Part shown: positions 1-64,000 of the stretch, piece after piece
Layout of the letters: every line of letters starts with the position of its first letter
Numbering within the stretch: the stretch's first letter is position 1
Assembly: GCF_014397255.1 (NCBI RefSeq)
Contig: NZ_CP060724.1
Coordinates: forward strand, 1,364,001 to 1,428,000
Length of the DNA: 64,000 nt
Reading direction: 5' to 3'
From: Weissella diestrammenae
Lineage (GTDB): Bacteria; Bacillota; Bacilli; Lactobacillales; Lactobacillaceae
Program-made: the position numbers and the translations under genes
The notes under the pieces: model-generated
Told to the model about the DNA's origin: nothing
The model's database searches: none
Seen by the model: only the letters and a program-made list of their open reading frames with translations

Positions 1-282
1 GAGGGTAATTTATTTTGCAATCCACCATATGGCAGAGAGTTGAGTAAATGGGTTCAAAAAGCATATGAGACATCGCTAGAGAAATCTGAACAGATTGTAT
101 TCATAATCCCAGCGCGAACAGACACGAGTTACTGGCATGATTATATTTTTAATAAAGCTGAAGTAATTTTCATCAGAGGTCGCTTGAAATTTGAAGTCGA
201 TGGCATTGCAAAAGATGCTGCACCATTTCCATCAGCAATTGTAATTTTTAATGGAAAGTCATATTTAAAGAATGATTTATAG
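1..282 (+). CDS. Phage DNA N6-adenine methyltransferase, C-terminal part (5' end outside window)
   Basis: The reading frame is open from the first base, so the gene starts upstream of the window. The catalytic NPPY motif, preceded by FC and followed by GRE, is encoded at about bases 19-39. The following segment (IIPARTDTSYWHDYIF and VIFIRGRLKF) is typical of phage Dam-like adenine methyltransferases (PF05869 family). These enzymes methylate adenine in phage DNA, probably to evade host restriction. An apparent TTG start at 40 is only an internal codon, because the NPPY motif lies before it. The next gene begins immediately after the stop, so the two are probably co-transcribed in the early or middle operon. 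Confidence 0.8.
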   Translation, partial: EGNLFCNPPYGRELSKWVQKAYETSLEKSEQIVFIIPARTDTSYWHDYIFNKAEVIFIRGRLKFEVDGIAKDAAPFPSAIVIFNGKSYLKNDL

Positions 283-492
283 GTGAGTGATATGGAACGA
301 ACAGCAGATGAAGAAGAGCAAATCAGGCAGGCACTTGAAGATGTCGAGGCAGCACATTCTGAATTAATGGGGATTCCAGTTGATGAAGATAATCTTGTAC
401 GGATTGCAGCAGCAAGTGAAGAGTTATCGAGTGCGATTGATGATGCACAGAGTTTGATTAGTCATATTGATAATGAGGGGTATTCAGAGTAA
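283..492 (+). CDS. Small acidic hypothetical phage protein
   Basis: A 69-residue, strongly acidic protein that starts with GTG directly after the previous stop; an ATG at 292 is an alternative start. It is predicted to be mostly helical, has no membrane segment and has no motif I recognise. Its stop overlaps the start of the next methyltransferase (TAATG), which indicates translational coupling. It might be an accessory to one of the two flanking methyltransferases, but nothing in the sequence proves that. Confidence 0.6.
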   Translation: MSDMERTADEEEQIRQALEDVEAAHSELMGIPVDEDNLVRIAAASEELSSAIDDAQSLISHIDNEGYSE

Positions 493-1400
493 TGGTGAAT
501 AGATTAATCAAGGGTGAAACGTTACAAGAGATGGCAAAACTACCATCTCGTTCAGTGGATATGATACTAGCCGATTTACCATATCAGGTAACGAAAGCTA
601 AATGGGACATAATGATACCGTTTGATGAATTATGGGAGCAGTACAACAGATTAATAAAAGATGATGGAGCAATTGTTCTGTTTTCACAACAGCCATTTAC
701 TTCTCAACTTGTCATGAGTAATCCGAAAATGTTTCGATATGAAATCATTTGGAATAAGGTGCGAACCACTGGATTTTTAAATGCAAATAGGATGCCGCTG
801 AAACAACATGAGAATATCCTAGTTTTCTATAAAAAATTACCAACGTATAATTCGCAAAAAACTGAAGGAAGTGGGCCATCACATAGTCGTGGAACTTCAG
901 GAACTGCGAAAAATAGAATCTATGGACATTTCAATACGACAAATAACACAGCTAGTACAAAAAGTAATATGAAACATCCAACGGATATTTTGACAATGAG
1001 AAATCAGGTTGGAAAGGGACAATTGCATCCAACTCAAAAACCCGTTGAATTGATGGAATGGTTGATTAAAACATATTCCAATGATGGTGAGACTGTACTT
1101 GATAATGTGATGGGTAGTGGTTCAACTGGTATCGCAGCGATAAATACGAATCGTGATTTTATTGGCATCGAACTTGATACTGATTATTTTGAAATAGCAA
1201 CTAATCGTATTAGATTGTGGTGGAAAGTTGCAAGTCCATATGAAAAACAGGATGCGGTCTGTGATAGTCAGCACCATTATTTTAAAGATGAGATTGGAAT
1301 TAACGAAACATTATTCAAACTTGAGATTAAAGATGGCGAGAGATTGCTCAAATATCTTAATAAACGTGGATTAAAATTGCCAGATGGCATGGAATATTAA
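492..1400 (+). CDS. Site-specific DNA methyltransferase (N4/N6 class, beta order)
   Basis: A 302-residue protein with the catalytic motif at residues 28-31 as DLPY, a variant of DPPY. The AdoMet-binding motif comes later (LDNVMGSGSTGIAA, then FIGIELD), followed by the HPTQKP segment. That order marks a beta-class N6_N4_Mtase (PF01555). The central region rich in S, T and N is probably the target-recognition part. About 60 residues follow the methylase fold, ending in DGMEY. No cognate restriction enzyme is visible, so this is probably an orphan phage methylase acting together with the Dam-like enzyme just upstream for anti-restriction. The TAATG overlap couples it to the previous gene. Confidence 0.88.
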   Translation: MVNRLIKGETLQEMAKLPSRSVDMILADLPYQVTKAKWDIMIPFDELWEQYNRLIKDDGAIVLFSQQPFTSQLVMSNPKMFRYEIIWNKVRTTGFLNANRMPLKQHENILVFYKKLPTYNSQKTEGSGPSHSRGTSGTAKNRIYGHFNTTNNTASTKSNMKHPTDILTMRNQVGKGQLHPTQKPVELMEWLIKTYSNDGETVLDNVMGSGSTGIAAINTNRDFIGIELDTDYFEIATNRIRLWWKVASPYEKQDAVCDSQHHYFKDEIGINETLFKLEIKDGERLLKYLNKRGLKLPDGMEY

Positions 1401-1432
1401 CAATCATATAAACTAGAAAAGAGGAAAATATT

Positions 1433-1891
1433 ATGTTTCATATTGAACCAACACCGCTATCGCTTTGGATTTGGATTTTTATTATTGCTGTACCCATTAT
1501 TGTGGGATTGATTGGATATTTTGTTTATTTCAGTGGTAGTGAGTTAGCAAAAAAAATCGGACTAGTTATTTTGGCTATTGGGGTACTTGGATTTATTACT
1601 GCGGTTGGATTGGGTATCAGTTCAAAGTATTATAATTACACTCATTCAGCACAATACAACAAAGACAAGAAAGCCAAAGAAATTGAATATGCGCATAAGC
1701 AAATTAGGCGCATTGATATTCAAAATTATAAGGGTGAAACGACTTACACTTATACAGGTAACTTTGGATTCGATCATAAGGGACGAAATCTTACGCTCGT
1801 TGATAATGACACAGCAAATAAAATTACGTTATACATTGGTGATAATGATACGGCCATTATTACTGACTTAAAAACAAAGGGGAATAAATAA
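1433..1891 (+). CDS. Hypothetical membrane protein
   Basis: A 152-residue protein preceded by a good ribosome site (aagaggaa). Two hydrophobic segments at about residues 11-33 and 40-62 are separated by a short loop. A soluble C-terminal half of about 85 residues rich in T, N and D follows. The topology suggests an inner-membrane protein with an extracellular or cytoplasmic beta-rich tail. I do not recognise the family. Its position among small early genes of the prophage suggests an accessory or superinfection role, which is inference only. The stop overlaps the next start (TAATG). Confidence 0.6.
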   Translation: MFHIEPTPLSLWIWIFIIAVPIIVGLIGYFVYFSGSELAKKIGLVILAIGVLGFITAVGLGISSKYYNYTHSAQYNKDKKAKEIEYAHKQIRRIDIQNYKGETTYTYTGNFGFDHKGRNLTLVDNDTANKITLYIGDNDTAIITDLKTKGNK

Positions 1892-2109
1892 TGTTCGGAA
1901 AAACTAAGTTTGTAGGGACGGTATCTGCGAAACCGATTCGTCCGTTTCCTTATCCTCATGTTCAAAGACAAGTCGCAATATTTGATTTATATAACGTGGT
2001 AGAGCTGAATAAGTGGTTACTCAAACATGAATCTGCCAGATTCCTTGGCATGGTAAATGTAAAGTCAGGAAATTCGGCGATTGCATACGAATACTATGTG
2101 GAAGAATAA
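1891..2109 (+). CDS. Hypothetical phage protein
   Basis: A 72-residue soluble protein translationally coupled to the preceding membrane-protein gene by a one-base TAATG overlap, with a GGGG ribosome site just upstream. It is basic in its N-terminal half, with no membrane segments and no recognised domain. The late regulator follows within about ten bases, so it is part of the same polycistron. Confidence 0.55.
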   Translation: MFGKTKFVGTVSAKPIRPFPYPHVQRQVAIFDLYNVVELNKWLLKHESARFLGMVNVKSGNSAIAYEYYVEE

Positions 2110-2119
2110 GGAGTGGTCA

Positions 2120-2527
2120 ATGGCAGATAGGATTGACAAATTATTGACTGATTATTTTAAAGGCAAGCTAGATTTGAATATCGCAATTAGGAAAATCGAG
2201 ATTAATCATTCTAGTGAGCAGGATGAAAATGTTGGTGGTGGTCGGGCCCAAAATAAATACAATGATCCAAATGCTATTGCAATGATTAGAGAAGACGAAG
2301 ATGTCGAATTACAAGTGCTAATTACGCAAGAGAATGTCATATCGAAGTATTATGATAATCTTTTGCCAGAACACAAGAGAGCAATATCAAATCATTATCG
2401 AAACAATCTTACATGGCAGATGATTGCATTTAGTGAATACGTTGATGAACGCACTGCAAGGCGCTGGCGAGACGACTTTAAATTCAATGTAAAAAAAGAT
2501 TTAAAAACAATGCCCGTTTTGGGCTAA
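2120..2527 (+). CDS. ArpU/RinA-family late transcriptional regulator
   Basis: The start at ATG 2120 is preferred over an upstream in-frame ATG because aaggagtgg lies just before it; this gives 135 residues. The C-terminal part has the layout of ArpU/RinA phage regulators. A YYDNLLPEHKRAI helix is followed by a sigma-like helix-turn-helix (LTWQMIAFSEYVDERTARRWRD). In Gram-positive siphophages such proteins activate the packaging and lysis operon and lie just before the small terminase gene. Here it sits at the junction of the early and late regions, with an RNA gene and two inserted genes between it and terS. The probable target is a late promoter downstream. Confidence 0.7.
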   Translation: MADRIDKLLTDYFKGKLDLNIAIRKIEINHSSEQDENVGGGRAQNKYNDPNAIAMIREDEDVELQVLITQENVISKYYDNLLPEHKRAISNHYRNNLTWQMIAFSEYVDERTARRWRDDFKFNVKKDLKTMPVLG

Positions 2528-2575
2528 AATACGGTGCTAATATTGTATTATCGAATAGTTGATAAAACGATTCGT

Positions 2576-2706
2576 GTGGTAGTGGCGGAATAGGTAGACG
2601 CATACTAATTGAGAGTTAGTTAGATCATAACCATTTTAGGAGACGTGCGCACAAATCTCAGGAGCTCGGCAGTGATCATGTAAGGTGCAAATCCTTACCT
2701 ACTACA
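2576..2706 (+). tRNA. tRNA-Leu(GAG)-like RNA with 59-nt variable region
   Basis: The 7-bp acceptor stem pairs 2576-2582 with 2699-2705 (one G-T pair), followed by A73 at 2706; no CCA is encoded. T8 is present. A D-arm GCG/CGC (2585-2587 with 2599-2601) holds a GG-containing loop. The anticodon stem ACTAA/TTAGT (2604-2608 with 2616-2620) carries loop TTGAGAG, giving anticodon GAG at 2611-2613. The T-arm is GTAAGG/CCTTAC with loop TGCAAAT, so the usual T55 is G. The variable region (2621-2679) is far longer than the usual class II arm and contains its own hairpins. It may be a divergent phage tRNA or a tRNA-mimicking regulatory RNA. Confidence 0.55.
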
Positions 2707-2772
2707 TTAAAGCTTGTAGCTTGAACGGAACAAGTGGACAAGTGAAAGACCTCGTACAACATGGGGCAGATA

Positions 2773-2805
2773 GTCACTCATCTTCGGATGGTGGCTTTTT
2801 ATTTT
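2773..2805 (+). terminator. Intrinsic terminator after tRNA-like RNA
   Basis: Hairpin with GTCAC and CATC arms paired to GATG and GTGGC around a TTCG tetraloop, one bulged T, then a T-rich run from 2796. It closes the transcription unit containing the late regulator and the tRNA-like RNA. Confidence 0.7.
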
Positions 2806-2807
2806 GG

Positions 2808-2813
2808 TATAAT
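2808..2813 (+). promoter_or_regulatory. Candidate -10 box for the membrane-protein/fibre genes
   Basis: A perfect TATAAT lies just after the terminator and 20 bases before the ATG at 2833. No convincing -35 element is present at the right spacing, so an activator (perhaps the ArpU-like protein) may be needed. Confidence 0.4.
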
Positions 2814-2832
2814 CTATCCTTGGAGGTGGGTT

Positions 2833-3429
2833 ATGATTTTTTTTGAAACATATATTGGAATTGTGTGGATTAAGGCAGCATGGAATAACACTCAGTTAAG
2901 AGACTACTGGTTCTCGACCAGTTCTTATGGTACACATTTTCAATGGGTTGGACTTTCCGTATTAATCGCCGCAATTGGGTTAGTTGTTAACGCTTATTGG
3001 TCTGATCATCTTGCAAGAGTGGAGCATGATAGAGATATAAAAAAGAAAAATAACGAAAAAATTCAGACAGCGATAATTGACTTTGTTGCGAATATATATT
3101 CATATACCAATAAATTTGTTGATGTTGTTATGTCTGAGAGACTTGAAGGAACGACAACAAAAACTAGAGAAGCTGAATTTATTCGAATGAAAACATCATT
3201 ATTTCAAACAAAAAACACATATTTTTTAAGAGTAAAAATCTTATTAAACGAAGATGATGTAATGTTCAGAAAAATTTCATCAATAAATGATTCTCTAGAC
3301 GCAATGATACGAGAAATAGCAGACAGACAGAAAGATGCTGATGCAGTATTAGATATATTTTCGGAAGCAAAAACCGAAGTACAAAATTTCGTAGATGACA
3401 TTGGTAAGGATATAAAAAACATTGAATAA
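2833..3429 (+). CDS. Hypothetical membrane protein with cytoplasmic helical domain
   Basis: The start at ATG 2833 is chosen because ggaggtggg precedes it; an in-frame ATG at 2761 lies inside the terminator stem region. The 198-residue product has hydrophobic segments at about residues 3-15 and 36-56 and a long charged helical remainder. The topology is like that of single-gene superinfection or abortive-infection membrane proteins, but I see no diagnostic motif. It has its own -10 box and follows a terminator, so it may be an independently expressed cargo gene. The codon pattern is AT-rich, like the other accessory genes of the prophage. Confidence 0.6.
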   Translation: MIFFETYIGIVWIKAAWNNTQLRDYWFSTSSYGTHFQWVGLSVLIAAIGLVVNAYWSDHLARVEHDRDIKKKNNEKIQTAIIDFVANIYSYTNKFVDVVMSERLEGTTTKTREAEFIRMKTSLFQTKNTYFLRVKILLNEDDVMFRKISSINDSLDAMIREIADRQKDADAVLDIFSEAKTEVQNFVDDIGKDIKNIE

Positions 3430-3447
3430 TAGCGAACGGAGCGCGTA

Positions 3448-4956
3448 ATGATAGTTGGTAGAAATAAGAGAATACAAGTAAGCGACAATAAGTTACATAC
3501 TAAGATTACAGATACGGAAACAATTATCGACTTCGATCTACGAAAGAACGACAAGAGAATTAAAGCAACTAAGGCCACAGCATCAGTTAAGAATGCTAGT
3601 GGCTTTTTGTTTGAGTTTGAAGTTGAAGTAGTGAACGGAGTTGCACGTGTTGATTTCTCAAATGAATTCTTAGAGCAGCTAACAGTTGATACGTATTACA
3701 TCGAATTCAATGTTGATGAAGATGGCGATAGGTCTATTTATCCTGATGAAGGCTTTGCAAGATTTGTAGTAGAACAGAATACAAAGAATCAAGACGGTGA
3801 TTTAGTTCCACAACTTACATTTGATTTTGTGTTGAGTGAAGCAAAGAAGTACATTGATGAAGTAGTAGGTGATATTGAACAAGGTGCCAAGGGTGATAAA
3901 GGTGATCGTGGGGAACAGGGCCCACAGGGAGAAGTCGGCCCCAAAGGGGATAAGGGCGATACCGGACCACAAGGCGAGATGGGTTTGCCCGGTAAAGATG
4001 GTGCAACTGGTGCACAAGGACCTGAAGGAAAACCGGGAGCAGATGGTAAAGACGGTACTGATGGTAAGGATGCACCCGATAATTGGAACCGTGTACAAAC
4101 AGCGGATGATTTAACCACAATGGGTATTGAACCAACGTTACCTGTTTATCAGACCAATGATAAAGGTAGCTATGATAACTCCGGAATGAATATCGGACAA
4201 TTTGTAGCAGTTGTTGAAGTGTATACTGTCGGTGGTAAAACATTATTCTTAAATATGACACAAGAGTCAGTAGTAGTTTCAATAATGCTACAGATTACTA
4301 ATTTGAATGATTACGGAAATGTGGTTGTATATGACTTGGGTAATCGATTCTTAATGCCAGATTATCCCTCACCTATTCAAGTGGGAGATGACTATTACCT
4401 ATCTTATGATGCATATGGTTTGACATGGAAGAAAAGCGCAGAAGTTCCAGATAGATTGCCGCCGATGAATTGGGTTTTAGATACGAGCACTAAACCGTGG
4501 AAAATTAAGTTTGATAATGGAATGGTGTTGACGCTAAATGACTACGGAGACAATGCAGCAATCTATGGTTATGGGCACCCAGTATCGTTAGATGATGGAA
4601 AAATTGCAGGACAAGTAATCGCAGCAAACTTCATTCAAGCTGCACGTGGATATATAACAATAGACACATTCAAGGCTGGTAGTGGAAGTTCATTTAATTA
4701 TTTCTCCAACAATTACACATTAAAGAATTCAATGAATGACAGTAGTAAGTATGATTTTACAATAGCAACTTTCGGAGTAGCTGATGACAAGTACAATCGT
4801 CAGTACGTTGTTATCAAAATGATGTATGAGATGGGTATTTGGACTGAAGCGGAAATTGAATCACTTGGTGCAGTTAAGAATCAAAGCCGTGGGATTGAGA
4901 TACTATATCCGCATGTTATTGTTCCGGGTCCGGTTGACGATATTAAACAAAGATAA
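3448..4956 (+). CDS. Collagen-like receptor-binding/baseplate upper protein (BppU-type N-terminus)
   Basis: A 502-residue structural protein. Residues 1-140 resemble the BppU N-terminal domain of lactococcal-type phages (beta-rich, ending in a helix that trimerises). Residues about 145-205 are Gly-X-Y collagen-like repeats (GAKGDKGDRGEQGPQGE and so on). The remaining C-terminal 300 residues should form the trimeric cell-binding head. It would sit at the tail tip and bind cell-wall saccharide. Oddly, it lies upstream of the terminase genes rather than with the baseplate genes at 17-19 kb. Start ATG 3448 follows a ggag site. It could be an acquired or relocated fibre. Confidence 0.75.
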   Translation: MIVGRNKRIQVSDNKLHTKITDTETIIDFDLRKNDKRIKATKATASVKNASGFLFEFEVEVVNGVARVDFSNEFLEQLTVDTYYIEFNVDEDGDRSIYPDEGFARFVVEQNTKNQDGDLVPQLTFDFVLSEAKKYIDEVVGDIEQGAKGDKGDRGEQGPQGEVGPKGDKGDTGPQGEMGLPGKDGATGAQGPEGKPGADGKDGTDGKDAPDNWNRVQTADDLTTMGIEPTLPVYQTNDKGSYDNSGMNIGQFVAVVEVYTVGGKTLFLNMTQESVVVSIMLQITNLNDYGNVVVYDLGNRFLMPDYPSPIQVGDDYYLSYDAYGLTWKKSAEVPDRLPPMNWVLDTSTKPWKIKFDNGMVLTLNDYGDNAAIYGYGHPVSLDDGKIAGQVIAANFIQAARGYITIDTFKAGSGSSFNYFSNNYTLKNSMNDSSKYDFTIATFGVADDKYNRQYVVIKMMYEMGIWTEAEIESLGAVKNQSRGIEILYPHVIVPGPVDDIKQR

Positions 4957-4974
4957 TCTGAAAGAGAGAATGAT

Positions 4975-5133
4975 ATGGCAAACGAAAATGTAAATACGGA
5001 TATGCTGCAACTAGTATTAGAAGCATATAAGCTTGGACGTTCAGAATCGTATGGTAGTAAAGTTCGAATTGATGAACTAGTTAAATGCAACATAGATAAA
5101 TTAGTCAAAGTGGAGTCGAATTCAAAGGTATAA
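4975..5133 (+). CDS. Small hypothetical protein after fibre gene
   Basis: A 52-residue open frame with a weak ribosome site (gaaagagaga), 18 bases after the fibre stop. It encodes MANENVNTDMLQLVLEAYKLGR at the start, an amphipathic helix, and a basic-acidic C-terminus. There is no known domain. Its size and position recall tiny chaperone or attachment genes next to fibres. An ATG at 4970 gives only a seven-codon frame and is not used. Confidence 0.5.
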   Translation: MANENVNTDMLQLVLEAYKLGRSESYGSKVRIDELVKCNIDKLVKVESNSKV

Positions 5134-5196
5134 CAAAAAGCAGACAACCGAAAAACAATAGGATTTAGTGATTAGTAACAAAGGAGGTGTGTAACT

Positions 5197-5712
5197 ATGG
5201 CAAGTAAATATGACAGCCTAGTGAAACCTCACTTGGAAGATGTGAAACAACTGAGGCGGGCTGGTGCTAAGTATAGTCAGATTGCCAAAGAGTTGGGAAT
5301 CAGTTTAACCACATTAAAGAATTACAGGGAAGCACATGAAGAGTTTGCTCAGGCATTAGCAGATGAAGAACTTAATCTAAGAACGGCATTGGCTAACGTT
5401 GCAGAAGATGGATTGTTCACTAAGCTACGAGATAGATTCATTGATGAAGTAGTAGTGCGTGAAGTAATCGATAAGCAGAATGAAGTTCGAGAGCTTAGAG
5501 AAGTAAAGACGCGATTTGTACCAGCAGATACTACGGCAATTATCTGGGCGTTAAAGAATAGATTGCCTACTCAATGGAATAAGGACGAACATGAGTTATC
5601 TATTCTAAGGGGTAAGAAGATAGAAGCTGACATACATGCTGAATCATCATCAGAAGACTTAGGCAAGATGATACAGGATAGACTAGCAGGATATGGTGAT
5701 AGCAATGAATAG
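5197..5712 (+). CDS. terS: Terminase small subunit
   Basis: A 171-residue protein preceded by a very strong ribosome site (aaaggaggtgtg). The N-terminal helix-turn-helix (AGAKYSQIAKELGISLTTLKNYR) is the DNA-recognition domain that binds the packaging site; the rest is helical and should drive ring assembly. It starts the packaging module followed by the HNH nuclease and large terminase. The stop overlaps the HNH gene, so translation is coupled. Confidence 0.82.
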   Translation: MASKYDSLVKPHLEDVKQLRRAGAKYSQIAKELGISLTTLKNYREAHEEFAQALADEELNLRTALANVAEDGLFTKLRDRFIDEVVVREVIDKQNEVRELREVKTRFVPADTTAIIWALKNRLPTQWNKDEHELSILRGKKIEADIHAESSSEDLGKMIQDRLAGYGDSNE

Positions 5713-6028
5713 TTATCGGCAATACCCTGAATGGTTTTTGAAGTGGCAAAGAGATTTTTATAATTCATCTAAGTGGCGTAAGTTACGCAACCAAGTAAGA
5801 ACAGACAAACGAATGCATTCTGATATGAGTGGCAAGTTAATCAAAGGCAAGTCGATTGTGGATCACATCATACCTATTACACCAGATAACTATATGGATG
5901 ATGATATAACGTTGAACCCTGACAACTTACAACTGCTAAGCATTGAGGAACACAACGTTAAAACGTTTGGAAAAAAAGAAAAAATGATTTTCGAACCAAA
6001 TGATGAACGGAAGATTAATTTATTTTAA
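5705..6028 (+). CDS. HNH endonuclease of packaging module
   Basis: Start ATG 5705 lies within the end of terS; an in-frame GTG-type start at 5693 is possible. The 107-residue product has the HNH core VDHIIPI, then LNPDNLQLLSIEEHNVKTFGKK, which supplies the catalytic His, Asn and final His. The two zinc-binding CxxC pairs of the usual phage HNH enzymes are absent: there is no Cys at all. In HK97-type and cos phages these nucleases work with the terminase in cutting DNA at the packaging site, and they lie next to terS and terL as here. Confidence 0.8.
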   Translation: MNSYRQYPEWFLKWQRDFYNSSKWRKLRNQVRTDKRMHSDMSGKLIKGKSIVDHIIPITPDNYMDDDITLNPDNLQLLSIEEHNVKTFGKKEKMIFEPNDERKINLF

Positions 6029-6182
6029 TCCCCCCGGGTTGAGAATTTACGTTGAGGTCAATCATACCGGTTGTTCAGGCACGCAAAACTCTCTCCTATA
6101 TTTTTTGGTCGTGAAATTTTTGAAATTTTGTATTTTGGCTATTTTGACCATGTAAAAAAGCAAAGAAAGGAGGCGCAAAGTC
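6029..6182 (+). other. Packaging intergenic region, candidate cos site
   Basis: The only sizeable gap in the packaging module. It holds an unusual GC block, CCCCCCGGG, at 6030-6038 inside otherwise AT-rich DNA, then about 110 bases without a gene and the terL ribosome site (aaaggaggcg). Cohesive-end sites of lactic phages lie near the HNH and terminase genes, so this is the best candidate for cos. This is inference; I see no defined nick-site pair. Confidence 0.3.
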
Positions 6183-7886
6183 ATGCGATATTTCGATAAG
6201 TATGTTGAACTGATTGAAAAGGGCGATATAGTCGTTGGAAGAGCAGTGAAACTAGCTATTAAACGTGTTGAACGGTTTAAAGAGCAGTATAAGTTCAAGC
6301 AAAATGAAGTTGATAGGCGAATAAAGTTCATCGAGAATGAAACCAGCCAGACAAAAGGTGGTAATGGCAAATTAAAACTAGCATTACCGCAAAAAGTTTG
6401 GCTTGAAGTCGCTTGGGGGTTCTATCATGATGCAGAAGTGACAAAAGTTAATCCTGAAACGATGGAAGAATATCAAACAGTTGAAGAACGCCGATTGATT
6501 CATGAGATACCAGTAATTATGGCTCGTGGTTCAGGTAAAACAACACTAGGCAGTGCAATTGCTATGGTTGGTCAAATAATGGATGGTGAGTATGGTGCTG
6601 ACGTGCAGCTGCTGGCATATAATCGTGAACAAGCTGGTTTCTTGTACAATGCTAGCCGTGCAATGACATCTAATGAAAATAGCTTACTGCATATGATGGT
6701 GTTATCTGGTTCACTACGATCAACAAAGCAAGGTATTCTATATGAGCCAACAAACTCATTGATGAACATTAAGACATCGGACTATGAATCACTGGATGGA
6801 ACTAATGCACACTTTAATATATTTGATGAGGTGCACACCTATGATGATGATTTCATCAAGGTTGTCAATGACGGTTCGGCAAAGAAGCGTAAAAATTGGC
6901 AGACATGGTATTTATCAACAAACGGAACAAAGCGTGAACGATTATTTGATAGGTATTTCAAAATTTGGATGGATATTTTAGAAGGCAAGACTGATAACGA
7001 TTCGGTCATGCCTTTTATTTATCAATTGGATAATCCTGAAGAGATTCACGATTCGAAAATGTGGCAAAAATCAATGCCACTGTTGGGAATCACAACTGAA
7101 AAAGAAACAATTGCAGCAGACATTGAGATGTCACGAAATGACCCTTCACAGCAGGCTGAGCTAATGGCTAAGACGTTTAATCTACCAGTGAATAATTATC
7201 TAGCGTACTTCGTAAATGAGGAAACAAAGGGTAACAGGGATAAATTTAAACCTGAGTTATTTGATGGTGAAGATGGTTCGCCAGCGTTAGCGATTATTGG
7301 CATTGATTTGTCGGCAGTCAATGATATTAGCTCGGTGTCATTCATGATTAAAGATGGGGATGCATTTCAATTTGTGAATCGGAAATATATGCCACGTACC
7401 AATGTCGAGAAATTGCCAAAGGAACAGCGTGATAAGTATTTTGAATGGGAGCAACAGGGTTACTTAATTTTGCATGAAGAAGCGTTTAACAAACAATCGT
7501 TTATTTTTGACGATATTCAGCGTTATATGAGTGAACATAACATTCTACCAATGGCCGTTGGATATGATGATTGGAATGCAGCTGAATTACACGGTATGTT
7601 CAATGATAGCTATGGCGAGATCACACATAACGTTTCGATGACCACTAAGACACTCAGTCAACCCATGAAAATTTATAAGCAGCTAATCGGTAATGAAAAG
7701 ATTGTCTTTGATGACCCAGTAGCTACTTGGAATCACTTGAATGTGGTGGTACGAGTTGATGGTGCTGGCAATATTTTTCCAAACAAAGAGAAAGCGAAGA
7801 ACAAGATTGACGTATTTATGTCACAGTTGATTGCTTTCATCACGTATGAGAAAAACAAAGACGATCTTGAATACTACTACAGCTAA
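6183..7886 (+). CDS. terL: Terminase large subunit (HK97-type)
   Basis: A 567-residue packaging motor. Walker A ARGSGKTT lies at residues about 114-121 and Walker B FNIFDEVH at about 216-223. The C-terminal RNase H-like nuclease begins with GIDLSAVND, giving the first metal-binding Asp; YDDWNA and the late KNKID segment supply later acidic residues. It hydrolyses ATP to pump DNA through the portal and cuts concatemers. The start is supported by aaaggaggcgcaaag. The length is normal for the Terminase_1 family. The portal gene follows directly. Confidence 0.93.
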   Translation: MRYFDKYVELIEKGDIVVGRAVKLAIKRVERFKEQYKFKQNEVDRRIKFIENETSQTKGGNGKLKLALPQKVWLEVAWGFYHDAEVTKVNPETMEEYQTVEERRLIHEIPVIMARGSGKTTLGSAIAMVGQIMDGEYGADVQLLAYNREQAGFLYNASRAMTSNENSLLHMMVLSGSLRSTKQGILYEPTNSLMNIKTSDYESLDGTNAHFNIFDEVHTYDDDFIKVVNDGSAKKRKNWQTWYLSTNGTKRERLFDRYFKIWMDILEGKTDNDSVMPFIYQLDNPEEIHDSKMWQKSMPLLGITTEKETIAADIEMSRNDPSQQAELMAKTFNLPVNNYLAYFVNEETKGNRDKFKPELFDGEDGSPALAIIGIDLSAVNDISSVSFMIKDGDAFQFVNRKYMPRTNVEKLPKEQRDKYFEWEQQGYLILHEEAFNKQSFIFDDIQRYMSEHNILPMAVGYDDWNAAELHGMFNDSYGEITHNVSMTTKTLSQPMKIYKQLIGNEKIVFDDPVATWNHLNVVVRVDGAGNIFPNKEKAKNKIDVFMSQLIAFITYEKNKDDLEYYYS

Positions 7887-7900
7887 TGGAGGTGATTAGC

Positions 7901-9046
7901 ATGGGATATTTTACGGACTTCTTAGAACGGATACGGGGTTCTGGGCTAGGGATTAATCATAGGTCAATGTATGAGGTGCATAGACGTCGTAGTTATTGGC
8001 AACGTAATTCAATCTATCTTGATAATATCTACAACAAAATTGCTACTGATGTGGCGATGATGAAGTTTAAGCACATCAGAGTGACACGGAACTCGAATGC
8101 AGCAGATAACATGGAATGGTTTGAATTTAGTGACCTATCTAATGTATTGACGTTATCGCCAAATGAATATGAAGCGCCGTTTGTCTTTTGGTCGAATGTT
8201 ATTCGAGATATGCTACAAAATCAAGTGTCTATTGTAGTTCCAGTCTATGAAAAAGGAACGCTTGTTAAATTGCAACGAGTGCAAGGCAATGCTAATTTCA
8301 ATCCAGATGGTACGGTAAATATTGTGGTTGATGAAATTAGTAAGGTGGTAAATATTGCTGATATTTGGATATTTGAAAATCCTAAGCAAAATATCAGTGC
8401 ACAATTAGGCGAAATTACTAAGTTGATTGACGACAATTTACATGCATTATCAAGTAAGTTGAATGATAATTCAGGCATTCGTGGTTTACTCCATTTACCA
8501 ACACGAGCGGCAACTGATGACATCGAAGATAGAATGAATAAACGATTAACCGCATTCTATGACACGGGTAAAGATGGTGGTGTTTCGTATCTTGAAAAGG
8601 GTGAAGAATTTCAAGAATTATCACAGACGTATGGTGGAACTGCTAGTGCTGATGAATTGGAGTTCTTAAAATCTCAACTCTATAACGCTTTCGGCATTAA
8701 CGAAAAACTTTTTACAGCTGATTATAACGAAGAACAGTATCGAGCATATTATCAGAGTGTTGTTAAAGTTTATACCCGGGTAATTTCAGAAGAGATTAAT
8801 CGAAAGATATTTACTAAAACAGCACGTAGGCAAGGACAAAAAGTGCTTGTCTATATTGATATGTTCGATATTGCAAGTTTGAAGGACTTGAATGATTTTG
8901 CGTTTAGGCAAAAGTATTCTGGTAACTTCAACTCAAATGAAATCCGTGAAATGTTTGGTTATGGGGCTTACGAAGGCGGCGATACATTTGAGACTAATAA
9001 GAATGCGATACCGATTGAGGCACTGCATTCTGGAAAGGAGGAATAA
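7901..9046 (+). CDS. Phage portal protein (HK97 family)
   Basis: The start at ATG 7901 is preferred (ggaggtgattagc upstream) over the in-frame codon at 7886; this gives 381 residues. The sequence fits the Phage_portal family (PF04860), with an N-terminal clip and wing region and the conserved late segment AFGINEKLFTADYNEEQYRAYYQSVVKVYTRVI typical of the portal stem helix. Twelve copies form the ring at the capsid vertex through which terL moves DNA. The protease gene follows after one base. Confidence 0.9.
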   Translation: MGYFTDFLERIRGSGLGINHRSMYEVHRRRSYWQRNSIYLDNIYNKIATDVAMMKFKHIRVTRNSNAADNMEWFEFSDLSNVLTLSPNEYEAPFVFWSNVIRDMLQNQVSIVVPVYEKGTLVKLQRVQGNANFNPDGTVNIVVDEISKVVNIADIWIFENPKQNISAQLGEITKLIDDNLHALSSKLNDNSGIRGLLHLPTRAATDDIEDRMNKRLTAFYDTGKDGGVSYLEKGEEFQELSQTYGGTASADELEFLKSQLYNAFGINEKLFTADYNEEQYRAYYQSVVKVYTRVISEEINRKIFTKTARRQGQKVLVYIDMFDIASLKDLNDFAFRQKYSGNFNSNEIREMFGYGAYEGGDTFETNKNAIPIEALHSGKEE

Positions 9047-9047
9047 G

Positions 9048-9599
9048 ATGGCAGGTTTACGAAATAAAGGAATGATGGTTAAGGCTGTGTCACCTGAAGA
9101 GCGTGATGCAGCCTTTCATTTTAAGGGTTACTTATCCACTTATGGCAATGCTGATCGTGATGGAGATGTCATTAACAAGGGTGCGTTTGATGACAGTATC
9201 AAAAAGCATTCAATTGTACCGATGCTATTCAATCATGACCGCAATAAAGTAATTGGGAAACTCGAATTATCGAGCGATGACCACGGTTTGAAAGTTGAAG
9301 GCACTTTGAATCTTAATGATCCAGAAGCTAATCGAGTCAAAGAGCTACTTGATATGGGCGCACTTGATTCAATGTCTGTTGGTATGGCCATTAAAGGCTA
9401 TGATCCAATCGATGCTGAACGTCCATATGGTGGCTGGGAGATTAAACAAGCAGATGTCTATGAGGGTTCAGTTGTGACCATTCCAGCAAATGAAATGGCT
9501 GTGATTGAAGAAGTAAAGTCACTTGATGCAGAAGACAGGAAAGAGCTAGCAGCATTACGTCTTGAAAAGCGTAAGTCAGAAGCACTGGCACGTTTTTAA
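9048..9599 (+). CDS. HK97-family prohead maturation protease
   Basis: The start at ATG 9048 with aaaggaggaataag upstream gives 183 residues, the usual size. The Peptidase_S78 fold is recognisable. GYLSTYGNADRDGDVINKGAF is followed by the catalytic His in MLFNHDR and the catalytic Ser in DSMSVGM, then SVVTIPANEMA. It cleaves the capsid N-terminal delta domain and itself during head maturation. An upstream open frame from 8892 overlaps the portal gene and is not used. Confidence 0.92.
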   Translation: MAGLRNKGMMVKAVSPEERDAAFHFKGYLSTYGNADRDGDVINKGAFDDSIKKHSIVPMLFNHDRNKVIGKLELSSDDHGLKVEGTLNLNDPEANRVKELLDMGALDSMSVGMAIKGYDPIDAERPYGGWEIKQADVYEGSVVTIPANEMAVIEEVKSLDAEDRKELAALRLEKRKSEALARF

Positions 9600-9614
9600 T
9601 TAAAGGAGAATAAC

Positions 9615-10940
9615 ATGAAAAAGTCACTATTAGAATTACGCGAAAAGCAAACATCATTAATGTCTGATATTGCAGGATATGAAAAGCAATTAGATGGCAT
9701 GAAAATCAAGGTTAAGGAAGCAACTGCTGAGGACCAAATCGCACAAATCGAAAAGGACCAAGAAACAGTGAATACTGCCTTGGAAGCAGCAAAAACAGAA
9801 TTGCAAGATGTTGATTCCGAAGCTGAAACGGTTGAGGAAGAAATGAAATCATTAGCTATGAAAGGGAAACAAAAGATGGCCGAAGATAAGAATAAGACTA
9901 TTACACCAGCCAAAGACTATTTGAAGTCTAAGGCTGCAATGGAAGACTTCGCTAATATTATCGCCAAGAATGCAGGGGCTGATAAAGAAGACGTGGCAAA
10001 GGCATGGGAAAAGAATCTTGCTACCAAGGGTATTACTAATCCAGAATCAATTTTGCCACAAGCTGTTGTAACGGCAATTTCTGATGCATTTGAGAATTCA
10101 GGTTCATTGTTCGCTACTTTGTCAAAGACAGGGCTTACTGTTTACCGTGAGGCTTATAACACGGTTACAGACGAGACCGGACGTGCTAATGGACACAAGC
10201 GTGGAAAAGACAAGCAAGAGCAAGTCATTACGTTGTCTGACAAGACAATTCGTGCGCAATACATTTACAAGTACATCACACTTGATCGCGAAACATTACG
10301 TGAGAATCAAGATACTGGTGCAATTATTAAGTATGTTTTGCAAGAATTGCCACAACGTATTGTGATGGAATTGGAACGTGCAGCTATTATCGGTGATGGC
10401 CGATTAAAAGATGCTGATGATAAGGTTACATCATACGAAGCGGTGGTTGATGCAGACGCGGCTTACACAGCTAAGATGACGCGTACAGATGCAGCATTGC
10501 TTGTCGATTTAATTAATCTTGATGCTGAAATCACAGCAGAAGGTTCTCGCTATTTGGTTATGAATCGTCGTACTTTGGCATCAATGAAGACTACTCTTGA
10601 TGCTAATGGTAATTTGGCATATCCAGTTGGTACAGACTTTGCTGCATTATTGGGTGTTAAGGCTATCTTCACACCTGATTGGTTCGAAGAAGGTACTGAC
10701 GGTGCACCTATGGTAGTTGAATATGTGGGGGACGCATATAAGATTGTCGGAGATAGCACGATTGATTCTTACGATAACTTTATTTTGGCCAAGAATAAGC
10801 ATGAGTACTTGCAAGAAATCTACTCAGGTGGAGCATTGGTGAAGCCAAAGTCAGGTGCCGTATTGTTAGCTAAGGCAGCAGCTGGCGGTGGTACTAAGAA
10901 TACTCAAAAGCAAGAAGAATCTGACCCCGCAGAAGGTTAA
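9615..10940 (+). CDS. Major capsid protein (HK97 fold) with scaffold delta domain
   Basis: A 441-residue protein with an aaaggagaa ribosome site. Residues 1-110 are a charged coiled coil (the delta or scaffold domain removed by the protease encoded just upstream). The remainder is an HK97-type capsid subunit with the recognisable E-loop region around TDETGRANGHKRGKDKQ and the ALERAAIIGDG-like segment. It forms the icosahedral head. The C-terminal tail is Ala, Gly and Glu rich. If the neighbouring cassette is CmdTAC-like, capsid synthesis could be relevant to its triggering. Confidence 0.92.
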   Translation: MKKSLLELREKQTSLMSDIAGYEKQLDGMKIKVKEATAEDQIAQIEKDQETVNTALEAAKTELQDVDSEAETVEEEMKSLAMKGKQKMAEDKNKTITPAKDYLKSKAAMEDFANIIAKNAGADKEDVAKAWEKNLATKGITNPESILPQAVVTAISDAFENSGSLFATLSKTGLTVYREAYNTVTDETGRANGHKRGKDKQEQVITLSDKTIRAQYIYKYITLDRETLRENQDTGAIIKYVLQELPQRIVMELERAAIIGDGRLKDADDKVTSYEAVVDADAAYTAKMTRTDAALLVDLINLDAEITAEGSRYLVMNRRTLASMKTTLDANGNLAYPVGTDFAALLGVKAIFTPDWFEEGTDGAPMVVEYVGDAYKIVGDSTIDSYDNFILAKNKHEYLQEIYSGGALVKPKSGAVLLAKAAAGGGTKNTQKQEESDPAEG

Positions 10941-10952
10941 TAGGTGAATAAT

Positions 10953-11129
10953 ATGGTTTACAACGTATTAACGGCATTCAAGGATAAGTTAGATGGAAAA
11001 ATCTACTATCCCGGTGACAAATATACAGGTAAGAAAACAAAGGCTCGAATTGCTGATTTGACAAGTTCAGAATATGAACTTGCAGACGGTACATTGGGGC
11101 CTTTTATTGAGCCAGTAGATGCCGAATAG
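10953..11129 (+). CDS. Small head-associated protein
   Basis: ATG 10953 has aggtg six bases upstream and is preferred over GTG 10944, giving 58 residues. The sequence VLTAFKDKLDGKIYYPGDKYTGKKT resembles the short proteins that follow the capsid gene in many Gram-positive siphophages. It has no membrane segment. It may be a head decoration or joining component; the exact role is unknown. Confidence 0.65.
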   Translation: MVYNVLTAFKDKLDGKIYYPGDKYTGKKTKARIADLTSSEYELADGTLGPFIEPVDAE

Positions 11130-11196
11130 CGAACGTATTAAGCGACAATGGCTAAACACATTCAAATGGGGTGAGAAGCCCATAAAGGAGGAATGA
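11119..11196 (+). CDS. Possible 25-residue coupled microprotein
   Basis: A 25-codon frame starts inside the end of the previous gene and ends overlapping the next start (its TGA lies within ATGATGA). It encodes a basic peptide beginning MPNSERIKRQWLNTFKWG. The only support is the perfect coupling arrangement on both sides and the absence of another gene in the gap. It could equally be chance. Confidence 0.25.
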   Translation: MPNSERIKRQWLNTFKWGEKPIKEE

Positions 11197-11525
11197 TGAC
11201 CGTATTAAACGATTTGAAAGAACTTCTTGAAATGGATTCGGACGAAGATATTTTTGATAGTCAATTACTACAGCATGCAAATAGCGGAATTAATTACTTG
11301 AAAAATAATGCTATCCCAATTACTAAGATTGATTTAGATACTGAGCCATGGGATGCAGTTAAAGATGATTATCAAACTGTTTTATCGTGGCTTAATTTAT
11401 TTGTATTGCAACGTTTTGATAGGTCATTAATGAATGGACCGGCTGCAACAAAGCAATGGATTGAATCAGATATGGAAGATTCACTTTATCAATTGAAAAT
11501 CAAATATGATCGGGGGCAATCATGA
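11196..11525 (+). CDS. Head-tail connector (gp6-like adaptor)
   Basis: Strong ribosome site aaaggagga; ATG 11196 has the best spacing, with ATG 11193 as the alternative, giving 109 residues. It is a helical protein with LNDLKELLEMDSDEDIFDSQLLQHANSGINYLKNN, the typical start of phage DNA-packaging and connector proteins (Phage_connect_1/gp6 type). It sits between capsid and head-closure genes. It should form the ring beneath the portal. The last bases overlap the next gene by four (ATGA). Confidence 0.75.
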   Translation: MTVLNDLKELLEMDSDEDIFDSQLLQHANSGINYLKNNAIPITKIDLDTEPWDAVKDDYQTVLSWLNLFVLQRFDRSLMNGPAATKQWIESDMEDSLYQLKIKYDRGQS

Positions 11526-11824
11526 AATCAACGCGAACATCAGTAAGGATTTTCTACTCAGAGATGGTTGAAGTTGAGCCCGGTGTTTGGGAAAAAGAAT
11601 TCACTTCAAAGCGAGTGAAAGCTGAACAAGAGAATGTATTTCAAACACGCCGTGATACAGCCTTAAAAGACGGTATGCCAATTTCGGCACGTTTTGTTAT
11701 CCGTGAGGATGTATCAATGAACGCTGATTATGTCGAGTGGAAAAAATCAAAGTACAAGATTAGATCACTTGTACCAGATATTACTTCTCACTTTGCAGTA
11801 CTTGAACTTGGCGAGTTGATGTGA
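11522..11824 (+). CDS. Head closure / head-tail joining protein
   Basis: A 100-residue beta-rich protein whose start overlaps the preceding stop by four bases (ATGA). Its size, order and sequence pattern (RISARFVIRE-like strand, VEWKKSKYKIRSLVPD) fit the SPP1 gp16 / Phage_H_T_join type head-closure proteins that seal the connector and dock the tail. Confidence 0.7.
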   Translation: MKSTRTSVRIFYSEMVEVEPGVWEKEFTSKRVKAEQENVFQTRRDTALKDGMPISARFVIREDVSMNADYVEWKKSKYKIRSLVPDITSHFAVLELGELM

Positions 11825-11831
11825 GGTGCTT

Positions 11832-12176
11832 ATGAAAAAGTATTTTACACGTGCAGAAGTGCAAAAAATTCTAAGTCAGAATGCTTTGCATGCAGAAGCT
11901 AATTATTTAGACAGAGAGTCTGATGATAGTCCTGATAATTTCATCGTCTATTTTCGACTTAGTCCTAATGCAACCGTTTATGCTGATGACCAAGTGCATA
12001 TCAGGAAAGCATTGTTACAGGTTAGCCATTATCACAAGCGAAAGCTTGATAATATCAGCCAGTTAATGGTCGATAATTTCAATGTTGAGCCTGCTGCATT
12101 CGATATAAAGGATATAAATTCTGATTATTATGCAACTCATTATCGTGTTGAGATATTTACGGGGGGTGAATGGTAA
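11832..12176 (+). CDS. Probable tail terminator/completion protein
   Basis: ATG 11832 has gaggtg upstream, giving 114 residues; the in-frame GTG at 11826 is too close to that site. It lies between head closure and the gp10-like neck protein. The C-terminal half (YYATHYRVEIFTGGEW) has the alternating pattern of tail-completion proteins that cap the tail tube. The order of this and the next gene can vary between phages, so the two roles could be exchanged. The stop overlaps the next start (TAATG). Confidence 0.5.
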   Translation: MKKYFTRAEVQKILSQNALHAEANYLDRESDDSPDNFIVYFRLSPNATVYADDQVHIRKALLQVSHYHKRKLDNISQLMVDNFNVEPAAFDIKDINSDYYATHYRVEIFTGGEW

Positions 12177-12547
12177 TGGGATCAGGTTCAATTGATGTTT
12201 ATGATTTGAAAATTGACCTTACAAGTGGCATCAAAGAAGTTCTTGAAAAAACTGGTAAAGACGCGGCTGCGGATATTGCCAATAATTCACCAACAGGAAC
12301 TACTGGACGCTATAAAGCTGGGTGGACTTCACAGTTGATTAATGGTGGTAAGACAGTAGCCATTTATAACAATGGTAAGGATGCCACATTAACGCACTTG
12401 CTTGAATTTGGTACAGCAAAGCGTACTACAAAATCAGGTAAAAACACTGGTGTTATGTCACCAAGAGAGCATATTAGGCCAGCATATAACAGGGCTAAGG
12501 CTAAGTACTTAAACGACTTAAACAAAATTATTATTAAACCAGAATAG
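12176..12547 (+). CDS. HK97 gp10-type neck/tail-component protein
   Basis: ATG 12176 is chosen because the GGGGGGTG site is correctly spaced from it; this gives 123 residues. SPTGTTGRYKAGWTSQ, LTHLLEFGTAKRT and SPREHIRPAYNRAK match the HK97-gp10-like family signature (a G-x-Y-x-x-G-W motif, an H-x-x-E-F-G motif and a final P-H-I-R-P). These proteins join head and tail. One-base overlap with the preceding stop. Confidence 0.8.
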   Translation: MGSGSIDVYDLKIDLTSGIKEVLEKTGKDAAADIANNSPTGTTGRYKAGWTSQLINGGKTVAIYNNGKDATLTHLLEFGTAKRTTKSGKNTGVMSPREHIRPAYNRAKAKYLNDLNKIIIKPE

Positions 12548-12558
12548 GAGATTTACAC

Positions 12559-13218
12559 ATGGCAAATGATGTAGCTACAACCAAGAAATATGACAAGCGA
12601 ACTGCAACGCATGGTAATTCATGGGGAGCCTTTGCGAAAATTACAAATGATTCAGCTGGTGAGACACAATTTGGGACCCCTAAAATTTTTACTGGATTAC
12701 GAGCTAATAGTTTTGAAACTACGCAAGATTCTAATCCATACTACGCTGACAATTTAGAGCATATCCGTTTAACAGGTGCAAAAGCGGTAGAGGGATCAAT
12801 TAAGGCGTACCAATTCCCACGTCAATTTGCAATTGATCACATGGGTTATAAGGAAACTGAAAACGGTGGACTTATTGACACTGGAACATTTGGAAACTTT
12901 GTATGGCAATTCGTTGAAACAATCACAGACCAGTTCGGTGGAGAGACGGAACAATTAACTATCTATTACAACGTTAAAGCGTCTGCACCAACAGCAGAAA
13001 CAGCTACAGATGAGGATAGTGCTGAACCAAAAGAATTCGAAATTCCTGTGACTGCGTCACCAAATCCAGCTGTAATTGATGGCGATGGTAAGGCCGTCAC
13101 AGTGATGACAATCACAAAGGATGAAAAGAACGCGGCATTGTTCGATTTGGCATATCAACAGGTTATATTACCAGACACAAAGATTCCAAGTGATCCAGAA
13201 ACGCCAGCGGAGGGCTAA
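12559..13218 (+). CDS. Major tail tube protein (phi13 family)
   Basis: A 219-residue protein with a ggagattt ribosome site. The N-terminal 190 residues fit the phi13-type major tail protein of siphophages, including DNLEHIRLTGAKAVEGSIKAYQFP and AIDHMGYKETENGGLIDTG. A short flexible stretch rich in T, E and D at about residues 145-160 precedes the last strands, and the end PETPAEG is a loose tail. It polymerises into the tail tube around the tape measure. The tail chaperone gene follows after three bases. Confidence 0.88.
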   Translation: MANDVATTKKYDKRTATHGNSWGAFAKITNDSAGETQFGTPKIFTGLRANSFETTQDSNPYYADNLEHIRLTGAKAVEGSIKAYQFPRQFAIDHMGYKETENGGLIDTGTFGNFVWQFVETITDQFGGETEQLTIYYNVKASAPTAETATDEDSAEPKEFEIPVTASPNPAVIDGDGKAVTVMTITKDEKNAALFDLAYQQVILPDTKIPSDPETPAEG

Positions 13219-13221
13219 TTG

Positions 13222-13704
13222 ATGCTTAAAAAAATCGTTACATTTTTAGATATTGCGGTCGATGATAGAGGAAACGAGAATGAAGTTGAGCGAAAAGAGA
13301 CGGTTCGTTTCGTGTATACGTTACGAACGTTGAAATTATATGAACAGCGTACTGGGCGGCGATTCTTTTCTGATTATAATCAGGCACTTCAAGCGATGTC
13401 GGAATATTTTACAGGATTCGAAAAAGTTAATGCGGAAGAAGTATCACAAGAACAGATGATGCAAATCCTACCATTACTTTCAGACGAAAAAATCAATACG
13501 TTTTTGATTGAATTGTTGCCAGTACTATTTGCTGAGACCAAGGATGGTGTATTAGTTCAAAGTGAAGTGACGGCGGATGAAGCAGAGAATAGTATGTGGC
13601 TTATGTCATTAGTCAATGTTGAGATGTTTATTGAGGTATTTCAGATGCTATCGCAGCATCAAACATCAAAGAAAAAAACAACTAAGTCAGCGTCAAAAAA
13701 ATAA
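13222..13704 (+). CDS. Tail assembly chaperone, short form (gpG-like)
   Basis: ATG 13222 is preferred (an agcggaggg site lies in the end of the tail tube gene); this gives 160 residues. Its position between tail tube and tape measure is diagnostic. The sequence is helical with a Lys-rich end KKKTTKSASKK. The last codons run through a seven-A slippery sequence at 13695-13701 directly before the TAA, allowing a -1 shift into the second half. The chaperone coats the tape measure during tail assembly and is absent from the virion. Confidence 0.85.
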   Translation: MLKKIVTFLDIAVDDRGNENEVERKETVRFVYTLRTLKLYEQRTGRRFFSDYNQALQAMSEYFTGFEKVNAEEVSQEQMMQILPLLSDEKINTFLIELLPVLFAETKDGVLVQSEVTADEAENSMWLMSLVNVEMFIEVFQMLSQHQTSKKKTTKSASKK

Positions 13705-13874
13705 ATGCGCTTGAAATATATCGGGCTGTTATTTTGTCATCTATATCTGTTGAATGGGCAGAAAATCAACATCTGAATTATTTATTAAATATTCTTGATG
13801 TGGTAAACGAGGATGAAGAAAGTAGAAAGCCAAAAAAGATTTCTAGCGCGGAAGTCAATGCGAATATTGTTTGA
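13222..13874 (+). CDS. Tail assembly chaperone, -1 frameshift long form (gpGT-like)
   Basis: After a -1 slip on AAAAAAA (13695-13701), reading continues as ata aat gcg ctt gaa and stays open for 57 more codons to TGA 13872-13874. The added segment reads INALEIYRAVILSS, then VEWAENQHLNYLLNILDV, and ends SSAEVNANIV. This is the usual T-domain pattern of siphophage tail chaperones. The extension has no own start codon with a ribosome site, which supports programmed frameshifting. It connects the tape measure to the tube subunits. Confidence 0.8.
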
Positions 13875-13926
13875 CGAAGAGACACACATATCGTGTGTCT
13901 TTTTTACATATAGAAAGGAGGAATTT

Positions 13927-16515
13927 ATGGCACAAGAATTTCAAGGCCTGTACGTCAAGTTTGGAGCGAATACTGTCGAGTTCGATAATTCCATAAAGGG
14001 AATTAATAAAGCAATGACCACGTTGAAAAAAGATTATCAGTCGTTAAATAAGCAATCTAAACTTGACCCAGGAAACATAGATACAGCAACAAAGAAATTA
14101 GAGAATCTACAAGAGCAAGCTCGTGTAGGTGCTTTAAAGGTTCAAGAGTTGAAAAACGAACAAGCAGCATTGGGAAAAGAACAGGTAGGTACAGCTGAGT
14201 GGCAGAAATTGCAAACTCAAATCGGACAGACTGAAGCGCAGATGCAAATTGTTAATCGAGCAATAGCGTCTACTAATAAAACTATTTCTGGATTACAACC
14301 CGGTGGATTGTTGACAATTCAACAAGAAGCCAGTGATGTGGCATCTGAATTGGATATTGTTAATCGGAAACTTAAATTAGATCCAACTAATACGGATTTA
14401 TTGGCAAATAAACAACAACTGCTAGCAAAACAAGTTGAATTAGCCGGCAGCAAAGTCGAGGCATTGCGAAAAGAGCAGTCTCAACTTGGTAATCAGGATG
14501 TAAATTCAGCAGAGTGGAAAGAGTATGCAAGAAACATTAGTTTGGCAGAAGTAGAAGCTGATGAACTCAAAGCATCCGTCAAAGATGTTGGGAATGCAAC
14601 CACTGATTCAGGCAATAAGTCTGATGGATTGAAAGAAAAGTTTAGTTGGGGTGCTGTGGCAGGTGGTGCAGCTAAAATTGCGCAAAAAGGAATGGATGCT
14701 GTGTCTGGAAGTCTTGATGCAGCAATTTCACGTGTTGATACAATGGATGCATTTCCTAAGGTACTTCAAAATTTTGGATTTAGTGCTACTGATGCTAAAG
14801 GTGCTACCGAAAAAATGGCAAAGTCTATTGAAGGACTGCCAACGACTATGGATCAAGCTGTTTCAGCGGTTCAAGGGTATGTTGGAGCAACTGGAAATCT
14901 AGACCAATCTGTTGATTTGTTTCAAGCAACAAATGATGCTGCGATGGTATTTGCTCAAGGCAGTAGCGAAGCTGTGGACCAATTTTCAAGAGCATATCAG
15001 CAAAGTCTTTCAGCTGGAAAAGTTGAAGCAGAAAACTTTAATAGTATGAATGAATCAATGCCAGGGTTGATGAATAAGGTTGCTGAATCAATGGGGATGT
15101 CAATGGCAGACTTAAAAAGTGGCTTGAGTGATGGCAGTGTTTCCATTGAGGATTTTAACAAATCATTTACTAACTTAGACCAACAGGGCGGAGCAGGTAT
15201 GCAATCTCTTGCAAAATCTGCGCAGGATAGTTCTGGTGGAATCAAGACGACAATGCAGAACGTTAAAACTGAGATTGTTAAAACAATTGCAGGCATAATT
15301 GAAGCGGTGGGTTCTGACAACATTAAAAATGCATTTAAAGCTATTCAGGACGCAATCAAAGGAGTTGTAGATTTTGTAAAGAAAAATAGTGATTGGTTAA
15401 AACCGTTGGCTGCTGGAATTGCTATCATTGTTGCTGGATTTAAATTGTGGACCACTGCGATCAAAGTTTGGCAAGCCGCTGTAAAAATAGCGACAGCAGT
15501 CCAAACAGCATTCAATATTGTTATGGATGCCAATCCCATAAGTTTGATTATTATTGCGATTGCAGCGTTAGTCGCTGGATTGGTTTATTTTTTCACTCAA
15601 ACAAAAACAGGTCAACAGATTGTAAAAGCAGTATGGGATGCAATAAAGAATGCTATACAGAGTGTTGTTGATTGGTTTACCAACACCGCATTACCCGCAA
15701 TTCAGTCATTTATTGACGGAGTTAAAAACGTATTTCAATCAATTGGTGATTTCATCAGTAATGTTTGGCATGGCATATTAAACGTTATTCAGACGGTAAT
15801 TAACGGTATTGTTCAATTTGTTTCTGATGGGTGGAATGGACTAGTTTCCACTATCACAAGTGTTGTCACTACAATTAGTAATGTCATATCTAGTGTTTGG
15901 AATGGAATTGTTAATTTCATTAAAGGGGCCGTTGATTCAATTTCATCAACAATTTCAAACGTTTTCGGTGCGATTGGTAATTTTATATCGGGCGTATGGA
16001 ACGGAATTGCCAATGGTGTATCAAGTGCATGGAATGGTATTGTGAATTCTGTTAAAAATGCTGTATCAGGTGTTTGGAACGCAATTACTAGCACGTTTGG
16101 CAAAATTGGCGGATATATTTCTGGCGTATGGGATGACATCATTGGGACGGTTTCTACATGGGGCGGTAAGATTATTGACAGTATTGTTAATGGTTTGTCT
16201 GGTTTGGGTAGTGCAATTTCTAATGCTGTCTCGAATGCTATTAAATCAGTTGGTGGTGTAGTTGGTAAAGTTATCGATAAGATATTAGGTAAGTCGGCTG
16301 GATCATTAAATCTAGGTATGGATGGCGTTAATGGTTCGGGTGCAATCAATGCGCACGGATTGTTTGCTGTTAAATCAATGGGCGTTCCAGAGGTTACTAA
16401 TAATATGGGTGCTCGTACGTCATTGAACATCAATGTAACTGCTAATAATGCAAACGGTCAAGATATTGCACGTGATATTGAGCGAGCAATGGTAAGGAGG
16501 GTATTCAGACGATGA
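13927..16515 (+). CDS. Tape measure protein
   Basis: ATG 13927 after agaaaggaggaattt gives 862 residues. The N-terminal half is coiled coil with repeated KLDPTNTDLL and LEALRKEQ-type heptads. The middle (about 330-470) is the TMP core, including MDQAVSAVQGYVGATGNLDQ. Hydrophobic segments follow at about 495-515 and 535-560. The C-terminal third holds spaced Trp-Asn-Gly repeats (WNGIVN, VWNGIAN). It sets tail length and may form the DNA channel in the membrane. By length the tail should be roughly 130 nm (inference). Confidence 0.92.
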   Translation: MAQEFQGLYVKFGANTVEFDNSIKGINKAMTTLKKDYQSLNKQSKLDPGNIDTATKKLENLQEQARVGALKVQELKNEQAALGKEQVGTAEWQKLQTQIGQTEAQMQIVNRAIASTNKTISGLQPGGLLTIQQEASDVASELDIVNRKLKLDPTNTDLLANKQQLLAKQVELAGSKVEALRKEQSQLGNQDVNSAEWKEYARNISLAEVEADELKASVKDVGNATTDSGNKSDGLKEKFSWGAVAGGAAKIAQKGMDAVSGSLDAAISRVDTMDAFPKVLQNFGFSATDAKGATEKMAKSIEGLPTTMDQAVSAVQGYVGATGNLDQSVDLFQATNDAAMVFAQGSSEAVDQFSRAYQQSLSAGKVEAENFNSMNESMPGLMNKVAESMGMSMADLKSGLSDGSVSIEDFNKSFTNLDQQGGAGMQSLAKSAQDSSGGIKTTMQNVKTEIVKTIAGIIEAVGSDNIKNAFKAIQDAIKGVVDFVKKNSDWLKPLAAGIAIIVAGFKLWTTAIKVWQAAVKIATAVQTAFNIVMDANPISLIIIAIAALVAGLVYFFTQTKTGQQIVKAVWDAIKNAIQSVVDWFTNTALPAIQSFIDGVKNVFQSIGDFISNVWHGILNVIQTVINGIVQFVSDGWNGLVSTITSVVTTISNVISSVWNGIVNFIKGAVDSISSTISNVFGAIGNFISGVWNGIANGVSSAWNGIVNSVKNAVSGVWNAITSTFGKIGGYISGVWDDIIGTVSTWGGKIIDSIVNGLSGLGSAISNAVSNAIKSVGGVVGKVIDKILGKSAGSLNLGMDGVNGSGAINAHGLFAVKSMGVPEVTNNMGARTSLNINVTANNANGQDIARDIERAMVRRVFRR

Positions 16516-17408
16516 TTAGACAATTTAATTTAATTAATTCGCTGGGTGAAAGAAAACAGTTGAATGATTTAAATTCGTTCGCTTATAATCCCACTGGACT
16601 TGGCTTGTCGATGAGCAATGAATATTATGGTGCCAATGCTAATTTCGTTGGTATAGGCATCGGTGCAGACCAAACATCAATCAAATTTAACGTACTATTT
16701 GGCGCTAATGGTGGTAATGCATATCAAGATTACTCTAATTTCATTAAATATTTAGATTTAACACCGCTTCAGATTGAGTATCAAACTGATGCAGGTGTTT
16801 TTTTGAAGGATGTGAATTTTAAGGAATTGACGAAAAGTGAAATTAACGAATGGAATGTGATAGATGAAGAAATCACATTCGAATCATTAACGCCTTGGTA
16901 TCGAGAAATGAGCGGGAATAGTGTCATTTATTCTGATCAAGATGGCGATGGAAAGATTTATATCAATAATTCGTCAGAGAATAATACTGGATTCTATGCA
17001 TACGATTATGTGTATGAAGAGCCAGCGGCAAGCACTGACAATAAATATTTCCATATCAAGAATGAAAGTGTTTATTTAGGTGCATCAACTGGAAGTCCAC
17101 TGACTGTAATTATTCATGGTCCAGTTACTAATCCAGCATGGGAATTGCATGTAAATAGTGAATTATTGTTTAGTGACAGGTATTTTATTGATATTCCAGC
17201 AGGTGACACGTTAGTGGTTTCATCCGTCCCGCAGAATGAACGAGTTGAGCTTATTGGAATCGATGGAACTGTGTCAAATGTGTATTCGGCACAAGATTAT
17301 ACGAAATCTAACTTCGTTAATATTCCAAAGGGTGAAAGCACACTGATTTTTGATGTTGGCAGCGCCAAGGTTGAGTATACGTACCGTGAAGAAAGGCTGG
17401 TGGTCTAA
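16512..17408 (+). CDS. Distal tail protein (Dit)
   Basis: A 298-residue protein overlapping the tape measure stop by four bases. The N-terminal Dit belt domain begins IRQFNLINSLGERKQLNDLNSFAYNPTGLGLSMSNEY, typical of siphophage tail component (PF05709) proteins. The C-terminal half is beta-rich. A hexameric ring of Dit forms the hub between tail tube and baseplate. The next gene overlaps by one base. Confidence 0.85.
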   Translation: MIRQFNLINSLGERKQLNDLNSFAYNPTGLGLSMSNEYYGANANFVGIGIGADQTSIKFNVLFGANGGNAYQDYSNFIKYLDLTPLQIEYQTDAGVFLKDVNFKELTKSEINEWNVIDEEITFESLTPWYREMSGNSVIYSDQDGDGKIYINNSSENNTGFYAYDYVYEEPAASTDNKYFHIKNESVYLGASTGSPLTVIIHGPVTNPAWELHVNSELLFSDRYFIDIPAGDTLVVSSVPQNERVELIGIDGTVSNVYSAQDYTKSNFVNIPKGESTLIFDVGSAKVEYTYREERLVV

Positions 17409-18463
17409 TGAGTACACCACTAGGAATCTGGGTATTATCCAGTGATGGAAATTTTGATACCGTACACGTGACTACTTCATACAATTGGGAGATTAACAAT
17501 GACTATATATCATCAGAACAATCGACATTCGAATTGCTAGATAACGGACCAATTGTTGAAGGTCAATTTATTATTGCAAAGCGATTGCATACCGCTGATG
17601 TAATCTATATCGGTATTATTAATGCGTTTGAGAATGGTCAAGTAAAGACTGGGTTGATGCAAACAGGGTTAAATTACGACATTATCATGCGCCCGGGATC
17701 AGGTAAGGATATTAACGCGCATCTAGCAGCCTTGATTAAGAACAACAATTCAAAAAATCAGCCACTTGGTGCGGTTTCTGAAATAGAAGTTGATGGTGAT
17801 GCTTCAGCATGGTCATACCAGCAAGAAGATGCCGTAAAAGTAAAAAACATGCTGAGTTATTTTACTCATATGTTCAAAAAATACAGAAACATTTTGACAT
17901 TTCAATTGAGTTCAAACGGTATTTCTGGTCGATTATCGAAATCAACCAAAAATCTAGCTTTAAAGAATAATTCAATTGATTTTGTTGATTGGGATGTATC
18001 TGTTAGCCCTGCTGATACTGGTACGAATAATTTAATCATCTATTCGATTGATAGTACACCAACGGTACCGAAAATTCTTTCAAGTTGGTATTTAACGCGT
18101 GGCGGTGATTTAACGCAGTCAATCGATGACAATGTGCGCGTGCCTGTTCTATCAAAAGGCGTTATCTATGAAAGTTATAAGGATGATGAAACAGGTGAAA
18201 TTCCAAGTTATCAAGAGATAGCTGAAAGTGAATTAAAGGCATCAACGTATGCACATGAGATTAACGTTTCAATCCGAAACGAATCAAAGCTAGTGCAGTT
18301 TGCTGATTTTAATTCGATTGGGGCGTTGGCCACAATTACGTATGACAACACAATTTATCAATCGGTACTTACTGGTTGGACTATGAAAAGCGACAATGCA
18401 TTCACCACGTTTATGTTTGGTAATGTGCGTTCGTCACTATCTGATTTATTGGAGGATGAATAA
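17408..18463 (+). CDS. Tail hub protein (short Tal, gp27-like)
   Basis: A 351-residue protein in the tail-associated hub position after Dit, started by a TAATG overlap. The N-terminal region (IWVLSSDGNFDTVHVTTSYNW) and the mixed beta segments fit the gp27-like N-terminal domain of Tal proteins. No lysin or peptidase domain is attached, so this is a short Tal. It should form the trimeric plug of the tail. A one-base overlap couples it to the next baseplate gene. Confidence 0.7.
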   Translation: MSTPLGIWVLSSDGNFDTVHVTTSYNWEINNDYISSEQSTFELLDNGPIVEGQFIIAKRLHTADVIYIGIINAFENGQVKTGLMQTGLNYDIIMRPGSGKDINAHLAALIKNNNSKNQPLGAVSEIEVDGDASAWSYQQEDAVKVKNMLSYFTHMFKKYRNILTFQLSSNGISGRLSKSTKNLALKNNSIDFVDWDVSVSPADTGTNNLIIYSIDSTPTVPKILSSWYLTRGGDLTQSIDDNVRVPVLSKGVIYESYKDDETGEIPSYQEIAESELKASTYAHEINVSIRNESKLVQFADFNSIGALATITYDNTIYQSVLTGWTMKSDNAFTTFMFGNVRSSLSDLLEDE

Positions 18464-19482
18464 TGACAATTGAAGGGTATCAATTTGATAGAGCAAAAGT
18501 AACTGCAAAAGCGGATGCAACTTTGTACGATTCGTTAGCAGGTGATCAATCACACATTCTGAAAGGCTTCGGGGATGAAATGTCTGTGACATCGACCGGT
18601 TTGAATTTGACTGTAGGAACTGGCTTAGCATTAATTCAGGGACGGATGGTTAGAATTACTGAACCGGAGGCAATTTCGATTCCAGCAAACGTGAGTGGTT
18701 ATCTATCAATCACTATTGATTTAACAAAAGAGAATGAATCAACTGGGACACCGGGTAATTATGACTATGTTGTCACTAATAATCAGGTTGAAGTTGAATT
18801 TGTAACAAACATTATTTCGGGTGACTTGAACAATGATGAAATGATTAACAATTTCATCTTGGGAACGATCACATCGACAACGTCAGCCGTGACATTTGTA
18901 CAAGAAAAAACAAGTCTGATTGATGTATTTTCAAAACCTGCGAACGTTAAAGTGTGGCAGCCGAACATTGAATATGAAAGCGGTGATCTGATTACATTCG
19001 GAACAATGGGAACTCTAGAAACTGGTAAACTGGATAATCCTATGTTCAAAGCGTTGAAGACGCACAAATCTACAGATTCATTCCCATCTAATGTAGATGG
19101 CATCTGGCAATTGATTAATGTCGATGCATATTCTAAGAAATTTGTAGTTAAGACATTCGCTGTGGATTTCTATTTCAATCGTGTCGGGAATATGGTTAAT
19201 GTCTACACGCCAGCGTCTAAGTATGATATCGGGGACAGATACGATATTATGGGTGCTGAAAATATTCCGCTCATGAAACCAGAATGGCTCAGCGGTATAT
19301 CGGCTATTTCAATTGAACAAAGTTCAGGGGGGACATTCACAGGGATATTGTCGTTACAAGGGGATGGACATATTATTGCACGAGGTAATAATACTAAAGG
19401 AACTTTCTATGTTGGGCACTATCTAGTGACTAATCCAGCTGTGTGGGACGCTGGTGTGCCAGATAACGGAGAAACAGAATGA
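18463..19482 (+). CDS. Baseplate/tail fibre protein
   Basis: A 339-residue protein in the tail-tip gene cluster. The first 150 residues form a beta-rich domain resembling the N-terminus of baseplate proteins that start with a short trimerising segment (YQFDRAKVTAKADATLYDSL). The C-terminal half (about 165-330) is probably a receptor-facing or carbohydrate-binding domain with aromatic strands. It may provide attachment for the collagen-like protein encoded at 3.4 kb. Starts by TAATG overlap; ends by ATGA overlap with the probable holin. Confidence 0.65.
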   Translation: MTIEGYQFDRAKVTAKADATLYDSLAGDQSHILKGFGDEMSVTSTGLNLTVGTGLALIQGRMVRITEPEAISIPANVSGYLSITIDLTKENESTGTPGNYDYVVTNNQVEVEFVTNIISGDLNNDEMINNFILGTITSTTSAVTFVQEKTSLIDVFSKPANVKVWQPNIEYESGDLITFGTMGTLETGKLDNPMFKALKTHKSTDSFPSNVDGIWQLINVDAYSKKFVVKTFAVDFYFNRVGNMVNVYTPASKYDIGDRYDIMGAENIPLMKPEWLSGISAISIEQSSGGTFTGILSLQGDGHIIARGNNTKGTFYVGHYLVTNPAVWDAGVPDNGETE

Positions 19483-19733
19483 ATGTAAGTACGGAAGTTT
19501 TATTGGCGGTCGTTACTGGTATTGGTGGTGTATTCACAATCGTCATTAATTACCTGATTGGCCGTCAAAAAACAAATGAATTGAATAATGACCAACGCAT
19601 TCGTGATTTGAATAAAAAGGTCGATAAATTGATTCAGGACGTGATGAAATTAACACGAGAGAATGCTGAATTAAAAGTTGAAAATACCATGCTCAAAAGT
19701 GAGCTTGATAAGTTGCAAAGCAAGAAAGGATAA
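19479..19733 (+). CDS. Probable holin or XhlA-like lysis protein
   Basis: An 84-residue protein: one N-terminal membrane helix (residues about 7-27, LLAVVTGIGGVFTIVINYLI) followed by a coiled coil with heptad leucines up to the C-terminus. This is the layout of hemolysin XhlA and related holin-associated proteins, which lie between tail and endolysin genes as here. Because the endolysin has its own signal peptide, this protein may only trigger or depolarise rather than export it. Confidence 0.6.
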   Translation: MNVSTEVLLAVVTGIGGVFTIVINYLIGRQKTNELNNDQRIRDLNKKVDKLIQDVMKLTRENAELKVENTMLKSELDKLQSKKG

Positions 19734-19737
19734 TAGA

Positions 19738-20973
19738 ATGAAAATCAATAAATTTTTCAAGGGACTGCTTGCAGCCCTTTTTATTTTCGGGTTCACAGCA
19801 CCAGTTAGTGCGGCCGTTGGAGACCATGGCGTTGATTGGGCTGTATATCAAGGTGACTATGGTAAGTTTGGTTATGCACACGATAAATTCTCAATCTCGC
19901 AGATTGGGGGCTACACAGGTGCAATATATGACCAATCAACGTATAAGACACAAGTGCAGTCAAGTATTGCACAAGGCAAGCGAGCACACACTTATATTTG
20001 GTGGCAGAATGTGACGGATAACGGCACAGCTGATTATGTGCTAAATTACTTTTTACCAAAGGTTCAAACACCTAAGGGTTCGATTGTAGCGCTTGACGTT
20101 GAATCTGGCTGGCAAAATACAGATACAATTCTGTATGCTCTGCAACGCATTAAAGATGCTGGATATACACCATTATTGTATGGATATAAAAATTTCTTGG
20201 TCAATAACACTGATTTGAATCGTATCGCTGATAGTTACGGACTGTGGCTTGCAGAATATCCAAATTATGAAGTCACACCAGAGCCAAATTATAACTACTT
20301 CCCATCCTTCAAAAACGTGCAAGTGTTCCAATTTACATCAACATATATTGCTGGTGGATTAGATGGTAACGTTGATTTAACAGGGGTTACTGATAATGGT
20401 TATACAAAGGGTAAACCCGATACGGATACCCCTGCTATTGACGCAGGACAAGGCGCTGATGATACCAGTAAAAAGAAAATTGATGTTGGCACAACTGTGA
20501 AGGTAAACTTTGGCGCTAGTCATTATGCTACTGGTGAATTGATTCCAGACTACATTAAGGGAGTAGCGCACAAGGTAATTCAACGCGATGGCAACCGTGT
20601 ATTGCTTGATGATATTTACTCATGGGTAAACGTTAAAGACGTTGAAATTCTGGACGATGGCAACGCTACTGCATCGTTCTCAAACGTTTATGTATTAGAC
20701 AGTTGGCAAGTATGGCAAGGTCGATGGTATGGTGTGAATAACGATATGTCAGTTGCACCGATTGACTATAATAACTATATTCCAGCTACACCAATTACGA
20801 TGACTGATCGATTTGGTAATCGGTTATCAGACCAATCAATTCATGGTAATAACGGCGTGGTTGAATTCTTTACATTGAATGGTAACTATCAAGTGTTAGA
20901 ACGTAGCGGAGCATATGTGAAACTAAGTATTGACGGCGAGCCAGTCTGGTTGAAGTCTGCGTATGTAAATTAA
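19738..20973 (+). CDS. Endolysin: secreted GH25 muramidase with C-terminal SH3-like wall-binding repeats
   Basis: ATG 19738 gives 411 residues. A Sec signal peptide occupies about residues 1-24 (MKINKFFKGLLAALFIFGF, ending VSAA). The GH25 catalytic domain (about 26-220) shows GVDWAVYQGD, IALDVES with the catalytic acids, and WLAEYP. After a linker (about 220-250), two SH3-like domains follow (VKVNFGASHYATGELIPDYIK, and the end region with VVEFFTLNGNYQVLERSG). It cuts the peptidoglycan glycan strand. A signal-peptide endolysin, as known from Oenococcus phages, reaches the wall by the Sec path. Terminator directly after. Confidence 0.92.
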   Translation: MKINKFFKGLLAALFIFGFTAPVSAAVGDHGVDWAVYQGDYGKFGYAHDKFSISQIGGYTGAIYDQSTYKTQVQSSIAQGKRAHTYIWWQNVTDNGTADYVLNYFLPKVQTPKGSIVALDVESGWQNTDTILYALQRIKDAGYTPLLYGYKNFLVNNTDLNRIADSYGLWLAEYPNYEVTPEPNYNYFPSFKNVQVFQFTSTYIAGGLDGNVDLTGVTDNGYTKGKPDTDTPAIDAGQGADDTSKKKIDVGTTVKVNFGASHYATGELIPDYIKGVAHKVIQRDGNRVLLDDIYSWVNVKDVEILDDGNATASFSNVYVLDSWQVWQGRWYGVNNDMSVAPIDYNNYIPATPITMTDRFGNRLSDQSIHGNNGVVEFFTLNGNYQVLERSGAYVKLSIDGEPVWLKSAYVN

Positions 20974-20978
20974 TAATT

Positions 20979-21018
20979 AAGCCCACCCGGTAGTTAATTC
21001 TATTGAGTGGGCTTTTTT
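20979..21018 (+). terminator. Terminator of late operon
   Basis: Stem AAGCCCAC paired with GTGGGCTT around a 20-base loop, followed by TTTTTT. It ends the morphogenesis and lysis operon, so the genes after it need their own promoters. Confidence 0.85.
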
Positions 21019-21026
21019 ATTTTGGC

Positions 21027-21054
21027 TTGAAAAATATTGGTTTTAAACTATACT
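21027..21054 (+). promoter_or_regulatory. Promoter of YolD-like gene
   Basis: TTGAAA (21027-21032), 16-base spacer, TATACT (21049-21054), about 35 bases before the ATG. The surrounding sequence is repeated in shortened form at 23181-23210. Confidence 0.6.
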
Positions 21055-21088
21055 ATATTAAGTTAAACCTAATAAAAGGAGATACGTA

Positions 21089-21469
21089 ATGAATCAAGAA
21101 ACAATCAATCAAGAAACATTAATAAGAGCAAAACGTTTTTTTGAAAATGACTATAAAGAGCGGGGAATGGTTAAATGGCAAGGTTATTATTTATCTGACC
21201 ATACGGAAGATGCTGAGAAAAATAGACTTGCACGTAAACAAGCGTACGAACAGGGGTGGATGCCAGAGATGAGTATGGTTGAGATTGGTGAGGTGTTATT
21301 CGATGCATACTCAAAGGGGCGTATGGTAGCCATACAGGAACGTGTAAGGCAAGATGAGTTTGTACCACAGTTAATTCATGGCGTTGTTAAGGGGTATGGC
21401 GAGACTGATATATTTGTCGGGAATCATCAAATTGAGATGAATAATATTCGTTGGGCGATAATAAAATGA
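21089..21469 (+). CDS. YolD-like protein (possible SOS/polymerase-associated)
   Basis: A 126-residue protein with an aaaaggagatacgt ribosome site. GMVKWQGYYLSDHTEDAEK near residue 26, and a C-terminal IGEVLFDAYSKGRMVAIQERV then VKGYGETDIFVGNHQIEMNNIRWAII, fit the YolD-like family found next to UmuC/DinB-type polymerases on LAB plasmids and phages. No umuC gene follows here. It is in the lysogenic-cargo zone after the lysin terminator and has its own promoter. If the family call is right it may bind or modulate translesion polymerase; it could also be an unrelated moron. Confidence 0.5.
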   Translation: MNQETINQETLIRAKRFFENDYKERGMVKWQGYYLSDHTEDAEKNRLARKQAYEQGWMPEMSMVEIGEVLFDAYSKGRMVAIQERVRQDEFVPQLIHGVVKGYGETDIFVGNHQIEMNNIRWAIIK

Positions 21470-21498
21470 TTAAATAAAATTTAAAGACTATAGTTATG

Positions 21499-21528
21499 TT
21501 GACTGTTTGACAAATATGCGTATATAAT
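21499..21528 (+). promoter_or_regulatory. Promoter of CmdTAC-like cassette
   Basis: TTGACT (21499-21504), 18-base spacer, perfect TATAAT (21523-21528), 34 bases before the ATG at 21563. A second TTGACA at 21507 is too close to the -10 to be used. The strong box suggests expression in the lysogen independent of the late operon. Confidence 0.65.
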
Positions 21529-21562
21529 TAGTTGTTTTGTATTCGATGTCAGGGGTAGCAGT

Positions 21563-22147
21563 ATGGATTGGGAACTATATCATGGAACAGAATTGAGTAA
21601 AAAGGCTTCCATATTAAAAAATGGGTTTACCATGCCTGGAAATACGAAATGGCCAGGAGATCTTGGACGTGGGGTATATACATTTTTAGATAATGATAAA
21701 TATGAGCAAAGTGCGGAAAATGCTGCTAAAATGTATGCTAAAAAATACAGACGATATAGCGAAAATTGTATAATTAAAATAGAAATACCTGATGTTGACG
21801 AATCAAGGGTTTGGAACCTGAATGACCAAGAAGAACTTGATAAACTTGTTGAAGCAAAAAAAGCTCTAAGAGAAGTAATTGATAAGAGAGTTGCTCAATT
21901 GGAAAAAGACAATGTGGGGACAAGTGTGGCTAATAGACATAACATAGACGGAATATTATTAGATGTTTACTGGGAGTATGCTGATTTAAGTAGTTTAGCC
22001 GATTATTTGGTTAAAGATAGGTGGGAAGATATAGAAAGCTATGAGACAAATTCGCATGGTGGACAGATTCCAAACTCAACGGTCGTAGTTATAAAAAATA
22101 GCGGCGTTATTAAAACAACACAGCTAAATGAAATTATGATATCATAA
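21563..22147 (+). CDS. ADP-ribosyltransferase-like toxin (CmdT-like)
   Basis: A 194-residue protein. It starts with LYHGTELSKKASILKNGF (His7 in YHGT) and then DLGRGVYTF (Tyr39). These are the first two positions of the H-Y-E/Q arrangement of diphtheria-toxin/PARP-type and DUF3990-like ADP-ribosyltransferases. The C-terminal HGGQIPNSTVVVIKN, with Gln168, would give the third position. The middle is helical. Together with a small gene and a SecB-like chaperone gene in the same transcript, this matches a CmdTAC-type module, in which the toxin ADP-ribosylates mRNA and stops translation after phage infection. The ribosome site is weak (aggggt), as often for toxins. Family call from motifs only. 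Confidence 0.65.
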   Translation: MDWELYHGTELSKKASILKNGFTMPGNTKWPGDLGRGVYTFLDNDKYEQSAENAAKMYAKKYRRYSENCIIKIEIPDVDESRVWNLNDQEELDKLVEAKKALREVIDKRVAQLEKDNVGTSVANRHNIDGILLDVYWEYADLSSLADYLVKDRWEDIESYETNSHGGQIPNSTVVVIKNSGVIKTTQLNEIMIS

Positions 22148-22194
22148 AGTTAATCTAGATTTAGATAATGATTTGAATTTATGAGGAGGCAATT

Positions 22195-22503
22195 ATGACA
22201 ATTTCAAAGGTAAAGGCCCCTAGAATTACAGAAGATCAATTAAAAGATTTTGAAAATTCACAAATTCTTGATGTAATTTTAAAAGATTTTTTTGAAATTA
22301 AGAAATCCGAATTTCAACAGGTTGATTTGTTTAATGAACTTTTATTTTCGGATGATGTAAAAGTTGAGCTACACAGAGTTGAAGATGTGGAAGATTTTGA
22401 GATGCATGTCGCTTCTGAAGTGCCTAATATAGTTAATTGGAATCATGAAGAAGTTACATTTGGATTCGTAGAAATAGACAAACAGGAGCAGGTTGCAGCA
22501 TAA
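22195..22503 (+). CDS. Small protein, candidate antitoxin (CmdA-like)
   Basis: A 102-residue acidic protein with a strong ribosome site (gaggaggcaatt), better than that of the upstream toxin. It starts 47 bases after the toxin stop and overlaps the SecB-like gene by one base (TAATG), so antitoxin and chaperone would be made together. I see no DNA-binding motif. The C-terminal tail (NWNHEEVTFGFVEIDKQEQVAA, shown in part) might be the chaperone-addiction segment. The function is inferred purely from position between toxin-like and chaperone-like genes. Confidence 0.55.
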   Translation: MTISKVKAPRITEDQLKDFENSQILDVILKDFFEIKKSEFQQVDLFNELLFSDDVKVELHRVEDVEDFEMHVASEVPNIVNWNHEEVTFGFVEIDKQEQVAA

Positions 22504-22910
22504 TGGCAGCATTTAAATTTAATGGTTTTAAAGTTTTGAGGATGAATTTTGAAGCGAAAGAAAAATTTGTCAAAGACGATCAAAATTATGAGTTTAATAT
22601 TGGACATGATTTTTCAATTAATGGTACTCATATGAGTGTGAAGTTAGGTACAAACAATACGAACGACTTCCCCTTTAAGTACAATGTACTTATACAAGGT
22701 GAATTTGATTATGTGGACTCAGAGGATTCAGATGGAATTGGGTTTAAAGCATTTAGAGCAAATGCTCTGGCTATTTTATTTCCCTATTTAAGAACCATTG
22801 TAGCCCAAGTTACTGCGATATCAGAATTTGAGGCAGTAACGTTACCAACGATAAATATGATTCAATATCTTGAAAATGCAGATCTGAGAGAAACAAATTC
22901 TCAAAATTAG
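22503..22910 (+). CDS. SecB-like chaperone (CmdC-like)
   Basis: A 135-residue protein. Residues about 86-124 carry the SecB C-terminal signature: ANALAILFPYLRTIVAQV, then a TLPTINMIQYLE ending, matching the LFPYAR and LPPINF-type positions of SecB (PF02556). The N-terminal part alternates like SecB beta strands. True SecB export chaperones are a proteobacterial feature. In other bacteria SecB-like proteins occur in toxin-antitoxin-chaperone modules, where they hold and protect the antitoxin. Its gene is coupled to the small gene upstream and is followed by a long terminator hairpin, so it is the last cassette member. Confidence 0.72.
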   Translation: MAAFKFNGFKVLRMNFEAKEKFVKDDQNYEFNIGHDFSINGTHMSVKLGTNNTNDFPFKYNVLIQGEFDYVDSEDSDGIGFKAFRANALAILFPYLRTIVAQVTAISEFEAVTLPTINMIQYLENADLRETNSQN

Positions 22911-22937
22911 ATGTCAATTAATTCATATGTGTTTAAA

Positions 22938-22983
22938 AATAAGCTATAACAAATAGTATTATTACTATTTGTTATAGCTTATT
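22938..22983. terminator. Long perfect hairpin, probable bidirectional terminator
   Basis: A 21-base arm starting AATAAGCTATAAC is followed by TTAT and its exact reverse complement ending GCTTATT. Runs of A and T flank both sides, so it can stop transcription in both directions. It closes the CmdTAC-like cassette. Confidence 0.75.
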
Positions 22984-23766
22984 ATTATTTACTTAATCTT
23001 AGAACGCTTGGCTATTAGATAATGAATAAAATTAAGATAAGATGATTGTGAAATAATAATAGAATCATCTGAATTATCGTAGTATGTTTTGACCTGTCAG
23101 TGCAACTTGGCTACTGTTGATGACCTTGAAAAAATAAAAACACCGTTTAAGGCAGAATGACGACGTTATTCGATGCTGGTCTTGAAAAATATTGTTATTA
23201 AGTTAGACCTTTTGCACCAATTTTGCACCAAAAATCGTCAAAAAGGCTTTATAATAGCGTTTATACATTCCCACGTACTATGAATCGTTTGCGTCCGTAA
23301 AACATTGTTAAGTCGCTGTCGTTGGCTATATACCAACGATAGACGGCTTTTTATTATGCATTATAATTCGTTTTCTTTCGTGATAATTCATTAAAAATTC
23401 GCACCATTTTTGCACAAGATGGTTAAAGATATTAAATTATATTATTTAAATAATAATCGTTTATGTTTTTTATCTGAATATTTGCAAGCGACTCAGTACA
23501 ATTAAGTTTATATGTGGAATGGCCGTATAACGGCAGCCTTTTGGAATCTGAACGTTAATTTTCTTGTTTTGTAAATGAGGGTGAGGACGTCAATGACCTG
23601 AATTTATCAATAATTTCCGGTAATCAATAATGAATATTGCTTTGTGATGAACATGAATACACTATGCGTTTGAAATATATTTCGATGTATAATTAATTTT
23701 AAATGTACTAAAAGTAAGTGAAATGATAAAATGAGACTATTAAAATGTATTGGGGGAAGGATTACT
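22984..23766. other. Gene-free prophage right end with candidate attR and integrase arm sites
   Basis: No supportable gene in this stretch. It contains the direct repeat of the YolD promoter region (23181-23210). Two tandem TTTTGCACCA copies lie at 23211-23230, and a related CGCACCATTTTTGCAC lies near 23401; both resemble integrase arm-type sites. A short frame ends with TAA at 23298-23300, just before a terminator. The prophage boundary (attR) is probably between about 23.2 and 23.5 kb. The core cannot be fixed because attL and the integrase lie outside the window. Confidence 0.4.
23312..23353 (+). terminator. Terminator near prophage end
   Basis: Stem GTCGTTGG paired with CCAACGAT around CTATATA, extended on both sides, followed by TTTTT. 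It may belong to a host gene remnant that ends at 23300. Confidence 0.65.
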
Positions 23767-24498
23767 ATGACTTTTTTTGAAAAACAGAAAGGCCAGACAG
23801 AACTGCCAATTATTGATAATTCAATTAGTACCAAAACAGCATTATTATTAATTGTGGTACCAACTGTCATCTTTATGGCTTTGGTTTACCTGAGTTTTCA
23901 GTTTCCAATCACAAATGAATTTATGAATTTCATAACTTATAGTTTGTCACCATTTCTAGCGTTGACAGGTAGCTTATGGTTAATCCTAGGTCGGCAGATA
24001 AATGAATTGTTTAAAGGCCGATTAACAGGGAATTTTTTAATTTGGTTGTTAACGTTTATTAGTATTTTTATCTATAATATTTTAATTGGTCATGTGATGA
24101 CCTTCTTTCACTTGCCGATGGCTAACAACTTGGCTGTTGAACAGTCCGTTGGTAATCATTCAATCATCATTGAGGGCATAAATAATTTTTTTGGCCTGTT
24201 TAGTGAGGAATTATTTGCAATTCCAGTGTTTATTGGTTTTACAGCGTTATTTTTTCAAACATATAAAATGAACCGAGATTTAAGTATTTACCTTGGCTTG
24301 CTATTTTCAATGATTTTGTTTGGTTTGGCGCACTTTGAAGCATATAGTTGGCACATTTGGCAAATGATGCTAATGATTGGCGCCTTGCGCTTCTTTATTA
24401 CGGGGCTATATATTCGAACAAAGAATATTTTAATTCCGTTTTCATTGCATTATATATACGACATGTTACTTATTTCATTACCAATAATTTTTCATTAG
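23767..24498 (+). CDS. CPBP-family intramembrane metalloprotease
   Basis: ATG 23767 is chosen since gggggaagg lies just upstream; an in-frame ATG at 23731 is the alternative. 243 residues with about seven hydrophobic segments. CPBP (CAAX/Abi, PF02517) motifs: the Glu-Glu pair in FGLFSEELFA, FGLAHFEAY with the first His, and SLHYIYD with the last His-x-x-x-D. The usual Arg three residues after Glu-Glu is absent. In lactic acid bacteria such proteins serve in bacteriocin immunity or surface processing. It is monocistronic and the first gene past the prophage. Confidence 0.78.
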   Translation: MTFFEKQKGQTELPIIDNSISTKTALLLIVVPTVIFMALVYLSFQFPITNEFMNFITYSLSPFLALTGSLWLILGRQINELFKGRLTGNFLIWLLTFISIFIYNILIGHVMTFFHLPMANNLAVEQSVGNHSIIIEGINNFFGLFSEELFAIPVFIGFTALFFQTYKMNRDLSIYLGLLFSMILFGLAHFEAYSWHIWQMMLMIGALRFFITGLYIRTKNILIPFSLHYIYDMLLISLPIIFH

Positions 24499-24614
24499 AA
24501 AATCATCGAAATTTGAAGCATTGGACTTATTTGTTTAGATTAAATAACGCTTGTTTTATTAAATTACAGTGTGAAAAGTTGTAGATTATCCGACGTTGAG
24601 TGTTCATACAAACT

Positions 24615-24643
24615 TTGACAAAAAATCACAAAACGTTCATACT
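24615..24643 (+). promoter_or_regulatory. ldh promoter candidate
   Basis: TTGACA (24615-24620), 17-base spacer, CATACT (24638-24643), 50 bases upstream of the ldh start. GTTCATAC occurs twice nearby, at 24602 and 24635, and might be a regulator site. Confidence 0.5.
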
Positions 24644-24647
24644 TTAG

Positions 24648-25652
<1,005 letters not shown>

Positions 25653-25700
25653 TTGGTTAATTGAGAAAATAGGTTGGCGTTACTGCTGAACTTGAACTGA

Positions 25701-25738
25701 AACTCACAAATTGGAGAAGTCCAACTTGTGAGTTTTTG
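25701..25738 (+). terminator. ldh terminator
   Basis: AACTCACAA and TTGGA pair with TCCAA and TTGTGAGTT around GAAG, followed by TTTTTG. Confidence 0.85.
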
Positions 25739-25821
25739 TTATGTTCTTTGATTAAGATCGTCGAGTTAGCATGTTTTCAGGTATACTAAAATTATAACTA
25801 TGAATGAACTGAGGACAAAAA

Positions 25822-26661
25822 ATGCAAAAAAGATTAACACAACAGAGTTGGTTTCGTATTTTGGCCTTGATTGTTGCTTTAGAAATGATAGCATTTTCAA
25901 TCAATTTTTTTTATGCACCGATTAATGTTGCAGCTGGTGGTGCCACGGGTATCGCGATTTTATTAGATGCGGCTTTTGGGTTCAATCGTGCTCTAACGGT
26001 GTTAATCATTAATATTGCAATGATTGGGTTAGCAGCTATCTTTTTAGACCGTAATACGGTGCGTAACATTGCTTTTGGTAGTTTTTTATTGCCGATATTA
26101 TTATATATTACGCCAAGTTTTCAGCTAGTTGATGACGCGATTTTAGCGGTTATCATTGGTGGTGCTGTCTTTGCAGCGGGCATTGCCATTCTTTATCGAT
26201 TAGAGGCATCAAGTGGTGGAACGACAGTACCGCCGATGATCTTAAAAAAATATTTCAAGATTAATTCTGCACTATCATTACTTGGGATTGACATGCTGGT
26301 GACCTTTTTTAATTTGTTCGTTTCAGGTACCAATGCATTTTTCCTTGCTGCGTTTTCTTTGGTTGTTACATCAATTATCATGCGATATATTGAAACTGGA
26401 CTAGATTTGAAACGTCAGGTTCAAATTATGAGCAATCACAAATTAGATGATATTCAGGCAATGTTGCTAGCTGAAAATATTAGTATGACCGTATATGACG
26501 TTCGGGGTGGTTATACTGATGATAATAAAACGATGTTAATGGTGATGGTTGATAGTTCAAATTATGCCCATATGTTACGGCAGATTCACGATATTGATGA
26601 GAATGCATTTATTGTGACGACCAATGTGACAGAAGTACATGGTGGGCGCCTAGGCTATTAA
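25822..26661 (+). CDS. YitT-family membrane protein
   Basis: A 279-residue protein with five to six membrane helices in the first 190 residues, including the glycine-rich NVAAGGATGIAILL segment and RLEASSGGTTVPPMILKKYF, both typical of the YitT/DUF161 family. A C-terminal soluble DUF2179 domain (about 195-275) ends TTNVTEVHGGRLGY. The transported or sensed molecule is unknown for the family. Ribosome site gaggac. It is probably monocistronic. Confidence 0.85.
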   Translation: MQKRLTQQSWFRILALIVALEMIAFSINFFYAPINVAAGGATGIAILLDAAFGFNRALTVLIINIAMIGLAAIFLDRNTVRNIAFGSFLLPILLYITPSFQLVDDAILAVIIGGAVFAAGIAILYRLEASSGGTTVPPMILKKYFKINSALSLLGIDMLVTFFNLFVSGTNAFFLAAFSLVVTSIIMRYIETGLDLKRQVQIMSNHKLDDIQAMLLAENISMTVYDVRGGYTDDNKTMLMVMVDSSNYAHMLRQIHDIDENAFIVTTNVTEVHGGRLGY

Positions 26662-26770
26662 TTAAGCAGGATGAGTGAAATTACCGTTTCAAAGTAATGG
26701 TCAAAATTAAAGGGAAAAGGTTACCAATAAAAAAGGAAACTGATACATTTTTAAATCAGAGGAAAAAATA

Positions 26771-27514
26771 ATGGTTGAAAATTCACAAATCAAAAAATTT
26801 TTAAATGTGGGCATGGTTGATATCAGCATTATGCTGTTACAGCATTATCGAGAACTTGGTTTGTCTGATGAAGAATTGTTGGTGTATATACAAATTAAAG
26901 CGATGTTAGATCGCGGATTTTATGAACCAAGTACGGAAAAAATTGCTCATTTTATGGGAACTGATGCACGAAAAGTATTTTCAATTATTGAATCGATGCG
27001 GGCTAAAAAATTAGTGGTTTTTGAAAATAAGCATGACGAACAACAGCGCTTGGTCACGACGCTCGACTTTCAACCGCTTTATGACCTATTGTTAAAATTA
27101 CCAAGTGATAACGCAACCCGAGCGCAGGATCGCGTGGATCAAAATCCAGTCACCGTATTCAGTGATGAGCCCAAGCGTTCGGAAATATTTGAATTAATTG
27201 AGCGTGAGTTTGGTCGTCAATTGTCACCAACAGAATTGGAAACAGTCATTAATTGGTTTGATGTTGATCACTTTTTACCAGTATTAATTCGAGCAGCAAT
27301 TAAAGAGGCAGTTCTAAATCAGGCTTTGAATTTGCGCTATATTGAATCGATTTTGGTAAATTGGACCAAATTAAATTATCGCTCTGAACAAGATGTGATT
27401 GCAAATTCAAAACGTCGAAAGGCTTATCAAATAAAAAAGAATCAACCGACCAATCAGAAAACGCATATTCCGTTGGATGTTGATTTATTAGATCTCAATC
27501 CGGAGCAGTTATAA
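26771..27514 (+). CDS. dnaD: DnaD-like primosome protein
   Basis: A 247-residue protein with the two-domain DnaD plan. The N-terminal winged-helix (about 1-110) contains YRELGLSDEELLVYIQIKAML and KIAHFMGTDARKVFSII. The C-terminal DnaB/DnaD-like domain (about 130-215) contains IFELIEREFGRQLSPTELETVINW and the YIESILVNW helix. It helps load the replicative helicase in Firmicutes. The lysine-rich tail is short. The next gene starts three bases after the stop, so dnaD and ogt are co-transcribed. Confidence 0.85.
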   Translation: MVENSQIKKFLNVGMVDISIMLLQHYRELGLSDEELLVYIQIKAMLDRGFYEPSTEKIAHFMGTDARKVFSIIESMRAKKLVVFENKHDEQQRLVTTLDFQPLYDLLLKLPSDNATRAQDRVDQNPVTVFSDEPKRSEIFELIEREFGRQLSPTELETVINWFDVDHFLPVLIRAAIKEAVLNQALNLRYIESILVNWTKLNYRSEQDVIANSKRRKAYQIKKNQPTNQKTHIPLDVDLLDLNPEQL

Positions 27515-27516
27515 AT

Positions 27517-27993
27517 ATGGTCTATTACGAGACACAGCCATTTTTTCAAGGACAGATTACCTTGTTTCAATCTGATTCAAAACTGGTTTTTGTTAGTTTG
27601 GCAGAAAATGCGGTTGAAGAGTTTCACCTGTTTTATCCAGCATTAGACCTCCAACCAGGATCCGTAGACGCCATGATAAATTTTTTAGGCTATGCGCAAA
27701 ATCGAGAGGTAGATTTCTCATATGTGGCTTTTGATTTTCTTCAGGGGACACCATTTCAGCGAACAGTTTGGCAATTTTTAATGTCAGTCAAAGTAGGTAC
27801 AACAATAACATATCAAGATGTGGCATTCGCAATTAAAAAGCCGAATGCGATCCGAGCCGTTGCAACAGCAGTTGGAAAGAATCCGTTAACGATTATGATT
27901 CCATGTCACCGTATAGTACCGAAAGCAGGCGGAACGGGGCGTTACCGCTATGGCGAAAAATGGAAAAACGAATTATTAAGACATGAAAATTAA
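27517..27993 (+). CDS. ogt: Methylated-DNA--protein-cysteine methyltransferase
   Basis: A 158-residue DNA-repair protein that takes the alkyl group from O6-methylguanine onto its active-site Cys in MIPCHRIVPKAGGTGRYRYG. The helix-turn-helix region GTPFQRTVWQFLMSVKVGTTITYQDVA is intact. The usual end GxYxxGxxxKxxLLxxE is present as GRYRYGEKWKNELLRHE. It lies directly behind dnaD with only a two-base gap. Confidence 0.92.
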   Translation: MVYYETQPFFQGQITLFQSDSKLVFVSLAENAVEEFHLFYPALDLQPGSVDAMINFLGYAQNREVDFSYVAFDFLQGTPFQRTVWQFLMSVKVGTTITYQDVAFAIKKPNAIRAVATAVGKNPLTIMIPCHRIVPKAGGTGRYRYGEKWKNELLRHEN

Positions 27994-28012
27994 AATTAAT
28001 GTGGAGGACGCC

Positions 28013-28522
28013 ATGATTAATCGAAAAAAAATTAAGTCAGTATTACCTGATCAACTGTTAGACAGTGTAGGTGCAGTTAATACATTGAGTGATACAGTGA
28101 TGGATAGCCAAATTGCTGGTGAATTCAGGTCATTTCTAACTGGAGATAAAGTGACGGGCTTTGCAATTGGTGTGGTTGTCGGAAATGCCTTTTCTAGCTT
28201 TGTACAAAATTTTGTTGAACTGCTTGGAGGCGTGTATACATTTTTTAAAATTTGGATTCAAAAAAATACAATGGACGCATCTGTGATTCCTTTTGGAGAT
28301 TTTAGTAAGTCGTTTATCACGATGCTTTTAATCGCTGCTTCAGTTTTCTTCTTTATCCGGATTTTAAATACGTTTTTAGCTCGAAATCCCACTGAGAAAT
28401 TTGGCTATAATGCCACATTAATTGAAACAAAACGTTTGCATCAAGAACAAATTAGAACTAATGAATTGTTGGCCAGTTTGATTGAACTTGAAAAAGGGCA
28501 TCAAGACATACATCATCAATGA
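28013..28522 (+). CDS. mscL: Large-conductance mechanosensitive channel (divergent MscL)
   Basis: The start at ATG 28013 with gtggaggacgcc upstream gives 169 residues; an in-frame ATG at 27983 overlaps ogt. The first membrane helix (FLTGDKVTGFAIGVVVGNAFSSFVQNFVE) and the second (SFITMLLIAASVFFFIRILNTFL) fit MscL. The protein has about 35 extra N-terminal and some extra C-terminal residues compared with the usual 130, and the end is a charged helix. It would release solutes on hypo-osmotic shock. The divergence leaves some doubt. Confidence 0.72.
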   Translation: MINRKKIKSVLPDQLLDSVGAVNTLSDTVMDSQIAGEFRSFLTGDKVTGFAIGVVVGNAFSSFVQNFVELLGGVYTFFKIWIQKNTMDASVIPFGDFSKSFITMLLIAASVFFFIRILNTFLARNPTEKFGYNATLIETKRLHQEQIRTNELLASLIELEKGHQDIHHQ

Positions 28523-28559
28523 TATAATGTTTGTAATATAAAAGAAGGTAGGCATCATA

Positions 28560-28697
28560 ATGAAAAAATCTGATAAATTAGCAAAGAAGCGTGCAACACG
28601 ATTGACTAATGAGGTGGAATTACAATTAAAGCGTGGTTTGATTCACGTTGAATTAATGGATTCACCAGAAGCGGTTCAGGCGTTCTTAGAAGCGTAG
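28560..28697 (+). CDS. Small basic hypothetical protein
   Basis: A 45-residue frame preceded by a TATAAT box (28523-28528) and an aagaaggtagg site. It begins with a basic helix (MKKSDKLAKKRATRLTNEVE) and ends DSPEAVQAFLEA. No family is recognised. Its own promoter elements and sensible codon use suggest a real gene; it may be a small nucleic-acid or ribosome-associated protein. Confidence 0.5.
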   Translation: MKKSDKLAKKRATRLTNEVELQLKRGLIHVELMDSPEAVQAFLEA

Positions 28698-28883
28698 GCA
28701 GCAACTAATTTGAACTGTCATTGACTAAGATGTATTAATAGATGTGAAAAGCTTTGAAAATACTCATAATTTAATTGTTTATTCATAAAAATAATGATAA
28801 AATATTCACAAATTAATAGTTATAATGACATCAAAGAGAAATGGGATGTAAATAAGTATTTTAGATTGATAAGGAGGCCGATT

Positions 28884-29276
28884 ATGGTCACATTATTTAC
28901 TTCACCAAGTTGCACCTCTTGCCGAAAAGCAAAAGCGTGGTTGGAAATGCATGATATTCCGTACATTGAGCGAAACATGATGAAGCACCCGATGTCTCGT
29001 GAAGAGATAAAACACATTTTGAGTTTGACAGAAGGTGGTACTGAAGAAATTATTTCTGTACGGTCAAAATTATTTAGTGATATGAAGACTCGCTTGGATG
29101 ATTTAACGTTGAATGAAATGATTGATTTGATTCAACAATATCCAGCATTAATCAAACGACCACTGTTAGTAGATGACAAGTGTTTACAAGTTGGATACAA
29201 TGAGGACGAAATTCGCTGTTTCTTACCTCGAAAAGTACGCCAAGCCGAATTAGCACGATTGACTTTATTGGCGTGA
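28884..29276 (+). CDS. spx: Spx-family redox transcriptional regulator
   Basis: ATG 28884 with aaggaggccgatt upstream gives 130 residues. It is an ArsC-like thioredoxin-fold protein with the redox CxxC (CTSC, residues 10-13) and the RxRx segment of the RNA polymerase alpha-CTD interaction ([17 protein letters not shown]). Spx binds the alpha subunit and controls the thiol-stress response. It is degraded through ClpXP, while MecA, encoded next, is a Clp adaptor; the spx-mecA order is conserved in Firmicutes. Confidence 0.93.
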
Positions 29277-29431
29277 CATGAAACGCAGATAATGCGGGAA
29301 GTTATTGAATTTAGGACAGTTGCAAAGGTCAACAAGTGTACGCATGACCATTCGTCTGTTTTTTTAATGTCTTTTTGTATATAATAGAGGATAGATAGAT
29401 GAAGTAGATTGGTTTAAAGGAGGCAGCACTT

Positions 29432-30154
29432 ATGGAAATGGAACGTATTAATGAGGATACCATAAGGGTCTTGGTTACCAATGACGATTTAACTGAACGT
29501 AGTATTTCGATTGTAGAATTATTGGGCAATCAAGAGGCAATTGAAAAGTTCTTCTACAGCATTTTAGAAGAAGTTGATATTGACCATGATTTTGAACAAA
29601 ATGATGCTGTGACATTTCAGGTTTTGCCAAATCGGAATGGCCTAGAAATGTTCATTTCAAAGAATATTTCTGAAGATCAGATACCAACGAATTTAATTAA
29701 TAACATTTTAGGTGATCAGACCGATAAAGAAGTCAATGATGATGTGTCAGAGGAATTGCTGTCACAGTTATTGGACAGTGATACATCACGACGAACGAAA
29801 AAGCCGATTGGGAATGATAAGACCCAAAATGATAAAATTGTTTCGGAGGCTGCTGGAAAACAAAGCGTGATTCCAAACGAAATCATTTTTAAATTTGATG
29901 ATTTTGAGGGCTTGATTTTATTGGCACAAGCGTTAAATATTGCAGCTGCAAGCCGCTTGATTTCCTATGAAAATTCGTATTATTTGGAATTTATTTTTGA
30001 TGATACGTACGACATTGATGAAATTAAAAATATTACAGCCATTGTCCGAGAATTTGGCAAGTTAACGCCAGTTGCAGCAGAGGTATTAGCTGAGCATGGT
30101 CAAGTTATTTTCGACGCAAATGCTTTAGATCAAATTTTAAGTTACTTTAAATAA
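29432..30154 (+). CDS. mecA: Adaptor protein MecA
   Basis: A 240-residue protein with strong ribosome site aaaggaggcagc and a TATAAT at 29380-29385. The N-terminal target-binding domain (MEMERINEDTIRVLVTNDDL) is followed by an acidic linker (about 90-140). The C-terminal ClpC-binding domain contains IIFKFDDFEGLILLAQAL and ends EVLAEHGQVIFDANALDQIL. It delivers ComK/ComX-like and other substrates to ClpCP. It fits the spx-mecA-coiA-pepF neighbourhood, here interrupted by PTS genes. Confidence 0.93.
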   Translation: MEMERINEDTIRVLVTNDDLTERSISIVELLGNQEAIEKFFYSILEEVDIDHDFEQNDAVTFQVLPNRNGLEMFISKNISEDQIPTNLINNILGDQTDKEVNDDVSEELLSQLLDSDTSRRTKKPIGNDKTQNDKIVSEAAGKQSVIPNEIIFKFDDFEGLILLAQALNIAAASRLISYENSYYLEFIFDDTYDIDEIKNITAIVREFGKLTPVAAEVLAEHGQVIFDANALDQILSYFK

Positions 30155-30182
30155 TTATTTTTACAAAATATTCAATAAATTA

Positions 30183-30216
30183 GGCGAGGATGGTCATCAT
30201 TCCTCGCCTTTTTTTT
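30183..30216 (+). terminator. mecA terminator
   Basis: GGCGAGGA pairs with TCCTCGCC around a ten-base loop, followed by a run of eight T. Confidence 0.88.
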
Positions 30217-30248
30217 CATAGTTTTTGAATACAATAAAAGAGTTGAAG

Positions 30249-30318
30249 AATGATAATCACTCACATTGATGTAAGCGCTTGCAATTTAATGAGATTATCA
30301 TTACAATTAAATTATAAT
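30249..30318 (+). promoter_or_regulatory. Operator region of PTS genes: cre nested in a larger palindrome, plus -10 box
   Basis: A cre-like palindrome TGTAAGCGCTTGCA lies at 30270-30283 for CcpA. It is flanked symmetrically by the ten-base inverted repeat AATGATAATC (30249-30258) and GATTATCATT (30293-30302), with almost the same centre. TATAAT follows at 30313-30318. No clear -35 box is visible, suggesting activator dependence. Two regulators may compete here. Confidence 0.65.
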
Positions 30319-30349
30319 ATTGGACACAAATCAGAAATGGAGAAATCAA

Positions 30350-30667
30350 ATGGCAGAAAAAATAATTATGTTAGCGTGCTCAGCAGGTATGTCAACGTCA
30401 ATGTTGGTTCAAAGAATGGAAGAAGCAGCAAAAGAGAATGGTAAAGACTATGAGATTTTTGCTAAATCAACGTCAGACATTGATGATCAAATTGCAAATC
30501 ACAAGCCTGATGTGCTTTTGCTTGGCCCTCAAGTAGGGTATATGAAAGATGAAATTAAGGCGAAAACAGACGCTGCTGGTATTCCGATGGATGTCATTAA
30601 TATGATGGATTACGGCATGATGAAAGGCGCAAATGTGCTGCAGGCTGCTGAGAAATTGATGGTGTAA
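30350..30667 (+). CDS. PTS lactose/cellobiose-type EIIB component
   Basis: ATG 30350 gives 105 residues. MLACSAGMSTSMLVQRM contains the phosphorylated Cys10 in the P-loop-like CxxGMSTS motif of the Lac-family IIB (PF02302). DVLLLGPQVGYM and the end QAAEKLMV are conserved. It passes phosphate from IIA to the sugar bound by a IIC that is not in this window. The gene is controlled by the cre region upstream and followed by its IIA partner. Confidence 0.9.
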   Translation: MAEKIIMLACSAGMSTSMLVQRMEEAAKENGKDYEIFAKSTSDIDDQIANHKPDVLLLGPQVGYMKDEIKAKTDAAGIPMDVINMMDYGMMKGANVLQAAEKLMV

Positions 30668-30703
30668 ATTTTGACGTTTTGACGAGACAAAATGGAGGGT
30701 AAT

Positions 30704-31096
30704 ATGGCAACTACGATTGAGCAGTTGACAGAGAAAGTGGCTGAAATTCAAGCACAATTGGCATTAGCTAGTCATCCGATGCAAGATGAGACGCGAATGT
30801 CAACCGTGATGGGGTTAATCATGCATGGTGGTTCAATAAAAGGTTATGCACTGCAAGCAATTAAGGCTGCCCGTGAAGGTGATTTTGAAGCTGCAGATGA
30901 ATTTTTATCTCAATCGATGGCAGAAGATAAATTGGCACATGACGCCCAAACTGAAATGTTAACTCAGGCCGCTCAAGGTGAAAATGTTCCGATTGATATT
31001 TATATGGTGCATGCCCAAGATCATGTGATGACCGGTATCGCAACACGGGAATTAGCGATTGAGATGGTCGCATTGTATCGAAAGCTTGCTGACTAA
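30704..31096 (+). CDS. PTS lactose/cellobiose-type EIIA component
   Basis: ATG 30704 with atggagggtaa upstream gives 130 residues. GLIMHGGSIKGYALQAIKAAREGDFEAADEF and the phosphorylated His region IDIYMVHAQDHVMT mark the PTS_IIA family (PF02255), a trimeric helical protein. It accepts phosphate from HPr and gives it to the IIB encoded just before. No IIC or phospho-beta-glucosidase lies nearby, so these two may serve an unlinked permease. The N-terminus is slightly longer than usual. Confidence 0.88.
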   Translation: MATTIEQLTEKVAEIQAQLALASHPMQDETRMSTVMGLIMHGGSIKGYALQAIKAAREGDFEAADEFLSQSMAEDKLAHDAQTEMLTQAAQGENVPIDIYMVHAQDHVMTGIATRELAIEMVALYRKLAD

Positions 31097-31142
31097 TTCT
31101 GGACGATGTCGATTTATTCGGTAAAAATTAAGATTATATAAG

Positions 31143-31184
31143 AAACCGTGACGATCAGTGGTTAGCTGAAAGTCATGGTTTTTA
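31143..31184 (+). terminator. Terminator after PTS genes
   Basis: AAACCGTGAC pairs with GTCATGGTTT around a 17-base loop, followed by a short T run. It separates the PTS genes from coiA. Confidence 0.7.
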
Positions 31185-31326
31185 ATTGAATAGTGAGAAA
31201 TGAAGCGAAGGGGAGTGCGTGTCATCGAAAACTTATGTGGCAGCAAATGACAAATAAAATGTTATATTTTATTATTTTTTGGTTCTTTATTCTTAGTGAA
31301 CAAGTTTGGAGAAGTTGAGGTGATTT

Positions 31327-31905
31327 ATGTTAACTGCTGTCGATGTAACTGGTAATACGATATTAGCAAGAGATGCGCAGAAAAAACAAAATTATTTTTG
31401 TCCAGCTTGTCGACAAAGGGTTTGTTTACGACTTGGACAAATTAGAGTTCAGCATTTTTCACATGTGCAGATAATGACGTGTCGTGCAATGAGTGAGGGT
31501 GAGTCGGTTGAGCATCTATTTGGTAAACTACAGCTACATACTTATTTTGTGAGTTTGGGGTATCAAGTGACCCTTGAAAAGTTTTTACCCGCTATTCAAC
31601 AGCGACCAGATCTGGTTGTTGAGAGCCAGGGACGGTGTTTTATTATTGAATTTCAATGTGCACCAATTAGCTTTGAAACAATTAAGAAAAGAAATACTGG
31701 ATATGCCAGAATTGGGCTTCAGGTCTTTTGGATTCTGGGTACACCATATCAGAAGCAGAACTTAAGGCAGACAACGATGGCGAAATTCGCTCAAATTCAG
31801 CAGAATCATTTGGGCTTTTATTACTGGGTATCTCAGCCATCTGGGGGGATTTACAGTGGCAAGAATGGTCGCAAGTTGATGGAATTAACGGCAAAAATCA
31901 AATGA
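31327..31905 (+). CDS. coiA: Competence protein CoiA, N-terminal part (split gene)
   Basis: A 192-residue frame with gttgaggtgattt upstream. It has the CoiA N-terminal features: zinc-like pairs YFCPACRQRVCLR, then HFSHV. ESVEHLFGKLQLHTYF follows, then the nuclease-like core VTLEKFLPAIQQRPDLVVE ... FIIEFQCAPI, and the WILGTPYQ segment. CoiA is needed for integration of transforming DNA. The frame stops at 31905, where homologues continue; the missing C-terminal part is in the next frame, overlapping by four bases (ATGA). The protein is either split in two or interrupted by an indel. Confidence 0.78.
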   Translation: MLTAVDVTGNTILARDAQKKQNYFCPACRQRVCLRLGQIRVQHFSHVQIMTCRAMSEGESVEHLFGKLQLHTYFVSLGYQVTLEKFLPAIQQRPDLVVESQGRCFIIEFQCAPISFETIKKRNTGYARIGLQVFWILGTPYQKQNLRQTTMAKFAQIQQNHLGFYYWVSQPSGGIYSGKNGRKLMELTAKIK

Positions 31906-32369
31906 TGACACCCGAAAAAATAGTAAAAAAGCAAATTTATCAAATTCAATTACGCTTACTGCGTTCGGAAGAAAGCTTGCGCTCATTGGCTGAAAAAGTC
32001 TGTCAACAAGGACGCATTCTCACAGGAGTTCCTTGGTGTGTTCATAACTTTGAAAAATTACCTGGTGGATTAAAAAATGATCATTGGCTGACGAAATTAT
32101 CAGTCTTATTGGCTTTAGAAGGTGGGGCCAAATCAATTGACCAATTACTGACGGTCATTAGGCAAAATAGATGGTATCAATTTGCCTCGGAGGATGTTTG
32201 GCAAGTGCAGTTGCTTTGGCTGAAATTTGTGTTGTGGCAGTGGTTGAGGCAAAAAATTATTCGGTATCAGAATGGTTTGTTTTTCTTACGAATACAACCT
32301 AAATGGTATTCAGATTATCAAGACAAACAAAAGTGCTTCACAGATTTTATTGAGTTTTACACACAGTAA
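31902..32369 (+). CDS. coiA: CoiA C-terminal part in a second frame
   Basis: A 155-residue frame from ATG 31902, overlapping the N-terminal frame by ATGA. KKQIYQIQLRLLRSEESLRSLAEKV and ILTGVPWCVHNFEKLPGG resemble the C-terminal half of LAB CoiA proteins. There is no separate ribosome site of quality, so it would depend on coupled translation. The open frame extends back to 31728 within the first part, which fits a recent frameshift rather than an old split. A one-base difference in a relative would restore a single protein. Confidence 0.6.
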   Translation: MMTPEKIVKKQIYQIQLRLLRSEESLRSLAEKVCQQGRILTGVPWCVHNFEKLPGGLKNDHWLTKLSVLLALEGGAKSIDQLLTVIRQNRWYQFASEDVWQVQLLWLKFVLWQWLRQKIIRYQNGLFFLRIQPKWYSDYQDKQKCFTDFIEFYTQ

Positions 32370-32426
32370 CCGAAATAATGATAGAATTATCATTAAATCA
32401 ATTAAGAAATCGAAGGAGTGTATTTT

Positions 32427-34235
32427 ATGGTGAAGCAAATTCCAACGCGCGATGAAGTAGCGACAGAAAAGACATGGGATCTATCAACAATCTTCCCATC
32501 AGATGAAGCCTGGTTTGATGCCGTTGATAAAATTGAATTAGCGACTGAATCATCAGATGAGTATGCTAAAAAAGTGACTCAAAGTGGTCAAGATTTATAT
32601 GATGGATTAACATATGGTCTGCAATTGATGCGCCAATTAGAAAAAGTTTATGTTTATGCGTCAATGAAGGCTGACCAAGATACAACCAACACATTTTATC
32701 AGGGCTTGAACGCACAAGCAGGTGCTTTGGCAGCTAAAGTATCTGCAGCAATTGCTTTTTTTGATCCAGCTATCGTTGCTTTAACTGATAGTGAGATAAA
32801 GCAATTATTTGCGGACGAGCCGCGCTTAAACGATTTTAAGCACTATTTTAAGGCTATTTTAATACAAAGAGGGCATGTGCTTTCTCGTGAGTCAGAAGAA
32901 TTATTAGCGGGGGCTTCTGACATTTTCAATGCTTCCCAAAATACATTTAGCATTCTTGACAATGCTGATATTGAATTTGGTACAGTGGAAAACGATGAGG
33001 GCGAGATAGAAAAACTAACCAATGGTGTTTATAGTCGCTTGCTAGAGTCGGTAGACCCCGTGGTTCGAAAGAATACGTTTACCACTTTTTATGAGGCGTA
33101 TATTAAGTTGCAAAATACGTATGGCACGTTAATTAGTAGTCATGTAAAACAACAAAATTATCTGGCTCGGGTGCATCATTATTCTTCAGCACGTGAAGCA
33201 GCATTGGCGCAAAATTTTGTACCTGAAAAAGTTTATGACACGTTAGTTGAGGAAACACATCGGGCTTTACCACTATTACATCGTTATGTGGCACTTCGTA
33301 AAAAATTGCTTGGTTTATCAGAATTACATTCGTATGATTTATACACACCAATTTTAGGGACACCTGATTATCAGATTGATTATGAAACGGCTAAAGCCGA
33401 AGCCTTAGAAGCGTTGGCACCATTGGGTAAGGACTATCTTGATGTTGTGAACCAAGCGTATGATAATCGATGGATTGATGTTGTGGAAAATAAAGGTAAA
33501 CGGTCCGGGGCATACTCTGGTGGTTCATATGATACAAAACCATTTATTCTCTTAAATTGGGTGGATAACCTCAATAATCTGCATACATTGGTGCATGAGA
33601 TGGGACATTCAGTGCATAGCTATGAAACAAGGCAAAATCAACCATATCATTATGGTGATTATCCAATCTTTTTAGCTGAAATTGCATCAACGACAAATGA
33701 AAATTTATTGACTGATTATTTGTTGAATAAAATTGAAGATAAGGCATTACGAGCCTATGTCTTAAACCAATTTTTGGATGGTATGAAAGGCACAATGTTT
33801 AGACAGACACAATTTGCTGAATTTGAGCAGTGGATGCACGAAGAGGACGCAGCTGGGACGCCTTTAACAGCAGATGTACTAAATCAGGCATATGCAGAAT
33901 TAAACCAAACGTATTATGGACCAGCATTGACAGTTGATACTGAGATTGCTCATGAATGGGAGCGTATCCCGCATTTCTACTACGATTTTTATGTTTTCCA
34001 GTATGCGACCGGCTTTGCAGCAGCAACTGCATTTTCAGAACAAATTTTGCATGACGGACCAGAGGGTGTTGCAGCCTATAAAGGCTTTCTAAAAGCAGGA
34101 TCATCAGATTTCCCGGTAGATATTGTGAAACAAGCTGGCGTAGATATGACAAAGCCAGATTATCTGCGTGAAACATATCGTATTTTTGAAGAACGTCTAA
34201 ATGAGTTTGAACAATTGGTAGATGACTTGGCATAG
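32427..34235 (+). CDS. pepF: Oligoendopeptidase F
   Basis: ATG 32427 with gaaggagtg upstream gives 602 residues. An M3B zinc metallopeptidase with the HExxH motif in LVHEMGHSVHSYE and the downstream Glu in ISTTNE-like EIASTTNENLL. The C-terminal PALTVDTEIAHEWERIPHFYYDFYVFQYATGFAAA is diagnostic for PepF. It cuts peptides of about 7-17 residues in the cytoplasm, for nutrition and protein turnover. The coiA-pepF order is conserved in Firmicutes. Terminator follows. Confidence 0.95.
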   Translation: MVKQIPTRDEVATEKTWDLSTIFPSDEAWFDAVDKIELATESSDEYAKKVTQSGQDLYDGLTYGLQLMRQLEKVYVYASMKADQDTTNTFYQGLNAQAGALAAKVSAAIAFFDPAIVALTDSEIKQLFADEPRLNDFKHYFKAILIQRGHVLSRESEELLAGASDIFNASQNTFSILDNADIEFGTVENDEGEIEKLTNGVYSRLLESVDPVVRKNTFTTFYEAYIKLQNTYGTLISSHVKQQNYLARVHHYSSAREAALAQNFVPEKVYDTLVEETHRALPLLHRYVALRKKLLGLSELHSYDLYTPILGTPDYQIDYETAKAEALEALAPLGKDYLDVVNQAYDNRWIDVVENKGKRSGAYSGGSYDTKPFILLNWVDNLNNLHTLVHEMGHSVHSYETRQNQPYHYGDYPIFLAEIASTTNENLLTDYLLNKIEDKALRAYVLNQFLDGMKGTMFRQTQFAEFEQWMHEEDAAGTPLTADVLNQAYAELNQTYYGPALTVDTEIAHEWERIPHFYYDFYVFQYATGFAAATAFSEQILHDGPEGVAAYKGFLKAGSSDFPVDIVKQAGVDMTKPDYLRETYRIFEERLNEFEQLVDDLA

Positions 34236-34280
34236 TCAAGAACATAGATCAAATATTGCTTCCAAGAATGTTGGTCAATG

Positions 34281-34309
34281 AAAGGATAGCTTAGGATATC
34301 CTTTTCTTT
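34281..34309 (+). terminator. pepF terminator
   Basis: AAAGGATA pairs with TATCCTTT around GCTTAGGA, followed by TCTTTC. The tail is moderate. Confidence 0.6.
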
Positions 34310-34508
34310 CCGGTTGACAATCAATTCAAATAGGAGATGTTATTGGTTTGCACCGGCCGATGAGAAAATCATTGTTATTTTTCTGTATGAAATGTTTGTC
34401 GCAATCAGTATCGGTTACTGACATGAGAAATTTGTCATGCCTCAACTATGATGTAAGTGTTTAGAGTTTAGTTAAAACCCAGAAATCCTATAATCTAAAC
34501 GTTTTAAG

Positions 34509-34533
34509 GAATAGAGCAATCTGTTCTTTTTTT
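34509..34533 (+). terminator. Strong small hairpin terminator, copy 1 of a duplicated element
   Basis: GAATAGA pairs with TCTGTTC around the tetraloop GCAA, followed by seven T. A near-identical hairpin with GTAA loop occurs at 43703-43727. No gene ends immediately before it, so it is a leftover or closes a small transcript. Confidence 0.75.
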
Positions 34534-34653
34534 CTGTTTTTTGAGAGATGGTTGAATAATGGCGCGTATAACATCATAGTAAGTTGAATCGAGCGAAAGA
34601 TTTTTTTGAATCCTAAAATTCTTTTTTGAAAACAACAGTTTTTATCAATCTAT

Positions 34654-34974
34654 GGGAGTAAAATCCAAATTAGCCTATGAAATTTTGAAAGACCGTTTTG
34701 AGCTTTCAATCAATAACAGATGGGTTGATCAAGAAGGGAAAAAAATCAGTGAACATTTCTAAAAAAATACGCACCAAAAATATGCATTGTGGCAAGCAGA
34801 ATCAATTTATAAAAGTAAAATCAAACAACGTTTAGATTATCTATTAATGTGTAGTTTTGATTTAGATGATTTTAAAACAAAAGCTCAAGTATTGAAATAG
34901 TTAATCAATTTTATGAAGTGAAACAATTCGGTAAGCAAGGCTATTCGTAAATGTGAATCAAATACTAAAACTTC
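34654..34974 (+). pseudogene. Relaxase/mobilization protein C-terminal remnant
   Basis: One frame, interrupted by stops at about 34759, 34898 and later, reads YEILKDRFELSINNRWVDQ, then YALWQAESIYKSKIKQRLDY and LLMCSFDLDDFKTKAQVL. This is the pattern of MobA-type relaxase C-terminal regions (a Y-x-x-W...E...YK-x-x-I-x-x-RID helix and an S-x-DF-DDF motif). No start, no intact length and no oriT are visible. It indicates that a plasmid or mobilizable element once integrated here. Confidence 0.5.
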
Positions 34975-35254
34975 CTGAAAATCGAACAAAAACAAGGTGA
35001 TAAATGTCCGAGAAATCAGACGAAAGAAAATGGTGTGAAATTTGCGAGTTTTTTTTGAGAACAAATGTAAAAACTACTTGTTTAATTTATTCTTAAACAT
35101 TAATATTCTTTTTAAGCGTTAATTAATATTTAAATTGTTTTTACTGATCGTGTCTGTTATTCAGTGTATAAGGTGATTGATTGACGTATTAGGTTGTTTT
35201 TTAGTTTCTTGTTGTGAATGTAATATTACATTCAAGAAAAATGGAGATTTTTAC

Positions 35255-36132
35255 ATGAAGAAATATATTTCAACTTTTTTGGCTACATTCACTTTAGTAT
35301 CTTCGGTGTTGGTTCCGATTGTGCCGGCTTTACTGATGATGTTGCAAGCAATACATATACAATGACTAATGGTAAATCAGTGACTATTATGGATAAAGAC
35401 ATCGTCGATGCAACTGAGACTAAAGGTGATCGTTCAGAAGTTAGTACGGGAACAGAGGAACGTAATACCATTATAGATGGTGCGACTGCTCTTGTACCAC
35501 TTGTTGATGGAAAGTGGAATAAAGTAAAAAATAGCTTGAGAGATATCAATGGGATATTGAGGACAAATCACGGTTATCATATTACAGGAGGAATACAAGC
35601 TGTTACGCCGGATTATCAACAATCGAGCAATGGTTGGTCGTGGCAAAGTGGAAAACAATCTAATTTAATCGTGGTGGGATACAATTATCAAAAATCAATT
35701 GCGATGTATGATAATTTGGGTATTGCAATGGGACTTGTTGATGTGACTGTTGCGTTACCATCGTTGTTTGTAGGACCAGTTGCTGGATTTGTAATTGGAT
35801 TAATTACAGGTAAAGGAACTAGTTATATCAACAGTCATTTTCTAGCACCAGATCGGAATGCTTTTGATAAGGCAACAGACCGTGGGTTTGGAACTGTTCT
35901 TACTAAAAATGTAAATACTGCTAGTTTGTATGATTATTTTTACAATGACAGTTGGCAAACTCCGCAAGCTGCATTATCAGTTCCGGATGGCTCAGATAAA
36001 CGTACGCCTTCTAATTGGCCTGGAGGAGCTGCGGCGATTAAGAAAGACTTTTACGGTGGTTGGTCATGTGACTATACAACAAGTGGTCGTTGGGTAGGAA
36101 CAAATAGGAACCCAAACAATAATAGGGCTTAA
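35255..36132 (+). pseudogene. Secreted FYGGWSCDY-family protein 1, frameshifted after the signal peptide
   Basis: ATG 35255 (atggag upstream) starts a Sec signal peptide of about 27 residues (MKKYISTFLATFTLVSSVLV, ending VPAL). The frame then runs off to a stop near 35365. Loss of one base near 35331 explains it: restoring it gives a normal Ala-Leu-Ala cleavage site followed by DDVASNTYTMTNG, and the frame then stays open to 36132. The mature part has a Gly/Val/Ile-rich hydrophobic stretch (YDNLGIAMGLVDVTVALPSL) and ends FYGGWSCDYTTSGRW. The C-terminus matches three paralogues at 44-46 kb. It is possibly bacteriocin-like. A sequencing error cannot be excluded. Confidence 0.65.
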
Positions 36133-36137
36133 TTATT

Positions 36138-36281
36138 ATGAATAAGAAATTAAGATGGCTATACTATTGTTTTCTTGTACCAGGAATCATTATCTTAGCA
36201 GAGGGATATAATAAGACTGGAGTGGTGATTATGACTATTGCAGGTTGTATTATTGTGTATGATTACGTCAATCGGAAATAG
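36138..36281 (+). CDS. Small two-helix membrane protein, candidate immunity protein
   Basis: A 47-residue frame starting five bases after the end of the secreted-protein gene. It holds two hydrophobic segments (LYYCFLVPGIIILA and VVIMTIAGCIIVYDYV) and a basic N-terminus (MNKKLRW). Its size, topology and position behind a secreted toxin-like gene are like those of bacteriocin immunity proteins. There is no ribosome site of its own beyond aggg, so it may be coupled. No sequence family recognised. Confidence 0.5.
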   Translation: MNKKLRWLYYCFLVPGIIILAEGYNKTGVVIMTIAGCIIVYDYVNRK

Positions 36282-36624
36282 AGATTGAATTTCCTTTGTT
36301 GGCTTTTAAATATTTCAGTGAATATAGTCTTTAAAAATAAATCCAATTATTAACGGTTTTTGGTGAAATTATTTGGAAGCACTTTCTATTTATGCTACAT
36401 GTAAGTTACAAAAAAATTGAACCGCAACAGCGCTGGCTCAACTTTCACAATTTAAGCACTGAACCTGCTCAAATCATTAACTTAATTCTATAAATTTAAA
36501 AGAGTAAAATAAAGGCCAAAGATTAGCAGGACTAACTTTATCCTTTTTATATTCTTAAAAAACTTTGATGTAAGGATAATGAGCTTTAACTAAATTTCCG
36601 ACACATACAACTATGATTGATTAG
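36282..36624. other. Gene-free AT-rich stretch
   Basis: No supportable gene. A weak hairpin (AAAGATTAG with CTAACTTT, about 36522-36544, followed by TCCTTTTT) might terminate the immunity-like transcript. The rest is AT-rich without recognised structure. Confidence 0.4.
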
Positions 36625-36653
36625 TTGCTCAAATTTGAAATTAGGTCTATAAT
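36625..36653 (+). promoter_or_regulatory. glyQS promoter
   Basis: TTGCTC (36625-36630), 17-base spacer, perfect TATAAT (36648-36653), ahead of the T-box leader. Confidence 0.65.
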
Positions 36654-36659
36654 TTACTT

Positions 36660-36873
36660 TCGTAAAGTTTGGGTAGAAAAAACGGATGAGACTTGTTAAG
36701 AAAGCCACGGTTAATGGGATGTGGTCGAGTTAATCCGTGGGGAGCTATTCAAAAAACTAGATAAATAAAAGCTGTCGAATTCATTCGGAAGCAGGGTGGA
36801 ACCGCGTTTTAGATAACTATAACGTCCCTGCATTAATCGTGTATTATGCATGATTAATGCAGGGGCTTTTTCT
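36660..36873 (+). promoter_or_regulatory. T-box leader of glyQS
   Basis: The T-box core GGGTGGAACCGCG is at 36794-36806. The bulge TGGA predicts pairing with a tRNA whose discriminator base is U, as for tRNA-Gly. The terminator stem CCCTGCATTAATC/GATTAATGCAGGG spans 36826-36864, then TTTTTC. Uncharged tRNA-Gly should stabilise the antiterminator and turn on glyQS. The specifier codon in stem I could not be placed with certainty. Confidence 0.9.
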
Positions 36874-36945
36874 TGTTTAAGATTAGAGAATCATTTATAT
36901 TGCATCGGAATTGAGTTGGATGAGCTATTAGTGAAAGGAAATAAA

Positions 36946-37872
36946 ATGACAGAAAAATTATCGGTTCAAGATATTATTTTGAAATTACAAGGATTTTGGG
37001 CGGCACAAGGTGCGATGTTAATGCAAGCATATGACACAGAAAAAGGTGCAGGGACGATGTCGCCATATACTTTTTTACGCGCTAACGGGCCTGAACCATG
37101 GCATGCTGCATACGTTGAGCCGTCACGCCGACCAGCTGATGGTCGTTATGGCGATAATCCAAATCGACTTTACCAACATCATCAGTTTCAAGTTGTGATG
37201 AAGCCTTCGCCAGATAATATTCAGGAATTATACTTAGAATCACTCAAGACTTTGGGAATTGACCCATTGGAACATGACATTCGTTTTGTTGAGGACAATT
37301 GGGAAAACCCGTCAATGGGTGCAGCTGGTATTGGTTGGGAAATTTGGCTTGATGGGATGGAAGTCACACAATTCACTTATTTCCAACAAGTTGGAGGTAT
37401 TCAAGTTGATGCAGTCACCTCAGAGATTACCTATGGTTTGGAACGGTTATCGTCATATATTCAAAACGTGCCAACCGTATACGATTTAGAGTGGGGAAAT
37501 GGCGTACTTTATGGTGACATTTTTAAAGAACCTGAGTTTGAACACTCAATGTATTCATTTGAGGAATCAGATCAAGCGATGCTATTACGTCATTTTGATG
37601 AGTATGAGGCTGAGGCAACGCGTTTACTAACCCTTGGTCTCGTCCATCCTGCATATGATTACATTCTAAAATCATCACATACATTTAATTTGTTAGATGC
37701 GAGAGGAACGGTTTCCGTTACTGAACGTGCAAAATATCTGAGCCGTATTCGTAAAATGGCTCGACAAGTCGCACGTGCTTTTATTGACGAACGGAAAAAA
37801 TTAGGTTTCCCACTCCTAAAAGACGAAGCACTTCGAGCAAAGTATTTACCAATCGTTGAGGAGGAAAATTAA
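36946..37872 (+). CDS. glyQ: Glycyl-tRNA synthetase alpha subunit
   Basis: ATG 36946 with gaaaggaa upstream gives 308 residues; an in-frame ATG at 36850 lies in the leader terminator. It is the class II catalytic subunit of the alpha2-beta2 enzyme, with [27 protein letters not shown] and [38 protein letters not shown] and [13 protein letters not shown] complete the active site. It activates glycine with ATP. It is transcribed with glyS two bases behind, under T-box control. Confidence 0.97.
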
Positions 37873-37873
37873 A

Positions 37874-39943
37874 ATGGCAAACTTTTTATTAGAAATTGGT
37901 CTTGAAGAAGTCCCCGCACATTTGGTGACGCCTGCCATTAATCAGTTAGTCACACGGGTTGCCGATTTTTTTGAATCCGAGCGATTACCATATGGCGAAA
38001 TTCAACATTATTCAACACCTCGCCGCTTGGCGGTTATTGTGACCGATGTTGCAAAACAAGCGGCCGATATTGAAGAAGAGATGAAGGGGCCGATTAAAAA
38101 GGCGGCTTTAGATGCAAATGGCGAATTTACTAAAGCAGCCGAGGGATTTGCGCGTGGTAAAGGTATGCGAACTGATGATATTGTTTTCAAAACCTTTAAT
38201 GGACAAGAATTTGTCACATTAACTCGTCATGAAACTGGAAAGTCTGCTGAAGAGGTGCTAGTTGGTATGCAACAAGTTGTTGAAGCCATGACATTCTCAA
38301 CGACTATGAAGTGGGGACGACATACTTTTGAATATGTTCGCCCAATTCGTTGGCTTGTTGCATTATTAGACGACAAGATTATTCCATTCCAGATTTTAGA
38401 TGTTGCAACTGGACGTCAAACCCGCGGACATCGTTTCTTAGGAAAGTCGGTCGATATCCAAAATGCGTTGGATTATGTTGAAGATCTAAAAAACGTCTTT
38501 GTGTTAGCTGACGCTACTGAACGTCGAGCGGTGATACAACAGCAGGTTGAAACAATTGCAAAACAGCATGATTGGCAAGTTGTTATTGATGACGAATTGT
38601 TAGAAGAAGTGAACAATATCGTCGAATATCCAACAGCATTTTCAGGTAGTTTTGATGCTAGTTATTTAGAAGTACCAGATGAAGTGTTGATTACATCAAT
38701 GAAGGCGCATCAGCGGTTTTTCCATGTCGTCGATATGAATGGTGAATTATTACCACATTTTATTTCTGTTCGTAATGGAAATGACCAGTATCTTCAAAAC
38801 GTTATTGCAGGAAATGAGAAGGTCTTGGTTGCCAGGCTAGAAGATGCAAAGTTTTTCTATCATGAAGACCAAAAACATGATATTGCCTTCTATAATCAAA
38901 AGTTATCAGTTGTTTCATTCCATGAGAAATTAGGGTCAGTTGCTAATCATACACATCGTGCAAAAGCTATTGCATTGACGCTTGCGTCACAATTGAATTT
39001 AGATGAAGCACAGCAAGTACAATTAGCGCGTGTAGCCGATATTTATAAATTTGATTTAATGACTGGTATGGTCGGCGAATTTGATGAATTACAAGGTGTG
39101 ATGGGTGAGAAATATGCGCTCATTTTTGGAGAAACACCTGCTGTGGCAACGGCCATTCGCGAACATTATATGCCAACCACGGCTGAAGGGGAGTTGCCAA
39201 CCACGATTTTGGGCAAAATATTGGCTTTGGCTGACAAGTTGGATACATTATTGGCCTTCTTTGCAGGCGACATGGTACCTTCCGGTTCAAATGACCCTTA
39301 TGCATTACGACGTGCAGCTACTGGTGTTGTTAATATTATTTCAGCAAATCAATGGGAACTTGACCTGAATCAAATTTTGACAACTTTTGTCGATGATGTA
39401 CAACAAGCGCCAGATCATTTGGGATTGCCTGATAATATTGCCACAGTATTACCAGATAATATTCAAACGGTCATTAATTTCTTGAAGGACCGTATTGTAA
39501 AGCTATTGCAAAATGATATTCGACGCGACATTGTTGAAGCCGTGGTGCAGACACAAGGCGCTAACGTAAGTGACATGATCATGACAGCGCGTGTATTACA
39601 AGCACATAGCAGTGATGCCAATTTCCGTGAGGGTGTTGAAGCCTTAACACGTGTTTTGCGTTTAACTAATAAAAATACAATTCAAGGTGAAGTTGAACCT
39701 GAAAAATTTGAGAACGACTCTGAACGTCAGTTGTTTAGTGATGTTAGCCAAATGACTATCAATTCACCAGAAGAATGGCAAAATCATTTATGGGCACTTC
39801 AACCAAGTATTAATCACTATTTTGATGAAACAATGGTTATGACAGATGATGTTGAGTTGCAACAAAATCGTTTGCGGACACTTAATTTAATTGCCCAACA
39901 AGCGCATCGTTATGCAAATTTGATGGCGTTACAAGTTAAGTAA
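37874..39943 (+). CDS. glyS: Glycyl-tRNA synthetase beta subunit
   Basis: ATG 37874 with gttgaggaggaaaatt upstream gives 689 residues. It begins with the LLEIGLEEVPAHLVTPA motif of GlyS. The B3/B4-like and HD-like domains follow (FEYVRPIRWLV; TGMVGEFDELQGVMGEKYAL; DKLDTLLAFF). The C-terminal anticodon-binding helical DALR-type region ends RYANLMALQVK. It supplies tRNA binding to GlyQ. The length is as usual for the family. Confidence 0.96.
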   Translation: MANFLLEIGLEEVPAHLVTPAINQLVTRVADFFESERLPYGEIQHYSTPRRLAVIVTDVAKQAADIEEEMKGPIKKAALDANGEFTKAAEGFARGKGMRTDDIVFKTFNGQEFVTLTRHETGKSAEEVLVGMQQVVEAMTFSTTMKWGRHTFEYVRPIRWLVALLDDKIIPFQILDVATGRQTRGHRFLGKSVDIQNALDYVEDLKNVFVLADATERRAVIQQQVETIAKQHDWQVVIDDELLEEVNNIVEYPTAFSGSFDASYLEVPDEVLITSMKAHQRFFHVVDMNGELLPHFISVRNGNDQYLQNVIAGNEKVLVARLEDAKFFYHEDQKHDIAFYNQKLSVVSFHEKLGSVANHTHRAKAIALTLASQLNLDEAQQVQLARVADIYKFDLMTGMVGEFDELQGVMGEKYALIFGETPAVATAIREHYMPTTAEGELPTTILGKILALADKLDTLLAFFAGDMVPSGSNDPYALRRAATGVVNIISANQWELDLNQILTTFVDDVQQAPDHLGLPDNIATVLPDNIQTVINFLKDRIVKLLQNDIRRDIVEAVVQTQGANVSDMIMTARVLQAHSSDANFREGVEALTRVLRLTNKNTIQGEVEPEKFENDSERQLFSDVSQMTINSPEEWQNHLWALQPSINHYFDETMVMTDDVELQQNRLRTLNLIAQQAHRYANLMALQVK

Positions 39944-40000
39944 GCAAGGTTGACTTGAACTGTGTTTGATAGTTCTTGTTAGGTCAATAAAGAAAGTGAG

Positions 40001-41227
40001 ATGGACATGCTTAAAAAATTGGAACAGTTTCCTATTTGGCAACGTAATATGTACGTCTTATGGGTTGGAGTATTTTTAACAGGCGCAGGCTTGAGTATGG
40101 TCAATCCGTTTCTATCATTGTATATTGATACACTAGGCAATTTCACAAAATCAGAATTGAGTTTGTACTCTGGTGCTACGTTTGCCATTAGTTTCCTCAT
40201 GATGGCGATTGTTTCGCCATTATGGGGGAAATTAGCGGATTTAAAAGGCCGCAAAAAGATGATTTTACGTGCTGGAATTGGGATGAGTATTGTCTTTATT
40301 GGCATGAGTGCAGTTAGTAATGTCTGGGAACTCATGTTATTGCGCGCGCTTCAGGGGGCATTTGGTGGATTTATTTCTAATTCGAATGCCCTCATAGCAT
40401 CTGAGACACCATTAGAACGATCAGGCTACGCAATGGGAGTCATGATGACCGGATCTACTGCTGGTACCTTATTAGGTCCGTTATTTGGTGGGATGATGGC
40501 TGATGCATTTGGTTATCGCTATTCATTCATGCTAACAGGCGGCTTAATTCTGTTGTCGACGATTTTGGTTTTGCTGTTAGTGAAAGAAGTTTTTGTTCCG
40601 GTCAAACGTGGCGAAACGCTTTCACGACAAGCTGTGTTTAAAACACTGAAATATCCTGGTGTGATGAAGGGCTTGTTTTTTACAACCATGATGATTATGA
40701 CTGTCAATCAATCGATTAACCCAATTCTTGCATTATTTGTACGTGAATTAAATCATCACGGGTCAAACACCGCATTATTGGCTGGGATTGTCGCAGCCAC
40801 ACCGGGTGTTGCCGCGTTGATTGCAGCGCCACGACTCGGCCGTTTGGGTGATAAATTAGGGACATCCAAAGTTATGATGTTTGGTTTTGGATTAGCATTT
40901 ATTGTCTTCCTACCAATGGGATGGGTTTCTGCCGTTTGGCAACTGGCCGCTTTGCGCTTTTTCATTGGCATTTCAGATTCAACGATGATGCCTGCATTGC
41001 AGACATTGATTACGAAGACAGCACCGCATGAGGTTGTTAGTCGGATGTTTGCCTATAATCAAAGTTATCAGGCGATGGGCTCTGTGATTGGACCAATTAT
41101 CGGTGCAGTGGCCACTAGTTTCTTTGATTATCGAGGCGTATTCATTATTTCTGGGCTAATCATTGGTATTAACGGTATTTGGTTTAGATACAATACGCGA
41201 CAATTACGTGAGGATGGTATCGCATAA
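40001..41227 (+). CDS. MFS multidrug efflux transporter (MdtG/PmrA-like)
   Basis: A 408-residue protein with twelve predicted membrane helices. MFS motif A appears as PLWGKLADLKGRKKMIL between helices 2 and 3, with the antiporter motif C in GVMMTGSTAGTLLGPLFGG in helix 5. It resembles MdtG/PmrA drug exporters (FTKSELSLYSGATFAISFLMMAIVSP). It probably exports cationic or amphipathic drugs by proton exchange. Start ATG 40001 or 40007, with agaaagtgag upstream. It lies behind glyS, with a weak gap of about 60 bases. Confidence 0.88.
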   Translation: MDMLKKLEQFPIWQRNMYVLWVGVFLTGAGLSMVNPFLSLYIDTLGNFTKSELSLYSGATFAISFLMMAIVSPLWGKLADLKGRKKMILRAGIGMSIVFIGMSAVSNVWELMLLRALQGAFGGFISNSNALIASETPLERSGYAMGVMMTGSTAGTLLGPLFGGMMADAFGYRYSFMLTGGLILLSTILVLLLVKEVFVPVKRGETLSRQAVFKTLKYPGVMKGLFFTTMMIMTVNQSINPILALFVRELNHHGSNTALLAGIVAATPGVAALIAAPRLGRLGDKLGTSKVMMFGFGLAFIVFLPMGWVSAVWQLAALRFFIGISDSTMMPALQTLITKTAPHEVVSRMFAYNQSYQAMGSVIGPIIGAVATSFFDYRGVFIISGLIIGINGIWFRYNTRQLREDGIA

Positions 41228-41348
41228 TATCACACGGATTGATCGACTAGGCTCAAATCTAAAAATGATAAATCTCTTATAAAAACGTTCTAAATGTTGT
41301 TGTTGACGATTTGAATAATTATTTCTAGCTTGAACTGGAAAAGAATGC

Positions 41349-41376
41349 TTTACATTTATTAAGAATGCAGTATCAT
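41349..41376 (+). promoter_or_regulatory. guaB promoter candidate
   Basis: TTTACA (41349-41354), 16-base spacer, TATCAT (41371-41376), upstream of the riboswitch. Confidence 0.5.
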
Positions 41377-41410
41377 AAGTAACAATAACTTTTATAAAAA
41401 AATAACAGTT

Positions 41411-41543
41411 TTGCAGATATATACTTGGGAAAATGGCCCGAGAGTTTCTAGCACCCCCAAAAGTGGTGACTATCCGCAATTGCTTTTTGAACTTCAAACC
41501 TTCGAAACACATTTGTGGTAGTCATACCACCAGTGTGTTTTTT
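41411..41543 (+). promoter_or_regulatory. Guanine-type purine riboswitch with terminator, controlling guaB
   Basis: P1 is TTGC with GCAA (41411-41414 and 41476-41479). P2 is CTTGGG/CCCGAG. The core AGTTTCTAGCACC and the J3/1 segment GACTAT are present; the C in GACTAT (not GATTAT) predicts guanine or hypoxanthine binding. Behind it, AAACACA and GTGGT pair with ACCAC and TGTGTTT, followed by T7 at about 41537-41543. Guanine should cause termination (OFF switch) ahead of the IMP dehydrogenase gene. Confidence 0.9.
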
Positions 41544-41583
41544 TATAATTTCGTCAGGATATTATTTTAGGAGGATTTATTTC

Positions 41584-42747
41584 ATGGTTTTGAATGGTGT
41601 GACGCAAGGTGGTTTTGCTAATAAGGTAGTGCAGTTGGGACTGACATTTGATGATGTGTTAATGGTGCCAGCAGCATCCGCAGTTTTACCAAATTCAGTG
41701 TCATTACAAACAAATTTAACACCTACTTTGAGATTAAACATTCCAGTTTTATCTTCCGCAATGGATACAGTAACTGAGTCACGTTTAGCAATCAGATTGG
41801 CACAATTGGGTGGCATGGGCGTTATTCATAAGAATATGCTAATCGAACAACAAGCAGCCGAAGTTAAACGAGTCAAGGCGGCACCAGTTGATCTTGGCTT
41901 GAATCCTGCCGCTGCGACTGATAATGAGGGACGTTTATTAGTTGCTGGTGCAGTGGGTGTCACCTCAGACACGATTAATCGGGTTGAAGCATTGTATCAA
42001 GCTGGGGTCGATGCAATTGTCCTTGATTCGGCACACGGCCATTCTGAAGGGGTTTTGAAGAAGGTACGCGAGGTACGGACCACTTTCCCACAAATCAATA
42101 TCATTGCTGGTAATGTGGCAACTGGTGCGGGAACACAAGCCTTGTACGATGCTGGGGCTGATGTGGTAAAAGTTGGTATTGGTCCTGGTTCAATTTGTAC
42201 AACACGGGTCGTTGCAGGGGTTGGCGTGCCACAAATTACGGCCATCTTAGAAGCGAGTGCAGTTGCAGCACAGAATGGTAAAAGTATCATTGCAGACGGT
42301 GGGATGAAATATTCTGGTGACATTGTTAAGGCGATTGCCGCAGGTGGAAATGCTGTGATGCTTGGTTCAATGTTAGCTGGAACTGATGAGACCCCCGGTG
42401 ATGTCATTGAAGATGAAAAAAATGGTAATAAATATAAGTCATATCGTGGTATGGGATCAATTGCGGCCATGGAAAATGGCTCAAAAGATCGTTATTTCCA
42501 AGGTGAAATCAATGAAGCTAATAAAATGGTCCCAGAGGGTATTGAAGCACGAACTGCATACAAAGGGACATTAGCTGATGTGATTTTCCAAATTATTGGT
42601 GGTCTTCGTTCAGGTATGGGATATACGGGTGCTGGTTCAATTAATGACTTAATTGAAAAAGGTCAATTTGTTCAAATTACTGGTGCAGGATTAATCGAAT
42701 CACATCCACATGATGTCGAAATAACTGCTAAGGCACCAAATTACTAA
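41584..42747 (+). CDS. guaB: IMP dehydrogenase lacking CBS domains
   Basis: ATG 41584 after ttttaggaggatttatttc gives 387 residues. The catalytic Cys is Cys205 in [37 protein letters not shown] and the flap region [21 protein letters not shown] are intact. The usual enzyme of about 490 residues has a two-CBS Bateman module after the GGMGVIHKN helix; here that stretch is replaced by a short linker, as known in several LAB enzymes. It converts IMP to XMP, the first step of GMP synthesis. A guanine riboswitch upstream gives product feedback. Confidence 0.95.
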
Positions 42748-42758
42748 ACATGAGTTAT

Positions 42759-42802
42759 AACAAAATAAGCGTCAATCCTTTTGGATGACGCTTATTTTGT
42801 TA
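42759..42802. terminator. guaB terminator
   Basis: TAACAAAATAAGCGTCA pairs with TGACGCTTATTTTGTTA around a short loop. It is almost perfectly symmetric, so it may work on both strands. Confidence 0.88.
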
Positions 42803-42920
42803 TGATAAATCTAATTATTTATGATGATGAACGAGCTCAATTCAATGAATTGAAGAAAATTGTAAAAAACATCTGCTATTCATGATAAACTAAAGATATT
42901 ATCAATTGATGGGGGAAAGC

Positions 42921-43538
42921 ATGTACTTTAAGTATTTACGCGTCTCATGGTTGCATCCTATTTTAGCTTTTTTGGCGTTGCTAGTAGATGGTGCAATTGC
43001 CTTACATGGCGCTCAAATTTTATATCGATTACCAATGTCTGCGAGTCCATATCTTGTGTTGCTAGTTTTGTTAATGCCAATTTTATCAGGTGTGATTAGA
43101 ACACAGCCTGAGCAGCGCAGTAGTGTTTTTATGACGGCCTTCATTATTGGCTTAATATATGACTTATATTTCACTGGCTATGTTGGCGTATCAATGATTG
43201 GCTTCCCATTGGTTGTTTGGTTTGCAGAATGGATTCAACGTTATTTTGAGCAGTCATATCTATGGGAAATGGCTATATATTTTATGGTTCTTAGTGTCTA
43301 TCTAGTGTATGATTATCTGGCTTTTGGGGTAATTAATGTGGCAAATATGAATTTACAAAATTTTGTTATTTTTCACATGTTCCCGTCAATTTTGGTCAAT
43401 ATGATAATTTTCATTTTGACATTTACATTTTTGAACTGGGTGTATCAGGGTGCCCGAGAACCAAATCTTGCGAGTTATCATGTTGAGGATCGACAAATTA
43501 ATGACCGAATGCCGTTAAAAAGGCGTTCATCTCGATAA
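42921..43538 (+). CDS. mreD: Rod shape-determining protein MreD
   Basis: ATG 42921 with gggggaaag upstream gives 205 residues; ATG 42909 is an alternative. Five to six membrane helices, with the MreD-type loop AFIIGLIYDLYFTGYVGVSMIGFPLVVW. The C-terminus is a short basic cytoplasmic tail (MPLKRRSSR). MreD acts with MreC and RodA in lateral wall synthesis. No mreB or mreC is next to it, so it is an orphan locus here. Confidence 0.72.
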   Translation: MYFKYLRVSWLHPILAFLALLVDGAIALHGAQILYRLPMSASPYLVLLVLLMPILSGVIRTQPEQRSSVFMTAFIIGLIYDLYFTGYVGVSMIGFPLVVWFAEWIQRYFEQSYLWEMAIYFMVLSVYLVYDYLAFGVINVANMNLQNFVIFHMFPSILVNMIIFILTFTFLNWVYQGAREPNLASYHVEDRQINDRMPLKRRSSR

Positions 43539-44160
43539 GGTAATGGTTGGATGTGACGATTATTTGAGCAATCGATTGAAATAAAATCAGCGAGAAGTAC
43601 CATTGCCATAAACAACAGCTTGTATCTTTTTGTGTTAGAAAATAATCATAAGCATTCAGTATTTGTATCAGACGAATAATATTCGTGTGCAGATGCTTTA
43701 AAGGACAGAGTAATCTGTTCTTTTTTTATATTTTGCAGTTGTTGATTAATCCTATATCAAGAAAGATGGCAAATGTCCGTCAAATTCATAGCGGTTTGAT
43801 TCCGAAAAGGAAATTTGAAGATAACAAATGGCTCAAACACAGGATTCATCCAGTTGTAAATGGGGAAAAGATATAGGTTTGATGTGGCTAGAAAGCTTGC
43901 TCAATCAGATTGCTTGAATTTAAAAATTAAACGTTTTTTGAAAGGCACTGAAAGTAAAATACTATCAAGCAATTAAATAATAGCGAACATGCGTTGCTGA
44001 TTGTGTCCGGTTTTTCGGAAGAAAACGTAATTAAAATGAACTTTCTACGTTGGATTTGTGAAAGGTTCATGAATGTTATTTACGGGCTGTGAAATGGGTG
44101 CTAAGGTTTAAATTAATTGTGCGAGATACTGGTGCTATATTTAATTTTTAGGAGATTTTT
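43539..44160. other. Decayed intergenic region with duplicated terminator
   Basis: No intact gene. The hairpin terminator copy 2 lies at 43703-43727. A short open stretch around 43740-43876 reads MANVRQIHSGLIPKRKFEDN and later KHRIHPVVNGEKI, without a recognised family; it may be a remnant. AT-rich DNA follows, with a ribosome site aggaga directly before the paralogue gene at 44161. Confidence 0.5.
43703..43727 (+). terminator. Strong small hairpin terminator, copy 2 of a duplicated element
   Basis: GGACAGA pairs with TCTGTTC around the tetraloop GTAA, followed by seven T. It matches copy 1 at 34509-34533 in 3' arm and tail. Confidence 0.75.
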
Positions 44161-44946
44161 ATGTTCAAGATTAAAAAAGCCAAATTGTTGAGTTGTGGAG
44201 TGGCTTCGGGGTTGTCATTGTTGCTGTTGTCTGCTTAGTTTGTATCTTTAATTAAAGCTGATGAAGCACAACCTTCAAATAATACATTTGACGGTGGGAA
44301 CCTCTTTAGAGAAAAAGGTATTAATGATTATATTAAAGAATACAAAGATGAAGATGCTAGAGGAATAGTTAAGGTTAAAAAAATAGATGGTAGTTCAGTA
44401 TTTGAAAATAAAGCTGATGCAAAACAAAGTGATGTAAATATTGTCGGAGGTGCAAGTAGCGTTGGTGTTATGCCGACTGCTGATAGTCGTATTGACGGAA
44501 CGCTTGCATGGAGTTATCAAAATTCATTGAGAACATTTAATTATTTAAATAATAATACAGCAGCGGTTATTTCTGTGAGTGTGGGTGGCGGTGTTGCTGC
44601 ATCGTTAACACCAGCACAAAATACAATTGTGCGAGCATATTTTGACTGGGTTACAGATAACGGATTTGGTTTACAAATAAGCAATGCATGTTTTATAAAT
44701 CCAGCCTCTGGGTCAATAAATTGGTGGTGTAATGATTCGTATCCAACTCAGTCAGCTGCAGTGAATGTTCCGTCGGCACCTGATATTTGGGATACAGCAA
44801 ATAGTGGAAATAAAAGAAAAATAACTGTGAAACATTGGTCTGAATTAGGATGAATATCAACGGCTTTTTATGGTGGATGGTCTTGTGACTATGCTGGCAC
44901 TGCTCGAGGAGCAGCTTGGGCAGGTGTTGGTAAAGGACATAAATAA
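44161..44946 (+). pseudogene. Secreted FYGGWSCDY-family protein 2, two in-frame stops
   Basis: A single frame of 262 codons from ATG 44161 (ribosome site taggagattttt) to TAA 44944-44946. TAG at 44236-44238 ends the signal peptide region (KLLSCGVASGLSLLLLSA) and TGA at 44851-44853 precedes the C-terminus. All other codons are open, so decay is recent. The mature part has LAWSYQNSLRTFNYLNNN, VSVGGGVAASLTPAQN, NGFGLQISNACF, WWCNDSYP and, after the second stop, AFYGGWSCDY, ending GKGHK. It is nearest to the intact copy downstream. Confidence 0.8.
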
Positions 44947-44981
44947 AAATTAAATGCGAATCAATTATTTGAGGGCTTATT

Positions 44982-45614
44982 ATGAATAATAAAAAATTAA
45001 AAAAATTTATTTTGATTGTTTTTTGTTTATCTTTGACTTATTTCGGGCTAGTAAATCCATCTGTTGAAGGTAGTTCATTTAAGGGTGATTATTTATTGCC
45101 ATGTTTGGCAGCAAAATCAGCTATAAAACAACAAAAAAAGTTTCCACAAGCAGATGTAAAATATAAGAATACATTAGCATGGAGTTACCAACATAGTGTT
45201 GATGCATACAATTATTTGAATGAGTTATCAGATAATTCCATTAACTTAATTGCAAAAAAGGGAATAGTTAATAATTATAGTAAAAATAATACAACTTTAA
45301 AAGCATTATTCAAATATGCCATTTCTAATGGTTTTGGATTACAATTGAGCGTTGCAGGTTTTGAAAACACCAGCAATTTAAAGAAAAATTTTTGGTGTAA
45401 CGATTCTTTTCCCGATCGAAAAAGTGCGTGTAAAATTGAGGGCATTCCCACTGTGTGGGACACCCCAAACAGCGGGAACAAAGGGGAAAAAACTGTTAAA
45501 TACTGGTCTGAATTAGGAAATATCCCGACAGCTTTTTATGGTGGATGGTCGTGTGATTATGCGGGCACTACAAGAGGAGCTGCGTGGGCAGGAGTAGGTA
45601 AGGGGCATAAATAA
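44982..45614 (+). CDS. Secreted FYGGWSCDY-family protein 3 (only intact copy)
   Basis: A 210-residue protein with ribosome site gagggc. The signal peptide or signal anchor is about residues 1-30 (LKKFILIVFCLSLTYFGLV). Mature features: LAWSYQHSVDAYNYLNEL, SNGFGLQLSVAGF, FWCNDSFPDRKSAC, VWDTPNSGNKGEKTVKYWSELG, and the end AFYGGWSCDYAGTTRGAAWAG. Several Cys residues (in WCND, SAC and SCDY) could form disulphides outside the cell. It belongs to no family I recognise. A bacteriocin or other secreted toxin is possible from the repeats and decay pattern. No immunity-like gene follows this copy. Confidence 0.7.
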   Translation: MNNKKLKKFILIVFCLSLTYFGLVNPSVEGSSFKGDYLLPCLAAKSAIKQQKKFPQADVKYKNTLAWSYQHSVDAYNYLNELSDNSINLIAKKGIVNNYSKNNTTLKALFKYAISNGFGLQLSVAGFENTSNLKKNFWCNDSFPDRKSACKIEGIPTVWDTPNSGNKGEKTVKYWSELGNIPTAFYGGWSCDYAGTTRGAAWAGVGKGHK

Positions 45615-45656
45615 ATTTGTGCTATATCGGTATACATAATGATTCGAGGATAAATA

Positions 45657-46211
45657 ATGAACAAAAATAGTATGTTGGCTAGCCGTGCTGGTACTACAGA
45701 TGAGTACGGGTTTTGGGTATGCCAGTGGGAGTACGATTGATTTAAATCACGTAACGTACATACTGGCAAAAGCTGGTGTGAATATTATTGAACCTTAAAA
45801 AATTTTTTCTAAAACGAATACAATCTAAAAAAATACGGCCGCATGGCACTATAAAGATTCAGTTAAGGCATATATATATTTAGCTTTATTACCAATTTCG
45901 GCAACAAAATGAATGGCAGCAGATAATATTTCGACCATATATTACCCGAAAAAAGGAGAACTTTATTAAAATCTCTTTTGAAGTCAGACTATTGGTGTAA
46001 TGATCCTGTTTCGACGCTTCAAAAGGCGGTGAATCAAAAAATGGTACCTGGCGTTTGGGATACTGCTAATAGTTCGAATTTAGGTAAGAGAACAGTTGCA
46101 CATTGGTCAGAATTAGGTGGTATTTCGACAGCTTTTTATGACGGTTGGTCTTGTGATTATCATAGAGATGGCACTTGGGTAGACGTTGGTAGTGTTAAGA
46201 ATGTTGATTAA
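45657..46211 (+). pseudogene. Secreted FYGGWSCDY-family protein 4, heavily degraded
   Basis: Fragments of the family lie in two frames: AWHYKDSVKAYIYL (about 45848-45890), interrupted by stops, and an open C-terminal part from about 45978 with YWCNDPVSTLQKAV, VWDTANSSNLGKRTVAHWSELGG and AFYDGWSCDY. The signal peptide region is no longer recognisable. It is a decayed tandem duplicate of the two genes before it. Confidence 0.72.
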
Positions 46212-46448
46212 AGATCGAAACACTGCAAGCATAATGTGCACATTTCTATTTTTTATTGCTTCATCAAGGGCTTTTTAATAATGTGGGTCATTCACCCGCG
46301 TAATGATGTTGATGATGCAAGGGGTCAAGTTGAAAAAGAATCATTGCCTGCCGGTCGATTTGTTTCATTTGTTAGTAATAAAATCGCTTTATGCCATGGG
46401 AAAGCCACTTTTAGTTAAATGTCGCCACAGCCTATCGAACATATATAG

Positions 46449-46477
46449 TTGACATTTATGGTGGTTTCGCTTATTCT
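46449..46477 (+). promoter_or_regulatory. Promoter of amino-acid transporter operon
   Basis: TTGACA (46449-46454), 17-base spacer, TATTCT (46472-46477), ahead of the T-box leader. Confidence 0.65.
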
Positions 46478-46489
46478 TACAACATAAAT

Positions 46490-46740
46490 TGATTTTGAGT
46501 AGAAGAGTAGATAAGGTTGTTTGCAAAGAGAGTTGCGCCGAAGTTGAGAAGCAATCAAGCCCCTTATTCGAACCACACCTATGATTAGTCGGAACATCAT
46601 GTTCACGGGTCATTTCGTTATCAATGTGCGCCAAATATTATTTGGGGTATGAGTACTGAACAGTAATGTTTAGTAAAATTGAGGTGGAACCACGATTTTT
46701 ATCGTCCTCAGGTCATCGATTCGATGGCCTGAGGACTTTT
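46490..46740 (+). promoter_or_regulatory. T-box leader of amino-acid ABC importer
   Basis: The T-box core AGGTGGAACCACG is at 46682-46694, followed by terminator GTCCTCAGG/CCTGAGGAC (about 46704-46735) and TTTTT. Stem I has ATAAGG paired with CCTTAT, an AGTAGA-side loop and GAACCACACC on the 3' side. By the register of known leaders (GAA, one base, codon, A) the specifier reads CAC (His). The bulge TGGA instead predicts a discriminator U, which is not standard for tRNA-His, so a Thr codon (ACC) is an alternative. Confidence 0.85.
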
Positions 46741-46769
46741 TGCATTTAAAAAGAAATGTTGAGGATATG

Positions 46770-47417
46770 ATGATGAACTATATTTGGTCAATTATGCCAA
46801 GTTTGATTACTGGATTAAAAATGACTGTTGGTGTTTTTGCACTCACCTTATTGGGCGCAATTCCGTTAGGTGTTTTGGTTGCAATGGCTTTACGTTCAGA
46901 AATTTTTCTATTGCGTTGGGTCATGAATGCATATATCTGGATTATGCGAGGTACCCCGTTATTATTGCAGATTGTCTTTGTTTATTACGGGTTAAGCCTA
47001 GCACATATCGCCACACTACCTAGATTTGAAGCAGCAGTGATGACTTTTATTTTGAATTATGCGGCTTACTTTGCTGAAATTTTCCGTGGTGGGTTACAAA
47101 GTATCCCGCAAGGACAATATGAAGGTGCGCAGGTTTTGGGCTTTAAGCCGTGGCAGACCATGAAGAAAATAATTCTGCCGCAAGTAACAAAAATTGTAAT
47201 GCCATCGGTGGGAAATGAAGTTGTTAATTTAGTTAAAGATTCATCATTGGTTTATGTGATTGGAATTGGTGACTTGATGCGAGCTGGAAATATTGCAGCA
47301 GCACGAGATGTCACCTTGATTCCATATTTATTAGTCGGTGTTTTGTATCTATTGTTAACCATCGTTGCAACTATGATTATGCGTCGAATTGAGAACAAAT
47401 TAAACTATTATCGTTAG
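46770..47417 (+). CDS. Amino-acid ABC transporter permease
   Basis: Three ATG codons lie in a row; 46770 or 46773 fits gagga best. 215 residues with about five membrane helices. The His/Glu/Gln-type permease signature (TIGR01726) is present, with WIMRGTPLLLQIVFVYYGL and the EAA loop FRGGLQSIPQGQYEGAQVLGF that docks on the ATPase. Together with the next two genes it forms a binding-protein-dependent polar amino-acid importer. T-box control shows that its substrate is the amino acid sensed there. Confidence 0.93.
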   Translation: MMNYIWSIMPSLITGLKMTVGVFALTLLGAIPLGVLVAMALRSEIFLLRWVMNAYIWIMRGTPLLLQIVFVYYGLSLAHIATLPRFEAAVMTFILNYAAYFAEIFRGGLQSIPQGQYEGAQVLGFKPWQTMKKIILPQVTKIVMPSVGNEVVNLVKDSSLVYVIGIGDLMRAGNIAAARDVTLIPYLLVGVLYLLLTIVATMIMRRIENKLNYYR

Positions 47418-47432
47418 AACGGAGGCATTAAG

Positions 47433-48074
47433 ATGCTCGAAATAACCAATTTAAGTAAATTTTACAGTGAACGTACTATTTTTAAAAATCTGAGTTTAAA
47501 AATTGAACCAGGTGAAGTATTGACAATTGTTGGACCATCAGGTATTGGAAAGACAACATTTTTACGCATTATCGCTGGTTTATTACCTGCTAATTCTGGT
47601 TCTATTAAATTAGATGATGAATTATTAGATATTTCGGGTCATCGATTGAATGCAAAAGTAGGGGTTATTTTTCAAGATTTTAATCTTTTTCCAAATTATA
47701 CGGTTAAAGAAAATATCACGTTGGCGCCAATCACAGTTGCTAAAAAAACAAAGCGAGAAGCCGAAGTCGAAGCTAGCCAGTTATTATCCGATTTAGGTTT
47801 GTCAGAGCAGGCAGATTTATATCCGTTCCAACTGTCTGGGGGTCAAAAGCAACGTGTGGCGATCGCAAGAGCCTTAGCGATGCATCCTGGTATTTTGGCT
47901 TATGATGAACCAACATCTGGTTTGGATGAGGAATCAACTCAGCGTGTCGCAACGGTGATCTCAGAGTTGAAACAAAAAGGTGTGACACAGTTAGTGGTGA
48001 CACACGATTTAGCATTTGCACAAACCATTGCAGATGAAACGCTCGATTTTGGACATGAGGTGAATCTAGGATGA
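47433..48074 (+). CDS. Amino-acid ABC transporter ATPase
   Basis: A 213-residue protein with ribosome site acggaggc. Walker A GPSGIGKTT (about residues 33-41), Q-loop FQDF, signature LSGGQKQR, Walker B ILAYDEPTSGLD, and the switch His in VTHDL are intact. It is slightly shorter than typical GlnQ/HisP (240), lacking some C-terminal residues. It powers import. Its stop overlaps the start of the binding-protein gene by four bases (ATGA). Confidence 0.93.
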   Translation: MLEITNLSKFYSERTIFKNLSLKIEPGEVLTIVGPSGIGKTTFLRIIAGLLPANSGSIKLDDELLDISGHRLNAKVGVIFQDFNLFPNYTVKENITLAPITVAKKTKREAEVEASQLLSDLGLSEQADLYPFQLSGGQKQRVAIARALAMHPGILAYDEPTSGLDEESTQRVATVISELKQKGVTQLVVTHDLAFAQTIADETLDFGHEVNLG

Positions 48075-48889
48075 CAAAACAAAAAAAGTTTTTTTGGAAT
48101 AGTGTCGTAGCATTGATATTAATTGTGATTGGCGGCGTAATTTTCTTTCGCATTCATCAACAATCGGATACGTGGGCTAAAACCACAGCTAATAAACAAC
48201 TTGTTGTGGGGGTAGATGATACATTTGTACCAATGGGATTTCGTGATAAAAATGGAAAATTAGTTGGCTTTGATGTTGACTTAGCTCGAAAGACGATTCA
48301 GTCTTTGGGCTTTAAAGTTAAGTTTCAACCAATCGATTGGTCTATGAAAGAGACTGAGTTAAAAACAGGCCACATTGATATGATTTGGAATGGGTATACA
48401 ATTACACCAGATCGGCAAAAAAAAGTAGCTTTTTCAAATTCATACCATTCAGATAAACAAGTCTTGGTGACTATGCGGACGAATCAAATTGTGACACCAC
48501 AGGATATGGTAGGGAAAACGCTAGGATTACAAACTGGTTCTTCTGGTATGTTAACTTATGACGCGCAACCTAAAGTTTTGAAAAATTTTGTTAAAAGTGC
48601 TGTTCAGTATGATACTTTTGATAAAGCATTGACTGATTTGCAAGTTGGTCGGATTCAAGCAGTTTTGATTGATAGTGATTTTGCGCGTTACTATGTGGCG
48701 CACGAGGCGGACCCAGATCAATTTGCGATTCTTGATTTGAGTTATCCAGCTGAGCAATTTGCGGTCGGATTCCGGAAAAAAGATATGACGCTGCGCCGGA
48801 AAGTCAATGCACAACTTAAAAAGTTTGCGCAAGACGGAACCCTAGATAATATTTCAAAGAAGTATTTTGGAACGGTTAATCAAAAATAA
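48071..48889 (+). CDS. Amino-acid ABC transporter substrate-binding protein
   Basis: A 272-residue SBP_bac_3 protein. An N-terminal hydrophobic helix (about 8-27, FFWNSVVALILIVIGGVIFF) lacks a lipobox Cys, so it is a signal anchor or cleaved signal. The mature part has VVGVDDTFVPMGFRDKNGKLVGFDVDLA, IDMIWNGYTITPDRQKKVAFS and LGLQTGSSG, typical of polar amino-acid binders. It captures the substrate outside the cell for the permease encoded upstream. Confidence 0.92.
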   Translation: MTKQKKFFWNSVVALILIVIGGVIFFRIHQQSDTWAKTTANKQLVVGVDDTFVPMGFRDKNGKLVGFDVDLARKTIQSLGFKVKFQPIDWSMKETELKTGHIDMIWNGYTITPDRQKKVAFSNSYHSDKQVLVTMRTNQIVTPQDMVGKTLGLQTGSSGMLTYDAQPKVLKNFVKSAVQYDTFDKALTDLQVGRIQAVLIDSDFARYYVAHEADPDQFAILDLSYPAEQFAVGFRKKDMTLRRKVNAQLKKFAQDGTLDNISKKYFGTVNQK

Positions 48890-48956
48890 TTAAGATAGAA
48901 TATAAGTTATAAGGTATAATCTTGATAATTCATATTTTTTAAGAGGTTTGGGACAA

Positions 48957-50150
48957 ATGCAAGAAAAAACAGCCATGTCATTCAAATGGCTATTGACAGC
49001 AAGTTTTATTAATAGTTTTGCGTTGGGTTTTATTTGGCCACTAACGTCAATTTATTTACATGATCAATTACATCAGACATTGGTTGTAATTGGTTGGGTG
49101 ATGTTAGCCAATGCTTTAGGGCAGATGATTGGTAGTGTCATTTCAGGACGTTTATTTGATCGGTTCGCGCCATTTGTTTTAATTCAAATTGGGGTTGGCG
49201 TGATGATCGTTGCCCAAGTAGCTTTTATTATTTGGCATAGTTGGCCAGTTTATCCTTTAATTTTAGTCGTTACTGGCTTGTTTAGTGGGTGGAATACCGC
49301 TGCGATTAACTCGTATGGTACGCAGATTAATAATCGTGATGGGCGCTATGTTTTTAATATGTTATATTTCATTGCTAATTTTGGGATGGTTTTTGCGACA
49401 GCGATTGTTGGTCCAATTTACGCATTTGGGATTATTTGGTTATTTGTTATCTCATTGGTAATGTATTCATTTTTGTTTTGGATTATTCGACGGCATTTTA
49501 ACTTCTCAATTGCCAGAACAAAAGCAGATGTAAAAATCAGTTTGGACCAACAACTATCAGTCTGGAATAAACGTTTGATTTGGACCGTTATTATTGGTCT
49601 TGGTATTCTTTGGATTTCATATTCGCAGTGGTTAGGTAATTTATCTGTTTATATGTCGGATGTTTTATCATTACCACTTTGGCAATATTCAATGTTGTGG
49701 ACGATTAATGGCTTATTAATTGCAGCCATCCAGCTCACAATGAATGGATTGAATTTAGTCGCTTCTCGGCGAGCAATGTGGATTCAAATCTTTGGAGGTA
49801 TCGGTTTCTTTGGGTTAGCATTCCTTGTATTACCGTTTGTCAATAATTTTACCGGCTTTGCCATTGCAATGATTATTACAACATTTGGCGAAGCAACTGC
49901 TTTTCCAATGATTCCCGCACTAATTAATGAATTGACACCAAATGGGTTAAAAGGTCGTTTTCAAGGGTGGGCAGCAGCTGCACCTTCTGCTGGACGCGCC
50001 TTTGGGCCTTTACTTGGTGGCCTGATGATTGAACACAGTGGTTACCATCAGATGTTCTTTGCTGCAGCGGGTATTGTGCTTTTGGCCTTAATCGGTGTCG
50101 CGATTATGGTGATGTGGGGTTATCGCTTCACAACGCATTATGAACAATAA
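48957..50150 (+). CDS. MFS transporter
   Basis: ATG 48957 is chosen with aagagg upstream, giving 397 residues; TTG 48948 is too near that site. Twelve predicted helices, motif A-like GSVISGRLFDRF between helices 2 and 3, and GRAFGPLLGGLM in the second half. It resembles uncharacterised LAB drug-efflux-type MFS proteins; the substrate is unknown. It follows the amino-acid importer genes with its own small gap; a convergent terminator separates it from pbp1A. Confidence 0.85.
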   Translation: MQEKTAMSFKWLLTASFINSFALGFIWPLTSIYLHDQLHQTLVVIGWVMLANALGQMIGSVISGRLFDRFAPFVLIQIGVGVMIVAQVAFIIWHSWPVYPLILVVTGLFSGWNTAAINSYGTQINNRDGRYVFNMLYFIANFGMVFATAIVGPIYAFGIIWLFVISLVMYSFLFWIIRRHFNFSIARTKADVKISLDQQLSVWNKRLIWTVIIGLGILWISYSQWLGNLSVYMSDVLSLPLWQYSMLWTINGLLIAAIQLTMNGLNLVASRRAMWIQIFGGIGFFGLAFLVLPFVNNFTGFAIAMIITTFGEATAFPMIPALINELTPNGLKGRFQGWAAAAPSAGRAFGPLLGGLMIEHSGYHQMFFAAAGIVLLALIGVAIMVMWGYRFTTHYEQ

Positions 50151-50162
50151 ATATATGTATCA

Positions 50163-50206
50163 AAAAAGTCTCTCACGCAATTGATTTGGCGTGGGAGACT
50201 TTTTAT
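50163..50206. terminator. Bidirectional terminator between MFS gene and pbp1A
   Basis: AAAAAGTCTC and CACGC pair with GCGTG and GAGACTTTTT around an AATTGATTTG-type loop. The A-tract and T-tract make it useful for both converging genes. Confidence 0.85.
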
Positions 50207-50240
50207 ATTGAATTATAATTTAAATATGTGAGAGAGTTCT

Positions 50241-52523
50241 TTATTGAGTTGATGGCGTTGATGAAGAGACACTTGGTGCCGAACTTGACGCCGGCTCAGA
50301 AGACGAAGATGAAGACTCACTTGATTCTGAGCTTGATGATGATTTACTTGTCGATGATGAACTTGAATAAACATAGTTACCACGGACACGATTAGCAAAT
50401 GGATCAGTAAACTTGGCATTACCACTCACTTCATATTCTGTTTTACCATATTTTGACACTTTTTTGACGGTACTTGGTTGTTTCCAATCAGAACCATCAC
50501 GATTATCACGACGCATAACATATTGCATAATGGTGTCATAAATTTCATTTGGTAGGTGGGCAGTTGTCCCAGTTAGACCATTCAGCGGTGTTGCTGTTTT
50601 GTTTGGTTCTTTATAACCAGTCCAAACTGAGATTGAAGCAGACTTAGTAAAGCCAGTGAACCAGAGGTCAGTCGCAGCTGAACTAGGGTAGCCAGAATCA
50701 GACGCATATGCGACCGTTCCAGATTTAGCACCTTGTACATAGCTGCTGTGGACGTAATTTTGGAAGCCTAAACTAAAGGTACCTGTTGAGGTTAATACTG
50801 ATTGAAGCATACTATTCATCATGAAAGCGGTAGAAGTTTTCATAGCACGTTTACCAGTGCTTTCTAAATTATGCACCTTACCGTCTTGAGTTGTAATGGT
50901 ATTGATGTACGCTGGTGCATAATACATGCCACCGTTTGCGAAAGCCGCAAAGGCTGTAGCAGCTTGTTCAGTTGAAATATTAAAGCCAATGGCTGAGCTA
51001 CCTTCTAACGAGACGTCGATGCCAAGCTTTTTCAAAAAGGCAGTTGCGTTTGAATAGCCGACAAATTCATCAGTACCACCGTTAGGTAAAATACTTTGTC
51101 CCTGTAAGGTATGTAATGCCGGAACGTTTAACGAACGTGAAAGGGCATTGCGCATAGTGACATAAGGTTGTCCGCTTTGTTTAGAATAAGGTTGAAGATT
51201 TGACATACCGGCATCACCAGCATAAATACTGGTTCCAGCATATTTAAATGATGTTGAGTCGTCAACCGCGCGATAAGTTGGCCAGTTAAGATTTTCAATT
51301 GCAGGCGCGTAATCAACGAGTGGCTTAACCGTTGATCCACCTGAGCGGCCAGTTGAAGTCGCCAAGTTACTTAGGCTCAGACCTTCTTGCTTTCGATTAC
51401 CAATTTGAGCAATCACATCACCAGTTTGTGGATCCGTAATGGTTAATGCGGCTTGTACCTCATCATTTGGATAAGGAATACCATATTGATTACTGGCTGA
51501 TGCGTTGACCACATCATAGGCCTTTTGTTGAATGTCTAAATCGAGATTTGTTTTGATTGTTAATCCGTCTTTGTTGACATCATATTTTTTTGCCTTTAAT
51601 TCACTAAGGACGGAAGTAATGTATGAATCAGATACTTTTCTGACTTGTTCGGAATCTTGTTCATCAGTGTGTTCGGTTAGTAAACCATCATCGATAGGGA
51701 CTTGTTGATATTTTTTAGCTTCTGATTTCGTGATAGCGCCAGATTCTGACATCGCTTGTAAGACCTGATCACGACGATATTTGGCACCTTTTGGATTGGT
51801 GTAAGGGTCGTAGCCTGACGGTGATTGTGGCAACCCAGCAATCAATGCAATCTGTGGCACGGAGAGATCTTTCATCTCTTTTCCAAAATAATATTGCGCA
51901 GCAGTCTTCATACCATAAACGCCATTACCTAGGTAAACTTTATTCATATAAAGTGTTAGAATTTGTGCTTTTGAATATTCTTTTTCGATACGCGTTGCGA
52001 GCCATGCTTCTTGTGCTTTTCGCTTAAACGTTTGATCGCTGACCGCTGATGAGAAGACAGTTTGTTTAACCAATTGTTGCGTTAGTGTAGAACCACCTTG
52101 AAGTCCAAGTGATGAACCAGTAACGTTTGCAAAGGCCGCACCAATAATACGTTTCAGGTCGACACCACCGTGTTGATAAAAACGACGATCTTCAATAGCA
52201 ACCACAGCTTCTTTCATGAGTTTTGGGTACTCGGCTTGCTGTGCAATTTCTCGTTTTTGGTTACCGCTAGTCCAAATGACTTTATTATTGGCATCAACCA
52301 TTGTTGACTGAGATGTGCCAACTAATTGCTGATTAGTTATTTTGGGTGCTGATGAGGCCCAAAAAGCGAATACTGCGCCACCAATTACGGTGCCCACGAC
52401 ACCGAGGCCGACTAATGTTAGCAAGATTGCACGAGTGATTTTAAAAGCCTTTGAATGATTTTTTTTAGTCGTTTTTTTCTGACGGCCGTTTCGAGCAGCG
52501 CGCGATAGTTGTTGATCAGACAT
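50241..52523 (-). CDS. pbp1A: Penicillin-binding protein 1A (bifunctional)
   Basis: A 760-residue class A PBP. The cytoplasmic N-terminus is basic; a membrane anchor lies at about 30-55. The glycosyltransferase GT51 domain has EDRRFYQHGGVD and GGSTLTQQLVKQ. The transpeptidase domain has the SxxK Ser in SGGSTVKPLVDY and the KSGT motif in GAKSGTVAY. The tail is Ser/Glu-rich and low complexity (about 725-760). It polymerises and cross-links peptidoglycan. It is transcribed with recU upstream of it on the minus strand, the conserved recU-pbp1A pair. Ribosome site AAGGAGA. Confidence 0.96.
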   Translation of the reverse strand: MSDQQLSRAARNGRQKKTTKKNHSKAFKITRAILLTLVGLGVVGTVIGGAVFAFWASSAPKITNQQLVGTSQSTMVDANNKVIWTSGNQKREIAQQAEYPKLMKEAVVAIEDRRFYQHGGVDLKRIIGAAFANVTGSSLGLQGGSTLTQQLVKQTVFSSAVSDQTFKRKAQEAWLATRIEKEYSKAQILTLYMNKVYLGNGVYGMKTAAQYYFGKEMKDLSVPQIALIAGLPQSPSGYDPYTNPKGAKYRRDQVLQAMSESGAITKSEAKKYQQVPIDDGLLTEHTDEQDSEQVRKVSDSYITSVLSELKAKKYDVNKDGLTIKTNLDLDIQQKAYDVVNASASNQYGIPYPNDEVQAALTITDPQTGDVIAQIGNRKQEGLSLSNLATSTGRSGGSTVKPLVDYAPAIENLNWPTYRAVDDSTSFKYAGTSIYAGDAGMSNLQPYSKQSGQPYVTMRNALSRSLNVPALHTLQGQSILPNGGTDEFVGYSNATAFLKKLGIDVSLEGSSAIGFNISTEQAATAFAAFANGGMYYAPAYINTITTQDGKVHNLESTGKRAMKTSTAFMMNSMLQSVLTSTGTFSLGFQNYVHSSYVQGAKSGTVAYASDSGYPSSAATDLWFTGFTKSASISVWTGYKEPNKTATPLNGLTGTTAHLPNEIYDTIMQYVMRRDNRDGSDWKQPSTVKKVSKYGKTEYEVSGNAKFTDPFANRVRGNYVYSSSSSTSKSSSSSESSESSSSSSEPASSSAPSVSSSTPSTQ

Positions 52524-52537
52524 AAAACATAGTCTCC

Positions 52538-53149
52538 TTAAATGTTCTGTTCTTTAATTAATTCATCAACGGCCTTTAAATAAGGTAACGTTAAGTTGAT
52601 AGCATTTGGTATTTTTTTACCGTGTGTCGCAATAATCTGATAAGGAATTGATTTTCGTCCATCAGCTTGATTATGCCAATAATCAATTAAGATGCTAGCA
52701 GGTAGGACAAAATCCTCTCGTAAACGAGTGAAGCGAATGATTAAAAAAGCGACACCACCTAATTTGACAATTTCGGCCAAATGTTTCACCTGATGGGAAT
52801 GAACATTTTGGAGGGGAAAAGAAGTGGTTTGATTAGTTTCCTTAGCATCAAAATCAATATATTTTCCTTGATAAATCCCATTATAGTCAGTTGTTGAGGC
52901 TTGTCGAAAGTAAGCTTCTGTAATTTTGGCCGCTGATCGCTTGGGATAATTGACGTTCACGATTTGAATCGGGGTTGGTTTTTTATGAATATTGGCCAAC
53001 CCGTGCGTGCGATAGTAGCTATTTGCTTGATTTAACTCACGTTCAAGTGACATACCGCGATTACTTTGAGAAACCGTCAAGTTTTGTTGTAACGACGTTA
53101 CATTCTCTGGTGGCACAAATTGTCGACCATTTGGATAATTAATTGTCAA
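52538..53149 (-). CDS. recU: Holliday junction resolvase RecU
   Basis: A 203-residue protein starting with TTG at 53149, preceded by GAGGT on the minus strand. The N-terminus MTINYPNG and NRGMSLERELNQANSYY are typical. The nuclease core has GIYQGKYIDFDAKET (catalytic Asp and Glu), FPLQNVHSHQVKHL and AFLIIRFT. It resolves recombination intermediates and aids segregation. It is in an operon with pbp1A, its start 14 bases from that gene's upstream end. Confidence 0.94.
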   Translation of the reverse strand: MTINYPNGRQFVPPENVTSLQQNLTVSQSNRGMSLERELNQANSYYRTHGLANIHKKPTPIQIVNVNYPKRSAAKITEAYFRQASTTDYNGIYQGKYIDFDAKETNQTTSFPLQNVHSHQVKHLAEIVKLGGVAFLIIRFTRLREDFVLPASILIDYWHNQADGRKSIPYQIIATHGKKIPNAINLTLPYLKAVDELIKEQNI

Positions 53150-53231
53150 AAGAGTACCTCATTTCTCAGATAATCGATATAATTATACCAAAATGCGAGC
53201 TAATAATGAAATAAAGAATGGAATGGTAAAA

Positions 53232-53792
53232 ATGCAAAGGATATGGATAACGGGGTTTAAAGCTTTCGAATTGGGATTATTTGGTAATAAAGATCCTAAA
53301 AAACAAGTTTTATTGTATGCGTTAAAGCGATTAATGGTACAACAAATTGAGGATGGCCTTGAGTGGGTAATCACAGGTGGTCAATTAGGAATCGAACAAA
53401 TAGCGATTGAAGCAGCGATGACCTTAAAGCCTGATTATCCTGAATTGAAAGTGGCTATGATGCTTCCATTTACTGATTTTGGTGCACAATGGAATTCCCA
53501 GAATCAACAGCAATTAAATCTTTGGCGCGATCAGGTGGATTTTGTCGGTTATGTCAGCCAAGAAAAATATTCAAATGCTGGACAACTCCAAAGTTATCAA
53601 AATTTTATGTTAAATCACACAGATTGCGGGCTTATTTTTTTTGATGAACAAGCGACACAAAGTACCGCCCGTTATGCTTTTCAAGGTATGAAACAATATT
53701 CAAAAACAATGTCTTATCCGGTTACTCAAATCGACTTTGATCGCCTCCAGGAATATGCAGATGAATACGCAGAAAGTTTAAATGATTGGTAA
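53232..53792 (+). CDS. ypsA: YpsA-family protein (DUF1273)
   Basis: The start at ATG 53232 matches the usual MxxIWITGFKAFELG N-terminus; ATG 53223 and 53193 are upstream alternatives. 186 residues of SLOG/TIGR00725-like Rossmann fold with LEWVITGGQLGIEQIAIEAA and MLPFTDFGAQWN. YpsA is thought to bind a nucleotide or sugar-nucleotide and affects cell division in relatives. It is divergent from recU and followed by gpsB, the conserved arrangement in Firmicutes. Confidence 0.88.
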   Translation: MQRIWITGFKAFELGLFGNKDPKKQVLLYALKRLMVQQIEDGLEWVITGGQLGIEQIAIEAAMTLKPDYPELKVAMMLPFTDFGAQWNSQNQQQLNLWRDQVDFVGYVSQEKYSNAGQLQSYQNFMLNHTDCGLIFFDEQATQSTARYAFQGMKQYSKTMSYPVTQIDFDRLQEYADEYAESLNDW

Positions 53793-53881
53793 GATGCGCG
53801 ATAGATTATTGAGTCACGGATGAAAGTTTGGCTAGAAACTGGTAAAATAAATATATTAACCGAACTTAAAGGAGCAGCATG

Positions 53882-54238
53882 ATGGAAAAAGTGCGTCATA
53901 CAGTTGAAGATATTTTTAATAAGGATTTCAAAAAAACCGCCATTCAAGGCTATAATCCTAAAGATGTTGATAGTTATTTGGATGAATTGATGGCTGATTA
54001 TCAAACTTATGAGAATAATATCCAAGAGTTAGAAACAACAATTGAAAAGCAGAAACTCGAAATTGCTGAATTAACGAAACGTGCTAACGCAAACGTTAAT
54101 CATAGTACTGCCAGCGTGATTGCACCAGCAGCTAATAGCAATATGGATATTCTTAAGCGATTATCTAATTTGGAACGACGTGTTTTCGGTACACCAGCTG
54201 AAGTTGCTCAAAATCAAAGTGGAAACGAAGCACAATAA
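53882..54238 (+). CDS. gpsB: Cell division protein GpsB (DivIVA-like)
   Basis: ATG 53882 (or 53879) with taaaggagcagc upstream, giving 118 residues. The N-terminal DivIVA-type membrane-binding part has FNKDFKKTAIQGYNPKDVDSYLDELMADY, with a coiled coil at about 40-75, a flexible Asn/Ala linker and a C-terminal trimerising helix (DILKRLSNLERRVFG). It coordinates PBP1-type synthase, encoded nearby, between septum and side wall. Confidence 0.93.
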   Translation: MEKVRHTVEDIFNKDFKKTAIQGYNPKDVDSYLDELMADYQTYENNIQELETTIEKQKLEIAELTKRANANVNHSTASVIAPAANSNMDILKRLSNLERRVFGTPAEVAQNQSGNEAQ

Positions 54239-54253
54239 GGTGTATAATTTTCT

Positions 54254-54640
54254 ATGATGTGTTGGTGGGTAATTGCGTGTTGCTGATGTAACATGAGGAA
54301 AGTCCATGCTCGCACTGACTGTGATGTCAGTAGTGTTCGTGCTAGCTGAAAAAATAAGGCTAGGCAGCCAGAAATGGTTGACGGCCAATGAAAGACCTAA
54401 AGGTAACTATGGTTGAGTAGTTGTGAAAGTGCCACAGAAACGAGCCAGTGTAGAAATATATTGGATGGAACGCGGTAAACCCCTCGAGCGGGCAACCCAA
54501 ACTTTGGTAGGGGCGCTTGATCTAGTGAACTGAAACGATGATCGGGGAGACTTAATTGTCTGAGATAGATGATTACCACTACTTAATTAATTGCCAATTT
54601 TTAAGTAGAACAAAACATGGCTTATAGCTGACACATCCGG
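54254..54640 (+). ncRNA. rnpB: RNase P RNA (type B)
   Basis: Conserved blocks: GAGGAAAGTCCATGCTCGCAC (P4 5' side region, shown as key part near 54296-54316), CAGAAACG (near 54436), GGTAAACCCCTCGAGCGGGCAACCC-type L15 region, and ACAAAACATGGCTTATAG at the 3' side. These are hallmarks of bacterial RNase P RNA, which cuts 5' leaders off tRNA precursors. Its position after gpsB is conserved in Firmicutes. The ends are approximate. Confidence 0.95.
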
Positions 54641-54641
54641 C

Positions 54642-54674
54642 AGCCGACACTTTAGGGTGTCGGCTTTATTTTTT
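54642..54674 (+). terminator. rnpB terminator
   Basis: GCCGACAC pairs with GTGTCGGC around TTTAGG, followed by TTTATTTTTT. Confidence 0.9.
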
Positions 54675-54767
54675 AACAAATGAAGATTTAGACCAAATTA
54701 TGGTTGTGGTGCTAATGATAAAGCTTGAAAGTATAACCTGTTGTTGTAATTTGATGAGGAGAATGAA

Positions 54768-55901
54768 ATGGATAGACAATATAAGCTAATGGCTGTCATG
54801 GGTGCTGGATTAGAAGCGCTAGTCGCCAAAGAACTAAAGGATTTAGGCTATGCAGTGCAAACTGAAAACGGCCGCGTTTTTTTTGAAGGGACACTTGCTG
54901 ACGCATATCGTGCCAATTTATGGTTACGGGTTGCTGATCGGATTAAGATTGTGTTAACAGAGTTTGATGCACGAACATTTGATGACTTATTTGAAGGTGT
55001 TAAACGTTTTCCTTGGGAAGATATTTTGCCATATGACGCTGTTTTCCCGGTTAATGGCCGTTCTAAGCAGTCAATTTTACATTCAGTACCGACAGTCCAA
55101 AGTATTACCAAAAAAGCGATTGTTGATCGTTTGTCAGGCACATATAATACGCGAGGACACTTACCTGAAACTGGGGCACGTTACGTCTTAGAAACGGCCG
55201 TTGATAAAAATCATGTGATGGTGACGCTTGATACAACTGGTGATTCGTTATTCAAACGTGGCTATCGAACCGAAAAAGGTGGCGCCCCATTAAAAGAAAC
55301 GATGGCAGCCGCGATGGTTGTTTTGGCGCATTGGTTTACTGATAACCCATTTGTTGACCCAGTGACAGGCTCAGGTACTATTCCGATTGAAGCTGCATTG
55401 ATTGGTCGTCATATCGCACCTGGTCTCAATCGAGATTTTGATCTCGTTCATTGGGACATGTTTGATACAACAATCGCTAAGGCGCAAAAAGAAGCCGCAC
55501 AAAAGCAAATCAATTTTGATGTTGAATTAGATATTAGTGGTTTTGATATTGATGAAAATATGATTGAAATTGCTAAAGCAAATGCTGACGCCGCAGGGGT
55601 TGGAGAAGATATCACGTTTAAGCAATTAGCGGCTAAAGATTGGATAACCACGAAGAAAAATGGTGTTCTAGTCGCCAATCCTCCATATGGTGAGCGTTTA
55701 GGCGATGAAGAGACTGCACGCCGTTTGTATGCTGAAATGGGACATGTTTATCAAGGATTATCGACGTGGTCAAAATATATCTTAACGAGTGATGAGGGCT
55801 TTGAAACAGCTTATGGGCAAAAAGCCACGAAAAAACGAAAATTATACAATGGTGCATTAAAGGTCGATTTGTACCAGTATTGGGGTAGAAAGGAACGATA
55901 A
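54768..55901 (+). CDS. THUMP-domain class I rRNA methyltransferase (RlmL/YpsC-like)
   Basis: A 377-residue protein with ribosome site gatgaggagaa. The N-terminal THUMP domain is about residues 1-150 (LKDLGYAVQTENGRVFFEGTLADAYRANLWLRVADR). The AdoMet methyltransferase domain has DPVTGSGTIPIEAALIG (motif I) and the catalytic NPPYGERL. By family it methylates N2 of a guanine in 23S rRNA (RlmL N-half type). It is followed by pcrA after one base, so the two are in one operon. Confidence 0.92.
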   Translation: MDRQYKLMAVMGAGLEALVAKELKDLGYAVQTENGRVFFEGTLADAYRANLWLRVADRIKIVLTEFDARTFDDLFEGVKRFPWEDILPYDAVFPVNGRSKQSILHSVPTVQSITKKAIVDRLSGTYNTRGHLPETGARYVLETAVDKNHVMVTLDTTGDSLFKRGYRTEKGGAPLKETMAAAMVVLAHWFTDNPFVDPVTGSGTIPIEAALIGRHIAPGLNRDFDLVHWDMFDTTIAKAQKEAAQKQINFDVELDISGFDIDENMIEIAKANADAAGVGEDITFKQLAAKDWITTKKNGVLVANPPYGERLGDEETARRLYAEMGHVYQGLSTWSKYILTSDEGFETAYGQKATKKRKLYNGALKVDLYQYWGRKER

Positions 55902-55902
55902 A

Positions 55903-60223
<4,321 letters not shown>

Positions 60224-60301
60224 AGATTAGGTAAACATGTCAGGGTTTAATGGTATTGGCCTAATCATTAGTATTAATGATCAGAAAATGAAGGAGTTAT
60301 C

Positions 60302-61492
60302 ATGCGCTATATTAAATGGATTGGTGCGCTTGTTGTTATTTTTATTTTGGGTAGTGCGCTTGTATTTTTTGGCAATTTTTATGCCAAAAACTCGTCTAAT
60401 GTGACATCTACAAAATCAAATAAAACAACAGTCAGTAATAAAGTGACAACCAAAAAAGGCGTGACATTGACTGGTACAGCGTCAAGTGATCAATATAAGT
60501 CAGTTATCAAGGACGGTAATTATTTAGTTGGGAAAGCACGTGGTATCACGGCCAGTATGAATGATAATCAATTTAATACTGAGAGTTTTGAAAACGGCCT
60601 ATTGACCATTTCAAAAGCCCATTTTTCACCTAAGTCATATGTCTTCCAAGAAGGCCAATTATTAACTGCCAGTACGGCCACAAAATGGTTAGCGCGACAG
60701 TCTAATACAAATACCGAAGGCCTCAATCCTGAAGATAATGGTAAGACAGATGATGGTCGTAATCCTATCTACTTACAAACGATTGAAGAACAAGATTTCA
60801 TGACGCAAGATGGAGATAATCTCAAATTGAGTGGGATTGTCTTGGGAATTGCGATGAATACAGTTGACACCTATCAAAAAGAACAATATGGTGCCAATTT
60901 TACGCAAAAAATTGATGCAGCTACGCGAATTGCTAAGGGTAAAGAAATGGCTGCTGAAATTATCAAGCGCTATCGAAAGATGAGTGGCGTTTCAAAAGAC
61001 ACACCAATCGTGATTGCTGCCTACGCACAGTCACCTGATGATAGCTTAACTGGTGGTAGTTTCTATAGTTGGGCGGAATCAAAATCAGGTGAAACATTGA
61101 GTGGTTGGACCGATTTAAAATATGCCAATATTGTTTTACCAATGCAAGATAATACAACAGATGTCAAAAGTGTGGCTACGAATCTCAACAAGGATTTTGT
61201 TAATTTTCAAAATACGATTCAAGGCTTTTTCCCAAATTTATCATATGTGACGGCGCAAGCGCAATATGATGGTCAAAATTTAATGGGGTTGCATGTTGAT
61301 ATTACAACACAATTTTATTCACAAACAGAAATCAATAGTTTCGCCAATTATTTGGCACAAACAGCACCAAACTTTTTACCAACCAACGTACCAGTTCAAA
61401 TTAGAATCAGTACTGTCAGTGGCATTCAAGCATTATTAGTTCAAAAAGCGAATAGTAAAACGTATGAAGTGATTAATTTAAGCTCGTATTAA
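60302..61492 (+). CDS. camS: CamS-family sex-pheromone-type protein without lipobox
   Basis: A 396-residue protein with ribosome site aaggag. The family (PF07537) is clear from GKARGITASMNDNQFNTESFENGLLTISK, EGLNPEDNG, and the C-terminal half with YANIVLPMQ, ITTQFYSQTEINSFANYL. Usually it is a lipoprotein whose signal peptide can be a pheromone. Here the N-terminal hydrophobic helix (IGALVVIFILGSALVFFGNFY) contains no Cys, so it is a membrane-anchored or secreted form. Lies after ligA as in relatives; gatCAB does not follow. Confidence 0.85.
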   Translation: MRYIKWIGALVVIFILGSALVFFGNFYAKNSSNVTSTKSNKTTVSNKVTTKKGVTLTGTASSDQYKSVIKDGNYLVGKARGITASMNDNQFNTESFENGLLTISKAHFSPKSYVFQEGQLLTASTATKWLARQSNTNTEGLNPEDNGKTDDGRNPIYLQTIEEQDFMTQDGDNLKLSGIVLGIAMNTVDTYQKEQYGANFTQKIDAATRIAKGKEMAAEIIKRYRKMSGVSKDTPIVIAAYAQSPDDSLTGGSFYSWAESKSGETLSGWTDLKYANIVLPMQDNTTDVKSVATNLNKDFVNFQNTIQGFFPNLSYVTAQAQYDGQNLMGLHVDITTQFYSQTEINSFANYLAQTAPNFLPTNVPVQIRISTVSGIQALLVQKANSKTYEVINLSSY

Positions 61493-61497
61493 TTTAT

Positions 61498-61538
61498 GCA
61501 ATCAAAAGTAGAAGTGATTCTATTTTTGATTGTTTTTT
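61498..61538 (+). terminator. camS terminator
   Basis: CAATCAAAAGTAGAA pairs with TTCTATTTTTGATTG around GTGA, followed by TTTTTTTC. Confidence 0.85.
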
Positions 61539-61605
61539 TCTTGCAATTCTATATCGAGGTGTGTAAAGTATATAAAAATACCTAAAAGTAGGGGGAGAAA
61601 AAACA

Positions 61606-62241
61606 ATGGGATTTCATCAGTATTTATCAGGCCTTAGCGAATTAGAAATGATTAATCGTGCGCCAGGTTATTTTAAGTATTTTCCACATTCTGTGGCAGC
61701 ACATTCTTGGAAAGTCACACAAGTCGCACAATTTTTGGGTGATGTTGAAGAACAACATGGGCATGCAGTTGATTGGCGTTTGTTGTATGAAAAGGCATTA
61801 AATCACGATATTAGCGAACGTTTTATTGGCGATATTCGGACGCCAGTTAAATATGCATCTTCTGAATTACGGCATATGTTAGCTGACGTTGAAGAGTCAT
61901 TAGCCGATAATTTCATTCGCATGGAAGTTCCAGTCGAGTATCGAGAAGCATATCATCGACGATTAACTGAAGGCAAAGATGATAGTTTAGAAGGCCGAAT
62001 TCTTTCCGTTGCAGATAAGGTTGACTTACTTTATGAAGCTTTTGGTGAATTACAAAAGGGCAATCCTGAGCCAGTATTTATGGAAATATATAAGGAAAGT
62101 CTGGAAACAATTTACGCCTTTCGTGATATGCCGAGCTCGGCATATTTTATCCGTCAGGTGCTACCAGAAATGTTAGCAGAGGAATTTCCGGGATCAGAAC
62201 GGTTGCAACGCATTTATATTGCCATTTTTAATGCTGAATAG
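61606..62241 (+). CDS. HD-domain hydrolase, YfbR-like
   Basis: A 211-residue protein with ribosome site agggggag. The HD metal site is His33 (AAHSW), His67-Asp68 (ALNHDISE) and a later Asp in SVADKVDLL. The pattern fits YfbR-like 5'-deoxynucleotidases, which remove phosphate from deoxynucleoside monophosphates. The sequence ALNHDISERFIGDIRTPVKY is the strongest signature. It has its own terminator, so it is probably monocistronic. Confidence 0.85.
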   Translation: MGFHQYLSGLSELEMINRAPGYFKYFPHSVAAHSWKVTQVAQFLGDVEEQHGHAVDWRLLYEKALNHDISERFIGDIRTPVKYASSELRHMLADVEESLADNFIRMEVPVEYREAYHRRLTEGKDDSLEGRILSVADKVDLLYEAFGELQKGNPEPVFMEIYKESLETIYAFRDMPSSAYFIRQVLPEMLAEEFPGSERLQRIYIAIFNAE

Positions 62242-62243
62242 CA

Positions 62244-62272
62244 AAAGGAGCTAGCGATAGCTCTTTTTTAAT
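62244..62272 (+). terminator. Terminator of HD hydrolase gene
   Basis: AAAGGAGCTA pairs with TAGCTCTTTT around GCGA, followed by a T run. Confidence 0.82.
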
Positions 62273-62293
62273 AAATATTTACTTTGTTTTATG

Positions 62294-62355
62294 TTGACAA
62301 AACTAACTAAACGTTTTAATATTTATTTTGTTTGAAAGTTATAAAACAAAATAAA
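62294..62355 (+). promoter_or_regulatory. Promoter and palindromic operator of marR-ABC exporter operon
   Basis: TTGACA (62294-62299), 17-base spacer, TAATAT (62317-62322). The inverted repeat TTTATTTTGTTT (62322-62333) and AAACAAAATAAA (62344-62355), ten bases apart, lies over the start of transcription and should be the operator for the MarR protein encoded next. Confidence 0.75.
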
Positions 62356-62369
62356 AAGGGTGGTTTATT

Positions 62370-62984
62370 ATGGAAAATCAAGAATTATTTGATCAAATTT
62401 TGCGATTAACCCGTCAACCTAGCATTTGGTTTACCGCCATGATTAATAATCTGGGGCGAGATGAGTTTAGTCGGCCTGACAATAGTCGGCGTCTATTGCG
62501 GATATTGAGTACGTCAGCGCAACCCATCAGTGCCGGTACCATCGCTGACATTTTAGCTATTCGGCCAGCGTCGGTGACGCAATTGATTAAAAAATTAGTG
62601 ACTGATGAGTATGTTGAACGCATAAAGGATGCGCATGATGCCAGAATTGTACTAGTACAAATTACTGATCTTGGTCGGCAATATTTAGAAGAACGAGATG
62701 CAGAGCGTGAAGATTTTGAACGTGACTTATTCAGCGTTTTTGATGCAAAAGAACGGGAGCAATTCACTAAAAGTTTGGTCAAACTGAATGAACATGTAGG
62801 TTCTGAAAGTTTTATCAAAGCGATGACTCAGCATATGGATCCGAGGCAACGGCAATTATTTGCACATTTGCAAAAGAATAATCGGCGGATGAATGTGCAT
62901 ATGGCTCGAGGTATGCAACATGCAAGGCGACACATGGGACACGATGAACCATGGCATGATTTTTTTAATGATAATTTAAAATAG
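62370..62984 (+). CDS. MarR-family transcriptional regulator
   Basis: A 204-residue protein with ribosome site aaagggtgg. The winged-helix core is about 40-110: RRLLRILSTSAQPISAGTIADILAIRPASVTQLIKKLVTDEYVERIKDAHDARIVLVQITDLG, the usual MarR recognition helix and wing (DARIV). The C-terminal extension of about 60 residues, Met/His/Arg-rich (MNVHMARGMQHARRHMGHDEPWHDFF), is unusual and could bind metal. It precedes a multidrug ABC exporter and probably represses this operon until a drug binds. Confidence 0.9.
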   Translation: MENQELFDQILRLTRQPSIWFTAMINNLGRDEFSRPDNSRRLLRILSTSAQPISAGTIADILAIRPASVTQLIKKLVTDEYVERIKDAHDARIVLVQITDLGRQYLEERDAEREDFERDLFSVFDAKEREQFTKSLVKLNEHVGSESFIKAMTQHMDPRQRQLFAHLQKNNRRMNVHMARGMQHARRHMGHDEPWHDFFNDNLK

Positions 62985-63000
62985 GTGAGGTAATCAAGTA

Positions 63001-64000
63001 TGGCAAGACAACATGGCGTTAGCCGAACAGATCGAAATGAACCGAAGGCCAGTGCGGCTGGTTTGTGGCATATCATTAAATTAGCGCACCCTAAATTTAG
63101 TTTAATGATTCCGGGTTTTTTACTGGCCATTAGTGGTGTGATTTTAAATTTATTTGCGCCTAAGTTTTCAGGTCAATTAATTAATTCTTTCTCCAGCGGA
63201 CATCAACTCAATCAACGATTAATTGTGATTGTTTTAATGCTATTTGTCGGTGGGGCAATTGTATCAGCAATTGGAAGTTTTTTAACAGGTGTTGCGGGTG
63301 AACAGCTCGTTCGGAATTTACGACGCATCGTATGGGATAAGTTAGTTGTTTTTAAGGTGAGTTATTTTGACCAAGTTAAATCTGGTGAAACCACCTCGCG
63401 TTTGACAAATGATACAAATCAGGTCAAGACATTAGTCGCCAATGCTTTACCTGGTTTCTTGACAAGCTCAATTCAAATGGTGGGTGCAGTTGTTCTGATG
63501 TTTGCAACTGATTGGCATCTCGCTCTTTGGATTGTGATTGCAGTTCCGATTACGGCCGCATTGGTGACACCAGTCATGATTTTTGCTGCAAAGGTGGGGC
63601 ATGGTACCCAAGATGCCATGGCCGAATTCACTGGTTCTTCTCAAGAAACGCTTTCTGAAATGCGCTTAGTAAAATCATCAGGTGCTGAAAGTTATGTCCT
63701 TAAACATGGTCAGAGCTTAATTGATAATTTATTTAAATTTGGTAAGCGTGAGGCGATTGTTGATGGTGTCATTGGCCCAATTATGACGCTTGTGATGATG
63801 AGTTTATTTGTCCTGATTTTGGTTGTTGGTGCCTTGCGCGTATCACGTGGCGAATCAAGCATGGGAACGTTATTTAGTTTTATTATGTATCTCTTTCAGA
63901 TTATGCCGGCGTTAGCTACAGTTGGTACATTTGCAACAACTTTCTCAAAGACTCAAGGGGCAACGCAACGTTTAATTACCTTGTTAGACGAACCAGTGGA
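63001..64000 (+). CDS. Multidrug ABC exporter half-transporter, N-terminal part (cut by window end)
   Basis: The open frame from ATG 63001 runs through to the last base, so the gene continues beyond the window; 333 residues are visible. It is the transmembrane domain of an ABC-type exporter (PF00664): six helices are expected, with LWHIIKLAHPKFSLMIPGFLLAISG, the TSRLTNDTNQVKTLV motif and GSSQETLSEMRLVKSSGAE. The ATPase domain should follow outside the window. Downstream of the MarR gene, so probably drug-inducible efflux. A partner half-transporter may lie behind it. Confidence 0.92.

What the first reader, a model, noticed from the sequence alone, without database searches (positions are those of the whole stretch)
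21499..22983. CmdTAC-like toxin-antitoxin-chaperone anti-phage cassette in a Gram-positive prophage
Seen: three genes with their own promoter and terminator. An ART-like protein (YHGT, GRGVYTF, C-terminal GGQIPNS) comes first, then a small acidic protein, then a protein with the SecB C-terminal signature (LFPYLR and LPTIN positions) in a Gram-positive host. Known: CmdTAC modules combine an mRNA ADP-ribosyltransferase toxin, an antitoxin and a SecB-like chaperone, and block phage replication by stopping translation; SecB export chaperones are otherwise mainly proteobacterial. Inference: this is a distant LAB version that protects the lysogen from other phages. Capsid protein has been reported as a trigger for CmdTAC, so how this prophage avoids triggering its own system during induction is an open question.
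Basis: partly seen in the sequence, partly recalled or inferred. Interest (0 to 1): 0.92.

Follow-up and report, generated by a model that had tools for sequence, protein, structure and literature searches.

The report
Prophage toxin-antitoxin-chaperone defence cassette
A virus dormant in a lactic acid bacterium carries a three-gene self-destruct module (an ADP-ribosylating toxin, its antidote, and a chaperone that keeps the antidote alive), a divergent version of the known anti-phage system CmdTAC, and its relatives show that antidotes acquire or lose their chaperone together with their unstable tail.

Summary
Window 21563-22910 is a three-gene operon: an ADP-ribosyltransferase-fold toxin, a small acidic antitoxin, and a SecB-fold chaperone. 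It is the last operon of a 33.6-kb prophage inserted in the 3' end of asnS.

The chaperone matches PADLOC's CmdC models (E 4.7e-15), and its model matches SecB (Z 14.9). The toxin model matches only ADP-ribosyltransferases. It joins the CmdT family through intermediates, since PADLOC's CmdT models miss it. The antitoxin ends in VAA, as does the host's own tmRNA tag (AKNSNNMAVAA).

The same gene order recurs in Lactobacillales phages, satellites and genomes, and in other phyla.

- Some relatives lack the chaperone. Their antitoxins are short and lack the Ala-type tail. In seven such genomes no SecB-like gene was found anywhere. At least five independent switches are supported on the toxin tree.
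- This toxin and one congener's carry Val where 44 of 47 relatives have Glu or Gln, the third catalytic residue.

Most likely it is an abortive-infection module of the CmdTAC kind; RNA as the target and capsid as the trigger are inferred, not shown. New variant of a known kind.

The parts
21499..21528 (+). promoter-like site of the operon (TTGACT-18-TATAAT)
   Evidence: best consensus match in the region, 11 of 12; not shown to be active
21563..22147 (+). cmdT-like gene, ADP-ribosyltransferase-fold toxin (194 aa); H7, T9, G35, G37, Y39 invariant in 47 relatives, V174 in place of the usual Glu/Gln
   Evidence: AlphaFold2 model pLDDT 79 whose matches are ADP-ribosyltransferases; phrog_14664 1.6e-27; family alignment and tree
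22195..22503 (+). cmdA-like gene, acidic antitoxin (102 aa) with C-terminal -QVAA; strong Shine-Dalgarno (GAGGAGG)
   Evidence: position between toxin and chaperone in all T-A-C relatives; N-terminal half alignable to phage LJ antitoxin (z 8.5); host tmRNA tag AKNSNNMAVAA ends in the same VAA
22503..22910 (+). cmdC-like gene, SecB-fold chaperone (135 aa)
   Evidence: PD-T4-9_C 4.7e-15, Pfam SecB 8.6e-5, below gathering cut-off, model matches SecB Z 14.9 and the M. tuberculosis TAC chaperone Z 11.0
22938..22983 (+). terminator-like 20-bp hairpin after the operon
   Evidence: -28.8 kcal/mol, z -9.6
23266..23357 (+). attR: copy of the 3' end of asnS with its terminator; right end of the prophage
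   Evidence: 92 bp, 1 mismatch, equal to genome 1353657-1353748 at the asnS 3' end beside the integrase
19678..20973 (+). prophage lysin (glycosyl hydrolase family 25), left neighbour of the cargo slot (ORF call from TTG; the start at 19738 was scanned)
   Evidence: Pfam Glyco_hydro_25 4.9e-21
21089..21469 (+). short gene upstream of the cassette, function unknown (not part of it)
   Evidence: phrog_16307 1.1e-12; a second copy stands alone elsewhere in the chromosome

Best explanation
A prophage-borne toxin-antitoxin-chaperone (TAC) module of the CmdTAC kind. In the lysogen, the SecB-like chaperone holds the antitoxin's C-terminal half, which ends in a ClpXP-type tag (VAA); the antitoxin's N-terminal half holds the ADP-ribosyltransferase toxin silent. 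An infecting phage makes a protein (capsid protein in the E. coli system) that draws the chaperone away; ClpP then destroys the antitoxin and the toxin is freed. The toxin ADP-ribosylates an essential target, by analogy mRNA, and infection aborts, which protects neighbouring lysogens and their prophage. Shown here: genes, folds, family, gene order, prophage position, the degron-like end, and the tie between chaperone and antitoxin tail across relatives. Inferred: complex formation, ClpP dependence, capsid trigger, RNA target, and defence itself.
For: Chaperone: PD-T4-9_C (the CmdC models) 4.7e-15; model Z 14.9 to SecB, 11.0 to the TAC chaperone Rv1957 bound to its antitoxin peptide; it is the only match to the CmdC model in its genome. 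Toxin: model matches ParT, VPA0770, NatT, DarT1, Tpt1, PARPs, diphtheria toxin and exotoxin A; a profile of 17 Lactobacillaceae and phage relatives finds Bacillota toxins at down to 1e-13, five of which hit PADLOC PD-T4-9_A (CmdT) at up to 3.8e-9, and finds gamma-proteobacterial relatives at about 1e-12 to 1e-18. H7, T9, G35, G37, Y39 invariant in 47 of 47. Antitoxin ends in VAA, as does the host tmRNA tag; E. coli CmdA ends in LAA and is degraded by ClpP (PMC11618068); the host has ClpP. Across relatives, antitoxins end in [AV]A in 31 of 36 with a chaperone and 0 of 9 without, and 42 of 55 against 1 of 36 in a separate, machine-called set. Cargo position lysin-T-A-C-integrase in phages LJ and TMW 1.1386 P1 and lysin-T-A-C on an E. 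faecium plasmid; in relatives' prophages the same slot holds Abi_2 abortive-infection genes.
Against: Third catalytic residue Glu/Gln is Val174 here, so the chemistry may differ or fail. PADLOC's CmdT models do not hit this toxin and no E. coli CmdT sequence was at hand for direct comparison. TAC modules can serve stress control or addiction rather than defence. I know of no defence assay for any lactic acid bacterial member.
Confidence: 0.74

Rival explanations
1. It is a TAC module kept for prophage maintenance (addiction) or stress response, not for defence: cells that lose the prophage lose antitoxin and chaperone and are arrested.
For: Same parts list as TAC modules linked to stress such as M. 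tuberculosis HigBA1-SecB (PMC5105189); prophage-borne; degron-like antitoxin end.
Against: The slot between lysin and att holds Abi_2 abortive-infection genes in related prophages of the genus; the nearest characterised relatives of the chaperone are those of anti-phage CmdTAC; an integrated prophage has little need of addiction.
Confidence: 0.15
2. The toxin is catalytically crippled (Val174) and the cassette works as a decoy: its antitoxin and chaperone neutralise a CmdTAC of the next host, so the phage escapes that defence.
For: Glu/Gln lost in this toxin and its congener L005; T4 escapes CmdTAC by an altered protein that stabilises CmdA (PMC11618068).
Against: H, T, G, G and Y motifs are kept although the two toxins share only about 35% identity, so the toxin is under constraint; PARP-type mono-transferases work without the Glu (general knowledge).
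Confidence: 0.06
3. The toxin belongs to another ART toxin group (RES/ParT/NatT, NAD-depleting or Prs-modifying) that has independently joined a SecB chaperone.
For: Best structural matches are ParT, VPA0770 and NatT (Z 7.9-8.2).
Against: Diphtheria toxin and PARPs score within 1 Z, so the ranking is a tie; no RES family hit in Pfam, while relatives hit PD-T4-9_A; neighbours in the tree carry the same three genes.
Confidence: 0.05

Closest known systems
CmdTAC (PD-T4-9) of E. coli ECOR22
   Same: Gene order toxin-antitoxin-SecB chaperone; ART-fold toxin with invariant His and Tyr; antitoxin with an Ala-Ala C-terminal end; chaperone of the CmdC family
   Different: Toxin not recognised by PADLOC CmdT models; Val at the third catalytic position; carried as prophage cargo of a lactic acid bacterium; target phages and trigger unknown
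HigBA/MqsRA-type TAC modules with a SecB chaperone (e.g. M. tuberculosis Rv1955-57)
   Same: SecB-like chaperone and an antitoxin with a C-terminal extension; chaperone model matches Rv1957 at Z 11.0
   Different: Toxin is an ADP-ribosyltransferase, not an RNase; antitoxin shows no HTH family hit
Lactobacillus phage LJ orf57-59 and Latilactobacillus phage TMW 1.1386 P1 (unnamed cassettes)
   Same: Same three kinds of gene in the same place, between lysin and integrase
   Different: 28% identity in the LJ toxin; LJ has Glu at the third catalytic position; the TMW toxin is only a weak match to the family profile (8e-6)

Membership tests
CmdTAC | CmdT homologue, then a second ORF, then a SecB-like protein (definition in PMC9519451) | tested here: met
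   gene order; CmdC match; CmdT homology only through intermediates
CmdTAC | Toxin directly recognised by PADLOC CmdT (PD-T4-9_A) models | tested here: not met
   no hit for the window toxin or any of 17 Lactobacillaceae and phage relatives, though wider relatives hit; the models are narrow and this is not itself part of the published definition
CmdTAC | ART fold of the diphtheria/PARP type | tested here: met
   (diphtheria toxin Z 7.9, PARP2 7.3)
CmdTAC | HY-[E,D,Q] catalytic triad (PMC11618068) | tested here: not met
   His7 and Tyr39 invariant; third position Val174. So filed as a variant, not a full member
CmdTAC / TAC | SecB-fold chaperone | tested here: met
CmdTAC / TAC | Antitoxin with ClpXP-type C-terminus | tested here: met
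   by sequence: ends QVAA; host tmRNA tag ends AVAA
TAC | C-terminal antitoxin extension that goes with the chaperone | tested here: met
   chaperone-less relatives keep the N-terminal half and lack the C-terminal third in the clearest pairs; tail-chaperone association
CmdTAC | 1:1:4 complex, ClpP-dependent activation, capsid trigger, RNA ADP-ribosylation, abortive infection | not testable with these tools
   needs experiments

The most novel reading that the evidence does not exclude
Chaperone dependence is a switchable trait within one toxin family: the antitoxin's tail with its tag and the SecB gene are gained or lost together, at least five times, so the tail plus chaperone is the detachable phage sensor while the two-gene form must be triggered otherwise. 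In this prophage's branch the toxin moreover works without the third catalytic residue, perhaps on another target.
Probability: 0.4. Interest if true: 0.75.

Novelty: new variant of a known kind. Interest (0 to 1): 0.57.

Why it matters
CmdTAC is known from one E. coli system that senses capsid protein. Here the same architecture is temperate-phage cargo across Lactobacillales, which makes a paradox testable: how a phage that must make its own capsid carries a system whose relative is sprung by capsid. The two-gene relatives without a chaperone are natural experiments on what the chaperone and the antitoxin tail add. The cassette also gives a likely function to phrog_14664 and phrog_21664 (unknown so far), and the toxin branch escapes PADLOC's models, so such systems are probably undercounted in lactic acid bacteria, where phage resistance has practical value.

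Tried and rejected
Direct hits for the toxin in PADLOC, NCBIfam and PDB sequences: none convincing; Pfam PARP 0.011 only, but 10 of 17 relatives show it. PADLOC pAgo (2.6e-4) was dropped: short, inside a 1030-residue model, and shared by none of the relatives. Toxin in plasmids with the window protein: no match. Scans with back-translated peptides gave little; an alignment was too diverse. The E. coli ECOR22 sequence could not be reached, so kinship rests on intermediates. A weak TMEM132 hit of the antitoxin (0.0022) was taken as chance. Proteins in L034, L035 and L040, which lack the neighbours and look like another ART group, were left out. A first att search read the wrong record and was repeated. 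L016 was left out of the antitoxin-tail counts because its ORF runs on into the next gene.

Full report
What is there. Three ORFs stand at the reported coordinates: toxin 21563-22147, antitoxin 22195-22503 and chaperone 22503-22910, the last overlapping the antitoxin stop by one base. A near-consensus promoter-like site precedes them and a long AT-rich hairpin follows. They form the last operon of a prophage. The integrase lies at genome 1353853-1354950 beside asnS, and a 92-bp copy of the asnS 3' end with its terminator lies at window 23266-23357, which gives a prophage of 33.6 kb. Terminase, portal, prohead protease, capsid, tape measure and GH25 lysin are all recognisable. IMG/VR holds this prophage; its contig stops at the last base of the chaperone gene (from the coordinates).

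Chaperone. It matches PADLOC's PD-T4-9_C models at 4.7e-15, Pfam SecB at 8.6e-5, just under the cut-off, and phrog_21664. PD-T4-9 is the earlier name of CmdTAC (PMC9519451). Its AlphaFold2 model (pLDDT 75) matches SecB at Z 14.9 over 131 residues and the M. tuberculosis TAC chaperone Rv1957 at Z 11.0; after two streptococcal proteins of unknown function (9.4, 8.8) the rows drop to 5.5. It is the only match to the CmdC model in its genome, so it is not a second, housekeeping SecB.

Toxin. The AlphaFold2 model (pLDDT 79) matches ADP-ribosyltransferases in nearly all leading rows: ParT 8.2, VPA0770 8.1, NatT 7.9, diphtheria toxin 7.9, PARP2 7.3, Tpt1 7.2. These Z values are near the noise level the tool warns of, but the agreement among the matches, the weak PARP hits in 10 of 17 relatives and the invariant H7, T9, G35, G37 and Y39 make the fold secure in my judgement. 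Kinship to CmdT: a profile of 17 Lactobacillaceae and phage relatives finds toxins all over Bacillota, five of which hit PD-T4-9_A (best 3.8e-9), and, in a pattern-fetched set, gamma-proteobacterial toxins at about 1e-12 to 1e-18, two of which hit PD-T4-9_A weakly. The window toxin itself is not hit.

Third catalytic residue. CmdT homologues carry HY-[E,D,Q] (PMC11618068). In 47 aligned toxins this position is Glu in 30 and Gln in 14; one (L047) has Tyr in a poorly aligned stretch. It is Val only in the window and L005, which are sisters (100/99 support) at about 35% identity. Both keep the other motifs, so this looks like an inherited change in a working protein rather than decay. Whether activity is kept is open.

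Antitoxin. Its N-terminal half aligns with other antitoxins (z 8.5 to phage LJ's); it ends in EQVAA. The host's tmRNA tag is AKNSNNMAVAA, so the antitoxin ends in the same three residues as the host's own degradation tag, and ClpP is encoded. E. coli CmdA ends in LAA and is destroyed by ClpP when CmdC leaves.

Distribution. In Lactobacillaceae 16 of 397 genomes carry a relative by single-protein search, in Bacillota 18 of 398 by profile, three of them probably another ART group, in the wider order 16 of 395 by profile. In the genus itself only 2 of 28 carry it. Named carriers include phage LJ of L. casei and Latilactobacillus phage TMW 1.1386 P1, the latter sequenced from induced virions, both with lysin-T-A-C-integrase order; an Enterococcus faecium plasmid with lysin-T-A-C; Streptococcus satellite phage Javan245; and 12 of 13 IMG/VR contigs found by one toxin motif. 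In other prophages of this genus with a similar lysin, the same slot holds Abi_2 genes (Pfam 9.3e-38). It looks like a defence-cargo slot.

Two-gene relatives. Ten loci in the toxin tree have no chaperone next to them; nine could be scored. Their antitoxins are 52-84 aa long and in some loci duplicated, and none ends in [AV]A except by the count's own terms none (0 of 9), against 31 of 36 with a chaperone (Fisher 2.3e-6, but rows are related). In a separate set fetched by another motif from many phyla, the counts are 42 of 55 against 1 of 36; antitoxins there were called by machine, and some loci without a chaperone may be cut, be other ARTs, or have a chaperone that the Lactobacillales profile misses. 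On the tree at least five changes of chaperone state are forced by well-supported branches, and in five independent pairs the tail goes with the chaperone in nearly every pairing (sign test 0.06, the lowest possible with five). The clearest pair, L069 and L044, aligns over residues 3-51 of 69 and 2-50 of 96 (z 13.8): the C-terminal part differs and is shorter. Some other pairs are too diverged to align. Seven genomes with only the two-gene form have no SecB-like gene at all by the profile used, while the seven genomes with only the three-gene form have one each, at the cassette; G173 and G802, which carry both forms, also have just the one at the three-gene copy. So the two-gene forms do not appear to borrow a chaperone. 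This fits and extends the chaperone-addiction work on HigA and MqsA (PMC5105189) to ART toxins.

Verdict. A divergent, prophage-borne TAC module of the CmdTAC kind: most likely abortive infection, set off when a phage protein takes the chaperone from the antitoxin. Family, folds, order, context and tail-chaperone tie are shown; trigger, target and defence are inferred. Because one described feature (the third catalytic residue) was tested and not met, it is filed as a variant.

Noticed in passing
L210:3284-4261, L217 and L218 (prophages of congeners): Abi_2 abortive-infection genes sit in the same slot between lysin and att/dnaD; L210 and L211 also carry a two-gene pair of unknown family there (no Pfam hit for the first; possibly SocA/Panacea-like).
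   Followed up: partly
window 21089-21469 and genome 1020929-1021462 (L209): The 126-aa gene upstream of the cassette has an 89% identical copy standing alone in the chromosome, and fragments of it match in most genomes of the genus; function unknown.
   Followed up: partly
L013, L019, L068: Chaperone-less loci carry two or three tandem copies of the antitoxin gene.
   Followed up: no
L093 (Methanothermococcus MAG): An archaeal contig carries toxin, ORF and SecB-like gene in the same order.
   Followed up: no
L012, L043, L082: Broken copies of the toxin gene (internal stops or frameshift) with the antitoxin left intact.
   Followed up: no
L046 (Pediococcus inopinatus plasmid): An HTH antitoxin ending in -GDVA followed by a SecB-like gene: another type of TAC in lactic acid bacteria.
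   Followed up: no
L016, minus strand, ORF after the toxin: The antitoxin ORF runs on in frame into an ACT-domain-like gene, so its stop is missing or it is a fusion.
   Followed up: no

What the first reader, a model, noticed from the sequence alone, without database searches (positions are those of the whole stretch)
35255..46211. Four-member family of secreted FYGGWSCDY proteins, mostly decayed
Four loci (35255-36132, 44161-44946, 44982-45614, 45657-46211) share a C-terminal W-S-E-L-G ... A-F-Y-G-G-W-S-C-D-Y core, a W-C-N-D motif and, in the three 44-46 kb copies, an A-W-S-Y-Q-like repeat. The first copy lies 9 kb away from the others, across glyQS and guaB. Only one is intact. The Sec signals, Gly-rich hydrophobic stretches and rapid birth and death suggest secreted antagonistic proteins (bacteriocin-like), possibly undescribed.
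Basis: partly seen in the sequence, partly recalled or inferred. Interest (0 to 1): 0.78.

Follow-up and report, generated by a model that had tools for sequence, protein, structure and literature searches.

The report
Secreted bacteriocin-like proteins with membrane immunity partners
The four related genes are real and belong to an unnamed family of secreted proteins found in only four of about a thousand related genomes searched; many of them are followed by a tiny membrane-protein gene that sometimes outlives its lost partner, the pattern expected of bacterial toxins that kill competitors and of the immunity genes that protect the producer.

Summary
Four related genes lie at the stated places. 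Only 44982-45614 (210 aa) is intact. The copy at 35255 lacks one base in its signal peptide and belongs to a longer subfamily with FYND instead of WCND and no WSELG. First, the genome carries at least four more copies (272 kb, a stub beside it, 770 kb, 1,585 kb), and relatives occur in only one other Weissella-type genome and two Leuconostoc genomes. Second, 8 of 16 family genes, including all six long ones, are followed within 20 nt by a 47-79 aa hydrophobic ORF, against 3 of 79 control genes (p about 1e-5). At two loci the big gene is deleted down to a C-terminal stub while the small gene stays open. At radA-gltX in two Leuconostoc genomes (about 96% identical flanks), big genes were swapped and the old partner gene remained. 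This is the genetics of toxin and immunity pairs. Best reading (about 0.7): a new family of large, Sec-secreted, non-lytic bacteriocins with membrane immunity proteins, working like dysgalacticin/DysI but with no Pfam, NCBIfam, PHROG or PDB relative. Killing activity and fold remain untested; AlphaFold models were poor.

The parts
35255..36132 (+). Copy 1 (W1), long subfamily; signal peptide MKKYISTFLATFTLVSSVLVPIVP, then a one-base deletion; open from 35362 (256 codons). Hydrophobic segment VALPSLFVGPVAGFVIGLI before DRGFG; ends FYGGWSCDY
   Evidence: profile E 2.4e-56
35217..35232 (.). Perfect palindrome AATGTAATATTACATT just upstream of the copy-1 ribosome-binding site; occurs exactly twice in the genome, the other upstream of the 272-kb paralogue (shared duplicated upstream region)
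36138..36281 (+). 47-aa hydrophobic ORF MNKKLRWLYYCFLVPGIIILAEGYNKTGVVIMTIAGCIIVYDYVNRK, 5 nt after the copy-1 stop; candidate immunity protein
   Evidence: decayed relative at 1,028 kb
44161..44946 (+). Copy 2 (W2), pseudogene: TAG at 44236-44238 in the signal peptide, TGA at 44851-44853 before the C-terminal core; orthologue of the intact first gene of an L. pseudomesenteroides tandem pair (L012:4052-4831, 64% aa identity)
44982..45614 (+). Copy 3 (W3), intact 210-aa secreted protein, short subfamily; orthologue of the second gene of the Leuconostoc pair (L012:4926-5510, 60% aa identity)
45657..46211 (+). Copy 4 (W4), decayed by frameshifts and several stops; recognisable AAWHYKDSVKAY in one frame and WCND...FYDGWSCDY in another

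Best explanation
The genes encode large (mature about 17-29 kDa) Sec-secreted antibacterial proteins (bacteriocins) aimed at close relatives. They are made together with a 47-79 aa membrane protein that protects the producer. Proposed working: the preprotein leaves by the Sec pathway; the conserved C-terminal core (NGFG... WCND/FYND ... FYGGWSCDY ... WVGVG) binds a surface target or forms the folded part; the variable central segment, strongly hydrophobic in several long-subfamily members, inserts into or disrupts the target membrane; and the cognate membrane protein blocks this in the producer. Shown here: the family, the signal-like N-termini, the adjacency and co-occurrence with small membrane genes, loss of the toxin with retention of the partner gene, and purifying selection on the big protein. 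Inferred: killing, membrane action, and the protective role of the small protein. The window's 44-46 kb cluster is a mostly dead array. Its intact gene and the gene before it form a conserved tandem pair also found in Leuconostoc, without an immunity ORF beside it, so how that pair is neutralised is unknown.
For: Small hydrophobic ORF starting -10 to +17 nt from the stop in 8 of 16 family genes (6 of 6 long ones) versus 3 of 79 controls, Fisher p = 1.3e-5. The two small-protein families tested occur only in genomes carrying the big protein (A8: G268 and G136 only, of 19 Leuconostoc; A9: own genome and G022, of 28 in the genus, plus one marginal hit, E 0.008, in G016), always beside a big gene or its remnant. 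Toxin lost, partner kept: G022 contig 50 has the stub 'DYYSAGRWVGVNGNKTAY*' then an intact 61-aa partner; own genome at 272 kb has the stub 'FYGGWSCDYRSNGTWTGVGEVKNDY*' then an intact 53-aa membrane ORF; copy 1 in the window is frameshifted and its 47-aa partner is open. Allele swap: L014 and L055 share flanks of 96% identity; between them lie different big genes, and L055 resumes at the last six codons of the L014 big gene followed by the homologue of its partner gene. Big proteins are under purifying selection (dN/dS 0.11-0.39), while the one partner pair with usable dS diverges fast (31% identity, ratio about 0.86, 52 codons). Patchy and multicopy distribution. Same gene logic as dysgalacticin with DysI: 220-aa Sec preprotein beside a membrane-associated immunity gene (PMC8308785).
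Against: No activity data. Eight of 16 genes, including both tandem pairs and the intact window copy, have no small hydrophobic ORF directly behind them. The retained partner gene in L055 carries a one-base slip in a T run. No fold could be established: AlphaFold2 pLDDT 53 and 44, no Foldseek match at E <= 0.001. The short subfamily has no strong hydrophobic segment, so membrane insertion may not apply to it. Small hydrophobic proteins are easy to over-read.
Confidence: 0.7

Rival explanations
1. The big proteins are secreted surface or matrix-binding proteins (adhesins, host or plant-surface factors) and the small membrane proteins are accessory (secretion helpers or anchors), not immunity.
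For: Sec signals; Trp/Tyr-rich C-terminal core could be a binding module; no enzymatic domain detected.
Against: No sorting signal, repeat or cell-wall anchor seen. A helper has no reason to stay open when its partner is reduced to a stub, nor to diverge faster than it. Swap at one locus with partner retention is typical of antagonism.
Confidence: 0.15
2. The family is a diverged papain-like (peptidase C39-like) fold, either a cell-wall or peptide-cleaving enzyme or an inactive derivative.
For: Order-wide profile search gave weak matches (E 4e-4 to 1e-3) to C39-like proteins sharing NFYYNDSW; hhalign aligns 54 columns, probability 39%.
Against: Family members and their consensus do not hit Pfam C39 models. 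No conserved Cys-His pair: invariant residues are Y69, G117-F118-G119, N140-D141, P156, W159, F185, G188-W189-S190. Weak hits all come from one gene family in one genus among 395 genomes.
Confidence: 0.07
3. Non-functional relics: a decaying gene family with no present role, the small ORFs being chance open frames.
For: Most window copies are broken; some small ORFs have no detectable relatives.
Against: Intact members with dN/dS 0.11-0.39 across genera; small ORFs are 8/16 versus 3/79, several are homologous to each other at 24-43% identity and have ribosome-binding-site-like sequences.
Confidence: 0.08

Closest known systems
Dysgalacticin / DysI and streptococcin A-M57 (large non-lytic class III bacteriocins of streptococci)
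   Same: Sec-exported ~200-aa protein without enzymatic domain; adjacent gene for a membrane-associated immunity factor (PMC8308785)
   Different: Plasmid-borne single genes in streptococci; here chromosomal, multicopy, with a conserved FYGGWSCDY core. Sequence relation not testable: both records are absent from the held collections
Geobacillin 26 / alicyclobacillin 24 family
   Same: Sec-secreted ~240-aa narrow-spectrum bacteriocins with suspected membrane action (PMC13176240)
   Different: They carry a predicted C-terminal transmembrane helix; here the C-terminus is polar/aromatic and the hydrophobic segment, when present, is central. No NCBIfam hit for our family
Type VII toxin/immunity loci such as TspA/TsaI with arrays of orphan immunity genes
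   Same: Polymorphic toxins with membrane immunity proteins and retained orphan immunity genes (PMC9484751, abstract seen)
   Different: Exported by type VII secretion; here Sec-type signals and no LXG-like domain found
Peptidase C39-like family (Pfam PF13529)
   Same: Local resemblance at YYNDSW
   Different: No Pfam hit, no conserved catalytic Cys/His

Membership tests
Class III non-lytic bacteriocin of the dysgalacticin kind | N-terminal Sec signal, unmodified protein > 10 kDa | tested here: met
   Signal-like N-termini in intact members, e.g. MKKIITLMMLIVTVVGAFVPIVPVLADE, and ORFs of 182-304 aa; read from sequence, no SignalP run
Class III non-lytic bacteriocin of the dysgalacticin kind | Adjacent membrane-protein immunity gene | tested here: inconclusive
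   Adjacency met for 8/16 genes, 6/6 of the long subfamily, versus 3/79 controls, but not for the intact window copy or the tandem pairs; protective function not tested
Class III non-lytic bacteriocin of the dysgalacticin kind | No lytic enzyme domain | tested here: met
   No Pfam or NCBIfam domain at any relevant score
Class III non-lytic bacteriocin of the dysgalacticin kind | Sequence relation to dysgalacticin or SA-M57 | not testable with these tools
   Records AY907345 and AY648561 not held
Class III non-lytic bacteriocin of the dysgalacticin kind | Killing of sensitive relatives without lysis | not testable with these tools
   Needs culture work
Geobacillin 26 family | Match to the family by sequence | tested here: inconclusive
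   No NCBIfam hit, but whether the library holds a model of that family was not verified
Geobacillin 26 family | C-terminal transmembrane helix | tested here: not met
   Most hydrophobic 19-mers lie centrally; C-terminal part polar/aromatic
Class IIa (pediocin-like) or other small class II bacteriocins | < 10 kDa with YGNGV motif | tested here: not met
   182-304 aa; conserved motif is FYGGWSCDY
Peptidase C39-like (PF13529) | Conserved catalytic Cys and His; Pfam match | tested here: not met
   No Pfam match for members or consensus; no invariant Cys-His pair

The most novel reading that the evidence does not exclude
An undescribed family of polymorphic Sec-secreted toxins confined to Weissella and Leuconostoc, with dedicated fast-evolving small membrane immunity proteins. 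They are exchanged as modules at fixed chromosomal sites (for example radA-gltX), leaving orphan immunity genes behind; a variant works as a conserved two-protein tandem without a linked immunity gene.
Probability: 0.55. Interest if true: 0.68.

Novelty: new variant of a known kind. Interest (0 to 1): 0.58.

Why it matters
[quoted passage not shown] A family with many natural alleles, swapped toxins and linked candidate immunity genes in food-associated Leuconostoc and Weissella would give a genetic handle on how such proteins recognise targets and how small membrane proteins neutralise them. It could also explain competition in fermentations and supply narrow-spectrum antimicrobials.

Tried and rejected
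Curated families: Pfam, NCBIfam, PHROGs, PADLOC and PDB sequence search gave no hit above noise. Plasmids, phages and viral contigs: no relatives, so not a phage or plasmid cargo family in those collections. Structure: two AlphaFold2 jobs from 6-8 sequence alignments gave pLDDT 53 and 44; Foldseek best E 1.7 and VIA-align best Z 4.6 (sliding clamps, residues ~61-140 only), not meaningful. C39 peptidase lead: weak, unsupported by Pfam or catalytic residues. Link to a LytTR/histidine-kinase regulatory pair next to the orphan partner in G022 contig 50: the same regulator pair in the two Leuconostoc genomes sits beside a different secreted protein with no family member there, and the own genome lacks the regulator, so read as a chance insertion site. 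LytTR-type direct repeats upstream of the genes: not consistent. Class-wide and order-wide searches for distant relatives found none beyond the four genomes.
Full report
What is there. The window is part of a 1.66-Mb single-contig genome. Copy 3 (44982-45614) is intact. Copy 2 carries two in-frame stops, copy 4 is riddled with stops and frame changes, and copy 1 has lost one base at the end of the signal peptide compared with its paralogue at 272 kb, to which it is alignable over about 300 nt of upstream DNA as well. The genome holds further copies: an intact ~303-aa gene at 272 kb followed by a stub of a second one, a broken copy at 770 kb and an intact 288-aa gene at 1,585 kb.

Distribution. 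Profile searches over 397 family genomes, 395 order genomes and 398 class genomes (overlapping samples, one genome per species) found the family in only four genomes: the window's own, G022 (four copies plus remnants), G268 (same contigs as L. pseudomesenteroides KCTC 3652; three copies) and another Leuconostoc, G136 (two copies). It is absent from 26 other genomes of the genus and 17 other Leuconostoc genomes. Plasmid, phage and viral collections hold none. No curated family or solved structure matches.

Anatomy. Two subfamilies share a C-terminal core: (N/R)GFG, then (W/F)(C/Y)ND(S), then F-Y-x-G-W-S-C-D-Y and W-x-G-V-G. The short subfamily (182-259 aa; copies 2-4) has WCND and, in most members, WSELG or a variant of it. 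The long subfamily (288-304 aa; copy 1) has an extra N-terminal domain with the pattern TMxNGK...KDSDIVDA...KGDR and a variable segment before RGFG that is hydrophobic in most members, up to 2.17 Kyte-Doolittle over 19 residues in copy 1. In the short subfamily the WCND cysteine and the WSCDY cysteine occur together in most members; the long subfamily lacks the first, so a conserved disulphide is not general.

The partner gene. Behind 8 of 16 family genes, starting between -10 and +17 nt from the stop, is an ORF of 47-79 aa with one or two hydrophobic segments; among 79 other long genes in the same loci only 3 have such an ORF by the same criteria (Fisher p = 1.3e-5). All six long-subfamily genes have one. 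In the window it is 36138-36281, 5 nt behind copy 1. Several are homologous to each other (43% identity for one pair, 24-31% in a second group). Searches of 19 Leuconostoc and 28 genus genomes with these two groups found them only in genomes that carry the big protein, apart from one marginal hit. G136 has several in tandem.

Toxin lost, partner kept. The one partner gene found away from a full family gene, on G022 contig 50, turned out to be preceded by a remnant of the last ~18 codons of a family gene. At 272 kb of the own genome a 32-codon C-terminal stub precedes an intact 53-aa membrane ORF. Copy 1 itself is frameshifted with its 47-aa partner open. A decayed relative of the copy-1 partner lies at 1,028 kb beside another small membrane ORF, with no big gene visible. 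At radA-gltX, two Leuconostoc genomes are 96% identical on both sides, but one carries one big gene plus partner and the other carries two different big genes with three partner ORFs. The second genome re-joins at the last six codons of the first genome's big gene and keeps that gene's partner, though with one base less in a T run. In toxin-immunity systems this direction of loss is expected, because losing the toxin is cheap and losing the immunity is dangerous (general knowledge of such systems).

Selection. Between species the big proteins are constrained (dN/dS about 0.11 for the 1,585-kb gene versus its G136 relative, 0.14 for copy 2's core versus Leuconostoc, 0.31-0.39 among more diverged long members); synonymous sites are near saturation, so these are approximate. 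The matching partner pair is only 31% identical with a ratio about 0.86 on 52 codons.

Mechanism. I propose a Sec-secreted antibacterial protein with a membrane-protein antidote. The nearest described logic is dysgalacticin, a 220-aa Sec-exported class III bacteriocin that disturbs membrane potential and sugar uptake, with the membrane-associated immunity factor DysI encoded next to it (PMC8308785). Membrane action here is inferred from the hydrophobic central segment of long members and the membrane nature of the partner. It is least supported for the short subfamily, and for the tandem pair (copies 2 and 3, conserved with L. pseudomesenteroides L012), which lacks an adjacent partner gene. 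In L012 the second gene of the pair lacks an in-frame ATG and seems slipped in an A run.

Limits. No experimental data. The two AlphaFold models are poor and their fold searches meaningless. Signal peptides and transmembrane segments were judged from sequence and hydropathy only. Control genes for the adjacency test come from the same loci and are not a random genome sample. Relation to dysgalacticin and geobacillin 26 by sequence could not be settled.

Noticed in passing
L064:3579-4028, L065:3077-3775, L054:7526-8320 (- strand): Another secreted protein family (AASIEQMKANVNADTG...EELGRDMTK...GYFSTLDPVxGSYYEIN) sits beside a LytTR response regulator and a histidine kinase in one Weissella-type and two Leuconostoc genomes; truncated in L. 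pseudomesenteroides. The own genome lacks the regulator.
   Followed up: partly
L012:3868-3911 and 5524-5563: The tandem pair in L. pseudomesenteroides is flanked on both sides by nearly identical terminator hairpins (GGTTCGATACAG.AAATAGTGTATCGAACC), as if inserted or duplicated with the terminator.
   Followed up: no
window 35217-35232: A perfect 16-bp palindrome AATGTAATATTACATT occurs exactly twice in the whole genome, upstream of copy 1 and of its 272-kb paralogue; possible operator or inherited duplicate.
   Followed up: partly
G000:C1:768469-771732 (L004, L016:4733-5365): The broken copy at 770 kb is followed, with overlapping ATG, by a 209-aa multi-pass membrane protein without Pfam match; possibly a different type of partner.
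   Followed up: no
L013:788-1768: Another secreted protein of unknown family (ACVFPSYNPCVPVTTLDGNQTLSTNLTISSGHKLVIGNDF...) lies about 3 kb upstream of the G022 contig-33 family member, on the opposite strand.
   Followed up: no
window 34503-34540 and 43697-43734: A 38-nt direct repeat at 84% identity lies roughly 0.5-0.7 kb upstream of both family loci, 9.2 kb apart; it may mark an older duplication.
   Followed up: no
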